Positions 1 to 64,000 are shown, numbered from the stretch's first letter. The stretch is DNA of 64,000 bases from an uncultured Gemmatimonadota bacterium (GCA_902826615.1 CADEFN010000001.1:434001-498000), one strand, 5' to 3'. The notes: generated from the sequence alone by a model not told the origin. Numbers and translations: made by a program.

Positions 1-2024
1 GTGCGCAGGTGATGGATGTAAAACGCTGCGCCGCTCGAGTACTCCAGCGTGGTGCTGTCACGCCAGCGCGGGAAGAGACCGCCATCGCGGGTGAGCTGCG
101 TAACGGCGAACTGGCCTCGGCGCTTTTCGACTCGTTGCGCGGCACTCCCGGTGCCGCCCCACGCCATGGGGGCGACGTACACGTTGTCGCCTTCCTGGAA
201 GGCCACCCAGTTGCCCGATGGTGATGGGACGATCTCGTCGGCGAAGGGGAAGGTGAGGTGTTCCTGCTGGTCGCGTCCGTCGATGGTGACCGACATGAGC
301 GCCGTGCCGCCGCGTCCGCTGGCCGCCGCTTTCTCCTCGGGCCAGAAGACTCGTCCTTCGGGGCCCACCGAAGGGCGTGGGAGCTGTCGTCGGGCTTCGC
401 CACTGATGGCCATGCCTGACGGGCGGTTGATGATCCCGAGCACGACGCCCGTGTCACCTCGCGCGCCGGCGTCGGCCGAGAGGCGGAGAACGTCGAACCA
501 GACGTTGTGGGACATGGTGCGGCCGCGGGCCGTGGCGCCCTCGCCGCGTGCGACAATCACATAGCGTCCGTCGGCGCTGAACACCGGGTCGGTGTAGTCG
601 CCGGGCTCACTCGTCAGGCGCTGCGGCGCGCCACCCGTTGCGGGCACCTTCCACACATGACCGCGACCGGTGTCGTCCCATGAGACAAACGAAATCCAGC
701 GACCATCAGGGCTCCAGGTGGGGGCAAACTCCAGGGGGTCAAAGGCCGCTGCGGTGAGACGACGTGGTGCGCCAGTGGCGCCGTCCTGCAGGTAGACACG
801 CCCCACGGCCTGGAAAGCAATCGTGCGCCCGTCAGCGCTCGACGACGGCCAGCGGAAGAACTTCGCCACCACGGGTTCGTCGGTAATGCGGAACTCCTTG
901 CGTGCCATCTGCGAGATGGTGCGACGCACCGGCGCGGTGAAGGGAATGGTGGTCACGGCGCCGGTGGTGGCGTCCACGCGCCGGAGTTTGCCGCCCTGGG
1001 TGATGAGGAGGGAACGCCCGTCCGCTGTCCACTTGTAGCGTGGCAGCACGCCCAGCGTCTTCGATCCGCTTGCCGCCATCGGGTCGATGGGGTCCATGAG
1101 CAGGCGTTCGGCGCCGCTGCGGAGATCGCGCAGCCAGAGGGCGGTTCGCGGTCCAAAGCGGTGTCCCTTGAATTCGAGCACGCCGTCGGGAATCTGACGG
1201 GCAAAGGCCAGCCAGCGTCCATCGGGTGAGACCTCGGGGGCGGCTGCCCCGCCGCTGGAAAAGCGGGCGGCTGCCGCACTTCCGCTTTCACCGGCGGTGA
1301 TGTCGACCACTTCGCCTGTTTTGAAGGTGAAACGTCGCAGCTGGAGCGAGCCCGCGAGTGGTTCGCGTGGTTCGACGTTCATCCCGACCTGATAGAACAG
1401 AAAACGTCCGTCACCCGAAATGGTGGGCCATGCCGGCGCACTGTTGTTGCCACCCGCACCTGCTGCCACGAGTTGGGTGCCCGAACCGCCGTCCCGGTGA
1501 TACATCCAGATCCCGCCGGCTGCGGCACCACCCTCGCCACCGCCACCTCCTCCTCGCGCTGCGCGTCGCACGACGATGAACTGACCATCGGGTGTCCATG
1601 CCGGTTCGTACGCGGCCACGTTGAGGTCAGAGAAGACCGGCCGCGGACTGGAGCCGTCCGCGTTCATCAGCCAGAGGTTGTACTGGCCTCGGCGGTCGGT
1701 GATAAACGCGATGGTGCGTCCGTCGGGCGAAATGCGGGGCTGGAAGTTGAGCGCCACACCGCTGTTTTGCGTGATGGCAACCGCGTCACCTCCGCTCGCC
1801 GGCATCCGATAGATGTGACCGAGCAGGTCGAAGACGATCCAGCTCCCATCGGGGGAGAGATCGGCCGACATCCACGTTCCCTCGCTCGTGGAGAAGTTGA
1901 TCTCACGTGTGGTGCCACGTGCGAGGGTCACATCCCAGCGCGCCGAGTCGGCTGCCGTGCGCTGGGCCTGAAGTGGGGCTGTGAGGCAGATGGCGAGCAG
2001 CGTGCAACGAGTGGCGAAAGACAT
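1..2024 (-). CDS. Exported TolB/PD40 beta-propeller protein (3' end outside window)
   Basis: ATG at 2024 opens a frame that stays open to the left edge, so 674 codons are seen and the C-terminus is missing. Residues 1-20 form a secretion signal ending near LQAQ. The rest is repeated PD40-type blades: SPDG occurs at residue 57 (LSPDGSWIVFD) and residue 99 (ISPDGRTIAFI), and a blade edge reading VWKVPATGGAPQRLT lies near residue 460. Such propellers act in the periplasm or at the surface. In related bacteria this build often ends in an amidohydrolase domain, which would lie outside the window; that part is inference. The gene runs away from the dehydratase gene at 2098, which is read in the same direction. 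Confidence 0.75.
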   Translation of the reverse strand, partial: MSFATRCTLLAICLTAPLQAQRTAADSARWDVTLARGTTREINFSTSEGTWMSADLSPDGSWIVFDLLGHIYRMPASGGDAVAITQNSGVALNFQPRISPDGRTIAFITDRRGQYNLWLMNADGSSPRPVFSDLNVAAYEPAWTPDGQFIVVRRAARGGGGGGEGGAAAGGIWMYHRDGGSGTQLVAAGAGGNNSAPAWPTISGDGRFLFYQVGMNVEPREPLAGSLQLRRFTFKTGEVVDITAGESGSAAAARFSSGGAAAPEVSPDGRWLAFARQIPDGVLEFKGHRFGPRTALWLRDLRSGAERLLMDPIDPMAASGSKTLGVLPRYKWTADGRSLLITQGGKLRRVDATTGAVTTIPFTAPVRRTISQMARKEFRITDEPVVAKFFRWPSSSADGRTIAFQAVGRVYLQDGATGAPRRLTAAAFDPLEFAPTWSPDGRWISFVSWDDTGRGHVWKVPATGGAPQRLTSEPGDYTDPVFSADGRYVIVARGEGATARGRTMSHNVWFDVLRLSADAGARGDTGVVLGIINRPSGMAISGEARRQLPRPSVGPEGRVFWPEEKAAASGRGGTALMSVTIDGRDQQEHLTFPFADEIVPSPSGNWVAFQEGDNVYVAPMAWGGTGSAAQRVEKRRGQFAVTQLTRDGGLFPRWRDSTTLEYSSGAAFYIHHLR

Positions 2025-2097
2025 GGCTGGCGGACCCCGGGTTTGCGGGAATGATGGCGTGCGCCAACGTCCCCCCGGGGCCAGTGCCGGTCAAGGT

Positions 2098-2955
2098 CTA
2101 TCTGGTCGCCGTCACTCTCGCTGTCGCCCGCTGTGCCACGAGTCCATCTGGGCCAACCGCCTCGAGGGTGACCTTGTCGGCGTGCTGCTGCGCGTGAATT
2201 TCGTACGGCGCCAGATCAAACAGCGGACGCTCGCTCCGGAATTCGAAACTCGTGACGTGCCGCGATGTCATTTCCTGCGCGAGGGAAATCAGCTGCATGG
2301 CAATGAGTGGCCCATGCACGACCAGCCCCGGGTAGCCCTCCTCGTTCCGTGCGTAGTCGCGATCGTAGTGAATGCGATGGGCATTGAAGGTGAGGGCAGA
2401 GAATCGGAAGAGGAGCCGAGTGTCGGGATGCACCATGCGGGCGACGGTTCCGGGCGCATGCGACGCGGGTGGCGCGACCACAGGTGCCGGGACGGGGCCA
2501 CCCATCTCACGATAGACGATATCGTGTTCCTCCTCGACGCAGAGCTGGCCTTCCTGCACACAACGATGCCCGACACGCACGAAGGCCAGGGGGCCGCTCC
2601 TGCCCTCCTTGAGCGACACATCGAGGATCGTTGAGGTGCGAAGGGCGGGCGCCCCCAAGACCAGCGGCGCAACGAAAGTGAGTCGACCGCCTGCGTACAT
2701 ACGCCTCGGCAACGCAATCGGAGGCAAAAAGCCACCACGCCTGGGGTGACCTTCGGAAGAAAGAGCGGCTTGAGTGGCTGGTGAGTGGAAGTAGAACCAG
2801 TGCCAGAGGGGAGGGAGCGCATGCCCCGGTTCGGCGCTGAACCCGGCCATGTCAAACGTCGCGGCCGCCGCCGCGGCCTGTGCGGGCGCGAGGCCGTCGT
2901 GGGTCGTCTCACTCCGGCCGATCCACGCCATGAGTTCTTCAGTTGTATGGGTCAT
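2098..2955 (-). CDS. HTD2-like / FAS1-type MaoC hotdog dehydratase (mesaconyl-C4-CoA hydratase-like)
   Basis: The 285-residue protein starts at the ATG at 2955 (MTHTTEELMAWIG); an open frame continues upstream but has no protein-like content. It has the look of the double-hotdog HTD2/FAS1-dehydratase family: an N-terminal hotdog with WHWFYFHSP and the hallmark GHPRRGGFLPPI followed by LPRRMYAGG, and a C-terminal half with FRFSALTFNAHRIHYD, where the His and Asp match the MaoC hydratase active site, then the central helix segment HGPLIAMQLISLA. Members hydrate or dehydrate enoyl-CoA or acyl-ACP substrates (mesaconyl-CoA, 3-hydroxyacyl thioesters); the substrate here cannot be read from sequence. 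No partner enzyme is adjacent. Confidence 0.8.
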   Translation of the reverse strand: MTHTTEELMAWIGRSETTHDGLAPAQAAAAAATFDMAGFSAEPGHALPPLWHWFYFHSPATQAALSSEGHPRRGGFLPPIALPRRMYAGGRLTFVAPLVLGAPALRTSTILDVSLKEGRSGPLAFVRVGHRCVQEGQLCVEEEHDIVYREMGGPVPAPVVAPPASHAPGTVARMVHPDTRLLFRFSALTFNAHRIHYDRDYARNEEGYPGLVVHGPLIAMQLISLAQEMTSRHVTSFEFRSERPLFDLAPYEIHAQQHADKVTLEAVGPDGLVAQRATARVTATR

Positions 2956-3222
2956 TCCAAGACCGAGCGCGTGGTAACGAGATATTGCCGTTCGGGCCCG
3001 ACATGCACCCCGTATTTGAGTCGCGCACTGGTGGAGCGCGGGGAGCTCACATCGAGACCGTCTGCGAGAATCTTCCCGTGTACCGGGTCTCCGCAACCGG
3101 ACATCGACGTCCGCCACACAATTCGAGGTTGCCGAATACGGGGCGTCCGGTACCATAATGTTCACAGGTGGCCGGGTACGAGCCGGCCGCCGCACGCGGA
3201 CCCCGAGGAGGAAGTGCCTACC

Positions 3223-4779
3223 ATGTTTGCAGCGTTCGCCGTTGTTGGTCCTGTGGCTTCCGTGCTTCTCATGATCGCGTTGGCCGGAACAAGTCGTGCG
3301 ACAGAGACCACGACGCGGCGCGACACTCGGCACGACACCTCCGCACCACTGAGCCCACAGGACTCTACACGCCGAGTGTATGGCGCCGAGGTTGAGCAGA
3401 AGCGGCAGGGGCGGCGGGTGGCGGCGCGTGTGCTCGAGTCGTTTGATGGACTGGGTGTCGGGTTCAGTGGTCCGCAGGGCGCGCCACTCCTTCGCAACCC
3501 GTCGGACAACTCGGTGGCGGTGGGGCCCGATCACATAGTCCAGACGGTGAACTCGGTGATGGCGGTGTTCACCAAGAAGGGTCGTCTGTACCGCGAGACC
3601 GGGCGGGCGCTGTCCGGTGCCCTCTCCACCAACACCATCTTTCGGGGTTTTGGGGGTGCCTGTGAGCAGCGCAACAGTGGTGACGCGGTGGTGCGGTATG
3701 ACCAGCTCGCCAAGCGATGGCTCTTTGTGCTCCCGATTTTCTCTCGGCCGCCGGGAGAGCCGAATGGCCCCTATTCCATGTGTTACGCGGTCAGCGTCGG
3801 CCCTGACCCGTTAGGCGCCTATCATCGCTACGAGTTCAAGCGTCCTCTCTTTCCGGACTACCCGCGTCCCGCCATCTGGCCCGACGGATATTATGTGCCC
3901 TCCAGCACCGGCGACGACGTGATTCAGAAACACGCCTGCGTCGTGGAACGCGACAAGATGCTGCGAGGTGAGCCGGCGCGGGAGCAGTGTGTGATCATCG
4001 AGGGAGTGAACTTTCTCAACAACGCCGACATCGACGGGTACACGCTGCCACCACGGGGAGCGCCTAACGTGATGATGGCCACCGGTGGCACACAGCTCAA
4101 GGGTGTGCTCAACGCCGACCACATCGATGTCTGGCAGTTTCATGTGGACTGGAATGACACCACCAGGACCCGGGTGACGGGCCCCGAAAAGCTCGCGGTG
4201 GCGCCGTACGCCTACCTGTGCGGCGGACAGCTCACCAACTGCGTCCCACAGCCAGGCAGCCAGCGGCGGCTCGATGCGCAGGGCGACAAACTCATGGCGC
4301 GACTGGTGTATCGCAACATCAATGGCCGCGAGTCGATTGTCGGCCTGCACTCGGTCAACACCTCACAGGGCGCGGGTGGAGTGCGATGGTACGAGTTCCG
4401 CATCGGAAAGGACCGCGCTGTGCGTCTCCATCAGCAGGGCACATATGCGCCCGACTCGGCGTATCGCTGGATGGGGAGCATCGGAATGGACCGCGTGGGC
4501 AACATTGCCATGGGCTATTCGTTCGGCGGACCGCAGCACTACGTCGGCCAGCGCTTTGCCGGCCGCACCCCGCGCGACCCACTCGGCTCGTTAGGTGTTC
4601 GGGAAGGGGTGCTGGCCCAGGGGGCGGCGTCGCAGGAGGCCACGCTGCGGTGGGAGGACTACACGCAGCTCAGCATGGATCCTGACGACTGCCGCTTCTG
4701 GTACGTGGGTGATTATTTCAAGGCGGGCGCCTCGAGTTATTCCACACGCATCGGGTCGTGGCGTCTGCCGGGGTGCTAG
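3223..4779 (+). CDS. Exported protein of unknown function
   Basis: I do not recognise the family. The start is fixed by a strong ribosome binding site (GAGGAGG, 3206-3212) ahead of the ATG at 3223; an open frame upstream overlaps the divergent gene and is ignored. The 518-residue product has a signal peptide (residues about 1-27), then a basic, Ser/Thr-rich stretch, then a globular part from about residue 70 that contains PSDNSVAVGPDHIVQTVNS and VWQFHVDW, which read like propeller or glycosidase-like repeats. Several cysteines (CEQR, MCYAV, HACVV, EQCVII, LCGG, TNCV, DDCRF, LPGC at the C-terminus) fit an oxidising periplasmic or extracellular location. It is divergent from the dehydratase gene. 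Confidence 0.6.
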   Translation: MFAAFAVVGPVASVLLMIALAGTSRATETTTRRDTRHDTSAPLSPQDSTRRVYGAEVEQKRQGRRVAARVLESFDGLGVGFSGPQGAPLLRNPSDNSVAVGPDHIVQTVNSVMAVFTKKGRLYRETGRALSGALSTNTIFRGFGGACEQRNSGDAVVRYDQLAKRWLFVLPIFSRPPGEPNGPYSMCYAVSVGPDPLGAYHRYEFKRPLFPDYPRPAIWPDGYYVPSSTGDDVIQKHACVVERDKMLRGEPAREQCVIIEGVNFLNNADIDGYTLPPRGAPNVMMATGGTQLKGVLNADHIDVWQFHVDWNDTTRTRVTGPEKLAVAPYAYLCGGQLTNCVPQPGSQRRLDAQGDKLMARLVYRNINGRESIVGLHSVNTSQGAGGVRWYEFRIGKDRAVRLHQQGTYAPDSAYRWMGSIGMDRVGNIAMGYSFGGPQHYVGQRFAGRTPRDPLGSLGVREGVLAQGAASQEATLRWEDYTQLSMDPDDCRFWYVGDYFKAGASSYSTRIGSWRLPGC

Positions 4780-4800
4780 ATGGCGGACGGCTGACGGGCT

Positions 4801-4843
4801 AGCGCGCGTGGCGCGCTCGAAGCGCATTTGCCCTGAGATGCGC
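4801..4843 (+). terminator. Overlapping GC-rich hairpins after the exported protein gene
   Basis: Perfect inverted repeat AGCGCGC-GTG-GCGCGCT at 4801-4817, overlapped by CGTGGCGC/GCGCCACG and GCGCAT/ATGCGC arms further on, with a pyrimidine-rich stretch after it. There is no clean T-run, so termination is only possible, and mutually exclusive folds could also affect the downstream gene. Confidence 0.3.
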
Positions 4844-4880
4844 CACGCTTCACTTTCTATTCCTCCCTTCCTACAGGTCC

Positions 4881-7049
4881 ATGCGCCCACGCGCCCTCGT
4901 CCTTTGCTCCCTGCTTGTCGCCTGTGCGTCTCCCGCGGCCAACAACCCTGACCTGTCGCGATGGGAAGCCACAGCGGCCCGGGTCACGATTACTCGCGAC
5001 GACTGGGGCATCGCCCACATCAAGGGGCCGACCGATGCCGACGCCATTTTTGGCATGATGTACGCGCAGGCCGAAGACGACTTCAATCGCATCGAGGTGA
5101 ACTATCTCAACTCGATGGGTCGTCTGGCGGAAGCAGAGGGAGAGAAGGAGATCTGGCGCGACCTGCGCATGAAACTCTTCATCGATCCGGCGGACATGCA
5201 GAAGCAGTACGCCGCCGCGCCGGAATCGCTCCGCAAGCTCATGGATGCATGGGCCGACGGTCTCAACTATTACCTGCACACGCATCCCGAGGTGAAGCCG
5301 CGCGTCATCACCCGTTTCGAGCCCTGGATGCCTCTCTCGTTCAGCGAGGGAAGCATCGGCGGCGATATCGAGCGCGTGAGTCTGCAGGAGCTCGAAGCCT
5401 TTTACGGCGACACCGCAAAGCGTCAGGTCGCGGTCATCGAACATGATCCCGACCTGGAGCCGCGGGGTTCCAACGGCATTGCCATCGGCGGTTCGATGAC
5501 GCAGTCGGGGAAGGCCATGCTGCTCATCAATCCCCACACCTCATTCTTCTTCCGCTCCGAAGCACAGGTCACGAGCGACGAAGGTCTCAATGCGTACGGC
5601 GCCTCCACCTGGGGTCAGTTTTTCGTATACCAGGGCTTCAACGAGAAGGCGGGGTGGATGCACACCTCCAGCGGAGCCGACAACATCGACGAATACGCCG
5701 AAAGCGTGTCGACGAAGGACTCGGGGTATGTCTATCGCTACGGCACCGAGGAGCGCGCCGTGACGTCGCAGGAGATCGTGCTGCCCTACAAGACAGAAAC
5801 CGGCATGGCCCAACGCAAGGTCCGCGTGTTCCGGACCCATCACGGACCGGTGGTGCGTGCCGTCGATGGCAAGTGGATATCGGTGCGGCTGATGCAGGAG
5901 CCGCTGAAAGCGCTGCAGCAGTCGTACAATCGGACGCGGGCCACCAACCTGAAGGAATTCCGCGAGACGATGGAGCTGCACACCAACTCCTCCAACAACA
6001 CCCTCTTTGCCGACGCCGAGGGCAACTTTGCCTACTTCCATGCGAACTTTGTGCCCAAGCGCGACCTGAAGTTCAACTGGCGACAGCCGGTGGACGGCAC
6101 CACGCCGGCTACCGAGTGGAACGGCGTGCACGGCATCGACGAGAGCCCCAACGTGTTCAACCCCGCCATCGGCTGGGTGTACAACACCAACAACTGGCCC
6201 TACTCCGCGGCCGGTCCCCAGAGCCCGCGTCGCAAGGACTACCCGTCGTACATGGACCTCAACCTGGAGAACCCGCGTGGCCTTCATGCCATTCGCGTGT
6301 TGTCGGGGCGCAAGAACTTCACGCTGGACTCCCTGATCGCGGCGGCGTACGACAGCTACCTGCCGGCCTTTGAATCGTTGATCCCCACGCTGCTGCAGGC
6401 GTGGGACCAGGCGCCGGCCTCGGACACACTCAAGGGGCAGCTCGCCGAACCGGTGGCCGCGTTGCGTGAATGGGACTACCGATGGAGCGCGACGTCAGTT
6501 CCGACCTCCCTTGCCGTGTACTGGGGCGAGGAGCTGTGGCGTGCCGTCCGTGCCGACGCCGAAAGCGAGGACATGTCGATCTATGATTTCATGGCGAAGC
6601 GCGCGTCGCCGCAGGTGAGGCTTGCCGCGTTCGCCGCCGCCGTGGGCCAGCTCACCGCCGACTTCGGGAACTGGAAGACGCCATGGGGCGACATCAACCG
6701 CTTCCAGCGTCTCACCGCTGACATCGTGCATCCGTTCGACGACGCGGGCGCCAGCATTCCCGTCGCCTTTACCTCGTCTCGCTGGGGGTCGTTAGCCTCG
6801 TTCGGGGCACGCACCTTCAAGACGAAGAAGCTCTATGGCACCAGCGGCAACAGTTTTGTCGCCGTGGTGGAGTTTGGTGACAGTGTGCGTGCGCGCGCCG
6901 TGACCGCGGGTGGTGAAAGCGGCAACCCGGCCTCGAAGCACTTCAACGACCAGGCCGAGCGGTACGCGACGGGCAAGTTGCGCGACGTGTACTTCTATCC
7001 GTCGCAGCTCACGGGTCACACCGAGCGCACGTACCAGCCGGGGAAGTAA
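4881..7049 (+). CDS. Penicillin acylase family lipoprotein (Ntn amidohydrolase)
   Basis: The 722-residue protein begins with a lipoprotein signal (MRPRALVLCSLLVACASP, lipobox LVAC with Cys15). A short alpha-chain-like segment (residues about 33-180, RDDWGIAHIKGPTDADA, typical of acylases) is followed by a linker and the start of the beta chain at RGSNGIAIGG. Ser197 there is the expected N-terminal nucleophile released by autocleavage, as in penicillin, aculeacin and acyl-homoserine-lactone acylases. The length is normal for the family. It should hydrolyse an amide at the periplasmic face of a membrane; the acyl substrate cannot be inferred. ATG at 4881 follows a weak AGG. Confidence 0.9.
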   Translation: MRPRALVLCSLLVACASPAANNPDLSRWEATAARVTITRDDWGIAHIKGPTDADAIFGMMYAQAEDDFNRIEVNYLNSMGRLAEAEGEKEIWRDLRMKLFIDPADMQKQYAAAPESLRKLMDAWADGLNYYLHTHPEVKPRVITRFEPWMPLSFSEGSIGGDIERVSLQELEAFYGDTAKRQVAVIEHDPDLEPRGSNGIAIGGSMTQSGKAMLLINPHTSFFFRSEAQVTSDEGLNAYGASTWGQFFVYQGFNEKAGWMHTSSGADNIDEYAESVSTKDSGYVYRYGTEERAVTSQEIVLPYKTETGMAQRKVRVFRTHHGPVVRAVDGKWISVRLMQEPLKALQQSYNRTRATNLKEFRETMELHTNSSNNTLFADAEGNFAYFHANFVPKRDLKFNWRQPVDGTTPATEWNGVHGIDESPNVFNPAIGWVYNTNNWPYSAAGPQSPRRKDYPSYMDLNLENPRGLHAIRVLSGRKNFTLDSLIAAAYDSYLPAFESLIPTLLQAWDQAPASDTLKGQLAEPVAALREWDYRWSATSVPTSLAVYWGEELWRAVRADAESEDMSIYDFMAKRASPQVRLAAFAAAVGQLTADFGNWKTPWGDINRFQRLTADIVHPFDDAGASIPVAFTSSRWGSLASFGARTFKTKKLYGTSGNSFVAVVEFGDSVRARAVTAGGESGNPASKHFNDQAERYATGKLRDVYFYPSQLTGHTERTYQPGK

Positions 7050-7068
7050 GAACGTCAGTGGCAGTGGC

Positions 7069-7093
7069 GCGAGAGGGGTGACGTCCCTCTCGC
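7069..7093. terminator. Hairpin between convergent genes
   Basis: Nine-base perfect stem GCGAGAGGG / CCCTCTCGC with a 7-base loop sits between the stop of the acylase (7049) and the stop of the opposing gene (7096). There is no T-run on either side; it is a plausible shared end signal. Confidence 0.4.
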
Positions 7094-7095
7094 CG

Positions 7096-7968
7096 TCACG
7101 CGTCGCCTTCGTCTTCCTCGTCGTCTTCCGACGGCATGACGAGATCAGAGCGCCCATCCTCAACGGTCGCGTACTCTCCAATTTTTGCGCGGAGCTGCGC
7201 AAAGGCTTCGGGAGGCGCCATGACGTCATCCAGCCGCACGATCTCCTCGCCATCAGCGCTGAGGAGCTTCCAGACCCACAGGTCAATGGGCCGAGAACTC
7301 GAGCTGCGCCCGGCACGATGCCGATTGAGGTCGTAGTCCCGCTGGGCCGCGGCGTTGAGATTCACCCGATTGAAATGGGCGAGGGCGCCCCACGGCACGC
7401 GACGTATCTCAAAGACTGACCCATCGCTGAACCCGGCGTCGTCCATCCGGATGACACGTGAGAATGTGGTCAGCGTGGTGTGGGCGAGAAAGACCAGCAC
7501 GACGCACGCTCCGATAAAGGCCGATGCCGAATAGAGGGGTTCCTCGGCGTAGTGGAGGGCAGCTCCCGGAATCGTGACGAGCGCGAGCAGTCCGATCGTG
7601 GCGCACCAGAAGATGACCCCTTTGTGGCTATCGCGATGCTCCACCACGGGTGCGTACCGCGCATCCGCCAGCCCAACCAGCTCGCTCACCTCGCGCGTCG
7701 GCACCCATCTCCCGGCGAACCATGTGACGTCCTCTCCCCAGTGCAGCCGACCCACGACACGCGCGAGCCAGGCAAAGAGCAGTAGCCACACAACTCGCAC
7801 ACCAACCCCAAGCGCTTTCGTGGTGTGCGACGCATCGCGCCGGAGCTCGCCCACAATCATCATGATTGCCACAATAGCGGCTGCCGCCAGCGCAACATGC
7901 AGTGCGGTTTTGTAGTGAGCGACGCGCCTGATCCCGCTGTCAGTCGCCTGGATGACTGAGGGACTCAC
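7096..7968 (-). CDS. Membrane protein of unknown function
   Basis: The 290-residue product has four predicted transmembrane helices in two pairs (about residues 22-42, 53-72, 118-138, 145-165), then a soluble C-terminal half that looks like a PH-like stress-response domain (DDAGFSDGSVFEIRRVPWGALAHF) and ends in a very acidic tail (EDDEEDEGDA). The GTG start at 7968 overlaps the yaeQ stop by 4 bases (GTGA), so it is translationally coupled to yaeQ. I do not assign a function. Confidence 0.65.
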   Translation of the reverse strand: MSPSVIQATDSGIRRVAHYKTALHVALAAAAIVAIMMIVGELRRDASHTTKALGVGVRVVWLLLFAWLARVVGRLHWGEDVTWFAGRWVPTREVSELVGLADARYAPVVEHRDSHKGVIFWCATIGLLALVTIPGAALHYAEEPLYSASAFIGACVVLVFLAHTTLTTFSRVIRMDDAGFSDGSVFEIRRVPWGALAHFNRVNLNAAAQRDYDLNRHRAGRSSSSRPIDLWVWKLLSADGEEIVRLDDVMAPPEAFAQLRAKIGEYATVEDGRSDLVMPSEDDEEDEGDA

Positions 7969-8510
7969 GTCGGGAGGCGCAGCGGTTCCAGTGCGCCCTG
8001 CACAACGTCACCAGCAAAGTCGATGAACAACTCACCGCCGCTGACCGACACACTGCACCGAACTCGGCGGTCAAGATGAGGGACGAGTTCGTCCAGCAGC
8101 TCGGGCGGAACAGCGTACACGTCGATCTCCTCCGAGCGATGGATGCGTGCTCCCTCATAACCACGCAAGAGTACGCGCGGATCCTTGTGGGTGTAGAGCG
8201 CCACTCGCGGAGCTGCTTTACTCGCTTTGTGAAGTCGAGCGGCGTCGGGAGCGCCGATCTCGATCCAGGTGCGCAGTGACCCGGTGAGGTCGCGCACGGT
8301 GATGGCTGGCTCCTCTGTGTCGGAGAGCCCTCCCTTGGAGAAGGCGATCCCTTCGGTGTACTCGAGGCAGTAGGCCAGCACGCGAGTCCACAGATACTCC
8401 GGCGTTTCTGACGGGTGCTGTGCCACCTTGAGCGACAACTCCTCGTACACATGACGGTCGGAGTCGTTGAGCGCAATCTCGAAAGTGGCCATCGTGGCGT
8501 TGAGCGCCAT
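7965..8510 (-). CDS. yaeQ: YaeQ family protein
   Basis: The 181-residue protein matches the YaeQ family in length and along its whole sequence: start MALNATMATFEIALND, then HPSETPEYLWTRVLAYCLEY, then LRTWIEIGAPDAARLHKA, which contains conserved acidic and lysine positions of the PD-(D/E)XK nuclease-like fold. The biochemical role of YaeQ is not established; older suggestions link it to transcription elongation or to suppression of rfaH. The ATG at 8510 shares one base with the stop of the transpeptidase gene and its own stop overlaps the next start, so the three minus-strand genes form one coupled operon. Confidence 0.9.
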   Translation of the reverse strand: MALNATMATFEIALNDSDRHVYEELSLKVAQHPSETPEYLWTRVLAYCLEYTEGIAFSKGGLSDTEEPAITVRDLTGSLRTWIEIGAPDAARLHKASKAAPRVALYTHKDPRVLLRGYEGARIHRSEEIDVYAVPPELLDELVPHLDRRVRCSVSVSGGELFIDFAGDVVQGALEPLRLPT

Positions 8511-10240
8511 CAGTACCCCCGCGCCAGGCCGTGACCGCGCGGCTCACTCACGCCCTGCCAGCGACCATTCACACGCACGATACTCTGCGCCCACCCAAAC
8601 TCGTACTGCCATGGTGTGGTGGGCGACGGATGATGACCCTTGGCAGCCAGGGCACGCACGAGGGTGCTGTCGTAGCCACCCTGTTCGAGCAGAAGGGAAT
8701 CGGGAAAGTCCTGGGCGTGAAAGCGGGGCGCCGCCATCGACGCGCCTAACGGCTGCCGGAAGTCCAGCTGATCGAAGAGCACCTGCGCCACCGCCGTAAT
8801 GATTCGCGCACCACCAGAGGCGCCCGTCACCAGCAGGGGCCTACCGGCGGAGTCGAGCACGATGGTGGGGGTCATGCTCGACAACATGCGCTTCCCGGGC
8901 GCGATGGCATTGGCTTCGCCTTGCCGCAGCCCCATGCCATTGATTGCGCCCACGCGGGTCGTGAAGTCGTCCATCTCGTTGTTGAGCAGAAAGCCAGCGC
9001 CCGTCACCGTGAGACGCGACCCGTAGCCACCATTAAGCGTGGTCGTCATCGCCACCGAATTCCCCGCAGCATCCACGATGCTGAAGTGCGTTGTGTGTCG
9101 TTTGGTGTTCTTCACCACGGAATCGGCGGCGATGGCCACCGGTACCGCGCCGATCGAGGCACGCAACGCAGCGGCCGTGTCGGGCGACAGGAATGACTCG
9201 AGCGGAATTTTCACGAACGCCGGGTCGGCCAGCAGCGTGTTGCGGCGCGCAAAGGCCAGACGCTCCGCGCTCGCAATGGCGTGGATGGCATCAGGGGAGT
9301 GCCATCCCATCGCGCCGAGGTCCAACCCGCCGAGGATGTTGGCCATCAGCGCCAGAGTGAGTCCGCCGGACGACGCCGGGGGCATCGAGACGACTTCATG
9401 CCCGCGATACCTGAACGTCACCGGATCCCGCCAGATGGGCTGGTACTTCGCGAGGTCGCTGCGGGAGATGATACCGCCGCTCCGTTGCATCTCGGCTTCC
9501 ACCAGCCGCGCCGTCTCACCGAGGTAGAACCCATCCCGCCCACCATCGGCGATGCGTCTCAGTGTACCGGCAAGATCCGTGTTGTGCCACCGCGACCCCA
9601 CAGAAACCGGCGACCCGTTAGGCACGTACAGCTGCGCGGTGGCGGGAAAGCGGGCGAGTGTCTCGCGTTCGTACAGCAGATCTTCTGCAAACGCCGAGTC
9701 TGCTACAAAGCCCGTGTCGCTGAGTGCTATGGCCGGCGCGACGAGTGCTTTCCATGGAAGGGACCCGTACTTCTGGTGCGCGGCCCAGAGTCCGGCAACA
9801 CTCCCCGGAACACCAGCGGCGAGTGCCCCCGTCCAGCTCTTGTCGGTGAGGTCGCCCTTCGCGTCGAGATACATGTCACGGCTGGACGCTCCGGGCGCGG
9901 TCTCGCGAAAATCGAGGGCCGCACTCTCCTGGCCCATGCGCGCCACAATAAAGCCGCCACCCCCGATGTTGCCCGCCGTGGGATACGCCACCGCGAGCGC
10001 AAAGGCGACCGCAACTGTGGCGTCGATCGCGTTGCCACCCGCGCGCAGCACGTCCAATCCGATGCGGGTCGCATACGGCGACGCGCTCACCACCATGGCG
10101 CTATCTGATTCTGCCACTGCGGCCACGTGCGCCGTGCGCCACTCCACAGGAACGGGGTCACCCGGCGCCGTTTCAGGGGCAGTGCAGGCAGCGAGAAGCA
10201 GCACGCCGCAGACCCTGCGTCGATGAAGAGGGAGGTTCAT
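8510..10240 (-). CDS. ggt: Gamma-glutamyltranspeptidase, lipoprotein form
   Basis: The 576-residue precursor has a lipobox LLLAAC (Cys19), so it is probably lipid-anchored. The large-subunit part contains AGGNAIDATVAVAFALAVAYPTAGN and GGGGF, typical of the family. The processing site and catalytic threonine are in KRHTTHFSIVDAAGN: Thr383 (first T of TTHFS) corresponds to the threonine that becomes the small-subunit N-terminus. The downstream GGYGSRLTVTGAGFLLNNEMDDF is the substrate-binding region. It cleaves gamma-glutamyl bonds of glutathione and similar peptides in the periplasm. First gene of the ggt-yaeQ-membrane protein operon. Confidence 0.95.
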   Translation of the reverse strand: MNLPLHRRRVCGVLLLAACTAPETAPGDPVPVEWRTAHVAAVAESDSAMVVSASPYATRIGLDVLRAGGNAIDATVAVAFALAVAYPTAGNIGGGGFIVARMGQESAALDFRETAPGASSRDMYLDAKGDLTDKSWTGALAAGVPGSVAGLWAAHQKYGSLPWKALVAPAIALSDTGFVADSAFAEDLLYERETLARFPATAQLYVPNGSPVSVGSRWHNTDLAGTLRRIADGGRDGFYLGETARLVEAEMQRSGGIISRSDLAKYQPIWRDPVTFRYRGHEVVSMPPASSGGLTLALMANILGGLDLGAMGWHSPDAIHAIASAERLAFARRNTLLADPAFVKIPLESFLSPDTAAALRASIGAVPVAIAADSVVKNTKRHTTHFSIVDAAGNSVAMTTTLNGGYGSRLTVTGAGFLLNNEMDDFTTRVGAINGMGLRQGEANAIAPGKRMLSSMTPTIVLDSAGRPLLVTGASGGARIITAVAQVLFDQLDFRQPLGASMAAPRFHAQDFPDSLLLEQGGYDSTLVRALAAKGHHPSPTTPWQYEFGWAQSIVRVNGRWQGVSEPRGHGLARGY

Positions 10241-10470
10241 GCGCCGAATCTACCGCTGCTACGGGGCTTCGCAGCACGGGCTCGCCGGATGGACTCGGCG
10301 GTAAAGCCGGCTGGCCCGGGCCGCCAAGGCCTCCCCAAAACCCACTTCTGTCACACACTCGTGGCACGCTCAGGGGAACTCTTTTGCCTTCCCTGGCCTT
10401 CTGCACCCGCAGCCTCTCAGCACGCGCCAGCGCGCCTGCCCTCTCCTGCCCTGACCCGAGAGATACCCCC
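10241..10470. other. Divergent intergenic region upstream of ggt and egtB
   Basis: These 230 bases separate two divergently read genes and should hold both promoters. The part nearest ggt is rich in GGCCGG-type inverted repeats; the part nearest egtB is pyrimidine-rich. I could not pick a convincing -35/-10 pair or a known riboswitch. Confidence 0.4.
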
Positions 10471-11736
10471 ATGCTCCTGGAGACCGCGACCTACGCAGCG
10501 CGCAAGAGCTCGCTTGCCGAGCGTTTTGCACAAACCCGGGCGCACACGGAGGCACTTTGCCGGCCGCTGCAGGTGGAGGACTACGTGGTCAGCAGCATGG
10601 CCGACGTGAGTCCCACCAAGTGGCACCTCGCGCACACCAGCTGGTTCTTCGAGACCTTTCTGCTTGATCAACACGAGCCTGGGTATCGCTCCCCAAACCC
10701 TCGCTACGCGTACCTCTTCAACTCGTACTACGTCCAGGCGGGTGAGCGTCACTGCCGCGCGCAGCGAGGGCTCGTCACACGCCCCACGGTAGATGAAGTG
10801 TTCCAGTATCGACGTCATGTCACCGACGCGGTGCTCGCCCTGATTGGTCGACTTGACGGAGATGAGGCGCACCCGGCGTGGAAGATCATCGAGCTGGGCA
10901 TCCACCATGAGCAGCAGCATCAGGAACTCATGCTTACCGACATCAAGCATGTGTTCTGGATGAATCCCCTGCACCCGGCCTATCGGGCGCCCCTTCCGCG
11001 GACGCCTCGCGTGCCACCGTTGCAATGGCACGGCGTCGAGGAAGGGCTTTATCGCATTGGTCATGAGGGCACCGACTTCGCCTTTGACAATGAAGGCCCG
11101 TCACACCGCGTGTTTCTTGACGCATTCCGCATCGGGACACGGCTGGTGACCAACGGGGAATACCTGGATTTCATCAACGACGGGGGCTACCGGCGTACCC
11201 CACTGTGGCTTTCCAGTGGTTGGGTGGCCGTGCGCGATAACGGCTGGACCGCGCCACTCTACTGGCAGGAGTCTCAGGACGGCTGGACAGAGTTCACGCT
11301 CGCGGGCGATGCACCACTCGATCTTGCCTCACCCGTCACGCATCTCAGTTATTACGAAGCGGACGCCTACGCGCGGTGGAGTGGTCACCGTTTGCCGACG
11401 GAGATGCAGTGGGAAGTGGCGGCCCGGGCCTTTCCCCTGCAAGGCAACTTTGTCGACCATGGACGTATGCATCCGGGCACGGCCGGCGAGGGGATGTCGC
11501 AACTTTACGGCGATGCGTGGCAGTGGACGCAGAGTAGCTACGTGGCCTACCCGGGTTACACGCCGAGTGCCGGGGCGATCGGGGAGTACAACGGCAAGTG
11601 GATGTGCGATCAGTGGGTGCTGCGTGGCGCCTCGTGCGCCACACCGTCGTCTCATGCACGACTGACCTATCGCAACTTCTTTCCCAGTGATGCCCGATGG
11701 CAGTTCACCGGCATTCGACTGGTGGAGGGCGCATGA
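10471..11736 (+). CDS. egtB: EgtB, non-heme iron sulfoxide synthase of ergothioneine synthesis
   Basis: The 421-residue protein has the two EgtB domains. The N-terminal DinB-like bundle carries WHLAHTSWFFE (His52 and His55) and HHEQQHQE (His146 and His150), which supply the three-histidine iron site. The C-terminal formylglycine-generating-enzyme-like domain spans about residues 195-420 and contains HRLPTEMQWEVAAR and GDAWQWTQSSY. EgtB joins hercynine to a thiol donor by oxygen-dependent C-S bond formation. No egtA or egtC is nearby, which suggests direct use of cysteine, and no PLP lyase (egtE) is in the operon. ATG at 10471 is chosen over in-frame upstream starts because the homologous region begins just after it. 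Confidence 0.93.
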   Translation: MLLETATYAARKSSLAERFAQTRAHTEALCRPLQVEDYVVSSMADVSPTKWHLAHTSWFFETFLLDQHEPGYRSPNPRYAYLFNSYYVQAGERHCRAQRGLVTRPTVDEVFQYRRHVTDAVLALIGRLDGDEAHPAWKIIELGIHHEQQHQELMLTDIKHVFWMNPLHPAYRAPLPRTPRVPPLQWHGVEEGLYRIGHEGTDFAFDNEGPSHRVFLDAFRIGTRLVTNGEYLDFINDGGYRRTPLWLSSGWVAVRDNGWTAPLYWQESQDGWTEFTLAGDAPLDLASPVTHLSYYEADAYARWSGHRLPTEMQWEVAARAFPLQGNFVDHGRMHPGTAGEGMSQLYGDAWQWTQSSYVAYPGYTPSAGAIGEYNGKWMCDQWVLRGASCATPSSHARLTYRNFFPSDARWQFTGIRLVEGA

Positions 11737-12713
11737 CCACCCGCATGGCATGGCGCCGAGCACGCGCACCCGAGCCCGGAGCCTCGCGCAGCATGCGCGA
11801 AGACGTGCTCGCCGGTCTGCGCGCAGCACCCAAAACGCTGTCCCCCAAGTACTTCTACGACGCCACGGGTGCCGAGTTGTTCGAGGCAATCACACGTTTG
11901 CCGGAGTACTACCCCACCCGCACCGAGCTCGCCATTCTCCGAACCCACGCGCGCGATATCGCCGAGCGTGTGGGGCCCAACGTGGCGCTCATCGAGTACG
12001 GAAGTGGCGCGGCAATCAAGGCACGCCTGATTCTGGATGCGCTCGAGTCGCCCGCTGCCTATGTGCCCGTCGACATCTCCAGCGAGCAGCTGGCGCGTGT
12101 CGCATCCGAACGGCGCCGAGAATATCCGGGGCTCCGCGTGCTGCCCGTGTGCGCCGACTACACCACCCGCCTGACCCTTCCCGATTTGCCGGCCGGGTCA
12201 CGCAAAGTGGCGTTTTTCCCGGGTTCGACCATCGGCAATTTCCATCCCGCCGAGGCCACCGCATTCCTCAAGCGTGTGCGCACGGCGATCGGTCCCGGTG
12301 GAGCGATGATCCTCGGCGTCGACCGCCGCAAGGACCCGCAGGTACTGCACGATGCCTACAATGATCGTGCAGGCGTGACGGCGGCCTTCAACCGCAATGC
12401 GCTCGTACACCTCAATCGCGAGCTGGGGGCCACGTTTGATCTGACACACTTTGCACATCGCGCGTTTTTCAGTGACGCCGAGAGCCGCATTGAAATGCAC
12501 CTCGAGGCGCTGGTGACGCACACGGTGACGGTGGGCGGCACACCGGTGTCGTTTGAACGCGGCGAGACCATCCACACGGAAAGTTCCTACAAGTACGATG
12601 CCGCCCGGCTGGAGGCGGTCGTTGGCCCGGCGGGTTTTGCCGTTCGAGAGTGGTGGACCGACGAGCGCTCCTGGTTCTGGGTGGTGTTGCTGGAGGGCCT
12701 GGCCCATGCCTGA
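11733..12713 (+). CDS. egtD: EgtD, L-histidine N-alpha-methyltransferase
   Basis: The 326-residue protein shows the diagnostic EgtD stretch TLSPKYFYDATGAELFEAITRLPEYYPTRTE (split over residues about 34-64), the SAM-binding loop EYGSGAAIKAR, and KVAFFPGSTIGNF, which is nearly invariant in the family. It trimethylates histidine to hercynine with three SAM. The start overlaps the egtB stop by 4 bases (ATGA), and the next gene starts inside its end, so the three are coupled. C-terminal segments HTESSYKYD and WWTDERSWFWVVLLE are also standard for EgtD. Confidence 0.95.
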   Translation: MTTRMAWRRARAPEPGASRSMREDVLAGLRAAPKTLSPKYFYDATGAELFEAITRLPEYYPTRTELAILRTHARDIAERVGPNVALIEYGSGAAIKARLILDALESPAAYVPVDISSEQLARVASERRREYPGLRVLPVCADYTTRLTLPDLPAGSRKVAFFPGSTIGNFHPAEATAFLKRVRTAIGPGGAMILGVDRRKDPQVLHDAYNDRAGVTAAFNRNALVHLNRELGATFDLTHFAHRAFFSDAESRIEMHLEALVTHTVTVGGTPVSFERGETIHTESSYKYDAARLEAVVGPAGFAVREWWTDERSWFWVVLLEGLAHA

Positions 12714-14115
12714 CGGGATCACGCGAGTGGATGTCGCCATCATCGGCACTGGTCAGGCGGCGCCCGCACTTGGCGTCGCGCTCGCACGGCGTGGACAATC
12801 CGTCGCCGTCTTCGAGGGAGGGCGGATCGGCGGGAGTTGTGTGAACTACGGGTGCACACCAACCAAAACCCTCCGAAAGAGCGCACGGGTTGCGCACATG
12901 GCACGTCGCGCCGCCGAGTTCGGCGTGATCACCGGGCCGGTGCAGGTGGACTTTGCGGCGGCGATGGAGCGAACGGCTGGTGTGGTCAGCGGGTCGAACG
13001 CGGGCCTCACGCGGTGGCTCGAAACCACCCCCGGCGTCGAGCTGGTCCGGGAATGGGCGCGTCTGGATGGTCGCCGCGACGGGCGATTTGTCGTCCGGGC
13101 GGGGGATCGGATGTTCGAGGCGACGACCGTGTATCTCAACACGGGCACACGTCCCCTGGTGCCCTCCATCGCCGGCCTGACCGAGCTGCCGTATCTGACA
13201 AACGACTCACTGCTTGCGATACGGGAGCAACCGCGGCACCTGCTCATTCTGGGTGGCAGTTACATCGGGCTCGAACTCGGTCAGATTTTTCGCCGTTTAG
13301 GGAGTGAGGTCACGATTGTGGAGCACGGTGAGGTGGTGGCTTCACGCGAAGATCCCGACACCTCGCTCCGCATTGCCGCCATGCTGGAGGCGGAGGGCGT
13401 CACCATCCACGCCGGTCACGACACCGAGTCCGCGCGCGCAGTGGACGGAGATGTCGTCCTCACCATTCGCGCGCGCGCCAACGGCGCGACACGTGAGATT
13501 CGCGGGTCGCATGTGCTGGTGGCCACCGGGCGTGTGCCCAACACCGACACCCTCGGGCTCGATACCATCGGACTCGTGCCCGACAAACGCGGCTTTGTCG
13601 CCACGAACGGTCGGTTGGAGACTGCTGTTCCGGGTGTGTGGGCCCTTGGTGACATCAACCGACGCGGAGCATTTACGCACACCAGTTACCAGGATCACGA
13701 GATCGTGCTCGCCAATCTCGACGGTCGCGAACGAACAGCCGATGGCCGCGTGACCATCTATGCCATGTACACCGACCCCCCGCTGGGGCGCGTGGGCATC
13801 ACCGAACGCGAGGCACGCGAACTGATGACGACCGGTCGTCGATTCCTCACGGCGTCCCACGAGATGAAGCTGGTCAGCCGCGCCAAGGAAGAGGGCGAGA
13901 CAACCGGGGTCATCCGTGTGCTGGTGGATGCCGACTCACACCTGTTCGCCGGTGCAACCCTCCTCGGAATCGGGGCCGACGAAATTGTGCAGGTGATCGG
14001 CGCCATGATGGCCGCAGGCGCTCCATATGAAGTGCTGCGCGACGCCTTGCCGGTGCATCCAACGGTGACGGAGTTCTTTCCCACCATCCTCGGCAAACTC
14101 ACACCCCTCGAGTAG
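12706..14115 (+). CDS. FAD-dependent pyridine nucleotide-disulfide oxidoreductase in the ergothioneine operon
   Basis: The 469-residue flavoprotein has an N-terminal FAD fold (VAIIGTGQAAPALGVALARRG), the redox-active pair CVNYGC (Cys45 and Cys50), an NAD(P) fold around residue 180 (LLILGGSYIGLELGQIFRRLG), the second FAD motif GVWALGDINRRGAFTH, and the dimerisation domain with the His-Glu base motif HPTVTEFFP. It resembles mercuric reductase in the core but lacks an N-terminal metal-binding domain and the C-terminal vicinal cysteines that true MerA needs, so the mercury call is rejected. The ATG at 12706 lies inside egtD (8-base overlap). Context suggests reduction of a disulfide related to ergothioneine or another low-molecular-weight thiol; this is inference. 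Confidence 0.85.
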   Translation: MPDGITRVDVAIIGTGQAAPALGVALARRGQSVAVFEGGRIGGSCVNYGCTPTKTLRKSARVAHMARRAAEFGVITGPVQVDFAAAMERTAGVVSGSNAGLTRWLETTPGVELVREWARLDGRRDGRFVVRAGDRMFEATTVYLNTGTRPLVPSIAGLTELPYLTNDSLLAIREQPRHLLILGGSYIGLELGQIFRRLGSEVTIVEHGEVVASREDPDTSLRIAAMLEAEGVTIHAGHDTESARAVDGDVVLTIRARANGATREIRGSHVLVATGRVPNTDTLGLDTIGLVPDKRGFVATNGRLETAVPGVWALGDINRRGAFTHTSYQDHEIVLANLDGRERTADGRVTIYAMYTDPPLGRVGITEREARELMTTGRRFLTASHEMKLVSRAKEEGETTGVIRVLVDADSHLFAGATLLGIGADEIVQVIGAMMAAGAPYEVLRDALPVHPTVTEFFPTILGKLTPLE

Positions 14116-14121
14116 GGTCGA

Positions 14122-14814
14122 ATGACTGCGAGGCACTACCGCGAAACTGCGCCTTTACCTGATTTGCCCGCGCACGGGGTTACCTTGCCTTTCATGGCTG
14201 ATGAGAATGGTGGTGCACGAGGCATGGACCCGGCGTTGAGCGCCAGGCTCGATGCCGTGTGCGCGGAGGGCTGGGCACACTGGGAGAACTTCGATCTCAC
14301 CGTGCGGGAGCGGGACTTCCACCCCTTTGTCGCGTCGGATTACGACGTCGTTCGGCGAGCGCTCGAACGGCACTGCCGCCCAGGGCTTCGCTTCCTCGAG
14401 TGGGGCTCGGCCAACGGTGTCATCACGATCATGGCTGACGTACTGGGCTGTGAGGCGTATGGCATCGAGCTCGACACCGACCTCGTGCGGACAGCACGCG
14501 AGCTGGCGGCCAAGCACAACTCGGGGGCGAAATTTATCGCGGCGAGCTTTCTGCCCGCCGGTTATCGCTGGCAGTCGCCACACGATCCGGGATACACCAG
14601 CACGATTGGCGTGGGCGACTCCGGCTACGTGCAGATGGGTCGGGCACTCGAGGAGTTCGACGTGGTGTTCGGCTATCCGTGGGATGGCGATGTCGAGCTC
14701 ATGCTCGACCTCATGCAGAAGTTCGGTCGTCGCGACGCGACACTCCTGCTCTACCACACCAGTGCCGGTGTGATGGTGTATCACGACGGCCGCATGGAGC
14801 GCGAAGCGCCCTGA
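14122..14814 (+). CDS. SAM-dependent methyltransferase-like protein
   Basis: The 230-residue product carries a class I methyltransferase nucleotide site, RFLEWGSANGVITIMADVLG, followed by an acidic strand end (GIELD) and VVFGYPWDGDVELMLDLMQKFG in the later strands. The gene follows the disulfide reductase by 6 bases and probably belongs to the egt operon. The substrate is unknown; the loop normally holding catalytic residues shows no familiar motif, so it may be non-catalytic. Two starts are possible, ATG 14122 or ATG 14194 (MADENGG); I kept the longer one, with low certainty. Confidence 0.6.
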   Translation: MTARHYRETAPLPDLPAHGVTLPFMADENGGARGMDPALSARLDAVCAEGWAHWENFDLTVRERDFHPFVASDYDVVRRALERHCRPGLRFLEWGSANGVITIMADVLGCEAYGIELDTDLVRTARELAAKHNSGAKFIAASFLPAGYRWQSPHDPGYTSTIGVGDSGYVQMGRALEEFDVVFGYPWDGDVELMLDLMQKFGRRDATLLLYHTSAGVMVYHDGRMEREAP

Positions 14815-14859
14815 CTCGCACGCTCCACCCGCCTGACCGCCCTAACCCCGCAAAGAAAA

Positions 14860-14895
14860 TCGCCCCGGAACCTGATGTGCCAGGCTCCGGGGCGA
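14860..14895 (-). terminator. Intrinsic terminator of the LVIVD protein gene
   Basis: A 15-base stem, TCGCCCCGGAACCTG / CAGGCTCCGGGGCGA (one G-U pair), closes a 6-base loop. Read on the minus strand it is followed by a T-rich run (complement of 14852-14860, caaagaaaa on the plus strand), as expected for the gene ending at 14911. It may also stop the egt operon from the other side. Confidence 0.8.
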
Positions 14896-14910
14896 CTCTG
14901 TGTGGCGACG

Positions 14911-16716
14911 TCAGCTGACGATCGACAAATCGCGAATGGCGTCCGACAACATCCGGACACGTTTGCCGTCGCACGACCCCGCTGCCTCACCGGCCAGTTC
15001 GGTGGAGAGGCTGGTGAGTGTGGTCTGGCGTGCTGCCGCGTTTGACCGCTCGGCCCCGCTCAGTGCCGTGCGCACCGCAGCAATACGCGCTGCCGAGAGA
15101 CACTTGTTACGCTCCAGCTGATCGACGAACGCACGCGCCAGGGCAAAACTGGGCGGCCAGGAGATCTTTGGCTGACCCTGGGCATTGAGCTGCGTCCAGC
15201 GAACCGTCTTGGCAGCGTCGATTTCGTTCTGTGACACAAACTGGCTCGGGCGCATGTCAAACATGTCCATGCCGCGCGCGATTTCGGACGAGACAATGGT
15301 GCCGTTGTACCAGTAGACCGACCACGACCCACCGCTGACGAGGGACGAGTCGCTCACCGGACCACGATCGTGATAGGCGATCTCGATCGGCTTGTCGGGG
15401 TTGGACCAGTCGAAGATGGAAATGCCACCCTGATACCATCCCTGCACCATGATGTCGCGGCCCGGAATCGGAATCAGCGAGCCGTTGTGGGCCACGCAGT
15501 TCTCGGTGTTGGTCTGGGGCGCTGGAATCTTGTAGTACGAGTGGAACTTGAGCTTGCGATTCACGATGGAGAAAATCGCGTTGGCTCCCCACTCCGGTTT
15601 GTCGGTCGACCGGCAACGTGGCGCGCTGCCGCCGCCCCACTCATCGGTGAAGAGGATCTTGGTGCCGTCGTTGTTGAACGTCGCCGAGTGCCAGAACGCA
15701 AAGTTGGAGTCGGCCGCGGCATCGATACGAATCGGGTTCTTCACATCGCTGATGTCCAGCAGCAGTCCGTATCCACCACAGGCGCCACCGGCGAGCCCGA
15801 TCGACGGGTAGACCGTGATGTCGTGACACTGCGTGGGACCACCACCGCGCATGGCGGGGGGACGAGCGGGACGCGGGCCCGCCTGTGCGGCGCGTGCAGC
15901 CATGCGAGCCGAATCCGCCGCGGTCATGATGTCGGCGTGGCGCGCCGGCGCCGTGAGTCCTTCGAAGATCCGGGCGCTGTTGACCATCTTCGCGTCCTGC
16001 GGTCGCGCCAGCGGAACCTGGATCACTTCGATGCGGAAGAGCGCAGAGTTGGGGTCGTTGTCGGGATTGGTGCCCGCGCATCCCGGCAGCTCACGCGGCG
16101 AGCGAACGCCGGCTGAACCCGAGATGTAGATGTAGACGTTGTCCTTGTCCTTGGGATCTTCGACCACCGTGTGCGTGTGCGATCCACGACACGTTTGCAC
16201 ATTCCCGATGTACTTGGGGTTCGCCATGTCAGTCGCATCAAAGATGCGAATGCCGCGAATGCGCTCGCTGCTCACGGTGTCTTTCACACCCTGTGTGCCG
16301 CAGTCCAGGCGTCCACCAAGTCCCTCGGACGATACGAAGAGCAGGTTCTTGTAGACCGAGACGTCGCTCTGCGAGGCCGGGCAGAGATACGACTTCACCA
16401 GGGAGGGGCGGCTGGGATTGGTCATGTCCCAGACCATGAAGCCGTTGTAGTTCCCCTGGATCGCGTACTTGCCGCTGAAGGCAAGGTCGGAGTTGGTGAC
16501 GCCGGCAAATCCCTGCGGTGACTTGGCGGTGGAGAGCAGCGCGAGGTTGGAGATGGCCTCACCGGCGTCGTGCAACCCGGACTTGAGGCCGACCCGTGGA
16601 TCGCGCTCGGGCGCAGCCGGCGAGGAGACCACGGTGGCGGTACGCGCGCAAGCCGTCAGCGCGAGACCCGCCGCCGCCAGCCGCGAATAGCGGAACAACA
16701 GCGTCGATGGAAACAT
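14911..16716 (-). CDS. Exported LVIVD-repeat lipoprotein
   Basis: The 601-residue protein has a lipoprotein signal (LALTAC, Cys23) and beta-propeller repeats of the LVIVD type: GFMVWDMTNPSRPSLVKSY, IRIFDATDMANPKYIGNV, LLLDISDVKNPIRID, ISIFDWSNPDKPIEIAY. The repeats are recognisable by W/F-D-x-S/T-NP spacing. A Pro/Arg-rich low-complexity insert lies near residues 275-295. A helical tail follows residue 520. Such proteins bind ligands or partners outside the cytoplasm, but no function is established. AAGGAG precedes the ATG at 16716, and the gene follows the DUF305 gene by 18 bases, so they are cotranscribed. Confidence 0.8.
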   Translation of the reverse strand: MFPSTLLFRYSRLAAAGLALTACARTATVVSSPAAPERDPRVGLKSGLHDAGEAISNLALLSTAKSPQGFAGVTNSDLAFSGKYAIQGNYNGFMVWDMTNPSRPSLVKSYLCPASQSDVSVYKNLLFVSSEGLGGRLDCGTQGVKDTVSSERIRGIRIFDATDMANPKYIGNVQTCRGSHTHTVVEDPKDKDNVYIYISGSAGVRSPRELPGCAGTNPDNDPNSALFRIEVIQVPLARPQDAKMVNSARIFEGLTAPARHADIMTAADSARMAARAAQAGPRPARPPAMRGGGPTQCHDITVYPSIGLAGGACGGYGLLLDISDVKNPIRIDAAADSNFAFWHSATFNNDGTKILFTDEWGGGSAPRCRSTDKPEWGANAIFSIVNRKLKFHSYYKIPAPQTNTENCVAHNGSLIPIPGRDIMVQGWYQGGISIFDWSNPDKPIEIAYHDRGPVSDSSLVSGGSWSVYWYNGTIVSSEIARGMDMFDMRPSQFVSQNEIDAAKTVRWTQLNAQGQPKISWPPSFALARAFVDQLERNKCLSAARIAAVRTALSGAERSNAAARQTTLTSLSTELAGEAAGSCDGKRVRMLSDAIRDLSIVS

Positions 16717-16734
16717 GAGACTCCTTGAGGTTGC

Positions 16735-17358
16735 CTAACGTGGAACGGCGTGCCCGCGAGCGGCGAGCATCTGCTGCATGACACGGATTTCGGTCGTCTG
16801 ATCGGCGACCACATCGGAGGAAAAGCGGAATACGGTTTCATCCTGCGCGGCGCCCGGCGAGCCCATGAGTTCGTCCACCATCGTGATGGCGCCTTCATGG
16901 TGTTTGATCATGCCGAGCAGAAAGAGCCGGTCGAACTCGGGACCTCGTGCGGCGTCGAGGGCTTTGACCTCGGCATCGTCCAGCATGCCGGGCATGAGCA
17001 TGTCGTGCTCCATGCCGTTCATGGTCATCTTCATCGGCCCCGGCGTCGCCTCCGGAACCGGCGCGCCCTTGCTCTTGAGCCAGGTGCGCATCAACGCGAT
17101 TTCGTCGGTTTGCGCCACCACGATGCGCTCGCACAGGCGCTGCAGCTCCGCGCTGGCGCCGTGGGACGGGGCCCAGCCGGCAATCAGCACCGCCTGTGCG
17201 TGGTGGTGAATCATCCCCGTCATGAAATGCACGTCGGCCGCGGTGTGCTTGAGCGCGGGGATGCCGATGAGCGCGGGCGCGGCCGTGCGCGACGCACAGC
17301 CGAGCCCGGCGAGCAGGGGTGCAACGAGGATCAGCCGTCGAACCAGCGAATGAGGCAT
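16735..17358 (-). CDS. DUF305 exported four-helix protein (metal-binding-like lipoprotein)
   Basis: The 207-residue protein has a lipobox LAGLGC (Cys21) and two DUF305 repeats: HFMTGMIHHHAQAVLIAG near residue 45 and LFLLGMIKHHEGAITMVDEL near residue 145. Methionine and histidine clusters, with MKMTMNGMEHDMLMPGM between the repeats, fit a copper or other soft-metal ligand role proposed for the family. It lies just upstream of the LVIVD gene. The stop is embedded in CGTTAGGC. Confidence 0.85.
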   Translation of the reverse strand: MPHSLVRRLILVAPLLAGLGCASRTAAPALIGIPALKHTAADVHFMTGMIHHHAQAVLIAGWAPSHGASAELQRLCERIVVAQTDEIALMRTWLKSKGAPVPEATPGPMKMTMNGMEHDMLMPGMLDDAEVKALDAARGPEFDRLFLLGMIKHHEGAITMVDELMGSPGAAQDETVFRFSSDVVADQTTEIRVMQQMLAARGHAVPR

Positions 17359-17497
17359 GGAAGCAAAACGTGAGGTGGGCGAACCTAACTCCTACGCTTT
17401 GCGGGGGTAGGGCGCTGAGCCGGGTGCGCGACCCTCAGCCCCCGGGAGGTGCCGAGGGAACTCGCCACTGAGACGGCCAGGCGTCCCAGCCCTGCAA

Positions 17498-17716
17498 TCA
17501 GGCCACGTCGGGTCCGTGGCGGGCGAGACGGGTCCCGACCGCCAGGCCACCCAGGAAAGCGAGGGGCAGGAAGATGAACGCCAGGGCAAAACCCTGGGCG
17601 CCCTCCATGCTGGAGACCTTCTGCCATTCCATGCCGGCCTTGGCGGCAAAGCCACCGGCCACCGCGGTCACCAGTCCGGTGACACCTCCGATGAGCAGCG
17701 ACGAAGGCCAGCGCAC
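17498..17716 (-). CDS. Small two-helix membrane protein (possibly truncated)
   Basis: A 72-residue product with two transmembrane helices (about residues 5-26 and 43-62) joined by a short loop containing WQKVSSMEGAQGF. The GTG start directly follows the stop of the gene at 17717, so they are coupled. The sequence resembles, from memory, the N-terminal part of longer membrane proteins with an S-x-E-G-x-x-G-F/Y loop, so the gene may be a shortened version. The 139 bases after it up to the DUF305 gene show no continuation. Confidence 0.45.
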   Translation of the reverse strand: MRWPSSLLIGGVTGLVTAVAGGFAAKAGMEWQKVSSMEGAQGFALAFIFLPLAFLGGLAVGTRLARHGPDVA

Positions 17717-18358
17717 CTAACGAGGCGTGAGTGGCACCAGCGTGGTGTGCATCGCACCGTCGGCGAAAGTGACCGCCACGCCGACATAGACGGCTTGTGC
17801 CGCCGGTCGCGCGATGAGCACCACTGGCTTGAGCGCGTCGGCGCCACGGGCGACGAGTTCGGTCTGGAGGCTGTCGGCGATGACCAGTTTGGCACTGCTC
17901 ACAGCGCGTGCTGCCCCGAGCCATGTCACGCGCACGGAATCGCCACCGAGTCGTTGCCACCGCAACACACCACCGCCGCCGTCGGCGCCACTCCCGATTA
18001 CCACCATGCGGGAGCGCGACGGATCATAGGGAACAGGGGCGGGGCGCGGTTCAGGCTCGCGTACCCGCCGTGCGACCGGCACCGGGTAGTAGTAGGGTAC
18101 TGCGTAGGTCGAAGGCACGGTTTGCACGACCTGCGGCGAGGTGACGACGTACGGCACATTCCAGAGCCCACGCCAGCCGACCTGCACGTCGCGCTCGCGC
18201 CGGAACGTGTCGTAGCGAGGGGGAGCCTGTGGCGGCGGAGCAGGGAGTGTCACAGCAATCGGGCCAGCCGGCTGAGGCGGCCGAACGACACGCCCCTGCG
18301 CCGCAGCATTTGCGGTAGCCGTCAGCAGTCCGAGGGCGAACAGGCAGGGTCTTTTCAC
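17717..18358 (-). CDS. Exported proline-rich protein of unknown function
   Basis: The start is the GTG at 18358, set by GGAGG 6 bases upstream (18365-18369); the open frame upstream is ignored. The 213-residue product has a signal peptide (VKRPCLFALGLLTATANAAAQ), a Pro-rich segment (residues about 30-55), a Tyr/Pro stretch (VPYYYPVPVARR), and a C-terminal domain of about 100 residues with SRMVVIGSGADGGGGVLRWQRL. I do not recognise the family. It stops at TAG within CCTCGTTAGG, and the small membrane protein starts at once. Confidence 0.6.
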   Translation of the reverse strand: MKRPCLFALGLLTATANAAAQGRVVRPPQPAGPIAVTLPAPPPQAPPRYDTFRRERDVQVGWRGLWNVPYVVTSPQVVQTVPSTYAVPYYYPVPVARRVREPEPRPAPVPYDPSRSRMVVIGSGADGGGGVLRWQRLGGDSVRVTWLGAARAVSSAKLVIADSLQTELVARGADALKPVVLIARPAAQAVYVGVAVTFADGAMHTTLVPLTPR

Positions 18359-18545
18359 GGAAATCCTCCAGCTGAATCCGCGTGGAGATACACTGCGCCA
18401 AACAGCCCGTGCCACGCAACAGCTGGAGCCGGTCAAGTTGCCTTTCTCTTCCCCGCGGGTCGGCGCGCCGCTCGCGCAACAACCGGGTTGGCTCCCGGAG
18501 CCGATGAGTGCCATCCTTCGCTCCCACTCCTCTCGCCCCAACCAA

Positions 18546-19505
18546 ATGCTCCGCCGTCTCCTGCTCATCACCCTCGGCCTGATCGTGGGGCTGGTGGGGT
18601 ACCTGAAGGCCCGCGATCCCGAACACCTCGCGCTCGATGCCACTACGCGCGCGCAGGCGCTTGGGGCCTTTTTCACCCTGCGGGATGGGGCAACGCACTA
18701 CAAACTCGAGGGTCCGGAGACGGGTCAGCGGGTCATGCTGGTCCACGGCTTCTCGGTACCCTCGTACATCTGGGACAGCACGGCGGTCGCCCTCACGGTG
18801 GCCGGGTACCGGGTAGCGCGGTACGACACCTTCGGCCGCGGCTTCTCCGACCGTCCCGACACGGCCTATGACCTCGAGCTGTTCGAGCGTCAGCTGACTG
18901 ACATGCTCGACTCGTTAGGTTGGCGCGAACCCGTGCACCTCATGGGGCTTTCGTTCGGCGGACCGATCACGGCCGGCTTCACCTCGCGTCATCCGGAGCG
19001 GGTGAAATCGCTCACCCTCGTGGACCCCGCGGCGGGGACCATGGGAGGAGTGCCCTGGTACATGTCGCTGCCGGTCGTTGGTGAGCTGCTGTGGCAGGCG
19101 ATGGCGGTACCCGGCATGGCGGACGGACAGCTCACCGACTTCGTGGCACCTGCCAAGTGGCCAGACTGGCCCGATCGCTATCGCGTCCAGATGCAATACG
19201 CGGGATTCGGGCGTGCCCTCCTCCGCACCCGAATTGCCGCTGCAGGTACGGTGCTCGATTCGCTGTACGCAGCGGCGGGCCGAACACAGAAGCCCGCTCT
19301 CCTCATTTGGGGCAAGGAAGACCAGACCGTGCCCATTGCCATGGCGGAGGGAATCAAGGCGGCCATTCCGCAGATCCAATTTCACGCCGTCGACAAGGCG
19401 GGACATCTGCCACACATGGAACGGACTGATGTCGTGAACCCGCTGCTGCTGGACTTCCTGCGCACGCAGAGTGATTCGACCACGACGGCTCCGACTCCTC
19501 GTTAG
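18546..19505 (+). CDS. Alpha/beta hydrolase with N-terminal membrane anchor
   Basis: The 319-residue protein has one N-terminal hydrophobic helix (residues 5-21) and an alpha/beta hydrolase domain: MLVHGFSVPSYIWD (oxyanion strand), nucleophile elbow GLSFGG with Ser136, acid in WGKEDQTVP, and the catalytic His in DKAGHLPHME. Esterase, lipase or C-C hydrolase activity is likely, at the outer face of the inner membrane. ATG 18546 is preferred because the hydrophobic helix follows it directly; in-frame starts upstream give a non-homologous extension. Confidence 0.85.
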   Translation: MLRRLLLITLGLIVGLVGYLKARDPEHLALDATTRAQALGAFFTLRDGATHYKLEGPETGQRVMLVHGFSVPSYIWDSTAVALTVAGYRVARYDTFGRGFSDRPDTAYDLELFERQLTDMLDSLGWREPVHLMGLSFGGPITAGFTSRHPERVKSLTLVDPAAGTMGGVPWYMSLPVVGELLWQAMAVPGMADGQLTDFVAPAKWPDWPDRYRVQMQYAGFGRALLRTRIAAAGTVLDSLYAAAGRTQKPALLIWGKEDQTVPIAMAEGIKAAIPQIQFHAVDKAGHLPHMERTDVVNPLLLDFLRTQSDSTTTAPTPR

Positions 19506-19516
19506 GACTCACGCGA

Positions 19517-19547
19517 GCGCGGGATGACGACCTGGCGTCTCCCGCGC
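19517..19547. terminator. Hairpin between convergent genes
   Basis: Stem GCGCGGGA / TCCCGCGC with an inner GACG / CGTC pair around the loop ACCTGG. It sits between the stops of the hydrolase (19505) and of the opposing ADOP permease (19566). There is no T-run. Confidence 0.5.
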
Positions 19548-19565
19548 CGTCTATCCCGGGGTTAC

Positions 19566-22322
19566 TCAGTCCCGCTGCAGGGCCACCAGGGGCGACACCC
19601 GCGCGGCACGCACCGCCGGCACCAGCGCCGCCATGACGGCGCACACCACGAGCACGGCCAGCCCCACCGCGATCGACACCGGGTCGGCCACGCTCACACC
19701 GCGCAGCTGCGAGCGCAAAAGCTGTCCGGCACCGATTCCTGCCGGCACACCAATGACCACCCCGATCCCCACCAGCCACAGGGCGTCGATCAGCACCATG
19801 CGAGTCACCAGCCCACGCCCCGCGCCTAACGCGGCTCGCAACCCGATCTCTCCTGTCCGCCGGGAGACGGCGTACGACATCACGCCATACAACCCGATCG
19901 ACGCCAGCAACAAGGCCACGAATCCGAACGCTGCCGAGAGACGGGCGAGCAGCCGTTCTTCGCGCACCGACTCCGACATCAGTACCGACAGGGGCTTGGC
20001 ATCCATCTCCACCTGGGCGTCCACGCCTTGCACCGCCGAGCGCAATTGCGGGAGAAGAAGGGCGGGGTCCGACGAGGTACGGACAATCGCCACGAAGTTC
20101 CCGGCCGTGCCAAACGCACTCCCGGTGATCGGGAGGTAGAAGCGTCGCTCGACGGGGCCGGTGAGTGTTTGGTCACGCACATCGGCCAGCACGCCAACCA
20201 CCTGCACGGTGGCTGAATCATTGAGCTTGATGCTGCGGCCGAGTGGGTCGGCCGATCCGAAGTAGAAGCGGGCCATCGTTTCGTTGACCATCGCCACCGG
20301 CGCACGTCCCGAGATGTCGGCCTCGGTGAAATCGCGACCCCGGAGGAGTCGTCCTCCGATGGCGGCCACATAGCCGGCCGAGACCTGGTCGTACGACGAC
20401 ACCGTGTCGTCTTCTTGCACCGCGGTAAAGCCCGGCACCGTGATGGTGGTCTGACTGTTGGACCCACTGAAGATGCCGTGCTCCGACCACGTGACCCCGG
20501 TGACACCATTCACGCGCCCCAGTTGCTCCATGGAGGCACGCGCGAAGGTCACCAGGCGTTCGTCGCTGTACCCCCGGGTGCGCGCGTCGATATCCATGAT
20601 CACCAGATGATCGCGATCGAGTCCGGTCTCCTGACGCTGGACGTTCTGGAGTGAGCGCACGAGGAGCGCTGCTCCCATCACGAGAACGAGGGAGAGGGCC
20701 ACCTGAGCCGTCACAAGAGCGTTGCCTAACGTCAGCCGGCGTCCGCCACCACCACTGCGCATGCTGCGCGCGCCCGCCCGCAGCGCGCTGGCGAGATCGA
20801 CCTGCGCGGTTCTCCATGCCGGCACCAGGCCAAAGAGGAGGACCGCGAGCAGACAGAGCCCGGCCGTGAAGGCGAGCACGATCCCGTCGAGCCGAATCTG
20901 GACAGGAGGAGGCCCTGACACCCCCTGCGCCGTGAGCACGACCAGCGCCTGGCTGCCCCAGCGTGCCATGATCAGGCCGAGCCCCGCGCCAAGCACACCC
21001 AGCACCAGACTTTCGGTGAGGAGCTGACGCACCAGACGTCCGCGCCCGGCACCAATGGCCAGCCGCACACTCATTTCGCGTCCGCGCGCCATCGCCCGCG
21101 ACAAGAGCAGGTTGGCCACGTTGGCACAAATGAGCAGCAGCAGCAATCCAACGCCGGCCAGGAGCACCAGCAATGGCTCCCCGAAGCTCGCGCGGATACG
21201 CGACAGTCCACGGCTCCCATCGCTGATCTGGACCTCGAGTTCCTGTCGCTGCTTGTCGGAGAGTGAGAACTCCTCGCCGAGCACCGCCCGCAGTTCGTCA
21301 CTGGTGCGTGACATGGCTTGTGCCTCGGTAACCTCCGGCTTTCGGCGACCAATGAGCTGGAGCCACCGCGCATCGGGTTCATTGATCCAGGCATTGTTCG
21401 GCTGCACCACCGCCGACATGCTGGCGGGAATGAACAGGTCGATCGACTGGCCGACAATTTCTCCGGTGAACGACGCCGGTGTCACACCAATGATGGTGAA
21501 CCGCGCGTCGTTGATCACGATCTCCCGGCCGATCACGCCGGGATCTGCGCTCAGCTTCCGTGTCCAGTAGGCATGACTCACCGTAACCACCGGCGCGCCG
21601 CCGATACTGCTGTCCTCGCTGCCATCAAACACGCGGCCAAGCGCTGCAGGCACCCCTAGCGCCTGGAAGTAGTTGGCGGAGACAAAGCGCCCCCGCGGAT
21701 GATCGGCCTCGCCCTGCCCGCTCTCGGTGAGCACGTTGAGCCGGTTCACTCGGCCCGTGGCAATCAGCGAGGAAAACGCGGTCGATCGTTGGCGCAGTGT
21801 GGTATATGTCCTCCAGCCGAACATGGTGGTGTTGGCGTCGGTGGTGTGCATCACGGCCCCCACCCACGACGGATCGCCCACCACCATCAGCTCTCCCGGC
21901 GCACGCACAGGGAGCTGCCGCAGCAACACCGCATTCACCAGCGAAAAGATCGCGGTGTTGGCCCCGACACCTAACGCGATGGTCAGCGCGACCAGCACGG
22001 TGAAGAGGGGATTGCGTCGCGCGCTGCGGGCGGCAAACGCCAGATCCTGCCGCACTTCGTCGAGCATCGAGGTTCGTTGCATGGCTGCCAGCCGCTCCTG
22101 ATCGTGGGTGACACACACGGCACGCACTCGCGCCATGTCGCCAAACTGCCGCTGTGCTTCGCGAGCGGCCTCGTCCGGGGAAAGTCCACGCTCCATCAGC
22201 TGGCGGGTGCGCATCTCGAGATGAAATGCGAGTTCATCGTCCACCTCGCGCGCCAGCGTGGACGCGCGCGAATGGCCGATGGCCCGCCGCAGACCGCCGG
22301 AGTCAGGCACGCGCGGGGCCAC
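19566..22322 (-). CDS. ADOP-type duplicated MacB/FtsX ABC transporter permease
   Basis: The 918-residue protein has the full ADOP plan. An N-terminal cytosolic helical domain (residues 1-75, [28 protein letters not shown] split as seen in the family) precedes a first transmembrane helix near 105-130 ([22 protein letters not shown]), a MacB periplasmic core, an FtsX permease unit of three helices (about 385-505), then a second MacB core and a final FtsX unit (about 790-910, with [25 protein letters not shown]). The ATPase partner is not in the window, as is usual for ADOP. GTG start 22322 overlaps the padR end by 20 bases. The role (export or mechanotransmission) is not known. Confidence 0.92.
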
Positions 22323-22650
22323 TCATGGCAAGGGCTCGCGAGACGGCCTCGACGTAGCGTTCCCAGGTGGTCACTTCATTGCGCAACTGCGCGCGGCCCG
22401 ACCGGGTGAGCTGATAAAAGCGCGCCTTGCGGTTGTTCTCCGAGTATCCCCACTCGGAGGCCAGCCACCCCTGCTTCTCCAAACGATGGAGTGCGGTGTA
22501 CAGCGGTCCCTCTTCCACCAGCAGGTGTTCGTCCGTGGCCTGCTTCACCCATTCGGCAATGCCGTATCCGTGTTGCGGTCCCCAGGACACGGCCTTGAGG
22601 ATGAGTACATCGAGTGTCCCGCGCAGCAGTCCGCCATCCCGATCGAGCAT
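22303..22650 (-). CDS. PadR family transcriptional regulator
   Basis: The 115-residue protein has a PadR winged helix: [30 protein letters not shown], then [26 protein letters not shown], then [15 protein letters not shown]. This is the small PadR type that is characteristically coupled to ADOP permeases. ATG 22650 is preceded by GAGGGGAAC. The stop lies 20 bases inside the permease, so both are made together. It probably represses its own operon through the inverted repeat just upstream. Confidence 0.93.
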
Positions 22651-22655
22651 GATGT

Positions 22656-22676
22656 TCCCCTCTGTGTTAGAGGGGA
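22656..22676. promoter_or_regulatory. Inverted repeat at the padR ribosome binding site
   Basis: Perfect 8-base arms TCCCCTCT / AGAGGGGA with a 5-base spacer lie 6 to 26 bases upstream of the padR ATG and contain its ribosome binding site. It could be an autoregulatory operator or an mRNA hairpin that hides the binding site. It does not match the ATGT-N-ACAT pattern common for PadR sites. Confidence 0.4.
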
Positions 22677-22748
22677 GCCTATGCGCGCCGCATCAGCGCC
22701 GCAAGGCGAGTGGAAAGTCTGACGGCTGTCGTGAGCCGAAGGGCGCGG

Positions 22749-23141
22749 TCAGCCCGTCGGACTGCGGCGTGCCACCAGCTCGATCTCCACCTGCGCGTTC
22801 AGCGGCAATCCCGCAACGGCCACCGTCGTACGCGCCGGGAAGGGGGCGGCAAAGCGGGTCTTGTACGCCGCATTCATCGCGGGAAAGTCGGTCATCGTCG
22901 TGAGGTAGACATTGCACTTGATGACGTCATCCATCGAGAGCCCGGCATCCGTGAGAATGGCCTCGAGGTTGTCGAAGCATCGGTGCGTTTGCGCACCCAC
23001 ATCTCCTTCGATCAGCTTCCCCGTTGCCGGATCGATCGGCGTCTGACCGGAGAGATAGAGGAGATCACCCGCCCAAACTCCCTGCGAGTAGGGGCCGATG
23101 GCGGCAGGGCCGCGATCACTGTGTGTGGAAGTACGAGGCAT
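22749..23141 (-). CDS. ridA: RidA family enamine/imine deaminase
   Basis: A 130-residue RidA/YjgF protein starting at ATG 23141 (MPRTSTHSDRG); a start at 23189 would overlap the DinB gene. Features are GPYSQGVWAGDLLYLSGQTPIDPATG, FDNLEAILTDAGLSMDDVIKCNVYLTTMTDF, the key arginine in FPARTTVAVAGLP, and the Glu in QVEIELVA. It hydrolyses reactive 2-aminoacrylate and similar imines formed by PLP enzymes. It is a cytoplasmic homotrimer. Confidence 0.92.
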   Translation of the reverse strand: MPRTSTHSDRGPAAIGPYSQGVWAGDLLYLSGQTPIDPATGKLIEGDVGAQTHRCFDNLEAILTDAGLSMDDVIKCNVYLTTMTDFPAMNAAYKTRFAAPFPARTTVAVAGLPLNAQVEIELVARRSPTG

Positions 23142-23169
23142 CTGGTTTGGCGATGAGGATATGGAAAGG

Positions 23170-23730
23170 TCAGGCGCTGCCGCTGCCATTGGTCTGCCCC
23201 ATCAACGGGAGATACCGCTCACGCAGCAGATTCTGGTGATGGCGTTCGTGTCCAGCGATGAGATACAACAGCGCCGCAGCGGTGGTCTCGGTGCGCCCGG
23301 TCATGGTGCGGCGATGCCAGGCATCGTCCGGGGCGCCATGTACCAGGCTGATGGTCGCGCCCCGAACCGCCGAAAACTCCTCCAGCATGCTCACCAGCGA
23401 TCGCGTGCCAAACTGGCCCGCGGGCACGTACGCGTCGTGGTCGAAACCCGGCAAGGGCGTTGCATCCCCACGCAGAATGCGCAGGGCGCGATAGCTCAGC
23501 ACGCGCTCCACGTCGGCGAGGTGACCCACCACCTCGAGAACGCTCCACTTGTCGGGCGCGTACCGCACATTGCCCTGCACCGACTTGAACTTGGCCAGCA
23601 GAATACGTGTGGCGACGAGCTGCTCCACCAGCATCGCTCCGAAGTCGTCCACGTGTGGCACGAGGTCGATCTCCGCCTGGAACGACGGGTGATGGTCTGT
23701 GGGAAGAGGCCGCGGAATGACGAGGCTCAC
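23170..23730 (-). CDS. DinB family putative metal-dependent protein
   Basis: The 186-residue protein has the DinB four-helix plan with potential metal histidines: VLEVVGHLADVERVLSYRAL (His about 69), DHDAYVP, and AGHERHHQNLLRERYLP (C-terminal HExxH-like helix). The GTG start at 23730 begins MSLVIPRPLP. Members include thiol-dependent enzymes and many uncharacterised proteins. Whether it works with the adjacent RidA is unknown; the two are 28 bases apart and probably cotranscribed. Confidence 0.85.
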   Translation of the reverse strand: MSLVIPRPLPTDHHPSFQAEIDLVPHVDDFGAMLVEQLVATRILLAKFKSVQGNVRYAPDKWSVLEVVGHLADVERVLSYRALRILRGDATPLPGFDHDAYVPAGQFGTRSLVSMLEEFSAVRGATISLVHGAPDDAWHRRTMTGRTETTAAALLYLIAGHERHHQNLLRERYLPLMGQTNGSGSA

Positions 23731-23784
23731 GGGAGTACCGGCTGAAGGACGGCAGGCGGGGACAGTCGCGCCCGCTGCGGTGAA

Positions 23785-24291
23785 CTAGTGGGCGGGTGTG
23801 TGATGCATCCCCGCTTTGTGGTCCTGCCGCTGAAAGGCGAGAAAGGCGTGAATGGCACGCACGGCGGCGGGCTCGGCGGTGGTAATGCGCACCTGCGCCC
23901 CGCGCGGGAGATCTTCGGCCGCGTAGGCAATGACCGCGCGGTAGACGCGCATGCTGTCCGTGCCCGGCACAACCTGATCATGCACCATTCCCGGAAGACT
24001 GAAGTCCCCCGTACCAAACGCGGCGGCGATCTGACGCATGTGAGAACGAATCTGCATCACGCCGGCGGTGTCAGCGGTGTCGCGCTGCAGCTCGATCATG
24101 CCACCGTCGGGTGTTGGGGTGAACTGGTGCGTGGAGGTGTACTGGTCCACACCCATGGCGACCGCCCCTCGTTCCTGGACGGCGGCAAAGGCCGTGTCGC
24201 CCACGGCGGCATTACGTCGTTCGGTCTCTGATGTGGCTGGACCGGCGCGATTGCAGGCCAGCAGCGCGAGGACGAGTACACCCCTTCGCAT
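23785..24291 (-). CDS. Lipoprotein of unknown function
   Basis: The start is ATG 24291, preceded by GGAGAGG, giving 168 residues with the lipobox LALLAC (Cys13). The mature part contains MGVDQYTSTHQFTPTPDGGMIELQRD and IRSHMRQIAAAFGTGDFSLPG, followed by a basic C-terminal part ending in HKAGMHHTPAH, which could bind metal. I recognise it as a type found near other envelope proteins but cannot name the family. The longer open frame upstream is not used. Confidence 0.6.
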   Translation of the reverse strand: MRRGVLVLALLACNRAGPATSETERRNAAVGDTAFAAVQERGAVAMGVDQYTSTHQFTPTPDGGMIELQRDTADTAGVMQIRSHMRQIAAAFGTGDFSLPGMVHDQVVPGTDSMRVYRAVIAYAAEDLPRGAQVRITTAEPAAVRAIHAFLAFQRQDHKAGMHHTPAH

Positions 24292-24432
24292 GATCCCTCT
24301 CCTGACCGTGAAGTCGAGCGCATTCCCGCAGAGGTGCGGGCTGGAGTCTGGGGCCAAATGTAGCAGGGTGGTGCGGGGGTCGGCTCCGGCTCCCAGTAGG
24401 GGTGCGTCGCCCCCGCGACGTGTCCTATCCAT

Positions 24433-24918
24433 GTGACTCGTCCATTCATTCCAGCCCTTGTGGCGGCGCTTGTTGCCGGCTGCGCCCTGCAAAGCGGAAC
24501 CGCGCCCCTCCCAACCGACCGCGTGGCCGAGGGCACATGGGGCGCAGACGACAACGGGCTCATCGTGCGGCCGGACGGTGTGCACATCCACATGGGGTGC
24601 ACGCTCGGTGACTTTCCGGCCCCCATCGCCCTCGATGCCGATGGGCGCTTTCAGGTGAGCGGGAGCTACACTCTGCGTGCCTTTCCTGTCGCGCGAGAAT
24701 CGTTGCCGGCGCAACTGGCGGGTATCGCCCAGGGCAACCGCCTCACCTTCACCATCGCGGTGAATGACACGGTGAACAAGACCCCGGTGGCACTTGGCCC
24801 GGTGACACTCACCTTCGGTGTAGAGCCCCGCATGAGGAACTGCCCGATCTGCCGCGATCCCGAGACGATGCAATCGGCCGGGATCCTCGCCCGCTGGTGG
24901 CGCTGGCTGACTGACTAA
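24433..24918 (+). CDS. Lipoprotein of unknown function
   Basis: GTG 24433 opens a 161-residue product with lipobox LVAGC (Cys17). The mature part is beta-rich: WGADDNGLIVRPDGVHIHMGCTLGDFPAPI and RFQVSGSYTLRAFPV, then a C-terminal CPICRD motif whose two cysteines could form a disulfide or bind metal. The layout resembles small META/HslJ-like or lipocalin-like lipoproteins, but no assignment is safe. It is divergent from the lipoprotein gene at 23785 and its last 4 bases overlap the opposing TerB-like gene. Confidence 0.6.
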   Translation: MTRPFIPALVAALVAGCALQSGTAPLPTDRVAEGTWGADDNGLIVRPDGVHIHMGCTLGDFPAPIALDADGRFQVSGSYTLRAFPVARESLPAQLAGIAQGNRLTFTIAVNDTVNKTPVALGPVTLTFGVEPRMRNCPICRDPETMQSAGILARWWRWLTD

Positions 24919-25400
24919 CTCTCGTCAGCAGGTGTGGTACCGGCCCTGGCCTGCGCCGATGCCTTGGCCGTGGAGAGATACCCCGGTTCGAGCTCCAGCA
25001 GGTTGGCGATCTTTCGGGTCAGATAATGTTCATGTTCGGCGACCTGGCCATCGGCGAGGACCAGTCCCCACATGATCTCGGCGAGTACCATCTTCTGTCC
25101 CGTGTCGTATTGCTCCCGCAGCACACGGGTGAACTGGAAGTGATCGACGGCGTTGGCGCGTTCGCGCTCGCAGAGGGCAATGAGGTCACGCCCCGCTGCC
25201 GGCGGGAGGGAAAAGTGCCGACTCAGCACCTCCTCGAGGTGCGTTCGCTCCGGCGCCGAGAACTCTCCGTCGGCCCACGCGACATCGAGAAGGAGCGCAC
25301 ACGCGGCCACATGGATCGGGTCCGGGCCGGCGCCTGATGCAGCGGGAGAGCCCGCCGTTTGCGTAGGCCTGAGTAACTGGCGGATGGCGTCGAGCAGCAT
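24915..25400 (-). CDS. TerB-like (DjlA/TerB) helical protein
   Basis: The 161-residue protein matches the TerB fold: a first helix pair ACALLLDVAWADGEFSAPERTHLEEVL with the DGEF/DGxx metal-binding-like acidic motif, and the repeated motif LAEIMWGLVLADGQVAEHEHYLTRKIANLLEL. TerB-type domains occur in tellurite resistance and other stress or surface complexes; many, like this, are stand-alone with unknown roles. It lies alone between a lipoprotein and the sensor kinase. Confidence 0.8.
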   Translation of the reverse strand: MLLDAIRQLLRPTQTAGSPAASGAGPDPIHVAACALLLDVAWADGEFSAPERTHLEEVLSRHFSLPPAAGRDLIALCERERANAVDHFQFTRVLREQYDTGQKMVLAEIMWGLVLADGQVAEHEHYLTRKIANLLELEPGYLSTAKASAQARAGTTPADES

Positions 25401-25638
25401 GCGAGAAAACTAACGCGAATTCCGCGCGTGTATCGGGGGACGACAGCGGGTCGCGGTAAGCGACGGCCACCCCTGGATGGGACAAATTGGAGGAAACTCA
25501 GCACCGGTAGTGTGCGTCCCGTCACGGAGAGGTACGGAGTGGTTTCGGGCTTGGCCCTTCGTCATGAGCACACCACGACAACCCCATAGCTTGTTCTGAA
25601 TGACCGGTCACTCTGTCCCGCACTCCTCGTTACGACCC

Positions 25639-28600
25639 ATGGCACGGCGCCTTGGGCGCGTGCTGGGCATTGTGGCGATGGTGGTCCTGGTGTGGCCGTT
25701 GCGTGCGACCGGCCAGGCGAACGGAGCTTCCGATCGTTTGGCTGCCGGATCCTGGTTTCTTCGGACGTACGAAGCGGATCAGGGGCTTCCCGAGACCCGC
25801 GTCTCAGCGGTGACCCAGACCAGCAATGGGTACCTCTGGCTTGGCACACGGCGGGGTCTGGTCCGATTCGATGGACTCAACTTCACCGTCTTCTCCCCCG
25901 ACAACACACCCGAGCTGCTTTCATTCCGGGTTCTTTCGGTCGCGACCGATCGGGAAGGGCGGCTCTGGACGGGCACGTCGCGAGGGCTGGTGGTGCGGGA
26001 CCGCGATGGCTTCAGTCTGGTGGATACCACGCAAGTGCCCGCCACGGGTGTGTGGGATGTTCTCCAGGACAGCCGCGGACGGATCTGGGTGGCAACCGAA
26101 GCCGGAGCGTACGTGGGCGACGGCGCGCACTTTCGGCCACTGAAAGGCAGTCCGTCGTTTGTGTACTCACTGGAGGAAGACGCACGCGGGCGCGTCTGGC
26201 TGGCGGGACGCCGCGCCCTGGCGTGGTCCGAGGGCGAGGGCGCCACGGACGTGACGAGTCTCTTTCCGCAGGCGCAGCGTTTTTACGACGTCATCCGGGA
26301 TGGCAACGCGCTCTGGCTCGGCACGCGTCAGGGAATGCAGCAGGTGCGAGAGGACGACAACGGCACCCCTCGCGCCGGTCGTCTGGTGTCCACCAAAGAG
26401 GGGGCGGTGGAACATGCCGTATGGGCGCTCGGCCGGTCGGTGGACGGTTCCATTTGGCTGGGCACGTCCGATCAGGGGGTGAAGTTGTGGGACGGCACCG
26501 CACTGCACGACCTCGAGGACACCGGCGCGCCGGGCCACAGCCAGGTTTGGGGCTTCCACTCCGACCGTCGCGGCCGGATGTGGGTGGCGACCGGCGTCGG
26601 ACTGCATCGCTACCAGAAAAGTGCCTTCACCACTCTCAACGAGGGATTCGCCGCACGATCAACCTGGGCGGTCCGCGGTGACGGACGTGGTGGCATCTGG
26701 GCCACACTGGACGATGGCTCGGTGGTGCGGTGGGACGGCCAGCGATTTGTAACCGCGTTAGGCCGGTCGCCGCGCAGCGTGTCGTCGGCGGTCTGGCGGC
26801 ATCGCGATGGGCTGCTCGTCGCGCACGGCGGAGAGCAGCTGTGGGACCTCAAAGCCGGTACCAGCCCGCAACGTGCGCAGTTGGCCGGGCTCCCACCAAC
26901 CGAAGTACTCGGCATGTGGGAAGATGCCGACGGAACACTCTGGCTGAGCACGTACGACGGCATGTTCCGCTTTGATGGGACCAGAACCGTCAAGGTGAAC
27001 AGCGAACTCGGGCTCGGCCCCGACGACGCCCCACATGAAGTGGTGCGAGATGGCAAAGGACGGCTCATCCTTGGCCGGCCAGGGATCAGCATCGCAGATG
27101 GCGGCCGTGTCAGACGATATGGTGCGGCCGAAGGGCTGATGGATCCTGATGTCATGGCAGTTTTGCCGCAGGGGCGCAACCTCTGGATCGGAACGGCCGA
27201 CTCGGGACTCTATGTGTTGCGGGAGGACCGTATCACCTCCCTCGGGCACCTCGACCCGCGTCTGAATCGCGAAATCCTGGGCATCATCGAGGACAACCTC
27301 GGATTCCTCTGGCTCACATCGAGTTTCGGGCTGACCCGTGTGTCGCGCGGTGATCTCGAAGCGGTGGCCAGTGGCCGGGCGCAGTCGGTGGAAGTGAGAA
27401 GCTTCGATCGAGGGGACGGTCTGCCGACGACGGAGTTCAACAGTGAATTCCAAAGTGCGCTGTACAAACACACGGATGGGTCGCTCTGGCTTCCGTCGTA
27501 CGGCGGGGTGGTACGTGTCGATCCGGGGCAAGTCGCCCGCGACACGATGCCGCCGCAAATGCACATCGAACGCATGGTCGTCGATGGGACGGCGCAACCC
27601 ATACGCGATGGGCTGACCTTCCCGGCACATGCCAATCGCGTGGAGTTCGTGGTGGCGGCCACGGACGCGCTGGTCCCTGGCCGAACGCGGGTACAGTACC
27701 GCGTTGACGGACTCGATAGCGGATGGGTCGATCTGGGTCAGCGGCGCACGATATCGGTAGGTCCACTCCGGGGTGGGCGATATCGCCTTGATGTTCGTGC
27801 CGCCAACGAAGACGGGAGCTGGCCCGCCCGGCCCGTCAGCCTTGCCTTCTCCGTTGACCTCGCCCTGTACGAGTATGGCTGGTTCATCCCCGGCCTCGTC
27901 CTGCTCAGTGTTGGGCTTGCCGCCGGCGTCGCGCGCGTTCGCCAGCGCCGGCTCGAGCAGCGCGGTCGTGAGCTCACACGCGTGGTCGAAGAGCGAACAC
28001 GCGACCTCGAGGCGGCCAGGGCCACCCTCGAGGGGCGCGTCGAGGAGCGCACGGCGGAACTCGCCGGCGAACTCGCCGAACGCAAACGTCTCGAGCAGCA
28101 GCTGGTGCAAGCGCAAAAGCTCGAGGGGCTCGGGCGACTGGCAGGAGGGGTGGCCCACGAGATCAACAACAGCATGACGGGTGTGCTCGGCTTCACCGAG
28201 TTGGCCGCCATGGCGGCACGTGGGCAACCTGCTGTGCTGCAGGATCTGCAGGAGGTGCGGCGCGCAGGGGAGCGCGTGGCCTCGATTACCCGTCAGCTGC
28301 TCACCTTCGCCAGGCTCCAGGGCAGCGACCGGGCCGAGGTGGATCTTGGCGAAGTGGTCGAACAGCTCGACCGCAGTCTGCAGCAGGCGGCCGGTGACAC
28401 CGTTCGCATCGAGACCATCACCCCGGCCGGATTACCGAGATTGCGGGCCGACCGGCGTCAGCTCGAGCAGGTGGTGATCAACCTCGTCATGAATGCACGC
28501 GACGCCATGCCAAATGGCGGCAGCATCACCGTGCGCGTGGTTGCGCAGCACCTCGCCGAGAGCCGCAACATCGGCAACAGGTTGCTTGCGGCGGGATCCT

Positions 28601-29271
28601 ATGTGGTGCTGTCCGTCGCCGACACCGGAACGGGCATGACAGACGAAGTGCGTGCGCGTCTGTTCGAGCCCTTCTTCACCACGAAGGACGTGGACCGGGG
28701 GAGCGGCATGGGGCTCGCCGTGTGCCACGGCATCGTCGTGCAACACGACGGGACGATTGAAGTGGAGAGCGTCCTGGGTGAAGGCACTACCATGCACGTC
28801 TGGCTTCCCGCGCAGGTGGCGCCCCAAACCGGACCGGCCGTTGTGCCGCCGCCAGTCGGGGCCCCGGGGAACGAGACCGTCCTCCTCGTTGAAGACGAAG
28901 CCGCCGTTCGTGAAGTGGCGCGCCGCACGCTGCTCATGAATGGCTATCAGGTGCTGGTGGCGCGCGACGGGCGCGAGGCACTCGACCTCGCCCAGCATCA
29001 GCTCCCGATGATCGATCTCGTGCTGACCGACGTCGTCATGCCCAAACTGGGCGGGCTGGATCTGGCGCGCTCGCTGCGACAGCAACGGGAGGACCTGCCG
29101 CTGGTCTTCATGTCGGGCTTCGTGGGCAACGAACCCGATCTCGAAGAGGCTCTCACGGCGCTCGGTCCGATGATGCCCAAGCCGTTCACGACAGAAGCAC
29201 TCGTCACCACCGTCCGGCGGGAGCTCGATCGATGGCGGCAGACTCCGCCATCGGGTACGCCAACGGGGTAG
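25639..29271 (+). CDS. Hybrid two-component sensor: periplasmic Reg_prop propeller, histidine kinase and receiver
   Basis: With ATG 25639 the protein has 1210 residues. A signal peptide is followed by two seven-bladed Reg_prop propellers (residues about 30-620; repeats such as GYLWLGTRRGLVRFDG, GRLWTGTSRGLVVRD, GSIWLGTSDQGVKLWDG), a Y_Y_Y domain (about 640-735), one transmembrane helix (about 747-766), a coiled coil, a HisKA domain with phosphoacceptor His840 in GGVAHEINNS, an HATPase domain (NLVMNARDAMPNGG, DTGTGM, GSGMGLAVCHGIV) and a receiver with Asp1131 (LVLTDVVMP). It senses an extracellular cue and passes phosphate to its own receiver. No DNA-binding domain is fused, so a separate output is needed. 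An alternative start is ATG 25600. Confidence 0.93.
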   Translation: MARRLGRVLGIVAMVVLVWPLRATGQANGASDRLAAGSWFLRTYEADQGLPETRVSAVTQTSNGYLWLGTRRGLVRFDGLNFTVFSPDNTPELLSFRVLSVATDREGRLWTGTSRGLVVRDRDGFSLVDTTQVPATGVWDVLQDSRGRIWVATEAGAYVGDGAHFRPLKGSPSFVYSLEEDARGRVWLAGRRALAWSEGEGATDVTSLFPQAQRFYDVIRDGNALWLGTRQGMQQVREDDNGTPRAGRLVSTKEGAVEHAVWALGRSVDGSIWLGTSDQGVKLWDGTALHDLEDTGAPGHSQVWGFHSDRRGRMWVATGVGLHRYQKSAFTTLNEGFAARSTWAVRGDGRGGIWATLDDGSVVRWDGQRFVTALGRSPRSVSSAVWRHRDGLLVAHGGEQLWDLKAGTSPQRAQLAGLPPTEVLGMWEDADGTLWLSTYDGMFRFDGTRTVKVNSELGLGPDDAPHEVVRDGKGRLILGRPGISIADGGRVRRYGAAEGLMDPDVMAVLPQGRNLWIGTADSGLYVLREDRITSLGHLDPRLNREILGIIEDNLGFLWLTSSFGLTRVSRGDLEAVASGRAQSVEVRSFDRGDGLPTTEFNSEFQSALYKHTDGSLWLPSYGGVVRVDPGQVARDTMPPQMHIERMVVDGTAQPIRDGLTFPAHANRVEFVVAATDALVPGRTRVQYRVDGLDSGWVDLGQRRTISVGPLRGGRYRLDVRAANEDGSWPARPVSLAFSVDLALYEYGWFIPGLVLLSVGLAAGVARVRQRRLEQRGRELTRVVEERTRDLEAARATLEGRVEERTAELAGELAERKRLEQQLVQAQKLEGLGRLAGGVAHEINNSMTGVLGFTELAAMAARGQPAVLQDLQEVRRAGERVASITRQLLTFARLQGSDRAEVDLGEVVEQLDRSLQQAAGDTVRIETITPAGLPRLRADRRQLEQVVINLVMNARDAMPNGGSITVRVVAQHLAESRNIGNRLLAAGSYVVLSVADTGTGMTDEVRARLFEPFFTTKDVDRGSGMGLAVCHGIVVQHDGTIEVESVLGEGTTMHVWLPAQVAPQTGPAVVPPPVGAPGNETVLLVEDEAAVREVARRTLLMNGYQVLVARDGREALDLAQHQLPMIDLVLTDVVMPKLGGLDLARSLRQQREDLPLVFMSGFVGNEPDLEEALTALGPMMPKPFTTEALVTTVRRELDRWRQTPPSGTPTG

Positions 29272-29274
29272 CCG

Positions 29275-30858
29275 TCAGCGGGCTACACCCGGGAGTTTGC
29301 TCGCCTGGTCGAAGAGGCTGAGAGTTGCCGCCACGTCCGCGTCCAGCAGCGCGTCGACCCGGAAGGCGCCCTGCTCTCCCCACTTGGCGTACGCGATGCC
29401 CCTGATCAGTTCAGTGCGGAGCAGGGTGTCGGCCTCCGCCGTTTGCGGAATGGCGATCTTGCGCTGCGCCGCTTCAGATCGGTAGTTGGTGATGGCGTCT
29501 GCCGGAAGGCTCAGCGTTCGGGCGAAGTCATCGAGTGTGCCGAGTGCGGCTGAACTTCCCACGTACCCTCCAGCCCAGGTGAGCGTCACACCCTGTTCCC
29601 GCAGGGATTCGAGCCAGCGCGGCGAGAGCCGCTCCATGGTGGAGACCACATCGGGAAAGACGCCACCTCCTCCGTACACCCGGCGTCCGCCGGTTGTCGT
29701 GCACGAGGGCCGACCGGTGGTGTCACGCGCGGCGCTGGCGCGTCGATAATACTCGTCCTGGCTGAGGCCCCGATACTCGCGCTGAATGGCGCGTCCGCAT
29801 GGGGTGCGGATCGTGCCCACCACGAGCATCATCACCGACCCGTCGGAGAGCGGAAAGCCACGCATCAGCAGTGACTTGCCAAAACTGGGGTGGCCGTAGA
29901 TCAGCGCGCGATCATGATCCTGAAGTGCGCCCGCAACCAGCTCCGACGCGCTGGCCGTTCCCTCGTTCACCATGACCACAATAGGGTAGCGCTTTTCCTG
30001 CTTCCAGAACGAGCGTTTGACGCGCCCCGTATCGGTCAACTCGGCTTTGCGCCCGCTCGATGTGTAGACAATCGTCCCCGCGGGCAGAAACTCGCCGGCG
30101 ATTCGGCTGGCCTCGCCCACCAGACCTCCACCATTGTCCCGCAAGTCGAGCACCAGCCGCTCCATGCCCTGTGACTGCAGTCGTTCGAGCGCGGCGCGCA
30201 AATCGGCGTCTACCTTGTCATTGTCAAACGTCGTGATGCGCACATACCCAGTGCCGGCTGACAACATGAAGGCAGCTGGTACGGCGGTGGCTTCTCCAAC
30301 ACGTTCGCGTTTGACGAGACGTTGCAGTGTGACGCGAGTGCCGTCGGAGCGGCGGCGCACCAGCGAGAGCGTGACCTGGGAATTTCGAGGGCCAGACAGA
30401 GTCAGCGCGAGTTCCTGGCTGCTCTGGGCCCGAACGGGGGCCCCGTCGATGGCCACGAGCTGGTCACCGGGAAGAATGTCAGCACGCGCCGCCGCTGACC
30501 CCGGGGTCACACTGGTAATCACCGGGGTGTCATCGACAAAACCGAAGTCGAGGGGGACGGGCGCGGACTTGCCCGACGCCAGTTCTGCCTCCTTGGTCGC
30601 ACTCAGCGGCACCGACGTGATGACGTAGGAATGCGGATCCGCGGCGCGCACCATGGCGCGCATGGCGGCCATGAGCAGGTCATGCGCATCCAGCGAATCC
30701 GGGTGATTGGTGCGGATCTGGTTGAGCACCTGGCTGAACATCTGGAGATCGTCGTAGGCCGTGCGCCGCCGGACGACCCGGGTGGTGTCCTGCGCGACCA
30801 GGGCGGGGGCGGCGATGCAGGCCACCACGCCTAACGTGAGTATCCGCCGCGGCGTCAC
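29275..30858 (-). CDS. S41 family C-terminal processing peptidase
   Basis: The 527-residue protein has a signal peptide, a PDZ domain (residues about 100-175, GFVDDTPVITSVTPGSAAARADILPGDQLVAIDG) and an S41 peptidase core: GYVRITTF, LVLDLRDNGGGLVGEA, Ser305 in GTASASELVAG, and the general-base lysine Lys328 in HPSFGKSL. It acts in the periplasm on the C-termini of proteins. A C-terminal extension of about 170 residues follows the peptidase core. GTG 30858 overlaps the TPR stop by 4 bases, so the two are translationally coupled and may work together, the TPR protein as adaptor (inference). Confidence 0.92.
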   Translation of the reverse strand: MTPRRILTLGVVACIAAPALVAQDTTRVVRRRTAYDDLQMFSQVLNQIRTNHPDSLDAHDLLMAAMRAMVRAADPHSYVITSVPLSATKEAELASGKSAPVPLDFGFVDDTPVITSVTPGSAAARADILPGDQLVAIDGAPVRAQSSQELALTLSGPRNSQVTLSLVRRRSDGTRVTLQRLVKRERVGEATAVPAAFMLSAGTGYVRITTFDNDKVDADLRAALERLQSQGMERLVLDLRDNGGGLVGEASRIAGEFLPAGTIVYTSSGRKAELTDTGRVKRSFWKQEKRYPIVVMVNEGTASASELVAGALQDHDRALIYGHPSFGKSLLMRGFPLSDGSVMMLVVGTIRTPCGRAIQREYRGLSQDEYYRRASAARDTTGRPSCTTTGGRRVYGGGGVFPDVVSTMERLSPRWLESLREQGVTLTWAGGYVGSSAALGTLDDFARTLSLPADAITNYRSEAAQRKIAIPQTAEADTLLRTELIRGIAYAKWGEQGAFRVDALLDADVAATLSLFDQASKLPGVAR

Positions 30859-32078
30859 GGTTTGATCCCCATCATGTCCTTGAGCGTGGCCTGGCGCGTC
30901 TTGATCTGCTGGTAGAGCGGATGGGATCGTGCCGCGCGGGCGAAGAACGCGTCATACGACTCGAGCGCCTTGGCGCCGTCGCCCTTGCGCTCGAAGAGCT
31001 GCGCCAACAGCGAATACGGCGAGGCCCACATCGGCTCGAGCTTCACCGCGTCCTGCAAGTGACTGATCGCACGATCCGCATCGCCAAAGCTGGCAAGGGA
31101 TGTGGCATAGATGAAATGCGGATACGGCTCCGTGGGCGCAGCCTGCACCGCCAGCTCCATCTCGCTGAACGCTGCTGCCGAATCCTTCAGCGTCGTGGCA
31201 AGGAGCCCCAGCCGCAGGTGCGCCGGATAGTAGGAGAGGTCCTCCTGCAGGGCTCGGCCATAGGCCTCGCGAGCACCATCGTTGTCGTCATTGGCTTCCA
31301 GCAATACCGCGATCCCGTGTTCCAGCACTGCTTTGGAATTGTAGAGAATCACCAGCTCCTTGGCGTCAGCGGCACGCATCTCGGTAAGAGCCGCCTGGAA
31401 GGACGCAATCGCGCTGTCCGAGCTTCCCGTACGGGCGAAGATGCGTCCCCGCTCGATGAGGTAGTATGCCTTCTTCTTCTCCCGCTTCATGATGTCGGCA
31501 TACAGCCGGAGGGCGTCATTGTTGCGCCCGTCAGCGGCCGCGACCCATGCCTGCGTGAACTGGTCGGCGCGACCCAGGTAGGAGTTCATGGCGAAGCTGA
31601 ACTCGGCGAGGTTCAGCTGACCGCCTGAGGTGCGGGCGTCGTCTTCCATGGCACGACGCACATACAACGTGAACAGGGTGCGGTCGAGCCGCTCGAAAAG
31701 GAACGGGTCGATGATCCGCGCACGGAACAGGAGCGAGTCGACGCGACGAAGATCCTTGTTGCCGCCATTGCGTCCGCGGCGCATGAAATTGTTGAGCAAC
31801 GACCGGTTGCGGGCCACTGTGCCGACCGCGTACCCGTAAATGGACTCCCCACTCGCCGGGTCCATCCGGGCCGCCCAGTAGAAGGCATCGGCGGCCAGGT
31901 CGGGATCCTGCTCCAGCATCTGCACCCCAAGCTGGAAGTAGGCACGGGCGTCGTTGGTGTCCGCGACACTGGCATGACGGGGACGCTTGGGCGCAGGGCC
32001 GAAGCGCTGGGCGCCAACGTCGCCGACGGAGAAGAAGACCAGGAGCAGAACAGTCAGGACGCGCATGGCAGGTACCAT
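30855..32078 (-). CDS. Exported TPR-repeat protein
   Basis: 407 residues with a signal peptide (RVLTVLLLVFFSVGDVGAQ) and several TPR units: ARAYFQLGVQMLEQDPDLAADAFYWAARMDP, YLIERGRIFARTGSSDSAIASFQAAL, PYPHFIYATSLASFGDADRAISHLQDAVKLEP and SPYSLLAQLFERKGDGAKALESYDAFFAR. It is the first gene of a pair with the S41 peptidase. TPR partners of processing peptidases (such as E. coli NlpI with Prc) are known and offer a model. The start could be ATG 32078 or ATG 32066; no ribosome site decides between them. Confidence 0.82.
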   Translation of the reverse strand: MVPAMRVLTVLLLVFFSVGDVGAQRFGPAPKRPRHASVADTNDARAYFQLGVQMLEQDPDLAADAFYWAARMDPASGESIYGYAVGTVARNRSLLNNFMRRGRNGGNKDLRRVDSLLFRARIIDPFLFERLDRTLFTLYVRRAMEDDARTSGGQLNLAEFSFAMNSYLGRADQFTQAWVAAADGRNNDALRLYADIMKREKKKAYYLIERGRIFARTGSSDSAIASFQAALTEMRAADAKELVILYNSKAVLEHGIAVLLEANDDNDGAREAYGRALQEDLSYYPAHLRLGLLATTLKDSAAAFSEMELAVQAAPTEPYPHFIYATSLASFGDADRAISHLQDAVKLEPMWASPYSLLAQLFERKGDGAKALESYDAFFARAARSHPLYQQIKTRQATLKDMMGIKP

Positions 32079-32291
32079 CAGGCGAGACTAACTCGCGAGA
32101 GAAATGTCAGGGGAGGCAAGCCCGGCAACTAATCGCTGACGCCAGCAGCGCGCAGCCGCTGCAATCTGGCGGCTTTCGGGCCGGAGTTTGTGACGCCGGT
32201 CCCAACTGTGACACAGCTGTGGATCGTTGGAGGTTCCGGTCTTGCCACGGACCACCCCATGCCCACACATCGTCACAATGTCCCAGGGCCC

Positions 32292-32342
32292 TTGACTCAG
32301 CGCCCCCGGCAATACATCTATCCATCCGCATACACGGATGGA
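32292..32342 (+). promoter_or_regulatory. Promoter with palindromic operator of the ArsR-methyltransferase/ahcY unit
   Basis: A near-consensus -35 box TTGACT is at 32292-32297. About 23 bases further, perfect inverted repeat TCCATCCG-CATACA-CGGATGGA (arms 32321-32328 and 32335-32342) ends immediately at the ATG of the regulator gene (32343). This placement covers the expected start of transcription and of translation. ArsR-type regulators bind such symmetric sites. No second copy is seen before ahcY. Confidence 0.6.
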
Positions 32343-33275
32343 ATGACGACCCAAGCCCTCGCTCACCTGACAACGCTCGCCGACCCCACCCGGGGAAGGC
32401 TCGTGCTCGCCCTCGAGTCACATGAGCTGACGGTGAGCGAACTCATTGCCATTCTTCAACTTCCGCAGTCGACCGTGTCTCGGCATCTGAAGGTCCTGTC
32501 GGAGGAAGGGTGGGTGACCTCCCGAGCCGACGGCACTTCGCGGTACTACCGGAAGGCGAACGACCAGGGCGACTGGACTGACCGCCTCTGGCTGGTGGTC
32601 AGCGAGGACCTGCGGACGTCGGCGATTGCCCGGCAAGACCTCGGCCGGCTCAAGGCAGTGGTGGGCGACCGGCGCCGCCGCTCGCGTGAGTTCTTCTCGT
32701 CGGTGGCAGGTCAGTGGGAACAGCTCCGCCGAGACCTGTTCGGATCGCGCCTCGACCTGCAGGTCGCCCTCGCCCTGCTCCCAAAGCACTCGGTTGTCGG
32801 AGATCTGGGCTGTGGCGATGGACAACTCTCGGCCATGCTCGCCCCCTGGGCCGAACGCGTGGTGGCGGTGGACGCCTCCACCCAGATGCTGGCCGCTGCC
32901 CGTGAGCGGCTGGCCGCGTTCAGCAATGTCGAGGTGCTGCATGCCGACCTCGAACGACTCCCCATTCCGGACGCATCACTCGACGTGGCCGTGCTCGCCC
33001 TGGTCCTGCACTACCTGGCCGATCCGCCGGCGGTGCTGGCCGAAGCGCACCGTGCGCTAAGACAGGGTGGGCGAATTGTCGTGGTGGACATGATGCCGCA
33101 CGACCGCGAGGAGCTGCGGCAGACGATGGGACATGTCTGGCCCGGCTTCAGTGACTCGCAGATGACCACATGGTTACGCGAAGCAGGATTTGACGACGTG
33201 CAGACGCGAGCGCTCCCTGCCGACCCTGAAGCCAGGGGACCGGCCGTGATGCTGGCTGGCGGAACCAGGACATAA
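32343..33275 (+). CDS. ArsR family regulator fused to SAM-methyltransferase domain (SahR-like)
   Basis: 310 residues. Residues 1-85 are an ArsR winged helix (LTTLADPTRGRLVLALESHELTVSELIAILQLPQSTVSRHLKVLSEEGW split here at family boundaries), without visible metal cysteines. Residues about 130-300 are a class I methyltransferase domain with VVGDLGCGDGQLSAMLAPWA, VVAVDAS, PDASLDVAVLALVLHYLADPP and RIVVVDMMPHDREE. This architecture is known for SahR, a SAM/SAH-sensing repressor of the methionine cycle in Proteobacteria. The next gene is ahcY (48 bases away), which fits sensing of SAH. The palindrome at the ATG is a likely autoregulatory site. Confidence 0.85.
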   Translation: MTTQALAHLTTLADPTRGRLVLALESHELTVSELIAILQLPQSTVSRHLKVLSEEGWVTSRADGTSRYYRKANDQGDWTDRLWLVVSEDLRTSAIARQDLGRLKAVVGDRRRRSREFFSSVAGQWEQLRRDLFGSRLDLQVALALLPKHSVVGDLGCGDGQLSAMLAPWAERVVAVDASTQMLAAARERLAAFSNVEVLHADLERLPIPDASLDVAVLALVLHYLADPPAVLAEAHRALRQGGRIVVVDMMPHDREELRQTMGHVWPGFSDSQMTTWLREAGFDDVQTRALPADPEARGPAVMLAGGTRT

Positions 33276-33323
33276 GCTGACCCAGAACCGTTCTTTCCCG
33301 ACTCTTCAACCTCTCCCTTTCTC

Positions 33324-34805
33324 ATGACATCAACGCTGCAGCCCGGTCATCTCACCGCTTCACCGATGGACCGCCCCGCTTTCAAAGTGAAGGACCTCTC
33401 GCTCGCCGAATGGGGCCGCAAGGAGATTCGCCTGGCCGAGGTGGAAATGCCGGGCCTGATGGCGCTGCGTGCCGAATTCGGCCCGAAAAAGCCCCTCAAG
33501 GGCGCAAAGATCATGGGGTCACTGCACATGACCATCCAGACCGCTGTGCTCATCGAGACCCTCGTGGACCTGGGCGCCGATGTGCGCTGGGTCTCCTGCA
33601 ACATCTTCTCGACACAGGACCATGCGGCGGCCGGCGTGGTGGTGGGCCCCAAGGGTTCGGTAGAAAACCCGCAGGGCGTCCCGGTCTACGCATGGAAAGG
33701 CGAAACACTCGAGGAGTACTGGTGGTGCACCGAGCAGGCGCTCATGTGGCCCGATGGTACGGGGCCCAACATGCTCCTCGACGATGGTGGCGACGCCACG
33801 CTGCTCATCCACAAGGGTGTGGAATACGAAAAGAGCGGCGTCGTGCCCGCCTTCAATCCCAAGACGGACTCCGAGGAATGGGGCGTGATTCTCCACCTGC
33901 TCCGTGACGAGCTCCAGAAGAACCCCGGCCGCTGGACAAAGGTTGCTGCGGACATCAAGGGCGTGACCGAGGAGACAACAACGGGAGTGCACCGGTTGTA
34001 CGACATGATGAAGGCCGGCACGCTGCTCTTCCCGGCCATCAATGTGAACGACTCGGTGACCAAGTCGAAGTTCGACAACCTGTATGGCTGCCGACACTCC
34101 CTGACCGACGGCATCCTGCGCGCCAGCGATGTGATGCTGGCTGGCAAGGTGGCGGTCGTGCTCGGCTATGGCGATGTAGGTAAGGGATGCGCGCAGGCAC
34201 TGCGGGGTCAGGGCGCGCGGGTGATCATCACGGAAATCGATCCGATCTGCGCCTTGCAGGCCGCGATGGAGGGGTACCAGGTCACCACGCTCGAAGAGGT
34301 GCTGAGCACTGCCGACATCTTCGTGACAGCCACCGGCAACATGAAGATCATCACGGTGGACCACATGCAGCGCATGAAGGACAAGGCCATCGTCGGCAAC
34401 ATCGGCCACTTCGACAACGAAATCGACATGGCCGGGCTCAAGGGCGCCGGTATTACCCGCATCAACATCAAGCCGCAGTTCGACGAGTACGTCTTTCCCG
34501 ACGGTCACTCGGTGCTGGTGCTGGCCGAAGGTCGTCTGCTCAACCTCGGCTGCGCCACGGGTCATCCCAGCTTTGTGATGTCGTCGTCGTTCAGCAATCA
34601 GGTCATTGCGCAGATCGAGCTGTTTGGCAACACGGCCAACTACGAGAAGAAGGTGTATGTGCTCCCCAAACACCTCGACGAAAAGGTGGCGCGTCTGCAC
34701 CTGGACAAGCTGGGCGTAAAACTCACCCGGCTGACCCCCGAGCAGGCCTCGTATATCGGGGTGCCGGTGGACGGTCCCTACAAGCCGGACCACTACCGGT
34801 ACTAG
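33324..34805 (+). CDS. ahcY: S-adenosylhomocysteinase
   Basis: 493 residues, standard for the long bacterial form. Signature blocks: [47 protein letters not shown], the active-site segment [13 protein letters not shown] (here YWWCTEQAL), the NAD-binding loop [18 protein letters not shown], and [12 protein letters not shown]; the C-terminus KPDHYRY carries the Lys-Tyr needed for NAD binding. It hydrolyses SAH to adenosine and homocysteine. It follows the ArsR-methyltransferase regulator and is probably cotranscribed with it. Confidence 0.98.
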
Positions 34806-34866
34806 CGCTGGCAGCCCCCGCGGACGCGGGGGGCGACCAAAAAGTCAGTGGAAATTCGGTTGGTGT

Positions 34867-34895
34867 GAACGGCCCACCCTCGCGGTGGGCCGTTC
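34867..34895 (+). terminator. Intrinsic terminator of ahcY
   Basis: A 12-base perfect stem GAACGGCCCACC / GGTGGGCCGTTC with loop CTCGC, followed by TGCTTTCT. A second GC hairpin (CCCCCGCG / CGCGGGGG, 34815-34832) lies just after the stop codon, so two signals stand in tandem. Confidence 0.75.
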
Positions 34896-34935
34896 TGCTT
34901 TCTAGGTTCCAGCTCCCCCAAATTCACCGGTCCTG

Positions 34936-35682
34936 GTGTCTTCACTCCTCAGTGCGTGGGCGTGGGTCGAAACGGTCTCGCTGGTCCTGATCGGCACACC
35001 CATCGTCTTTGTCGTGTTCTGCGTGACCGCCCCATTTGACCGCGGACGATACGCGGCGGGGCGCCTCTTCCGGCTCCTGGGCGTGACGTCGGTGCGCCTC
35101 AATCCCCTGTGGCGCTTCCGTACCTCGGGCGTAATGATCCGCGATCCGCGCCGCCCCTATGTGGCGGTGTCCAACCACGAGTCATACGCGGACATCTTTC
35201 TCATCTCCCACCTGCCGTGGGAGATGAAGTGGTTGTCGAAGGAGACCATGTTCCGCATCCCGTGTTTTGGCTGGATGATGCGCATGGCGGGAGACATCTC
35301 CATCAAGCGCGGGGAACGCAGCAGCACCGTCGCGGCCATGACGGCGGCGCGCGATCGCCTGGCCAAGCGTGTGAGCGTGATGATTTTTCCCGAGGGCACA
35401 CGCTCCCGTAACGACGACCTTCTCCCCTTCAAGGACGGCGCCTTTCGCCTGGCGCTCGAAACCGGGTCCCCCATCCTCCCGATCGTGGTGGCGGGAACGC
35501 GAAGCTGCATGGCGAAGGGCACCTTCAAGTTCCAGCGCGCCCGCGCGGAGGTTCGGGTGCTCGAACCCATCGAAACCGCGGGTCTCACCCTGGATCATGT
35601 AGCCGAGTTGCGCGACAAGACCCGCGCGCTCATTGATGAGGCGCGGAACGCACTCAAGCGAGAGCTCGACGCGCGGCGCTAG
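34936..35682 (+). CDS. plsC: 1-acyl-sn-glycerol-3-phosphate acyltransferase
   Basis: 248 residues with an N-terminal transmembrane helix (residues 10-30) and the four PlsC motifs: NHESYADIF (HX4D), RGERS following IKR, FPEGTRSRND, and ILPIVVAGTR. It adds the second acyl chain to lysophosphatidate in the inner membrane to give phosphatidate. GTG 34936 is the start; no close ribosome site is visible. It is downstream of the ahcY terminator and upstream of its own hairpin terminator. Confidence 0.93.
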   Translation: MSSLLSAWAWVETVSLVLIGTPIVFVVFCVTAPFDRGRYAAGRLFRLLGVTSVRLNPLWRFRTSGVMIRDPRRPYVAVSNHESYADIFLISHLPWEMKWLSKETMFRIPCFGWMMRMAGDISIKRGERSSTVAAMTAARDRLAKRVSVMIFPEGTRSRNDDLLPFKDGAFRLALETGSPILPIVVAGTRSCMAKGTFKFQRARAEVRVLEPIETAGLTLDHVAELRDKTRALIDEARNALKRELDARR

Positions 35683-35690
35683 AAAACCAA

Positions 35691-35713
35691 AGTCCCCGCT
35701 GCGGGCGGGGACT
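35691..35713. terminator. Shared terminator between plsC and the opposing small gene
   Basis: Nine-base perfect stem AGTCCCCGC / GCGGGGACT with a 5-base loop. The A-rich flank (agaaaaccaa) gives a T-rich tail for the minus-strand gene ending at 35718; the plus-strand side has a weaker GGGGTTACTC tail. Confidence 0.7.
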
Positions 35714-35717
35714 GGGG

Positions 35718-36065
35718 TTACTCTTCTTCGGGTGCGGGAACCGGCTCGCTGACCGGGGCAGCGGCTGGAGCCGCGGCGCCCGCGGTCGCTGTCGCTGGTT
35801 TGTCACGGCGCCAATGGGGGGTTGGCGGTGCCGCCCGTTTCACAAGCAGGGCTTCGTAATACGCCACGATCCGCGGACGTACTTTGGCCGGGGTGTCGCC
35901 CGGCTCGACGCGAAAGGGAGCGTAGCGCTGACGGTCGGCTGCAGATGAAACGCTGAACCACCACCAGTGATCGGGCAGGCTTTTAGACAGCCCTTCCACA
36001 CTCACGGAATAGGTCCGGCCGCCTTCCTCGAACTCGAACGGTGTCGGAATTGCCTTGGCTGCCAC
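35718..36065 (-). CDS. Small conserved-looking protein of unknown function
   Basis: GTG 36065 with AAGGA 6 bases upstream gives a 115-residue product beginning MAAKAIPTPFEFEEGGRTYSVSVEGL. A compact N-terminal half with DHWWWFSVSSAADRQRYAPFR and RPRIVAYYEALLVKRA is followed by an Ala/Pro-rich, acidic tail (EPVPAPEEE). The aromatic WWWF stretch suggests a small beta fold. Longer in-frame starts exist upstream but read poorly. Function unknown. Confidence 0.6.
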   Translation of the reverse strand: MAAKAIPTPFEFEEGGRTYSVSVEGLSKSLPDHWWWFSVSSAADRQRYAPFRVEPGDTPAKVRPRIVAYYEALLVKRAAPPTPHWRRDKPATATAGAAAPAAAPVSEPVPAPEEE

Positions 36066-36221
36066 GGAGAGTCCTTGAAGACAGTGACTAAAGCTAGCGG
36101 AACCCATACCCGTTTTGATCCCTTCGGGAGAAATCCGCCCCGCTGACGCGTTCGCGATTGACGCGGTGTCCATTCGCTATCTTCTTTCGTACCAGTGGTT
36201 TACCAACATCCAATCGGCTGA

Positions 36222-38195
36222 ATGGAAGACCGGATATCCCGCCTGCAGGAGACGGCTGATCGGCTCGCCCGCGAGGTGTCCGAGCTCAAGGCGTCGCTCA
36301 AGACGCTCCGGGATGAGGCCGCGGGCTCCACGGCGTCAGCGCCCGCTCGAAGCCGAATCGACGAGTTCAACGCGGCCGTTCCGCCGGGCGGAGAGGGAGG
36401 CACCGTTCCACCACAGCCGCCGGCACGCAACTGGGACGACGTGATGAAGTCGTTAGGTACCACCCCCGCTGCCCAGGCGCCACAACCACCACGCGCACCT
36501 GCCACCGCGGCGGCGCGGCGCGGCATCGAAGAGCTCGTCGGACGGTACGGGACGATTGCGCTGGCCTCGCTCACCATCCTGATGGGGATTGGCGCCCTCC
36601 TCGGCTGGGCCATTCGCAATGGCTACATCGGTCCGACCACGCGTGTGGCGCTGGGGTTGGTGGCGGCTCTGGTACTCGCGGTGTTCGGCTGGCGGATCCG
36701 CCGTGGAGACAGTCCGCGATACGGCAATGCGCTCCTGGCCCTTTCACTCGCCGTGGTGCACGTGGTGGCATGGGGGGCGGGACCCCGCCTGCAGCTGGTG
36801 AATAGTGCGTGGGTGCTGGCATTGGCGGGTTTGGCATCGGCGGCGCTGGCCACGCTGGCGTGGCGCGAAAACGACCAGACCCTGTTCAATATCGGATTCG
36901 GTGGTGCCCTCCTGGCGCCCTTTGTCACGTCGACCGGTGGAGGGAGTGCGATCCTGCTGCTCTCCTACGGCTTTGTCGTGCTGCTGGCGGGCATCGCTTC
37001 CCTGGCCCAGCGTGAATGGACGCAGTCTCCCCTGGTGGCCACGGCCGGTGTGGGCATATACGCCGCGGCCGGGGCGTCGATGGTGGATGGCAACATGCGA
37101 TGGGCGATTGCCAACGCGCCGGTGGTGTTTTCGCTTGGACTTGGTGCGGTTGCGGGTGTGCTGCTGGAGGGGCGCAAGAAGATGGCGGTCACCTGGCCGG
37201 CCCTGGTGGTCGCCCTGGCAGCGCTGACGCATGCAGCATTCGGCACCTCACTTCCCGCTGCGCGTTATGTGCTGGCGATCGCGCTCTGCATCGCGGCGGG
37301 TTTCGCCGGCGAGACCTCGCTCCGCGGATTCCGTACTGCGTTGCTGGGTGGACTGCTGCTACCGCTGGGGAGTGCGGTGATCGCCGTCGCAGCCGTGGGC
37401 GATGCGATAAGCGTTCGGGGGGTGCTGACGGCACTGCTCTTTGCATCGTTGTCCGGGCTGGCGGCCTGGCGCAACCTGATGGGTGATCGGGGGACCCACG
37501 CCTTTGCGGCAACACTCATGGTTGGGCTCGCGATCAGTCTGAGCGGTGAGAATCGTCAGTGGATGTGCCTGATGATCTCGGCGTTTGGTGTGGTGACAGC
37601 GCTCGCGACGCGGCGATTTGCGCTCCCCGGCATTGGGCTCGCGGGGGCCATGTGGCTGACAGGTGCGACGGTCGTGGCGTTCACCATGCTTGGTAACCGG
37701 CCGCGATTTGAGTACCGGCCATTCCTCACGCAGGAGTCGGTGGCGGCCCTCGCTGTTTCGGCGGCCTGGTTCATGATCTCGTGGCATACCGCTCGGAATC
37801 TCAAACCCGGCAGCGCCCTGGCGCAGGAACTGCCGCGTGGCGTGATTCGCATTCTTGGCGCGGTGGTGGCCTTCTTCTGGATTCGGCAGGAGCTCGCCCA
37901 CGCCTGGTCGCCCGATGTCAGCGGCTTTCTGCTTGTGGCCTACTACGCCATCGCCGGGGTGTGCGCGATTTTCGTGGGGCGATGGCGTGAACTCCAGATG
38001 TTGCGTCAGGTTGGTCTGGCGCTCTCGCTGTTTGCCGCCGTGACCGCCATCACGCAGGCGACGCTGCTGGGGATCGGCTGGCGCGTCGGCTCGTATCTCC
38101 TGACCGGCGCCTTTCTGCTGGGTGTGGCCTGGAGTTATCGGGTGACTCGCGCGGAGCCGGCGAGCACCCCATCACCCGAAGGCGCAGCACCCTGA
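36222..38195 (+). CDS. DUF2339 polytopic membrane protein
   Basis: 657 residues. The N-terminus is an amphipathic coiled coil (MEDRISRLQETADRLAREVSELKASLKTL) and a Pro-rich linker, then about 16-18 hydrophobic helices from residue 110 onward in the DUF2339 pattern: VGRYGTIALASLTILMGIGALLGWAIRNGYIGP, the charged turn GWRIRRGD, FNIGFGGALLAPFV, and a late FWIRQELAHAWSP. The family function is unknown. It is not clearly part of an operon. Its last 61 bases overlap the opposing kinase gene. Confidence 0.9.
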   Translation: MEDRISRLQETADRLAREVSELKASLKTLRDEAAGSTASAPARSRIDEFNAAVPPGGEGGTVPPQPPARNWDDVMKSLGTTPAAQAPQPPRAPATAAARRGIEELVGRYGTIALASLTILMGIGALLGWAIRNGYIGPTTRVALGLVAALVLAVFGWRIRRGDSPRYGNALLALSLAVVHVVAWGAGPRLQLVNSAWVLALAGLASAALATLAWRENDQTLFNIGFGGALLAPFVTSTGGGSAILLLSYGFVVLLAGIASLAQREWTQSPLVATAGVGIYAAAGASMVDGNMRWAIANAPVVFSLGLGAVAGVLLEGRKKMAVTWPALVVALAALTHAAFGTSLPAARYVLAIALCIAAGFAGETSLRGFRTALLGGLLLPLGSAVIAVAAVGDAISVRGVLTALLFASLSGLAAWRNLMGDRGTHAFAATLMVGLAISLSGENRQWMCLMISAFGVVTALATRRFALPGIGLAGAMWLTGATVVAFTMLGNRPRFEYRPFLTQESVAALAVSAAWFMISWHTARNLKPGSALAQELPRGVIRILGAVVAFFWIRQELAHAWSPDVSGFLLVAYYAIAGVCAIFVGRWRELQMLRQVGLALSLFAAVTAITQATLLGIGWRVGSYLLTGAFLLGVAWSYRVTRAEPASTPSPEGAAP

Positions 38196-38725
38196 GCCAC
38201 ATGCGTGACACGCCAGCCGCGGACGGCGGCCATGGCATGCTCGAGACGGTGCGCGCCCAGCCCGCGCACCGGAAGCACCAGGCAGCCATGGTGTGAGAGC
38301 CGCGACGCAAATGCCGAGTGCATCTGCGCGCGCGCGAATGGCTGATCCCGAACACCGTCGGCGTGCCAGGGAAGATCAATGGCCGTGAGCAGGTACAGGT
38401 CGCCGCGCCGGCGGGCCGCTTCGTGTGCAATCCAGGGCGGCAGGAGACCGTAGTAGTGATCGGCGTACACGCAGGTGCTCATCAGGTCTGTGTCGAGCAC
38501 GGCAAGGAGCGGCTCGGGCCGAGTGTTGAGGACGGCATCTTCGCTTGCCATCTGGCCGCGAGCGATCGGTTCCACGTCATCAGACGTCAGGGCACGGCCC
38601 GCCATCTCGGCGTAGGTGCGAGCATACTCCGGCACCACGGGGGCGTTCAGCCAGCGACCGAGTGCGAGCGCGAGGGTGCTCTTGCCTGTGGACTCGGGTC
38701 CCGTCACCACGATGCGCCAGGCCAC
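38135..38725 (-). CDS. NadR-like P-loop kinase (probable nicotinamide riboside kinase)
   Basis: 196 residues from GTG 38725, which lies just after the stop of the upstream gene; ATG 38749 is an alternative. It starts WRIVVTGPESTGKSTLALALG (P-loop GPESTGKST), then VVPEYARTYAEM and TDLMSTCVYADHYYG, the pattern of the NadR kinase domain (AAA_28). With PnuC two genes upstream it should phosphorylate imported nicotinamide riboside to NMN. The C-terminus after about residue 175 is Ala/Gly-rich and lies in the 61-base overlap with the DUF2339 gene. Confidence 0.85.
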   Translation of the reverse strand: MAWRIVVTGPESTGKSTLALALGRWLNAPVVPEYARTYAEMAGRALTSDDVEPIARGQMASEDAVLNTRPEPLLAVLDTDLMSTCVYADHYYGLLPPWIAHEAARRRGDLYLLTAIDLPWHADGVRDQPFARAQMHSAFASRLSHHGCLVLPVRGLGAHRLEHAMAAVRGWRVTHVAQGAAPSGDGVLAGSARVTR

Positions 38726-38729
38726 CTGC

Positions 38730-39011
38730 CTACCTCGCGCGTGCTGCAAGGGTGGCTTTGCGTTCCGCCGTGTAGTGCCACCAGGGGCGCGCCGGTGCGC
38801 CTTCGACGTAGCGCACCGCGCTGATGAAGACGTCGATCACGCAGGGATCGTGGCGGTGCCCGGTCTTGCGGCAGAGCCGCTCGTAGAGCGCGTACGGGTC
38901 CTTGCCGGCCAGCTGGGCCGGGCGGCGAATACCTAACACGTGAAAGTCGCCCACGGTGGCTTTGCCAACATTGGGGATATCGCTGAGCTGTTCGAGTGTG
39001 CGAGCCGTCAT
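38730..39011 (-). CDS. Cdd1-like helix-hairpin-helix protein (pathogenicity-locus family)
   Basis: 93 residues from ATG 39011, overlapping the pnuC stop by 4 bases. The first half contains the helix-hairpin-helix SDIPNVGKATVGDFHVLGIRRPAQLAGKDP; the second has LCRKTGHRHDPCVIDVFISAVRYVEGAPARPWW, a very conserved block of the Cdd1 family (PF11731). Helix-hairpin-helix proteins bind DNA non-specifically, but the role of this small family is unknown. Its place between a vitamin transporter and a kinase is odd and may be chance. Confidence 0.85.
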   Translation of the reverse strand: MTARTLEQLSDIPNVGKATVGDFHVLGIRRPAQLAGKDPYALYERLCRKTGHRHDPCVIDVFISAVRYVEGAPARPWWHYTAERKATLAARAR

Positions 39012-39580
39012 GCGGGGGCCTGCGTCAGGGTCATGCTGCGCCTCCATTCTCGCCATCCAATCACAGCCAGCGCAAGGAAGACGGCATACAGCGCGGCGGT
39101 GGCATACAGGCCACGCGAAAGAAAGGTTGGCACATAAACGATGTCCAGCAGGATCCAGAGCGTCCAGTTCTCGAGCACTTTGCGCGTGAGCAGGTACTGC
39201 GCACAGAGCGATGTGGTGGAGAGCAGGGCATCGAGCCAGGGGATGGCGGCGTCCGTGTGCCGGGAGAGAAAGAGCCCCAAAGCGACCCATGCGGCGAGAT
39301 TGATCGGCACCAATATCATCCATGTGCGCGTGGTCGCACGCGTGACACGGAGCTCCTGGCGCGCGGCTCCCCCGAACTTCCATTGGTACCAGCCATACAG
39401 TGACAACACGAAGTAGACCACCTGGAGCCCCATGTCGGCATACAACTTTTGTTGCCAGAACACGACGGTGTAGAGCCCGACGTTGACGAGGGCTGTGGGC
39501 CAGCTGAGGATCTTCTCGCGTGCACTCAGATAGACAGCGAGCGCGCCAAAGACGGCGGCGATGAGTTCGAGCGCGGACAG
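39008..39580 (-). CDS. pnuC: PnuC-type nicotinamide riboside transporter
   Basis: 190 residues if CTG 39580 starts the protein (M)SALELIAAVFGALAVYLSAREK. No ATG, GTG or TTG is available in this frame between the in-frame TAG upstream and GTG 39463, and starting at GTG 39463 would delete the first conserved part (SAREKILSWPTALVNVGLYTVVFWQQKLYADMGLQ is typical PnuC and runs through it). Seven helices with the aromatic pattern YGWYQWKFGG and WILLDIVYVPTFL fit PnuC. It imports nicotinamide riboside by facilitated diffusion driven by phosphorylation inside by the NadR-like kinase. Confidence 0.88.
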   Translation of the reverse strand: MSALELIAAVFGALAVYLSAREKILSWPTALVNVGLYTVVFWQQKLYADMGLQVVYFVLSLYGWYQWKFGGAARQELRVTRATTRTWMILVPINLAAWVALGLFLSRHTDAAIPWLDALLSTTSLCAQYLLTRKVLENWTLWILLDIVYVPTFLSRGLYATAALYAVFLALAVIGWREWRRSMTLTQAPA

Positions 39581-39623
39581 TGGTGTGGAGGCGAGGGGAG
39601 CCGAGAAAGAGCCAGACGCGACA

Positions 39624-39644
39624 CGCTACATGCTACAGGCTACA
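39624..39644. repeat. Three tandem heptamers NGCTACA upstream of pnuC
   Basis: CGCTACA-TGCTACA-GGCTACA, read as TGTAGCN three times on the pnuC strand, lies 44 to 64 bases upstream of the CTG start. It could be a microsatellite or a regulator half-site array. Confidence 0.6.
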
Positions 39645-39690
39645 CGGGGAAGCAGCGGCCAGCGTCCGACTCTGTCACATCTCGCGGTCC

Positions 39691-40860
39691 CTACTGGATC
39701 CTCAATATCCGGTCGTCCTGCGCTTGCGGGCTCCCTCGGCCGTCGCGATTGCTCGTGCCCAGGTACACACTCCCATCGGGTGCCACCAGCACATCGCGCA
39801 GCCGACCATACTGCCCCTCGAAAATCTTCTCCTGACCCGTCACACTGCGACCGTCGGCCGAGAGGGGCATGCGGTAGAGCGCGTTCCCCTTGAGTGTTGT
39901 GAAGAGCAGGGAACCACGCCACTGAGGAATCCGGGTGCCGTTGTAGTAATCGAGACCCGATGGGGCGATGGTTGGGGTCCAGTTGGCGAGCGGTTCCACC
40001 ACGTTGTTGGCCGAGCAGAAGGACATCTCGCTCGCCCCGGCGTCACCATCACACTTGCCGCGTACATCGGGCCAACCATAGTTGCGGCCCGCCTCGATGC
40101 GGTTGAGCTCGTCGTTGTCCCCTGGCCCATGTTCGGTGGAGTAGAGCGCACCTCCCGGCCCGAAGACGAGTCCCTGCGGATTGCGATGCCCCAGGGTATA
40201 GATGGCGGTGCCGAAGGGATTGCCAGGGGCCGGCGCGCCAGTGAGCGTGAGTCGTAGCACCTTGCCGGCGAGTGAGTTGCGATCCTGCGAGAGCGCGGTG
40301 TTGGAGGCATCGCCCATCGTCACGTACAGAAAACGATCGGTCCCCACCGCGATCCGTGCGCCATTGTGGACCGAGCTGCCGGGGATGTTGTCGATGATGA
40401 TCTCGGGGGTGCCGAGTGCGTTGCCGCTGACAGGCACCCGCACGACACGATTTCGGATGGATGCACCTGCTGAATAGGTGTGCGCGAGGTAGATGTACGG
40501 CTGCCCGCTGCCAAAGTCGGGGTGGAAGGCGAGCCCCATCAGCCCCCCTTCACCCACCTCGTTGACGGGGAGTGTACCGAGCCGGGTGATCGCACCGGTC
40601 GCGGGATTCACTCGCGAGATGCCGCCAGGGCGTTCGGTGACCCAGATGTTGTTGTCCGGCCCCCAGGCCAGCTCCCAGATGGTGTCAAAGCCGCCGGCGA
40701 GCGTGGTGACCGTGAGCTGCGCCGGTGGGCCCGGCGGGTCGGGGAGAGGATTGGTGGTGGGTGCGCTGCTCCCACATGCGCCGAGCAGTACTGTCACGCC
40801 GACCTGCCGTACACGTCGCCAGAAGGCGTACCGAGACACACTTTTGGTCATCAGGATCAT
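39691..40860 (-). CDS. PQQ-dependent aldose sugar dehydrogenase, lipoprotein
   Basis: 389 residues with lipobox LLGAC (Cys29). The six-bladed propeller of soluble glucose/aldose dehydrogenases is visible: TIWELAWGPDNNIWVTER, GGLMGLAFHPDF, the catalytic histidine in SSVHNGARIAVG, LYVTMGDASN, LGHRNPQGLVF, EHGPGDNDELN and GRNYGWPDVRGKCDGD. PQQ and calcium are the expected cofactors. It oxidises aldoses to lactones outside the cytoplasm. ATG 40860 or ATG 40851 may start it; GGA sits before both. No PQQ biosynthesis genes are in the window. Confidence 0.92.
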   Translation of the reverse strand: MILMTKSVSRYAFWRRVRQVGVTVLLGACGSSAPTTNPLPDPPGPPAQLTVTTLAGGFDTIWELAWGPDNNIWVTERPGGISRVNPATGAITRLGTLPVNEVGEGGLMGLAFHPDFGSGQPYIYLAHTYSAGASIRNRVVRVPVSGNALGTPEIIIDNIPGSSVHNGARIAVGTDRFLYVTMGDASNTALSQDRNSLAGKVLRLTLTGAPAPGNPFGTAIYTLGHRNPQGLVFGPGGALYSTEHGPGDNDELNRIEAGRNYGWPDVRGKCDGDAGASEMSFCSANNVVEPLANWTPTIAPSGLDYYNGTRIPQWRGSLLFTTLKGNALYRMPLSADGRSVTGQEKIFEGQYGRLRDVLVAPDGSVYLGTSNRDGRGSPQAQDDRILRIQ

Positions 40861-40977
40861 TTCCGCTGGAAAGACATAGAAGTCACTCGGACCCGTCGAC
40901 GCGCCGTGACCTTGGACACGATTGCTGCTCTCCTATTGAACCGACACCGAGGCAGGAGGTTTCCCTCATGGCCTCTT

Positions 40978-42801
40978 TTGCCGCGTGCCGGGTACATAGC
41001 GCTCGCCTGGATCCTGGGCGGGTGTTCGGCGGCCATGCGCACACCACCCGCGCCGAGCGCCATGGACTCCCTCCAGGCGCTGACCGAATTCCGCACCTCG
41101 CAAGCGCAGTACCTTCGCAATCTCCTCCCCCGACGTCCGGAGATCGCGCTCCAGGCCTATCAGCCGGTCAATTCCTTCCCGTCTCCCGCGTGGGAGGTGG
41201 ACAGTCGGGCGATCCGTGCCAACATGCGGATTGCTGCCAGCCTCGACGAGATCGACGCAGCAGCCCTGACTCCCCGGGACTACGCGACACTGCAGACGAT
41301 GCGCTGGGAGATCGACCAGACCACCGAAGCGGCCAGTTATGCCGACCTCGACTTTTCTCTGATCTCGCCACGGCGGACCCCGCTCCGTGATGTGGTGTCG
41401 GTCCTCCTGGAGCATCCGCTCGGTACCGTAGCAGACGCCGAGCGGTATCTCTACCTCCTCGAGGGGCTGGCGTTCTGGTTCGAGGATGCGCGGGCCGCGC
41501 TGTCCCAACGAGCGGGTCGCGGGCGCTACCCGTCGCGCGAAGCGCTGGCAGACTTTACCCGATTCATGTCGCGGTTCCGCGATTTGCAGCTTGCCGGGGC
41601 GTTACGGGTCGCTGATAGTCGCCTGACAACGATTGACAGCAGCGGCCATGAGTCCTTCCGCAACTTCGAACGCGAGGCGCTGGATCTGCGCATCCGCCCG
41701 CAGATGGACTCACTGGTGGCCTTCCTGACAGGTGACTACGCCACACATGCCGTCGTTCGTCCGGGTCTCTGGCAGGAAGCAGGTGGCAAGGAGTTTTACC
41801 GTCATCTGCTGCGACGCAACCTGGGGCTGGAGGTGGAGCCGGAGGAGGCGCACAAAGCAGGGATTGCCATGCTCACGCGTCTCGACTCGCTCAAGCGGGT
41901 GACGCGACAGCGCATGGGCTGGAGCAAGAGTGAAGCGGAGTATGTGCGGTTTCTGCAGCAACGTGACGACCTGCCACCCCTCACCCTGGATCAGGTAATT
42001 GCGCGGGTGCAGACGTCCCTTGTGCGGATGCGCGATTCGTTAGGGTCTCGCGTGCGCACCTTGCCCGCCGCCATGCCTCGCGTGCGCGCGGCGACGCCCA
42101 TGGAAGCCCTCCTCCACCCCGAGGGACTCGTCATTCCTTCCGCCTACGCGGACTCGGCAGCCACCCTGGTAATCACCCCGGGATGGGGAGGGAAAGCGGC
42201 GCAACTCGAAGGAGAGTCGCATTACTTTCGATGGGGCTGGCCGGGGCGCGCACTGGCGGCGGCGGTGGCGTACTCCGTTGAATCAGTCTCCTTCGCCGTT
42301 GTGGCACACCCATCGCGTACCACAGAAGCAGGATGGGGGGAATACGCGGCCTCACTCGCTGGCGAAATGGGCTACTACAACGATCCTGCAGCGGCCTACG
42401 GACGGCTCATGCAGGAGTCGCTGAATGCGGCATGGCTCGTGGTCGATACGGGCGTCCACTACTTCGGGTGGGGCAAACCACAGGCGCTCGCCCTGCTTCG
42501 TCTGAATTCTGTGGCGACCGATGCCGAGCTCGACTCGATGTTCACCGCACGGGTGATTCAGGATCCCGGAAGTGCCGGAGCCGGGGCGATAGGGCTGCGA
42601 GAAATTTCGGCGATGCGGGAATGGATGAAGAGCCGGTTGCGCGACGATTTCAAACTCGACGCGTGGCACCAGGAGTTGCTGTCGATGGGGCCACTGCCAC
42701 TGCCCGTGCTGGCGGCACACCTGGAGTGGTGGTCGTGGGACACCGCTCGCCAGCGACGCGAAGAACGCGCGAAGCAAGCGGCCAAACCGGCAAAGCGTTA
42801 G
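40978..42801 (+). CDS. DUF885-family lipoprotein with degenerate metal motif
   Basis: Length 607 residues from TTG 40978. Recognised by the DUF885 layout: TPRDYATLQTMRWEIDQ near the N-terminus, long helices, ARVQTSLVRMRDSL, and the C-terminal EAGWGEYAASLAGEMGYYNDPAAAYGRL, which matches the family's EGWALYAE-type block. The place where family members carry HExxPGHH reads GESHYFRWGWPGRALA, so the metal-binding histidines and glutamate are mostly lost and peptidase activity is doubtful. The TTG start gives a good lipobox (ILGGC, Cys16). A strong AGGAGG (40954-40959) is better placed for an ATG (40968) in another frame. Its stop overlaps the opposing gene's stop. Confidence 0.75.
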   Translation: MPRAGYIALAWILGGCSAAMRTPPAPSAMDSLQALTEFRTSQAQYLRNLLPRRPEIALQAYQPVNSFPSPAWEVDSRAIRANMRIAASLDEIDAAALTPRDYATLQTMRWEIDQTTEAASYADLDFSLISPRRTPLRDVVSVLLEHPLGTVADAERYLYLLEGLAFWFEDARAALSQRAGRGRYPSREALADFTRFMSRFRDLQLAGALRVADSRLTTIDSSGHESFRNFEREALDLRIRPQMDSLVAFLTGDYATHAVVRPGLWQEAGGKEFYRHLLRRNLGLEVEPEEAHKAGIAMLTRLDSLKRVTRQRMGWSKSEAEYVRFLQQRDDLPPLTLDQVIARVQTSLVRMRDSLGSRVRTLPAAMPRVRAATPMEALLHPEGLVIPSAYADSAATLVITPGWGGKAAQLEGESHYFRWGWPGRALAAAVAYSVESVSFAVVAHPSRTTEAGWGEYAASLAGEMGYYNDPAAAYGRLMQESLNAAWLVVDTGVHYFGWGKPQALALLRLNSVATDAELDSMFTARVIQDPGSAGAGAIGLREISAMREWMKSRLRDDFKLDAWHQELLSMGPLPLPVLAAHLEWWSWDTARQRREERAKQAAKPAKR

Positions 42802-44483
42802 GCAGTGAGTGGCTGCGTCGGCAGCAATCGCATGATCTCGTCGTAGTGACTGTGGGCGGCGATCACCACCACATCACCCGACTGCGCCGCCCGGAGCGCC
42901 ATTTGTGCGGCCTCGACTTCAGTGGGTGCCGTGCGCAGGCAGTCGGCGGGGGTCCCGGCTTCGGTGAGTGAGGCAGCCAGCACCCCGGAGACCTGACCGT
43001 AGGGACGTCCACGGAGATACTCCTCCATCTCCTTGAGGATGATGAGGTCGGGACGCCCGGCCCACACGGCGGCCGCCAGATCGTTGAGGGCGACATCGTC
43101 GCGGTCACCGGCCTGGCCGAGGGTCACAATGAGTCTACCGGTGCGCAACCGGCGCACCATGGCGAGGATGGCGTACCAGCCATCGGGGTTGTGCACAAAG
43201 TCGACGATCACCGTGGCCCCGCCGACGTCGCGAACCTGCAGGCGCCCGGGATTGTCGGTCGCGCTCGCACCAAAGGTGTGAAGCGCACGAGTGATGTCGG
43301 CATGGGTCACCCCGAGCGCGGTGGCCGCCGCGCTGGCCGCCAGCGCATTGGCCACGTTGTGTTGCGCTGCGCCGCGCAATGTGATTGGCACGTCGGCGAT
43401 GGCGGCCAGCTGCGTCTCAGCGCCGCGTGACACGGTGATGAGGTGTTCCCCGTCGGCAACGGTGGCATCGCCACCAGCCAGCACGTGCGCCCGAATCACC
43501 GGGTTGGCGGTGTCGAGTGAAAACCAGTGAATCGGCGTCTCGATCCGGCGGGAGAGGGCGACCAGGGTGTTGTCGTCAGCATTGAGTATCACCGGCCGAC
43601 CAGGGCGCAGGGCGCGCGCAACAACGAGTTTGGCCTGCCCCAGGTCGAGTTGGTCGGTGATGCCGTATTCCCCAAGGTGGTCGGCGGCGATCCGGGTGAC
43701 AACTGCCACGTCGGCGAACGTCATGGCCAGTCCGCGGCGCAGCATGCCACCACGCGCCGTTTCGAGCACGGCCGCGCTGACCCGCACGTCGTGCAATACG
43801 CGGCGCGCGCCGGCAGGGCCGGCGTAGTCGCCCTCGGCCACCATCTCGCCACCCACCACAACTCCATCGGTGCTGGTATGGCCGACGGTGTAACCCGCCT
43901 CGCGCAACATCGCAGCAAGAAGTCGGGTGGTGGTGGTTTTTCCGTTGGAGCCCGTGACCAGTGCGATAGGGACATCACGCACCGCGTCCCAGTCCACGGT
44001 GACGGGCAGGGCGCTCCAGGGCCAGGTACGCACACCCGTTCCGGAGCCCACGGCGACGACATCATCGTCGAAGGTGAGCCCGACGGCATGTGCGGCGGCC
44101 TCTGCCGCGAGCTGGCGGAAACGCGGCCTGGCTTCGTGCTGGACATGCACGCGCAGGCGCGCGAGGAGGTCGTCCGAAGGGGGTGCGAGCTGCTCGGGCC
44201 CTTCGGCGAGCGCCAGGGCCTGTTCGGTGACCTCGGTGGCGGCGAGGAGGGCATCGATGGGGGCCTCGATGAACAAACCGAGACCTGCAGGCCAGGGGCG
44301 CACGACGATGCCGTGCGTGGTCCAGCCGAGGGCGTCCATGATGTCGCGCGCGTGCCGCTGCCAGCGTTCGGTGATGGTCGCAGAGTGCGCGGGGTCGACG
44401 GCGATTTCGAGCACCGCCCCCGGGCTGCGCGAGTAGAAATTGGGGCCGAGAAGCCGGCGGGAGTCGATAAGGGCGGTGAACAC
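42798..44483 (-). CDS. CphA-like Mur ligase without ATP-grasp domain
   Basis: 561 residues from GTG 44483, which follows the cphA stop after one base. Residues 1-100 look like the CphA N-terminal domain (DSRRLLGPNFYSRSPGAVLEIAVD). The ATP-grasp domain of CphA is absent. From about residue 170 a Mur ligase domain follows: P-loop TGSNGKTTTTR (177-187), HTSTDGVVVGGEM, ETARGGMLRRG, the acceptor-site lysine region in ITDQLDLGQAKLVVARA, DNPGRLQ, VDFVHNPDGW, and a C-terminal domain ending SHYDEIMRLLP. Mur ligases make amide bonds with ATP; in CphA this half attaches arginine to aspartate side chains. Operon position means a role in cyanophycin or a related poly-amino acid, but the reaction is not known. 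Confidence 0.8.
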   Translation of the reverse strand: MFTALIDSRRLLGPNFYSRSPGAVLEIAVDPAHSATITERWQRHARDIMDALGWTTHGIVVRPWPAGLGLFIEAPIDALLAATEVTEQALALAEGPEQLAPPSDDLLARLRVHVQHEARPRFRQLAAEAAAHAVGLTFDDDVVAVGSGTGVRTWPWSALPVTVDWDAVRDVPIALVTGSNGKTTTTRLLAAMLREAGYTVGHTSTDGVVVGGEMVAEGDYAGPAGARRVLHDVRVSAAVLETARGGMLRRGLAMTFADVAVVTRIAADHLGEYGITDQLDLGQAKLVVARALRPGRPVILNADDNTLVALSRRIETPIHWFSLDTANPVIRAHVLAGGDATVADGEHLITVSRGAETQLAAIADVPITLRGAAQHNVANALAASAAATALGVTHADITRALHTFGASATDNPGRLQVRDVGGATVIVDFVHNPDGWYAILAMVRRLRTGRLIVTLGQAGDRDDVALNDLAAAVWAGRPDLIILKEMEEYLRGRPYGQVSGVLAASLTEAGTPADCLRTAPTEVEAAQMALRAAQSGDVVVIAAHSHYDEIMRLLPTQPLTA

Positions 44484-44484
44484 C

Positions 44485-47292
44485 CTAGTCGTCCGATTCG
44501 CGCGCGAGCCGGACGCCCCGTTCATCGCGCACCAGCGTCAGCTCCTCGTTGAGCGAAACACCTAACGATGGCGGCCCCTCACTCATGGGCATCGCGGCAT
44601 GCGCGCCCGAACTGTAGGGGGTGGCCGCTTCGGGTGCGGCGCCTTCGGCCTTGAAGTGCACCACCTGCTTCCAGCTGCGGGCCAGCGAGTCGGCAAACAA
44701 GAGGAGAATGTCGCCCCGCCTCGCCATGGCGAGACCGGCATGCATCGCTTCCTGTTCGTCGGGGATGATGGTGATGCGGTCGGCCGGTGTCCCGGCGGCC
44801 AGCATGGCCTCGCGAATACGGTTGGGCACCTCATCGGGTGTGCGGCCCCGCAGGTCGTCGTCACGGCGGCAGATGTAGTGATCAAAGTGGCCCGCGGCGG
44901 CCGCCTGGCCAATCTCCACCAGATCTTCGTCGCGACGGTCGCCAGGACCGGCGACGACACAAATGCGGCGCCCCTTGGTCTCTAGACGGGCCACGAGCTG
45001 GCACACGGCGTTCACTGCAGCCGCATTGTGCCCGTAGTCCATGATCACCTTGAAGGGGTGTTCATCGAACACGTTGAGCCGACCTGGCGCCTGATAGAAC
45101 GACGTATGGAAGGTGCGCAGCCCGTTGCGGATGTCCTCGAGCTTCACTCCCATGCTGTACGCCATGGCCGCGGCGAACATGGCGTTCTGCACGTTGAAAG
45201 TGGCCTTTCCCTCGAGTGTTGCGGGGACCAGATGGGTCCAGAGCAGCGGGATGTGTGCTCCCTTGTCGTAGATGGTCATCATCTGGCCATTGATCCCACC
45301 CTCGAGCGCGATGGCACGTCCCCCGGCACGAATGTGCTCGCGGACGAGCTGGTGTTCGGGGTTGAGCGTCACGTAACAGACGTTTTTCGCGTCGGTGTAC
45401 GCTGCCATCTTGAGGCATCGCGGGTCATCGGCATTGAGTACTGCGGTATCACGCGCCACTTCGGCGATGATCCGTTTGACCTCGGCAAGATCATCGAGGG
45501 TGTTCACGCCGCGCATGCCCAGGTGGTCGCTTTGCACATTGAGCACGGCGCCGACGTCGACATGACGTACGCCCATGCCGGCGCGCAGCAGCCCACCGCG
45601 CGCCACTTCGAGCACCGCGACATCGACCGACGGATCGGCCAGCACCATACGAGCCGACACCGGGCCTGTCATATCACCACTCACCGTGCGCTGGCCGTTG
45701 ATGTAGACGCCGTCGGTGGAGGTGAGGCCCACGGTTTTGCCACACATCTTGTGAATGTGGGCGAGCATGCGGGCGGTGGTGGTCTTGCCGTTGGTCCCGG
45801 TGATCGCCGCAATGGGAATCCAGCTGGGGCTCCCCGGCGGGAAGAGCATGTCGATGGTGCGTCCGGCCACGTCGCGCGGCTTGCCATCGCTTGGGGCCAT
45901 GTGCATGCGATACCCAGGCGCCGCATTCACTTCACAGATCGCTCCACCGATGTCCTTGTACGACTGCGTGATGTCGGTGGTGAGAAAGTCGACACCTCCC
46001 ACATCGAGACCGATCGCCTTGATGGCACGCACCGCCATCTCGACGTTGTCGGGGTGCACTACATCGGTCACGTCCGACGCGGTGCCACCTGTGGAGAGGT
46101 TTGCCGTGAGGCGCAGGTACACCTTTTCACCGGCCGCCGGTACGGAGTCTTTGGTGTACCCCTTGTTCTCCATGAGGCGGGTGGCCTCGTGGTCGAGTTC
46201 GATGCGTGTGAGCACCTTTTCGTGCCCGATGCCGCGCCGAGGGTCGAGGTTCACTTCGTGGACGAGCTGCTCGATGCTGTGTGTGCCGTCGCCCACGACA
46301 TGTCCGGGCTCGCGACGTGACGCCGCGACCAGTTCGCCATTGATCACCAGCATGCGGTGGTCGTCGCCGGTGATGAAGCTTTCCACCAGCACCGAGCGGG
46401 AGTGTTCCTTGGCTTTGTGAAAGGCCACCCGCACCTGCTCGTCGTCCATCAGTCTGATGGAGACACCGCGCCCGTGATTGGCATTGTAGGGTTTGACCAC
46501 CACCGGGAATCCGATACGGCGCCCGGCCTGCACCGCACCATCCTCGCTCTGGATGAGGCGCTGCTGGGGCACCGGCAGACCTAACGAGCCAAGGATCTTG
46601 TTGGTCTCTTCCTTGTCACTGGCCAGTTCGACGGCGATGTGTGGTGTGCTGCTGGTGACCGTGGCCTGGATGCGCTTTTGATAGCGGCCGTAGCCGAGCT
46701 GGATGAGAGAGAACTGGTTGAGTCGAATCCAGGGGATGTCGCGTCGTTGCGCTTCGCGCACGAGCGAGGCCGTGGAGGGTCCAAGGGCGCGCCGCTGCGC
46801 ATACCGGATGAACTCGTCGCGGGCCGTGTCCCACTCCCACCCGGCGGAGTGCGTCTCTGGGCGAAGGTGGTCGGGGAGCAGCGAATGGATGAGTGACAGG
46901 GCGAGGTCAGCGGCCTCGTTGCCTACCTCGGCCTGCTCGTATTCAAAGACGACATCGTAGACACCAACTCGTCCTTCGATTTCACGAGTCTTGCCGAAGG
47001 TGACATCTTCGCCGGCGATGTTCTGGAGTTCGATGGCGACATGTTCGAGCACGTGCCCCAGCCAGGTGCCCTCGTCCTCGCGCATGCGGCGGATGAATCC
47101 ACCGGGGACCCCATAGGAACAGCCATGGTCTTCGAGCCCGGGGAGCCGCGAGAGGAGTGCGTCGACGAACCCCGATCCCAGCCGCATGGTGGGCCACTGC
47201 TCCAGTTCGCCCAGGTCGAGTTCGAGGCGAATGACTGGGAAGTGGGCGTAGATGGAGGGCCCGACAAAAACGCGACGGTCGAGGATGCGCAT
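44485..47292 (-). CDS. cphA: Cyanophycin synthetase
   Basis: 935 residues from ATG 47292 (MRILDRRVFVGPSIYAHFPV). Three parts of CphA are present: the N-domain with CSYGVPGGFIRRMREDEGTWLGHVLEHVAIELQNIAGED, a central ATP-grasp domain (about 215-470, VVVKPYNANHGRGVSI, GGVDFLTTDI, ICEVNAAPGYRMH) and a Mur ligase half (about 480-870, ITGTNGKTTTARM, LTSTDGVYINGQ, LEVARGGLLRAGMG, VIMDYGHNAAAV). It polymerises aspartate with arginine side chains into cyanophycin, a cytoplasmic nitrogen store. The C-terminal 60 residues are variable. It is the middle gene of cphB-cphA-Mur ligase. Confidence 0.96.
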   Translation of the reverse strand: MRILDRRVFVGPSIYAHFPVIRLELDLGELEQWPTMRLGSGFVDALLSRLPGLEDHGCSYGVPGGFIRRMREDEGTWLGHVLEHVAIELQNIAGEDVTFGKTREIEGRVGVYDVVFEYEQAEVGNEAADLALSLIHSLLPDHLRPETHSAGWEWDTARDEFIRYAQRRALGPSTASLVREAQRRDIPWIRLNQFSLIQLGYGRYQKRIQATVTSSTPHIAVELASDKEETNKILGSLGLPVPQQRLIQSEDGAVQAGRRIGFPVVVKPYNANHGRGVSIRLMDDEQVRVAFHKAKEHSRSVLVESFITGDDHRMLVINGELVAASRREPGHVVGDGTHSIEQLVHEVNLDPRRGIGHEKVLTRIELDHEATRLMENKGYTKDSVPAAGEKVYLRLTANLSTGGTASDVTDVVHPDNVEMAVRAIKAIGLDVGGVDFLTTDITQSYKDIGGAICEVNAAPGYRMHMAPSDGKPRDVAGRTIDMLFPPGSPSWIPIAAITGTNGKTTTARMLAHIHKMCGKTVGLTSTDGVYINGQRTVSGDMTGPVSARMVLADPSVDVAVLEVARGGLLRAGMGVRHVDVGAVLNVQSDHLGMRGVNTLDDLAEVKRIIAEVARDTAVLNADDPRCLKMAAYTDAKNVCYVTLNPEHQLVREHIRAGGRAIALEGGINGQMMTIYDKGAHIPLLWTHLVPATLEGKATFNVQNAMFAAAMAYSMGVKLEDIRNGLRTFHTSFYQAPGRLNVFDEHPFKVIMDYGHNAAAVNAVCQLVARLETKGRRICVVAGPGDRRDEDLVEIGQAAAAGHFDHYICRRDDDLRGRTPDEVPNRIREAMLAAGTPADRITIIPDEQEAMHAGLAMARRGDILLLFADSLARSWKQVVHFKAEGAAPEAATPYSSGAHAAMPMSEGPPSLGVSLNEELTLVRDERGVRLARESDD

Positions 47293-47399
47293 GAGACTTG
47301 GGGGGTGACGCGGGGCCGCGAACGTAGCGCGGGCGGGCAAGGGAGGCAACGAAGGGCAGGGCGCGGTACGGGCGTGTGTTGCCCGATGGTGCGTCCTGC

Positions 47400-48218
47400 C
47401 TACCTCACTCCCGCCGCCACGGCGCTGCGCGTATGCAGGTTGAACGTCGACCCATGGGTGAGCACATGGAGCCTCACGCCCACCAGCGACACCGGTTGCC
47501 CCCGGTCCGTGTGGTCCGCCGAGCTGAACTCCACACCACTGGGGTCGATGCAGGTAATGCCACCCGACCCATGGATGTCGATGACATCGTCGGGACCGAT
47601 GAAGGCGGCGGTGTCTTCGTCGAGGCCGAGCCCGACCGCAAAGGGATTGAGCGAGAGCGCCATGAGGAGTCGCCCGAGCCGATCACGCTGACGGAAGTGC
47701 TGATCAATCACCACCCGGTTAGTGAGCCCGAGGCCGGGCGCGAGGGTGACCATCCCCACCCGTGGGGTTGGCCCTTCCTCGCCGAAGGCAATCATGTGCT
47801 CCGACAGGAAGGCTGCACCCGCCGAGGTGCCCGCCACATGCTGGCCCATCGCATTCTGGCGGCGGAGGAGCTTGGCGATGGGTGTGCCGCCTAACGTGGT
47901 GGAGAGCTTGAGCTGGCTTCCCCCGGTCATGAACACGCCATCGGCCTGCTCGAGGATTTCCAGGTAGTCGCTGTCGTCGCAATCCGATCGACGGTCGACG
48001 TTGAGGGCCTTCACTTCACCGGCACCAAGCGAGCGAAAGAGTCGCTCGTACTCAGCCCCCGTGTTGGGATCGGCCGAGGCCGTGGGGAGCACCGCGATGC
48101 GGCCGTCGCGTCCCCCGCAGAGGGTGACAAAACGTCGCAGGATGTCGGAATCCCCGATCTTGCCACCGATCGGGATGATGTAGCCTCGTGATGCGTTGGC
48201 AGGGACGCGCGACGGCAT
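47400..48218 (-). CDS. cphB: Cyanophycinase
   Basis: 272 residues. Typical CphB features: GYIIPIGGKIGDSDILRRFV at the start, GVFMTGGSQLKL, the nucleophile elbow GTSAGAAFLSEHMI with Ser132, then GMVTLAPGLGLTNRVVIDQHFRQRDRLGRL, and GLGLDEDTA. It is a serine exopeptidase (S51) that cuts cyanophycin into beta-Asp-Arg dipeptides. It is cytoplasmic here, as no signal is visible. It leads the operon; cphA follows 107 bases later. Confidence 0.96.
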   Translation of the reverse strand: MPSRVPANASRGYIIPIGGKIGDSDILRRFVTLCGGRDGRIAVLPTASADPNTGAEYERLFRSLGAGEVKALNVDRRSDCDDSDYLEILEQADGVFMTGGSQLKLSTTLGGTPIAKLLRRQNAMGQHVAGTSAGAAFLSEHMIAFGEEGPTPRVGMVTLAPGLGLTNRVVIDQHFRQRDRLGRLLMALSLNPFAVGLGLDEDTAAFIGPDDVIDIHGSGGITCIDPSGVEFSSADHTDRGQPVSLVGVRLHVLTHGSTFNLHTRSAVAAGVR

Positions 48219-48344
48219 ACCGGGGGTGCCTCATGGGGGGAGGAACGTCTCCGCAAAGTAGGGAGAACGGGAGGAGAGGAAAAGGGACGTCACTCTGTCC
48301 CGTCACTACGTCCTATCTGTTGCCCGCGACTCCGCACTCCAGTC

Positions 48345-49652
48345 TTGTCCGCAGAACCACGAGGCCCAGAGGACTCCCTGTCAGACTCCGCGCACCAATC
48401 CCCCGAATCGTCGTCATTCAAGGCTGAGCAGCATACCCCGCTGCATCTGGCCGCTATCACCACAGGCGGGCGCTACCGTGTGTGTGTGCTGGTGGGCACA
48501 CGGGCCGAAGCCATCAAGCTCGCCCCCGTCATTCGCGAGCTCGAGCGTCACCGGCGTGCGGTGCAGACCATCGTGGTGACCACGGCTCAGCACCGGGAGA
48601 TGCTGGCCCAGGCGCTCGAGGCTTTTGGTATCACCCCGCAGGTGGACCTCGGCCTCATGACGACGCGGGCAGCCCTGGCCGACTTCACGTCGCGGGCATT
48701 GATGGCCATGACGAGCTGCTTTACGGAACTGCGGCCCGATCTGGTCATGGTGCAGGGTGACAACTCCACTGTGCTCGCGGGAGCGCTGGCCGCTCACTAT
48801 CTGGGCATTCCGGTCGCGCATGTGGAAGCGGGGGTGCGTTCATCCAATCTCCGCAATCCATTCCCCGAGGAGCTCAACCGTCGCATGGCCGCGGTGGTGG
48901 CCGACCTGCACTTTGCCCCCACACAACGCGCCGCCGAGAACCTGCTGCGTGAGGGGGTGTCGCCCGAGAGCGTTGTGATGTGTGGCAACACAGTGGTAGA
49001 CGCGATGCGACTGACACCGCGCACCCCTGTCTTCGACGACCCACGGCTCAACCTGCTCCCGTGGATGAAACGCCGGGTGGTGTTGGTGACCATGCACCGG
49101 CGCGAGAGTGCCGGCGACCCACTCGCCAATGTCTGCCGCGCCATTGCCGAGCTGGTGACCATGCATGGCGACCTGCATGTCGTCATCCCCATGCACCTCG
49201 ATCCGCGGGTGCGTGACGTGGTCCGCGAAGAACTCGAGGGTATCCCGCGAGTGGAGCTACTCGACCCGCTCTGCTATGCGGACATGCTCGAGGTACTGCG
49301 TCGCGCCGAGTATGCGATGACGGACTCGGGGAGTGTGACCGAGGAGTGTGCCGCACTGATGAAGCCTGTGCTCATCCTGCGCAAACACACCGATCGTCCC
49401 GAGGTGATCGAGTCGGGCTTCGGCCGCCTCATCGGAACGGAGACACTGCGAGTGGTCGAGGCGGCCACACGCTTGCTCGACGATGCACGGGAACTCGCGC
49501 GCATGTCGGAGGGCGATTCTCCCTATGGTGATGGTCTTGCTGCGGTGCGCATTGTGCAGACGGTGATGTCGCGTGCGCCGCGTCATGCCGGTGGTGCCCC
49601 GGTTGCCGAGGGCCCGGCGATACTTCCGCCACGCCGCGCCATCGAGCGCTGA
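48345..49652 (+). CDS. wecB: UDP-N-acetylglucosamine 2-epimerase (non-hydrolysing)
   Basis: Core of the WecB/MnaA fold: VCVLVGTRAEAIKLAPVI (residues about 46-63), VTTAQHREMLAQALEAFGI, VMVQGDNSTVLAGALAAHYLGIPVAHVEAGVRS, PFPEELNRRM, VVLVTMHRRES, LLDPLCYADMLEVL, and DSGSVTEECAALMKPVLILRKHTDRPE. It interconverts UDP-GlcNAc and UDP-ManNAc for surface polysaccharide. The start is uncertain: TTG 48345 gives 435 residues with a 40-residue non-homologous lead; a GTG near 48480 would start at the fold itself. No other polysaccharide gene is adjacent. Confidence 0.92.
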   Translation: MSAEPRGPEDSLSDSAHQSPESSSFKAEQHTPLHLAAITTGGRYRVCVLVGTRAEAIKLAPVIRELERHRRAVQTIVVTTAQHREMLAQALEAFGITPQVDLGLMTTRAALADFTSRALMAMTSCFTELRPDLVMVQGDNSTVLAGALAAHYLGIPVAHVEAGVRSSNLRNPFPEELNRRMAAVVADLHFAPTQRAAENLLREGVSPESVVMCGNTVVDAMRLTPRTPVFDDPRLNLLPWMKRRVVLVTMHRRESAGDPLANVCRAIAELVTMHGDLHVVIPMHLDPRVRDVVREELEGIPRVELLDPLCYADMLEVLRRAEYAMTDSGSVTEECAALMKPVLILRKHTDRPEVIESGFGRLIGTETLRVVEAATRLLDDARELARMSEGDSPYGDGLAAVRIVQTVMSRAPRHAGGAPVAEGPAILPPRRAIER

Positions 49653-49679
49653 ATCGCGATCGGCACATCCTGAAAACGG

Positions 49680-49715
49680 TGCGGCACCAGGATCCCCGGA
49701 GATCCTGGTGCCGCA
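49680..49715 (+). terminator. Intrinsic terminator-like hairpin after wecB
   Basis: A perfect 15-base stem TGCGGCACCAGGATC / GATCCTGGTGCCGCA with a 6-base loop. The nearest T-run is on the other strand (gaaaacgg at 49672-49679), so it is better as a minus-strand or processing hairpin than a classic terminator. Confidence 0.6.
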
Positions 49716-50018
49716 GCGAAACATCAACAAGCGCAAGACACGCTCGCCGGACCAGAAAGTACACACGTCATGTGAATTGCGAAAGTAGAAAGTCGCATTT
49801 ACAGACGAATTGGTGGCGGGGCGTTCAGCGAGATCCGCACGTGTGTGCGCATGTGAATGCGGGTGACGGCGTCCCCGCCGAGGTACGCCCACCCGTCCCC
49901 ACTCGGGGACACGAGACACGCTTTCCCTGCCTAGCAGCCGTGGCACAATTCCTTCCTTCAAGCCTGGTACCGGCGCTCACACGAGAGCCGGAACATGGGA
50001 ACCGAGGAGGAACCATCC
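49716..50018. other. Intergenic region upstream of the two-domain exported protein
   Basis: The first 100 bases are lower in GC than the surroundings and should hold the promoter; TTGCGA-N15-TTTACA (49776-49802) is the best pair I found, with a poor match. Closer to the gene are short hairpins (GTCCCC/GGGGAC at 49895-49910). The ribosome site GAGGAGG is at 50004-50010. Confidence 0.35.
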
Positions 50019-50843
50019 ATGCTACGTCACCTGTCAGTTGCTGCCTGCGCCCTCGCTATCACTGCGGCCGATGCACATGCCTGGGAGCGGAATTACACCC
50101 TGCGCGGCTCGGGGTGGTTTGACGGCGAGAACACGCGATTCGGCCGCTTGACCATGCGCGAGGCCCGTCTCACGCTGCGAGAGAATGGAGAGTTTGCGGT
50201 GACCCTCTTCGTGCGCAACGAGCGCTACCTCCTGCGTGGTCGCTGGGATCGCCGCGGTCGTGGCAACGTGGACCGCATTGATCTGCGCGATGCCTTTGGC
50301 CGTCGTGCCTCGGGCAGCGGCACCCTGCAGTACGGCTTCGATGGCGATCACCCCGAGCGCTTGTCACTGCGTGGTCGCACCTCGGAGGGGACCTTCATGG
50401 CGGAGATTCGCGATGAGGAATGGTTCGATCGCGGGAACCGTGACCGCGACAACCGTGATCGCGACGATCGCGACCGCCGGGACCGTGATCGTGACCGCAA
50501 TGACAATGACTGGGGATGGGGTGGTTCATTTGACGCCACGGAGCGCGGCAATGGCTGGTTGCGTCAGGACGTTGGACCCGAGCAGTCGTATGACCGCATT
50601 CGTGTGCGACTCGAGGGCAATCGCAATGCGACGATCGTACTCGAGGGGCGTCGTCAGTCACTGCAGCTGCGTGGCCGATGGACACAGGACCGCGACAACG
50701 ATGTGCGTATCGAACTCACCAGCGTGAATGAGGTGGCCGCCCGGGGCCGACTCGACCTTCGCCGCAACCGCGGGAACGTCGAGCGTCTCGATGGCAACGG
50801 CCGAACGGAGATGGGCCGCTTTGAGGTACGCTTCGAGCGATAG
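50019..50843 (+). CDS. Exported protein with two similar domains and an Arg/Asp/Asn linker
   Basis: ATG 50019 follows GAGGAGG by 8 bases. 274 residues: signal peptide (LSVAACALAITAADAHA), an N-terminal beta domain (about 28-138; LTMREARLTLRENGEFAVTLFVRNERYLLRGRWDRRGRG), a charged linker of D/R/N repeats (about 142-170), and a C-terminal beta domain (about 175-274) with the same plan: IRVRLEGNRNATIVLEGRRQSLQLRGRWTQDRDND. Both domains share the L-R-G-R-W signature and so appear duplicated. Function unknown; a periplasmic or secreted role is likely. Confidence 0.65.
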   Translation: MLRHLSVAACALAITAADAHAWERNYTLRGSGWFDGENTRFGRLTMREARLTLRENGEFAVTLFVRNERYLLRGRWDRRGRGNVDRIDLRDAFGRRASGSGTLQYGFDGDHPERLSLRGRTSEGTFMAEIRDEEWFDRGNRDRDNRDRDDRDRRDRDRDRNDNDWGWGGSFDATERGNGWLRQDVGPEQSYDRIRVRLEGNRNATIVLEGRRQSLQLRGRWTQDRDNDVRIELTSVNEVAARGRLDLRRNRGNVERLDGNGRTEMGRFEVRFER

Positions 50844-50865
50844 GGCTCGCGCCGGCGGGTCTGGC

Positions 50866-50903
50866 GGGGAGAACTTCCAGCGTGACATGCTGGAGTTCTC
50901 CCC
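50866..50903 (+). terminator. Terminator of the two-domain protein gene
   Basis: Long stem GGGGAGAACTTCCAGC / GCTGGAGTTCTCCCC with one bulged T and loop GTGACAT, followed by CCTCTTGTTTGT. Confidence 0.75.
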
Positions 50904-50918
50904 CTCTTGTTTGTGCCA

Positions 50919-51231
50919 ATGCTTGCCCCACTTGCAATCGCCCTGCAGCTCACGGCCATCACCAACGTCACCGTCATCGATCCCACGAGCGGGCGAGAGC
51001 TGGCCGATCAGACGGTGGTGATCCGTGGGCGACGCATCGGGCAGGTCGGTCCAGCACGCTCGACCGAGGTCCCTGCGGGCGCCGTCGTGGTCGAAGGCAG
51101 GGGGCGGTTTGTCATTCCGGGGTTGTGGGATCGCCAATACCCGCCGCATTCACGCCGTGGTGGCCAACGGCCGCCTCTTCGCACGCGGCGCGCTGGATGC
51201 ACTCATCGAGGGAGCCAGAGTGCGGCGTTAG
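50919..51231 (+). pseudogene. Amidohydrolase remnant with internal deletion
   Basis: The first 69 codons read as the start of an imidazolonepropionase-type amidohydrolase: ITNVTVIDPTSGRELADQTVVIRGRRIGQVGP then VEGRGRFVIPGLWD, ending just before the metal-site HxH should appear. Then the same strand, in another frame, reads IANTRRIHAVVANGRLFARGALDAL and stops at 51231, which is the usual C-terminus of the same family. Junction at about 51126-51133. About 1 kb (the whole catalytic barrel) is missing and the frames do not match, so this is a fossil of a deletion, not a gene. It lies between two healthy genes and overlaps the end of the 1162-residue protein gene by 4 bases. Confidence 0.85.
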
Positions 51232-54200
51232 AGCTTGGCGACGGCCTTCACCACGGGGTCGGCCCAGGAGAAGAGGAAACTCCTGATGGTTGGGAACTCG
51301 GAGCTGAGCAGCACCAGCAATGGAATGGCCCCGAAGACCATCAGGTTGAGCACAAATGACGTGTCCCATGTGACCTTGCCGGGCGTGGTGCGCGTAATGC
51401 GGCTCAGCACGTCGTTGCGGCTCATGCGGGTCATCACAAAGAAGAGCGCCACGACGGCGGCAATCACCAGACCGATAAAGCCGCCCTTGATCATCCCTTG
51501 TGGCTGGAACACGTACGACGAGAGTCCCACCACGGAAAGCAGCAGGGTGATGAGCAGGAAAAGGGCGAGACGTCGCAGGTTGAGCAGGATGCGCTCGACA
51601 TGCACAAAGACGCCAAGTGCGACAAACTCTTCGGCCGCACGCAAGGCGGCGATGAGCCTGGTGTCGGTCCCCGCGGTCTCGGTGAGTTCTCCCTTTTCGT
51701 TGAGTCGAGAGCCTGCTGCTCTCCAGCCGTGGATCATGCCGCGAGCGGTGCGCACGAGCCGTTGCGCCGACGCCGGGAGTTCCACGTCGTCCGTCCGGAG
51801 CACGGTACCCAAGGCCTTCGCGGGCGCCAACGCCGCGTCGTCCAGGCAAGCCTTGCTGGCCGCGTCCACGTGTTGCCACAGCTCGTCTGGCGCGGAGCTA
51901 TCGGTGTCGCCGGCAAGGCCGATGAATCCGATGGGTGTGTTCCCAACGACAGATTGCGGCAGCCGGCCGAAGGCGTGCACCAGGGGGAGCTCCGCCACAA
52001 TCATCAGGAGCCGTTCGAGTGATCGCCAGGTGGCGACCAACCGGTAAATCGCCCAGCTCACGGTCGTGACCAGTCCCAGAAAGCCGAGTGCCAGTGTGCC
52101 CCCAACCAGGAAACGCCCGGCGATCACACCACTTGTCAGACGCTCCATGGTGGGATTGGAGCGCACAAGGAAGGCGGCGGTCGCAAACAGGATGACCACG
52201 GCCATTCCCTTCGTGAGCCCATCGGGGAGGAACCACTGGAGCACACGGCGACCGGTGAGCAGCTCGCTCCGAAGCCGTTCCATGCGCGCTTCAGCGGTCT
52301 CCGGATTGGAGGTGAGGGCATCGACCGCCGATTCCAGGATCTGCGTGTGTTCGAGTTCCTTGGTCTGCTGCAGCTGCCACCAGGTCCAGATAGTGAACGC
52401 AACGCCGAACACCGAAATCAGCGGCAGCGGCGTGACGCCGCTGAAGAAGTCGCTCACCCGCGCCAGTAGCAGGGTGCTCTCGCTTCCCCCGAACACCACG
52501 TGCCACGCCAGCGTGGCCACATATCCGGTGGAGGCAATGAAGTAGAGCACGGAGAAGGTCGTGATCACTCCCACGGCAAGCCGTCCGCTTGGTCGCAGGT
52601 GCTCGTCGGGTGTCTCGGGGACATTTTTCCCTCTCGACTCGAGGACGTCGGCGAGATAGGAGAGCACCAGGCGAGCGCCCACGATAAAACTCCACAGCGT
52701 CAATGCAATGGCGGCGTAGGTGGGCAGGGTGAGTGGGTGCCCCAGTTCGGGATACGGACTCCGGAGCATGTGCCGCGCTTCCACGCCAACCGCAAAGGGA
52801 AAGACCGTGCTGGCCACCGACCAGAAGAGGAGCCCGACGTAAAAGCGCTGACGTGGAGTGGTGGGTGGGGTGAGCCCGATCGACGACAGCGGCATGGGAA
52901 ACCAGACTCGGTGCCCCCTCACCTTGAGCAGGAGGAGTGCGAGGAGAACCGCGCAGCTCAGGATCCAGCCGAGGGTGAAGAGACGCCGGCCGTCGATGAA
53001 CTGCGCCAGGCCCAAACGTCTGGAAGCAGGCGTCGCCCGCGGCGCCCCGGTGGCGGGCACAAGGTAGTCGCGCCAGGCCGTGGGGGCACTGTCGGTACGC
53101 ACCGGAAAAAAGGTCCCGCGCCCCACCGTGCTCACCCACACCGGCGGGATGCCACCACCTGCGCTGGCGGGGGGTGCGTACTCCAGCATTGGCTGTTTGG
53201 CGTCGATCAGAGCGAGGGTCGCGTTGTAAATCCCGAGCGCGGCATCATTCGGGAATGCCATCAGGTTGTTTTCGGCGTCGCCTCTCCGGCTCGTCCAGTA
53301 CTGATTGTCGAGCACGAGGGGGTAGGTGGTCATCACCATCATGCCCTGCAGCGCCTGGAGGTACTCGGGGCGCAGAAAAAGGGCATTGTTTTCGTAGGTG
53401 AAGAGCACCACGTCGCGCAGCCGGCGCCGGAGTTCGCGGGCGAGCATGAGCTTGTCACGCACATCGGTCGCCTTGATGACCACCGCCCGAATGTCATGGG
53501 CCCGGAGCTGCTGCATGGCATTGTCCATCACCACGTCGAGCGTTGGCACGGTGAGGCGCGAGACAACGGGCGGTGACTCACGGGGTTTCGCCGACTCATC
53601 GAGGGAAAGCCTGGTCCGCGGTCCTTCACCCAGTCCGAGCAGTGGTGACTGCTCCAGTGGTCGCGAGGTGCGGTCGAACTCGCTGCGCAGGCTCGCGATG
53701 TTGAGCGGGAACGAAATCGTGAGGTAGCCGCGACCGGCGTGTGAGGTGCTGTCGGCTCCGTATTGGGTAGCCGACTCCGACAACACCGCCACCTGGTCGT
53801 GTGTATACCCCAGATCGTCGATCACATGGTCGAAGGCCGTGGACATGGCCTCGTCCGAGTGGACGGTAGAGCCAAACGAAATACAGCTCCTGAGTGTGTC
53901 CGCGGTGCGCGGACAGATGGCGTCGCGCGTGAGTGTCTGGCGATTGCCGTACGACGTGGCGGAGCCGGTCACGACGCGGACCACGCGCGCCTGCTGCTCG
54001 GCGCGGGCGCGGTCCAGCACAAATCGCAGGGAACGCGCCGAGCCGCTGAAAATCGGCCCCGCGATCAGGAGTGAATCGGCATGCCCCGCGGGGAGATACA
54101 GCGTGCTGTCGGGATACGAACGCAGCGACCGGCGCTCGGCCAGCGCGGCGGCGAGTGCGCCCTGATGGACGCCGGAGGTTGGAACCTCGGGGACCAGGTA

Positions 54201-54716
54201 GAGCAGCCAGAGCGAAGGCGACGCCGTCCCGATGGAGCGAAAGAGAAAGACACCGGGGGCCACGTCGTGCAGCCGAACCGGCGCCGGCGAATCGCTGAAC
54301 TTGATGGTCTCATCGCGACCCGGAAGCCAGAATCGATCGGGGACGTATCCGGCCTGGGCAAAGGAGCGGCGAAATGACTCGAGGTACGAGTCATACGACC
54401 AGTCGAGGTGCGAATCGTAGGGATCGGGCACCGTGGCGATGAGCACACGCACCTCGTAGTGGCGTCCCGACGGAAGGGTGTCGCCGCGACTGATGCCGAG
54501 GTATTCCTCAATGAGCTCACGCCCCCGGTCGAAGGCGGCGATCGCCTTTTCACGTTTGGAGGAATCGGTGCGCGTGGCCGGGGCGGGTGCGCTGGCGGAG
54601 GGGGGCGCGCTCGATACCGGCGCCGCACTCGAACCTCCGCGCAATGCAAGCGCAATAACCGCGACGATCGCGCTGAACCCCGTCAGCCCGAAGGCGAGTG
54701 AGCGATTCTCTGCCAT
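51228..54716 (-). CDS. Very large polytopic membrane protein of unknown family
   Basis: 1162 residues. A first helix (residues 8-27) leads into a big soluble domain of about 560 residues, probably periplasmic, containing YEVRVLIATVPDPYDSHLDWSYDSYLESFRRSFAQAGYVPDRFWLPG, LYLVPEVPTSGVH, DHVIDDLGYTHDQVAVLSES and VVIKATDVRDKLMLARELRRRL, the last part resembling Rossmann-like periplasmic-binding folds. Then about eight to ten helices (residues about 590-930 and 1045-1160) with a cytosolic helical insert (about 930-1045). I do not recognise the protein. It is transcribed alone or with the upstream TPR gene (43 bases before it). Confidence 0.7.
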   Translation of the reverse strand: MAENRSLAFGLTGFSAIVAVIALALRGGSSAAPVSSAPPSASAPAPATRTDSSKREKAIAAFDRGRELIEEYLGISRGDTLPSGRHYEVRVLIATVPDPYDSHLDWSYDSYLESFRRSFAQAGYVPDRFWLPGRDETIKFSDSPAPVRLHDVAPGVFLFRSIGTASPSLWLLYLVPEVPTSGVHQGALAAALAERRSLRSYPDSTLYLPAGHADSLLIAGPIFSGSARSLRFVLDRARAEQQARVVRVVTGSATSYGNRQTLTRDAICPRTADTLRSCISFGSTVHSDEAMSTAFDHVIDDLGYTHDQVAVLSESATQYGADSTSHAGRGYLTISFPLNIASLRSEFDRTSRPLEQSPLLGLGEGPRTRLSLDESAKPRESPPVVSRLTVPTLDVVMDNAMQQLRAHDIRAVVIKATDVRDKLMLARELRRRLRDVVLFTYENNALFLRPEYLQALQGMMVMTTYPLVLDNQYWTSRRGDAENNLMAFPNDAALGIYNATLALIDAKQPMLEYAPPASAGGGIPPVWVSTVGRGTFFPVRTDSAPTAWRDYLVPATGAPRATPASRRLGLAQFIDGRRLFTLGWILSCAVLLALLLLKVRGHRVWFPMPLSSIGLTPPTTPRQRFYVGLLFWSVASTVFPFAVGVEARHMLRSPYPELGHPLTLPTYAAIALTLWSFIVGARLVLSYLADVLESRGKNVPETPDEHLRPSGRLAVGVITTFSVLYFIASTGYVATLAWHVVFGGSESTLLLARVSDFFSGVTPLPLISVFGVAFTIWTWWQLQQTKELEHTQILESAVDALTSNPETAEARMERLRSELLTGRRVLQWFLPDGLTKGMAVVILFATAAFLVRSNPTMERLTSGVIAGRFLVGGTLALGFLGLVTTVSWAIYRLVATWRSLERLLMIVAELPLVHAFGRLPQSVVGNTPIGFIGLAGDTDSSAPDELWQHVDAASKACLDDAALAPAKALGTVLRTDDVELPASAQRLVRTARGMIHGWRAAGSRLNEKGELTETAGTDTRLIAALRAAEEFVALGVFVHVERILLNLRRLALFLLITLLLSVVGLSSYVFQPQGMIKGGFIGLVIAAVVALFFVMTRMSRNDVLSRITRTTPGKVTWDTSFVLNLMVFGAIPLLVLLSSEFPTIRSFLFSWADPVVKAVAKL

Positions 54717-54759
54717 ATGTGTGTCCCTTCGTCACCACCACCACCAGCCGGGAGAAGCC

Positions 54760-56346
54760 TCAGTGCTTCCCGGCACGCGCGAGGTACTTTTCGGCCTCGT
54801 CGCGGTCGCGTGTACGTTCGTCGCTGGACGAGCAATTAGCGAGGAACCGTGAGTATTGCTGCGCACTGAGGTCGACCTGCTCGAGCGCCGCGAACGCCCG
54901 CGCCAGACCGAGCACCGAGCGAGAGCGATTGGGCGCACGGCGTAAGGCCAGGTCAAATGCGATACGCGCCTCGTCGGCCTTGCCCGCTTCGAGCAGGAGT
55001 TCGCCCAGCACCTCGTACGGTGGTTTGCTCACCTCAGGCGGGCCGAACTCAAAGGGGAGCACCGCTTCACGTTCCGCGGCGGCGCGCGCCAGCGCGATTG
55101 CGCTATCCCGGGCACCTGCCTGTGCGAGGAGGAGGGCGTCGAGGAGCGTTCCCATGATTTCGCCGGAGGCCAGGCCGGGCACGTAGGCAGAGCCGCCGAT
55201 CTGTGCTGCGGTCGTTCGTGTCAGGATGGTTTCCCGGAGTCGTGTCGCGGTCCCGCGTTCACTCCGTCGCAGGGCCGCGAGGGCGGTGGCAAAGTCGAGC
55301 TGGATTGCTTCGACGCGGAACGCGCCCGGCGTTCCCGCCCGTCGTGCGGAGTCGCTCGCAAACCGCGCCAGCGGATCGCTCCATTCCTCGCTGTCCACGA
55401 GCCAGGCGGCGAGCATGCTGTTCATGTAGCCGACGTTGTATGCCGAGGGGTCGGTGGTTGCCGCCTGCACAATGGCACTGACAAAGCGGCGTGCGTCCTT
55501 GAGCCGTCCCTTCTGCAGGTAGGCATAGGCCAGCCACTGCGTGTAGTGCCCATTGCGGCGGTTGGAGGCCTCCCACGCCGCGATGTTGGCATGTTCGACA
55601 TCGTCCCAGAGCCCCATGGACATGAAGATGTGCGACGTCATGTGCTGGGCATGCGCCGCCGCAGGAGCCACCACACCGTAGGCGCGTGCGGCTCGCATGC
55701 CTAACGGCGCATGGACCGGGTCGTCGTACGCATGAATGGCGACATGCAGTGCCCCCGGGTGTTCGGGGTTATCGCGCAGTACTTCTTCGGCGATGGCGGC
55801 TGCGCGCATATAGGTGGGCACGTCCCGCCCGGTGCTCGACAACCCGAGCAGAGCCAGGGCCTTGAAGACCGCGACCTCGTGGTCGCCGGGGAAATCGCGG
55901 GCAAAGCCCTCCATCGCACGCGCGTACAGTGTATCGCGGGCGGTTTTACCACCCTCGCCGTAAAGCACCTCGATGGCATCGAGCCACCGCTTCTCCCGCG
56001 CGGTGGGGGCCTTGCTGCGGCGTTCGGCGGGTGTCGCGCCAAGCCGCTGTAGGGTCGCACGCGCGGCGGCCAGATCCTGCTGATACCAGACCGGATGTGT
56101 ATAGGTCATGGCCTCACCCCAGTACGCCATGGCGTAGTTAGGGTCGAGGCGTTGTGCGTCACGGAAGTACCGCGCCGCCGAGTCGTACTCGAAGCTGTGA
56201 AGGAAGAGCACGCCACGCAGAAACGAGGGCTGTGCTTCGGCGCGCCCCGACGTGGCAAAGGTGACACGTCCGAGTTGCGGTTGTGTGATCACAACGCCGG
56301 GAGTGCCGGCAACAAGAGCGAGCGCGAGTATGCAGCGCGACAACAT
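54760..56346 (-). CDS. Exported TPR-repeat protein
   Basis: 528 residues from ATG 56346, preceded by GGAGG (56351-56356). Signal peptide (LALALVAGTPGVVIT) and TPR-like units: FLRGVLFLHSFEYDSAARYFRDAQRLDPNYAMAYWGEAMTY, YTQWLAYAYLQKGRLKDARRFVSAIV, YEVLGELLLEAGKADEARIAFDLALRRAPN. The segment AHAQHMTSHIFMSMGLWDD is typical of a family of exported TPR proteins seen in environmental bacteria, whose role is unknown. The downstream gene is the 1162-residue membrane protein, so a partnership is possible. Confidence 0.8.
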   Translation of the reverse strand: MLSRCILALALVAGTPGVVITQPQLGRVTFATSGRAEAQPSFLRGVLFLHSFEYDSAARYFRDAQRLDPNYAMAYWGEAMTYTHPVWYQQDLAAARATLQRLGATPAERRSKAPTAREKRWLDAIEVLYGEGGKTARDTLYARAMEGFARDFPGDHEVAVFKALALLGLSSTGRDVPTYMRAAAIAEEVLRDNPEHPGALHVAIHAYDDPVHAPLGMRAARAYGVVAPAAAHAQHMTSHIFMSMGLWDDVEHANIAAWEASNRRNGHYTQWLAYAYLQKGRLKDARRFVSAIVQAATTDPSAYNVGYMNSMLAAWLVDSEEWSDPLARFASDSARRAGTPGAFRVEAIQLDFATALAALRRSERGTATRLRETILTRTTAAQIGGSAYVPGLASGEIMGTLLDALLLAQAGARDSAIALARAAAEREAVLPFEFGPPEVSKPPYEVLGELLLEAGKADEARIAFDLALRRAPNRSRSVLGLARAFAALEQVDLSAQQYSRFLANCSSSDERTRDRDEAEKYLARAGKH

Positions 56347-56618
56347 GGGGGACCTCCCCCGGAGGCGGTGTTCGAGGAGTACAAACGCTGTGCCCGGTTC
56401 GGCGGAACGGCAAGATGGACATGCCGTGCTCAGCCATTCCAGCGCCCTGCATCGGAATGATAGGGTAAGGAGGAATCGGCAGACCACTCGGGGTAGTACG
56501 AGCACTAATTGTGCGCCACGTCACAATCCCGCCGCGTCGGCTTTTGTGGCCCGTTCATGCCGCCGCTCGCCGGTCGCTCTCGCATTCCCGCCCTTGTCGT
56601 CCCCATATACTCTTCGGC

Positions 56619-57365
56619 ATGCGCTTCGCCGTCGTCCTTGTCGCAATCGCCGCCTGCTCCACCGGTTCTTCCCACCAATCGGGGCAAACCACCACCACCG
56701 AGCCCTGGGTTTCGTACGCGGCGGGTCTTCCCGCGGACTCCTTCCCGGCGCCCAGCAGACCCACCAGCGACATTGTCGCGCCCCGCTGGGCCGACGAGGG
56801 GGAACGCGACGGAGTGCGGGAGGCGCAGCTGGTGATGGATGCCATGTGGATCACCCGCGGCATGACCGTCGCCGACGTGGGCGCAGGAGACGGCTACTAT
56901 GTCATGCGTCTCGCCGACCGGGTTGGTCCGGGTGGCAAGGTCCTGGGACAGGACATTGTGCCCGACTACCTGGAGCTACTCAGCAAGCGGGTGAGACAGG
57001 CCGAACTCGGTCATGTCACGCTCGTCCGCGGCGACGCCCATGACCCGCGTCTTCCGGCCAACTCAGTGGACGCGGCGTTGCTCATCCATATGTACCACGA
57101 GATCACCGATCCCTTCGCCCTGCTCTGGAATCTGGCGACCGCGCTCAAGCCCGGGTCGGCGGTCGGCATCCTCGACACGACCAATCCCACCGATCGGCAT
57201 GGCACTCCGCTGACCCTGCTCGACTGCGAGCTGGCGCTGGTGGGATATCAGAAAGTGCGCGTCGCCATGCTCAAGCCCGACGAGTATCTGGCGATCTACC
57301 GGTCGCCGAAGCTCGAGTCGCGTCCCACCCCTGAGGCCATTCGCAACGCGCCACGCTGCCAGTAG
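56619..57365 (+). CDS. Class I SAM methyltransferase with lipoprotein signal
   Basis: 248 residues from ATG 56619. Residues 1-14 look like a lipoprotein signal (MRFAVVLVAIAACS, Cys13), and residues 15-75 are a Ser/Thr/Pro-rich linker. From about 80 the sequence is a methyltransferase: MTVADVGAGDGYYVMRLADRVGPGGKVLGQDI, HVTLVRGDAHDPRLPANSVDAALLIHMYHEITDP and GSAVGILDTTNPTDR. SAM is not known to be free in the periplasm, so either the signal is not used (internal start), or the domain binds something else. A later ATG (near 56843) would give a cytoplasmic form. Confidence 0.8.
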   Translation: MRFAVVLVAIAACSTGSSHQSGQTTTTEPWVSYAAGLPADSFPAPSRPTSDIVAPRWADEGERDGVREAQLVMDAMWITRGMTVADVGAGDGYYVMRLADRVGPGGKVLGQDIVPDYLELLSKRVRQAELGHVTLVRGDAHDPRLPANSVDAALLIHMYHEITDPFALLWNLATALKPGSAVGILDTTNPTDRHGTPLTLLDCELALVGYQKVRVAMLKPDEYLAIYRSPKLESRPTPEAIRNAPRCQ

Positions 57366-57434
57366 CTCCGCAGGCCATGGCCGCATGAGCGCTCGAGACG
57401 CGGTCGTTTGCGCGATGGTGCTTTGAACCCGCTC

Positions 57435-57454
57435 ATTCCCGCGCTGGCGGGAAT
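57435..57454. repeat. REP-like palindrome (ATTCCC-N8-GGGAAT)
   Basis: CATTCCCGCGCTGGCGGGAATCC contains perfect 8-base arms ATTCCCGC / GCGGGAAT with a GCTG loop, in the gap between two convergent genes. It has the same core as REP/dRS3-type intergenic elements of many bacteria. Only one full copy is seen here. Confidence 0.6.
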
Positions 57455-57495
57455 CCCGGTCCGTCCACCGAGACTCCCGTTTTCGCGCGGCCCGG

Positions 57496-58743
57496 CTACG
57501 CCTTCGGCCGACCGTCCAGCTCTTCGATGGTGCGGGTCGAAGCCTTGCGCGATTTCTGCAAGCGCGCCGCGACACGTTCGGCCTCGCTCAGCGCACGCAG
57601 CACATTTTCGCCCGCGAGTTTGCGGAGGTCGGCTTCACTCCACCCGCGACGCGATAACTCTGCGAAGAGTTTGGGGTAGGCCGCGACATCCTCGAGACCA
57701 TCGGGAAGGTCGTCGACGCCATCGTAGTCCGACCCGATCCCGACATGGTTCACCCCCGCCACCTTGCGCACATGCTCGATGTGGTCGGCGACGTCCTTGA
57801 TGGTGGCTCGTGCGGGCGGATGCTCCCGTTCCCAGGCGCGCATCTCACGGTTGTACCCGGCGCTGTCGTTCCCGAACTGACTCTGCAGCTGAACGGTCTT
57901 GGCGCGACGCAACACGCTGTAGTCGGCCACCTTCTGCGAGAGGAAGCCCGGCACGAAGGTCACCATCAGCACGCCGCCATTTTTCGGCAGGCGGGCGATG
58001 ATCGAGTCGGGCACGTTGCGCGGCACATCCGCAATGGCGCGTGCACAGGCATGTGACCAGATCACCGGCGCCTCGGCCACATTCAGCGCATCACTCATGG
58101 TGCTCGGGGAGGTATGCGCCAGGTCCACCAGCATCCCCATGCGGTTCATCTCGCGGACGACTTCTTCGCCAAAGCGCGTGAGCCCGCCGTGTTTCTGGTC
58201 GCCGTTGCCGGCATCGGCCCAGTCGAGTGTCACATTGTGAGTGAGGGTCATGTAGCGCACCCCCATGTCGTAATAGGCGCGTAATGCACCTAACGAGTTT
58301 TCGATGGCGTGACCACCCTCCATGCCCATCACCGAGCCGATCTTGCCGCTGGCAAAGGCGCGGCGCATGGCGGCGGTGGTACGGGCCTCCTGAAAAACGC
58401 CGGGATACCGGCGGAAGACCTGCTGCGCGATGTCGATCTGCTCCAGCTGCACTTTGGCAAAGCCGGAGTCCTTGATCTCACCGGGGATGTACACCGACCA
58501 GAACTGGCCCCCCACCATGCCACGTTTGAGCCGCGCGATATCAGTATGGCCAGTCGTCCGCTTGGTCAGGTCGTAGGCGGCGACGTCTTTCGGCGCGCCT
58601 TTGTTGTTGCGGATCACCCAGGGCAGATCGTTGTGCCCATCAATGAGTGGTGACGACCGCAGGACGCGCATGGCTTTCGCCATGTGAGGGTCCTGGGCCG
58701 TGGCAACCAGGGGAAGGCAAAGGGCGAGCAGGAATGCGCGCAT
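57496..58743 (-). CDS. Membrane dipeptidase (M19, renal dipeptidase family)
   Basis: 415 residues with a signal peptide (residues 1-16). Metal site of M19: HxD in LIDGHNDLPW (His37, Asp39), the bridging Glu in GMEGGHAIENS, then DLAHTSPSTM and WSHACARAIADVPRN for the second metal, and VGIGSDYDGVDDLP near the end. It hydrolyses dipeptides, including those with a D-residue and possibly beta-lactams, in the periplasm. It lies downstream of the BsuPI-like gene and reads in the same direction. Confidence 0.94.
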   Translation of the reverse strand: MRAFLLALCLPLVATAQDPHMAKAMRVLRSSPLIDGHNDLPWVIRNNKGAPKDVAAYDLTKRTTGHTDIARLKRGMVGGQFWSVYIPGEIKDSGFAKVQLEQIDIAQQVFRRYPGVFQEARTTAAMRRAFASGKIGSVMGMEGGHAIENSLGALRAYYDMGVRYMTLTHNVTLDWADAGNGDQKHGGLTRFGEEVVREMNRMGMLVDLAHTSPSTMSDALNVAEAPVIWSHACARAIADVPRNVPDSIIARLPKNGGVLMVTFVPGFLSQKVADYSVLRRAKTVQLQSQFGNDSAGYNREMRAWEREHPPARATIKDVADHIEHVRKVAGVNHVGIGSDYDGVDDLPDGLEDVAAYPKLFAELSRRGWSEADLRKLAGENVLRALSEAERVAARLQKSRKASTRTIEELDGRPKA

Positions 58744-58781
58744 GGGGTGGGATGGAGGGAGAGAATGGAAGATGTGTTAAC

Positions 58782-59255
58782 CTACGGCACAACTTCCACC
58801 TTGAAGGCCGGCGCGATCTGCGTGAAACCATCTGCAACGAGCTGCGCCGACACGAAGTAGGTGCCCGGAGGCACCTTGGCCGGCGTATCGAGTGGCACGA
58901 AGTCAAAACCGCCCGTCCAGATGCTTGTGAAGACCTGACGCCCGTTCACCGGAATGCTCAGTGTACTCCGTTGCGGCACGCACTGCGCACGTCCGTCCCG
59001 CGGCGCCACGATGTCGCCGGCCTGATTGCGTACGGTGAAGTACACTCGGCACACGTTGCTGAACGAGAGAATCACATTCTGCTCGAGATTGTTGGCCACC
59101 GTGACCCGCAGTGTGTCGGGTTCTCCCACCCGCATGGTGGTGCGCGAGACGGCGAGGGTCACGGTGATCCGGTCATCGAGCCGCGGAACGGTGGGCTCCT
59201 GCACACACGACAGGAGGGCAGCACTCGCGAACCCGTATATCCAGTAGCGTCGCAT
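58782..59255 (-). CDS. BsuPI-like lipoprotein
   Basis: 157 residues with a lipobox ALLSC (Cys17). The mature part resembles the intracellular proteinase inhibitor BsuPI fold: DTLRVTVANNLEQNVILSFSNVCRVYFTVRNQAGDIV and WTGGFDFVPLDTPAKVPPGTYFVSAQLVAD. Such Ig-like domains usually end in a beta sandwich and in many bacteria are attached to larger proteins. Four bases separate its start from the upstream serine hydrolase stop, so it is in the same operon and may regulate or interact with that enzyme. Confidence 0.75.
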   Translation of the reverse strand: MRRYWIYGFASAALLSCVQEPTVPRLDDRITVTLAVSRTTMRVGEPDTLRVTVANNLEQNVILSFSNVCRVYFTVRNQAGDIVAPRDGRAQCVPQRSTLSIPVNGRQVFTSIWTGGFDFVPLDTPAKVPPGTYFVSAQLVADGFTQIAPAFKVEVVP

Positions 59256-59258
59256 GAC

Positions 59259-60392
59259 CTACCTCAAGACAGCGTTCAGCGCCTGCTCGAGCAGGGCACG
59301 CGCCACGGCGCTGTTGCCTTGCTGCGTCACCGACGCCGCCATGGTGACGTCGCTGGCCGCGAAGTGATACGACCAGGTGTTCCAGAAGCCGGAGTGACCC
59401 CAGCCCTTTTCTCCGGCCGATGTCACCTGGCTGATCCCGGCTGAGTACACACGGGGACCGTCGCTTCCGCGTGTGCTGATCATCAGATCGGCCGTCGCTG
59501 GGCGCTTGAAGACGCCGCCCGTAAAAAGGGCACGAGTAAAACGCGCCATGTCGGAGGGGGTCGCCACCAGCCCACCACCTCCATAGAGGTCGATCGACGC
59601 ATCAACGGTGCCCATGTCCAGGTCTCCCATGTACTGCCCGGCCCTCGTACCCGCGTTGGGCGGGGTCGGCTCGAGTGTCTCGAGCCAGGTGTCGTTCAAC
59701 CCGAGCGCACCGTAGTTGAGGAGGCTTCTCAATGACTCGGCCAGCCCCTGTCCCGTTGTGCGCTCGATGATCTCACCGAGGAGGATGTAGCCGGTATCGG
59801 TGTAGTGGTATCCCTCGCCCGGCTTGTTGTACGCGGCACCCCACACCATCGCCGAGTCGAGCTGCTCGCTGCGCGTCCACCGATGTCGAGGGTTGGTCGT
59901 GGCCACCTTCACGAATCGCTCATCCATGGCGTAGTCATAGATGCCGGCGTTGTGCGTGAGGAGGTGCCGGATCGTGATGGCATCGACGGCATAGCCATCA
60001 CGCTTCAGGGAAGCGACATGTGTCGGAGCGACTCTCGCCGACAATTTGTCGTCGAGAGAGAGCTTTCCGTCCTCGACCAGGCGCAGAACGGCGGCCGCGA
60101 CGTACGTCTTGGTGTTGGACGCGATGCGGTGGGTGTTCCCGGGGAGGAGTTTTGCCCCCGTGGTTCGGTCCGAAACCCCGGCCGCCCCACTCCACTGGAG
60201 GCACATCCGGGGCGCGATGACGGCGAGCGAGATGCCGGGGACCGACGGATTGGCCCGCACGAGGGAGTCAACCAGGCTCGTCAGGCGTCGCTCGACACGT
60301 CGGGTGGCGTCAGTGGGCTGACAGCTTTGGGCCGCGCCCTCCGTCGACATCAGCACTGCAGCTGCGAGGAGAAGAAGCGCGCGGAACACCAT
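59259..60392 (-). CDS. Serine hydrolase, class C beta-lactamase/PBP-like
   Basis: 377 residues with a signal peptide (residues 1-21). Catalytic elements of the class C beta-lactamase/D-peptidase superfamily: SxxK in ASNTKTY (Ser92, Lys95), the second motif Y-x-N-like in HYTDTGYILLG (Tyr with Asp in the third position rather than Asn), and the third motif HSG in WGHSGFWN. It acts in the periplasm; esterase, D-Ala peptidase or lactamase activity cannot be told apart by sequence. The gene ends 4 bases before the BsuPI-like gene. Confidence 0.9.
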   Translation of the reverse strand: MVFRALLLLAAAVLMSTEGAAQSCQPTDATRRVERRLTSLVDSLVRANPSVPGISLAVIAPRMCLQWSGAAGVSDRTTGAKLLPGNTHRIASNTKTYVAAAVLRLVEDGKLSLDDKLSARVAPTHVASLKRDGYAVDAITIRHLLTHNAGIYDYAMDERFVKVATTNPRHRWTRSEQLDSAMVWGAAYNKPGEGYHYTDTGYILLGEIIERTTGQGLAESLRSLLNYGALGLNDTWLETLEPTPPNAGTRAGQYMGDLDMGTVDASIDLYGGGGLVATPSDMARFTRALFTGGVFKRPATADLMISTRGSDGPRVYSAGISQVTSAGEKGWGHSGFWNTWSYHFAASDVTMAASVTQQGNSAVARALLEQALNAVLR

Positions 60393-60401
60393 GGGAGGAC
60401 C

Positions 60402-60710
60402 TCAGCGTTTTTTTTGGGTCCGGGAACGATAACGCCGAGGATCGGTTGGCTTCAGGGGTTTCTTGGCTCCGGGAACCCAAGCCCACGTTTTTCCGGTCCG
60501 AGCCAGGGAAATGGCAGCGGCACTCACGCCCCATTCTTCGGCCAGCGCGGCATATGGGCGGTGATCGTACTTGCCGGCCCGCAGCGCTTTCACCTGCTGC
60601 AGGTTGAGAGCGGCGGAGGGGTGGTTGCTTCCTTTGGGGAATCCCTGCCTGGGATTCTTCTTCCTTCTTGCGGCGGTGCTCGGCGATCCCTTGGGCTTAC
60701 GGGGTGGCAT
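60402..60710 (-). CDS. Small basic DNA-binding protein with helix-turn-helix
   Basis: 102 residues, about a quarter Lys/Arg. Two basic tails (PPRKPKGSPSTAARRKKNPR at the start, DPRRYRSRTQKKR at the end) flank a central helix-turn-helix: NLQQVKALRAGKYDHRPYAALAEEWGVSAAAISLARTGKTWAWV. The pattern Y-x-x-L-A-x-x-W-G-V-S-x-x-x-I-S resembles small helix-turn-helix domains that follow HNH nucleases or occur in phage regulators. Target and role are unknown. The gene is 9 bases from the serine hydrolase start. Confidence 0.7.
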   Translation of the reverse strand: MPPRKPKGSPSTAARRKKNPRQGFPKGSNHPSAALNLQQVKALRAGKYDHRPYAALAEEWGVSAAAISLARTGKTWAWVPGAKKPLKPTDPRRYRSRTQKKR

Positions 60711-61108
60711 CGTGGCGTGCTGGGTGGGGTGATACGAGCGGTGCGCGTGAGGGGCAGCTCAGCGAGCGAGTGAACCGTATCGGTTGGGCGCCCGGAGATC
60801 AATAGCAGCGCGGGCTGATGGCATAACTGCTAACGACTGAAGGGCGGACGAGGCTGAATGTCCCTTGCAGGCATCTAAAAAACTGGTGCTGTCTGACAAG
60901 GAAACCTGGTCATGCCAGGAGCTACGCTGACGTACTGAGGTTGCAGGCTGTCTCAAGGATGACGACCCCATCCGTGTGTCCTGCGCACACAAGAGCCTTC
61001 CTGAGACTACAGCAGTACACACTTCTGTGGGATGACGACCCCGGCTTCGATTGCGGCTCGTCCCAGATGGCTGGCCATGGCCGAGCACACGGCGTAGGGT
61101 ACAGACAC
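60711..61108. other. AT-richer intergenic stretch of about 400 bases
   Basis: This gap is lower in GC than its surroundings (for example tctaaaaaactgg near 60870). It has a 12-base direct repeat GATGACGACCCC at 60958-60969 and 61031-61042. I see no gene with protein-like content and no clear RNA structure. It probably holds the promoters of the two divergent genes. Confidence 0.4.
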
Positions 61109-62224
61109 ATGTACTCCACCTGCACCTTTTGCTACACAGGGCTAGGCGCGAACGAGGTGCTTCAACACCTTGGCGTCGGCCGTCGCGTGGCATTTGATCC
61201 CGCGCGCGGCTGTGTCTGGGTGGTGTGCAATGCCTGCGCTCGCTGGAACCTCGCACCAATCGAAGAACGCTGGGAGGCGGTCGAGGAGTGCGAGCGTCTC
61301 TTTCGCGGCACCACGCTCCGCTACTCCTCCGGCAATATCGGACTTGCCTGGGTGCATGGCGATCTCGACCTCATTCGTGTGGGGCCCGCCCTGCGTCCCG
61401 AAGTTGCTGCCTGGCGTTATGGTCGGCAGCTCATGCGGCCCAGCACACTCTCGCGGCGCGTCGTGAACAGGGCGGGGTCGCTGGTGGTGAGTGGATTGCG
61501 GGCGCTGTCGGGATCGGAACGCAGTGTTGCCGCGCGAGCCCGCAGCCTCATGGGACAGGTGATCGTGGGAGTGGTTGGCGATCGCGTGGTTGACGTGGTG
61601 CCGGAGTCATCGCGACAGGAAGGGAGCGACGTGCCCGTGGCCGTGATTCGCTATCGGCACCTGGCCACCGCCCGGCTGGTACGCCCCGAGCCTGGCCATC
61701 CCTGGGCGCTCATTGTCCCGCATGATCGCGGCGAGCTGGAGCTGCGCGGCGAAGCGGGGATTTCCGCCGCGGCACGCATGCTGGCGGTGGTGAATGGCAC
61801 CGAGCGCGCGAGCGGGTTTTCGAGAGCGCTGGTCGAAGCGGCCACACAAAAAGTCGACGAGTCCGCCCTCCCCGACAGCTACTTCAATCGCGTGCTCTCA
61901 CTGGCGGTCCGTTCCTCGTGGGGTCGGGGTGAAATGGACACCACGCGTGGTCACATCGGTGTCGCGGCGCTGGAACATGCAGGGAGCACCACCGAACGGC
62001 TGGCCTGGCGTCTCACGGGACGCACCTTCTGGGGGCGAGGTGGCATTGGCAGTGATCCCGCCACCACACTGCTCGATGTGCCGCTCGTCGATCGGCTTGC
62101 CCTCGAGATGGCGGCGCACGAGGAGTCAGAACGCCGCGCACTCGATGGCGAACTCGCAGCACTGGCAGCGGCGTGGCGCGAAGCTGACGAAATCGCCACC
62201 ATCGCCGACGCGTTGCTGGGTTAG
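61109..62224 (+). CDS. Zinc-ribbon-bearing protein of unknown function
   Basis: 371 residues from ATG 61109 (MYSTCTFCYTGLG); an upstream in-frame extension is not protein-like. Residues 5-50 are a zinc ribbon: CTFC ... CVWVVCNAC, which could bind zinc and nucleic acid or a partner. A long region of regular helices and a beta segment (residues 150-230) follow, and the C-terminus is a helical coiled coil (ALEMAAHEESERRALDGELAALAAAWREADEIA). I recognise it as a type of protein found in environmental genomes but cannot name the family. Confidence 0.65.
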   Translation: MYSTCTFCYTGLGANEVLQHLGVGRRVAFDPARGCVWVVCNACARWNLAPIEERWEAVEECERLFRGTTLRYSSGNIGLAWVHGDLDLIRVGPALRPEVAAWRYGRQLMRPSTLSRRVVNRAGSLVVSGLRALSGSERSVAARARSLMGQVIVGVVGDRVVDVVPESSRQEGSDVPVAVIRYRHLATARLVRPEPGHPWALIVPHDRGELELRGEAGISAAARMLAVVNGTERASGFSRALVEAATQKVDESALPDSYFNRVLSLAVRSSWGRGEMDTTRGHIGVAALEHAGSTTERLAWRLTGRTFWGRGGIGSDPATTLLDVPLVDRLALEMAAHEESERRALDGELAALAAAWREADEIATIADALLG

Positions 62225-62245
62225 GGGTCAGCCCGCCACGGCGGC

Positions 62246-63262
62246 CTAACGCCGTTCCTTGAGGAAACGGACTACCCCGTCGACATACCTGCGCTGATCG
62301 TCGTACATCGACATGTGGCTGCCGTTCGGGCAGAAGAGGTACTGCCCCTTGGGGAACTCCTTCGACATCCACTCCATGTGTTTGGGGTCCATCGTGTCGT
62401 GGGCGCCGCCAATCACGAGGGTGGGCACCGTGATCTGCTTGAGATCGGCGCTGCGATCCCACTGCACGAGTTTGCCGCTGGCACCCAGCTCACTTGGCCC
62501 CTGCATGGGGATGTAAATGTCCGTATTCACATGTGTCAGGGCGCGTGTGAGCCCGTTGGGCCACTCGGCGAACGGGGCGCGCATGACATGCAGCTCGTAG
62601 TGATTGGGAATGAGCAGCTCCATGTACCGGGCATCGCTGTACTTCCCGGCAGCCTCGAGCGCCTTTACTTCGGCCAGCACCTTCTGGTCCATGGCCGGCA
62701 TCAGTGTCTTCGTTGCATACTCGTTGTAGGCCGGGATGCTCGACATCATGTTCGAGATGATCAGCCCCTTGAGGTGCTGCTGATACTTGAGCGCGTACTC
62801 GATTGCCAGGATGCCGCCCCACGAATGTCCCAGCAGATAGAAGTTGTCCTGCGTGAGGCCGAGTGCCTGCCGAACCTGCTCCACCTCTTCGACAAAACGC
62901 GGCGTGTTCCACAGCGTGGAATCCTTCGGCTGGTCGGAATAGAAGGACCCTAACTGATCGTAGTAGTAGTACTCGATCCCCTGACCCGGGAAATACGAAT
63001 CGAAGGCCTCGAAGTACTCGTGGGTCATCCCCGGCCCGCCGTGCAGCAGGAGGAGCTTGATGGTGGGGTTGTTCCCCACCCGTTTCGTCCAGACCTTGAA
63101 CGTGCCACTCGGCGTGGTGACCGGGATGAGCCGCACGCCACCGCTCAGGGTGTCGCTCCGGCCCGTGTTGTCGAAGTAGCTGGTGGCACCCGAAGTGGCG
63201 GGGGCGCTCCCGGAACAGGCCGCGCCAATGAGGAGGGCGGCAATGGCGGCAAGGCGACGCAT
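62246..63262 (-). CDS. S33 family proline iminopeptidase-like lipoprotein
   Basis: 338 residues from ATG 63262 with lipobox IGAAC (Cys16). Alpha/beta hydrolase of the S33 type: LLLLHGGPGMTHEYFEAFDSYF (the HGGPG oxyanion motif), nucleophile GHSWGG, catalytic Asp in IGGAHDTMDPKH, and the catalytic His in PNGSHMSMYDD. The cap domain has LIISNMMSSIPAYNEY. Proline iminopeptidases remove N-terminal proline; lipid anchoring implies periplasmic peptide processing. The stop lies in CGTTAGGC. Confidence 0.92.
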   Translation of the reverse strand: MRRLAAIAALLIGAACSGSAPATSGATSYFDNTGRSDTLSGGVRLIPVTTPSGTFKVWTKRVGNNPTIKLLLLHGGPGMTHEYFEAFDSYFPGQGIEYYYYDQLGSFYSDQPKDSTLWNTPRFVEEVEQVRQALGLTQDNFYLLGHSWGGILAIEYALKYQQHLKGLIISNMMSSIPAYNEYATKTLMPAMDQKVLAEVKALEAAGKYSDARYMELLIPNHYELHVMRAPFAEWPNGLTRALTHVNTDIYIPMQGPSELGASGKLVQWDRSADLKQITVPTLVIGGAHDTMDPKHMEWMSKEFPKGQYLFCPNGSHMSMYDDQRRYVDGVVRFLKERR

Positions 63263-63654
63263 GTCGGCAGGGAAGTGGGGAGCGTTGATATGCGCCGCGG
63301 ACCAACGGGCCCGCAACCCCTTTTTCCCGCCTAACAGTTACGAGGCGGTGGTGGTGCGCCGGACTTCCGGCGCCGGGTTGGATGGGGTGGGGGCTCGCTC
63401 GCTCGTAACCGGTGTGGTGTCTCCGCCGTGGCCCTGGCGTGGCACCAGCCGTTCCGGTCGCAGGGTGGTAAGCCGCTCGAGTCTTGGTGCTTCGTACATC
63501 CAGGCAGGTGTCCGATAAAGTGGGGCCGCGTGCTGCTGTGTGGGGTCACAAAGCTACAGAGGGCGGGACGCCCTGTCTGTGATCTGAGAACCCTTTTCCG
63601 GCCGATTGAACCTGACAACCACTCACTCGTGAGTCCGAATCCGGAGTCAGGACC
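63263..63654. other. Intergenic region of about 390 bases, no gene seen
   Basis: Contains a hairpin ACAG-AGGGCG-GGA-CGCCCT-GT-CTGT (63556-63580) and a longer inverted repeat GAACCTGA / TCAGGTTC (63608-63615 and 63655-63662) enclosing ACTCAC-TC-GTGAGT (63621-63634). The latter overlaps the end of the ankyrin gene and may be its terminator, though no T-run follows. Confidence 0.4.
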
Positions 63655-64000
63655 TCAGGTTCGGGACGCCTTCCGCGCACCGGCCTTCGCGGCCGCTCTC
63701 GTCAGGCGGCGAGCCACCACAGCGCACTGAGGGTTGCCGGTGACTTTCACCGCGGTCCGAGCCCAGTCGGCCGGGGTGGCATTGTGTTCGGCGTCCCTGG
63801 CCAAAGGGTCGGCTCCATGGCGCAGGAGCAGCTCAACCATGCGCCAATCACCGCGCCATGCCGCGTCATGCAAGGCCGTGCCTCGTGATCCAGCGGCCGA
63901 TCGACCGTTAGGCGACGCTCCGCGGCCAAGCCACCAGGCGGTCAGGTGGTGGCGACCTGCTTGCACCGCCGCCACAAGCACACCGGGATTCGACAGTAGG
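63655..64000 (-). CDS. Ankyrin-repeat protein (5' end outside window)
   Basis: The frame is open to the right edge, so the N-terminus is missing. Repeats: GVLVAAVQAGRHHLTAWWLGRGASPNG and GTALHDAAWRGDWRMVELLLRHGADPLARDAEHNATPADWA, standard ankyrin units, with a basic Ala/Arg-rich tail. Ankyrin repeats bind proteins; the full domain set is not in view. Confidence 0.8.
   Translation of the reverse strand, partial: LLSNPGVLVAAVQAGRHHLTAWWLGRGASPNGRSAAGSRGTALHDAAWRGDWRMVELLLRHGADPLARDAEHNATPADWARTAVKVTGNPQCAVVARRLTRAAAKAGARKASRT

Follow-up and report, generated by a model that had tools for sequence, protein, structure and literature searches.

The window analysed here, a stretch of 64,000 nucleotides from an uncultured Gemmatimonadota bacterium (GCA_902826615.1, CADEFN010000001.1:434001-498000), carries on its minus strand a group of three genes in the order cphB, cphA and a gene encoding a Mur ligase of 561 amino acids, hereafter the paralogue. 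The features of these genes are as follows:

47400..48218 (-), cphB, cyanophycinase, 272 aa
44485..47292 (-), cphA, full-length cyanophycin synthetase, 935 aa, with N, G and M domains intact and HxxEH present
42798..44483 (-), CphA-like Mur ligase without ATP-grasp (the paralogue), 561 aa, GTG start at 44483, alternative ATG at 44525
44193..44483 (-), shortened CphA-type N-domain of the paralogue, residues 1-97, without the HxxEH hydrolase segment
43980..44192 (-), linker that matches the beginning of the CphA G-domain, residues ~98-168
43392..43979 (-), Mur ligase core, about residues 169-364, with the P-loop GSNGKTTT (178-185), E241, D268-H269 and K285
42849..43391 (-), end of the Mur core and C-terminal lid, about residues 365-545, holding N379, R414, H431, R461 and the altered amino-acid motif KEMEEYLRGR (484-493)

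The CphB and CphA of the window both score above the curated NCBIfam cut-offs. The paralogue contains the motifs TGSNGKTTTTR and EYGITDQLDLGQAKL and ends in a TAA stop at 42798-42800. The cphA stop occupies 44485-44487, so that if the GTG is the start codon the two genes are separated by the single base 44484, as an earlier note on this DNA had reported. The frame of the paralogue is open further upstream to the ATG at 44525 (575 aa), a start which would overlap cphA; the residues that it adds lie outside the conserved family, which begins at approximately residue 7 (DSRRLxGPN).

A gene encoding a DUF885 protein (PF05960; window 40480-42801, +) converges on the paralogue, and their stops overlap in the sequence TTAG at 42798-42801. 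Elsewhere in the window, at 51228-54716 (-), lies an open frame of 1162 aa, which contains several hydrophobic stretches and for which a Pfam search returned no match.

Domain composition and predicted fold

The earlier note described a CphA paralogue which keeps the Mur-ligase half, lacks the ATP-grasp half and lies in the cyanophycin operon, and Pfam searches, predicted fold and locus all agree with this description. Both Mur ligase domains were detected (Mur_ligase_M, 77.4 bits compared to a cut-off of 24; Mur_ligase_C, 47.4 bits compared to a cut-off of 28.4), together with further features of the Mur superfamily, namely the P-loop, conserved lysines (K182, K285) and an acidic Mg site (E241). 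Pfam ATP-grasp models gave no match in the paralogue; several match the adjoining CphA. The CphA model TIGR02068 assigns the paralogue 373.7 bits compared to a cut-off of 850 and is aligned only at profile positions 477-855, and BLAST comparison with the CphA of the window revealed 38% identity across the Mur domain plus a faint match at the extreme N-terminus.

The structure of the paralogue, predicted by AlphaFold2 from 36 family members (pLDDT 94.6, pTM 0.93), contains no ATP-grasp fold, and the top ranks of a Foldseek search with this model were taken by nine CphA1 chains. Superposition on TeCphA1 (7wae_A) aligned 549 residues, spanning chain residues 1-877, at 3.2 Å (VIA-align, Z 40.3). 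When the N-terminal 168 residues were modelled separately (pLDDT 96.2), their best matches were to CphA1, at Z up to 11.5 (164 residues aligned over chain range 1-486); CphA2 followed with Z 9.4-9.6, compared to 7.3 for the best unrelated match. Profile alignments, each a single comparison, equate residues 3-31 of the paralogue with CphA 1-29 (E 2e-5) and residues 102-151 with CphA 153-205 (E 5e-5). As the structure comparison and the profile alignments agree, we conclude that the paralogue corresponds to a CphA from which the ATP-grasp core (approximately CphA 210-490) is absent, with a linker retained from the initial ~50 residues of the G-domain.

The CphA-like N-domain claimed previously from ~30 residues is thus supported by both profile and structure, but in a reduced form, being 97 residues long compared to about 150 in CphA and devoid of HxxEH, which was present in 0/100 family members and in 92/92 of the CphAs that accompany them (partner CphAs). 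This similarity is clear only with the broader alignment and structure, and with a profile built from Gemmatimonadota only it was not seen past 34 residues. The HxxEH hydrolase site is carried by most CphA1s, in which it makes primers and has been linked to primer independence (PMC9262961).

The likeness to CphA1 (TIGR02068; 7lg5, 7wae, 7lgm, 7lgn) therefore extends to the N-domain core, the start of the G-domain, the whole M-domain, the arrangement of the domains and the Mur catalytic residues, while the paralogue differs in the absence of the ATP-grasp core (which in CphA1 adds Asp to the backbone) and of the HxxEH segment, in a different amino-acid motif in the lid and in its position in a separate clade. 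Cyanobacterial CphA2 (7ta5, 8fxh) is also a reduced CphA relative, sharing the N-domain fold and the absence of HxxEH (PMC9262961). Its reduction is however opposite, as the earlier note had suggested: CphA2 has retained ATP-grasp but has neither the P-loop of the M-domain nor Mlid (PMC9427784), whereas the paralogue has P-loop and lid and no ATP-grasp. The short CphA of Burkholderiales (about 720-800 aa) resembles the paralogue in being a second CphA-like gene next to a full-length cphA, but it matches CphA from position 1 to about 730 and consists of N, G and M-core with no lid, so that ATP-grasp is retained and the paralogue is the reverse of this copy as well; the two were therefore not equated. 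Most of the cphA-bearing Burkholderiales that we examined have such a short CphA beside a full-length CphA, about 41% identical to the CphA of the window.

MurE and the other Mur ligases share the Mur fold and catalytic residues with the paralogue, which differs from them in its CphA-type N-domain, in the absence of a DNPR-type acidic motif and in a sequence far nearer to CphA. The gene is labelled in RefSeq only as 'Mur ligase family protein', and its fold is common to MurC-F, from which it might be argued that it belongs to another pathway, acting on peptidoglycan or some other peptide, and that its proximity to cphA is unrelated. We regard this as very improbable, as the paralogue lies under the cut-off of every MurE profile, score, tree and structure all place it much nearer to CphA than to MurE, and its linkage to cphA has been maintained over several phyla.

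Distribution, linkage to cphA and origin

Among 298 Gemmatimonadota genomes, 45 carry the paralogue, and within this phylum it accompanies one type of CphA: it is present in 43/46 genomes with the partner-type CphA and in 0/24 with the other CphA type only, counts which take related genomes as independent. When GTDB species genomes were scanned for a motif specific to the family, 177 relatives were recovered, of which 80 were kept; these belong to the Gemmatimonadota, Acidobacteriota, Planctomycetota, Eisenbacteria, Chloroflexota and the alpha-, beta- and gammaproteobacteria. For the Lysobacter order, among the matches listed, 88 of the 96 genomes with partner-type CphA carry the paralogue, and at least one of the remaining eight has a copy cut by a contig end.

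Of the 74 loci for which sufficient sequence is available upstream, 73 have cphA immediately before the paralogue and in the same orientation, usually with cphB preceding it; in the sole exception (L083) cphA is on a different contig. The two sets of loci behind these linkage counts partly overlap, and the counts are therefore not additive. The distance from the cphA stop to codon 9 of the paralogue has a median of 47 bases, the start of the paralogue usually being close. A few Burkholderiales display the order cphA, paralogue, cphB, with divergent paralogue copies (30–32% identity). Clustering of open reading frames from 120 loci, in which many clusters were spurious antisense frames, identified no other conserved neighbour as widespread as the cph genes.

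Some individual genomes show other arrangements. One of them (G335; L202, L203) has the paralogue and cphB-cphA on separate contigs, the paralogue not being at a contig end and no cph gene lying within the few kb examined around it. Another (G223; L048, L171) encodes both CphA types and has the paralogue beside the proteobacterial-like type only. At two loci (L146, L150) the usual cphB is replaced by a 718-aa open reading frame at about 2820-4978 (-), directly upstream of cphA on the opposite strand, with weak similarity to cyanophycinase (31–32%). Plasmid operons comprising cphA, an isoaspartyl peptidase gene and cphB, without the paralogue, occur in Rhizobium, Sphingobium, Mesorhizobium and Deinococcus (L195, L196, L197, L198). 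A connection between absence of the paralogue and loss of HxxEH was unsupported, as CphAs without an adjoining copy at two loci (L199, L201) keep the motif.

Maximum-likelihood analysis of Mur domains, with sampled CphAs that include cyanobacterial and proteobacterial types, placed the family in a single clade (support 98/95) outside every sampled CphA. The CphA side of the split is weakly supported (83/52) and the depth of the split is therefore uncertain; a recent duplication of the adjoining cphA is excluded as the source of the paralogue. The phylogeny also answers the possibility, raised in the earlier note, of a frame-shifted second copy of cphA. Such a decaying copy might well be missing one CphA domain, as the paralogue is, but the open frame, the separate old clade, the invariant active site and the occurrence in over 100 genomes refute this reading, to which we assign next to no probability. 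Chance occurrence is excluded because the paralogue is conserved in so many genomes; rather than a peculiarity of this locus, it represents a conserved family of wide distribution.

The partner CphAs likewise form one clade, which also contains the characterised enzymes AbCphA1 and TmCphA1. TmCphA1 is without the N-domain hydrolase motif (PMC9262961), and no HxxEH was seen for AbCphA1 in our alignment. Protein distances between paralogues and between CphAs are correlated (r 0.68; 0 of 2000 permutations as high and none above 0.10), with the paralogue evolving faster than CphA (mean distance 0.56 compared to 0.33).

Active site and candidate substrates

The earlier note regarded the Mur ligase as complete, and this holds not only for the two Pfam domains but also for the catalytic residues: N180, G181, K182, T184, E241, D268, H269, K285, N379, R414, H431 and R461 are invariant in 108/108 members, and T183 is T or S. 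The paralogue thereby keeps counterparts of CphA1 residues which have been tested or seen at ATP, namely TeCphA1 Lys499, Thr500, Glu558, Arg731 and His748 (PMC9427784) and SuCphA1 D585/H586 (PMC9262961). This conservation pattern is that of an active ligase, from which we infer that the family has ligase activity. A non-catalytic partner which binds CphA or the polymer and so regulates synthesis would be compatible with the faster evolution of the paralogue, and also with its architecture, since Gcore, which forms a large interface of the CphA tetramer (PMC9427784), is absent but the arrangement of N- and M-domains is kept, so that docking on CphA is possible. Invariance of all examined Mur catalytic residues (one being T/S) in 108 members is however unexpected in a pseudo-enzyme, and we consider this role improbable. 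A role in replacing a defective CphA M-domain in trans was rejected, as no M catalytic residue has been lost from the partner CphAs, in which the DD motif is also intact.

In MurE, the C-terminal domain holds the incoming amino acid, with a DNPR-type motif for DAP or Lys central to this function. The motif DD-x-RGR, present in the partner CphAs and in all four structurally known CphAs, is aligned with DDNPR/SDNPR of MurE; its counterpart in the paralogue is KE(M/L)xxYLRGR, in which conserved acids are lacking and a one-residue insertion leaves the exact register uncertain. R461 and R491, within these motifs, are retained. The acids D801, D781 and D/E857 (SuCphA1 numbering), conserved in CphA M-domains, are gone in almost all members of the family: the position of E857, which is D868 in the CphA of the window, is taken by H544 in 99/108 members, and Arg or Lys occupies position 547 in 90/108. 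There is no simple charge difference between paralogue and CphA, their net charges being similar. Because, in this sequence alignment, the acidic motif common to CphA and MurE has been lost, the acceptor is probably an amino acid, but neither arginine nor lysine.

The loss of these acids bears directly on the roles suggested in the earlier note, which were attachment of a different amino acid to cyanophycin, re-sealing of trimmed side chains and activation of dipeptides. The first of these fits best, since the motif aligned with the amino-acid site of MurE has lost its acids, and the same loss makes re-sealing with Arg less likely. A repair enzyme of this kind would be a free-standing M-domain which supplies Arg (or Lys) to those Asp residues of cyanophycin that are bare, having been either skipped by CphA or stripped of their Arg. 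The fold and Mur active site are indeed equal to those of the CphA M-domain, and the gene adjoins cphA, but with D801, D781 and D/E857 missing, and with an intact M-domain in the partner CphA itself, we think such a function unlikely.

The side chain of SuCphA1 E607 touches cyanophycin in a cryo-EM structure (PMC9262961). This position is Glu in 92/94 CphAs and Arg, Lys or His in 91/109 family rows, a charge reversal which raises the possibility of a substrate other than cyanophycin itself. Another reading is that the paralogue acts on short pieces and not on the polymer, either in building primers or in joining an amino acid to the beta-Asp-Arg produced by cyanophycinase. The gene is associated with cphA and usually also with cphB, the minimal CphA primer is (beta-Asp-Arg)-Asp (PMC9262961), and an acidic acceptor, for example Asp, would be consistent with the loss of acids, the gain of H544 and the predominance of R/K at 547. 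With HxxEH present in 92/92 partner CphAs, however, a separate primer enzyme is not obviously required, and our confidence in this explanation is low.

Proposed function and significance

We propose, as a reading that we hold tentatively and judge to fall only a little short of probable, that the paralogue is an ATP-dependent ligase which joins a non-basic amino acid to cyanophycin or to a cyanophycin fragment. A CphA-like ancestor would have lost the ATP-grasp core and the hydrolase segment of the N-domain, leaving a stand-alone amino-acid ligase of Mur type. A carboxylate of cyanophycin, or of a fragment, would be bound between the N-domain and the M-core and activated with ATP as an acyl-phosphate, and the amino acid to be joined to it would be held in the C-terminal lid; the polymer synthesised by the adjoining CphA would in this way be decorated or capped. 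It is possible, if rather speculative, that several phyla make cyanophycin with an amino acid other than Arg or Lys by means of this dedicated second ligase encoded with cphA. If so, the polymer called cyanophycin in these bacteria would have a different composition and a different solubility or turnover.

We found no published description of the paralogue in the open-access literature searched, and an earlier mention may exist elsewhere. The metabolism of the storage polymer cyanophycin is described in terms of three functions, those of synthetase, cyanophycinase and dipeptidase. A Lysobacter genome paper describes the cph locus as a two-gene cluster (PMC4742617), and a genome survey of cyanophycin genes counted only these three functions (PMC10206079). 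The locus as we describe it includes a third gene, generically named and complete in its active site, which nearly always accompanies one large clade of CphA. The paralogue looks like the natural counterpart of CphA2, each half of CphA having been removed once in evolution. If it modifies the polymer, it would represent a new tailoring enzyme for a polymer of biotechnological interest, and data on the composition of cyanophycin from bacteria that carry it would need to be revisited. Many bacteria may thus modify cyanophycin in a hitherto undescribed way.
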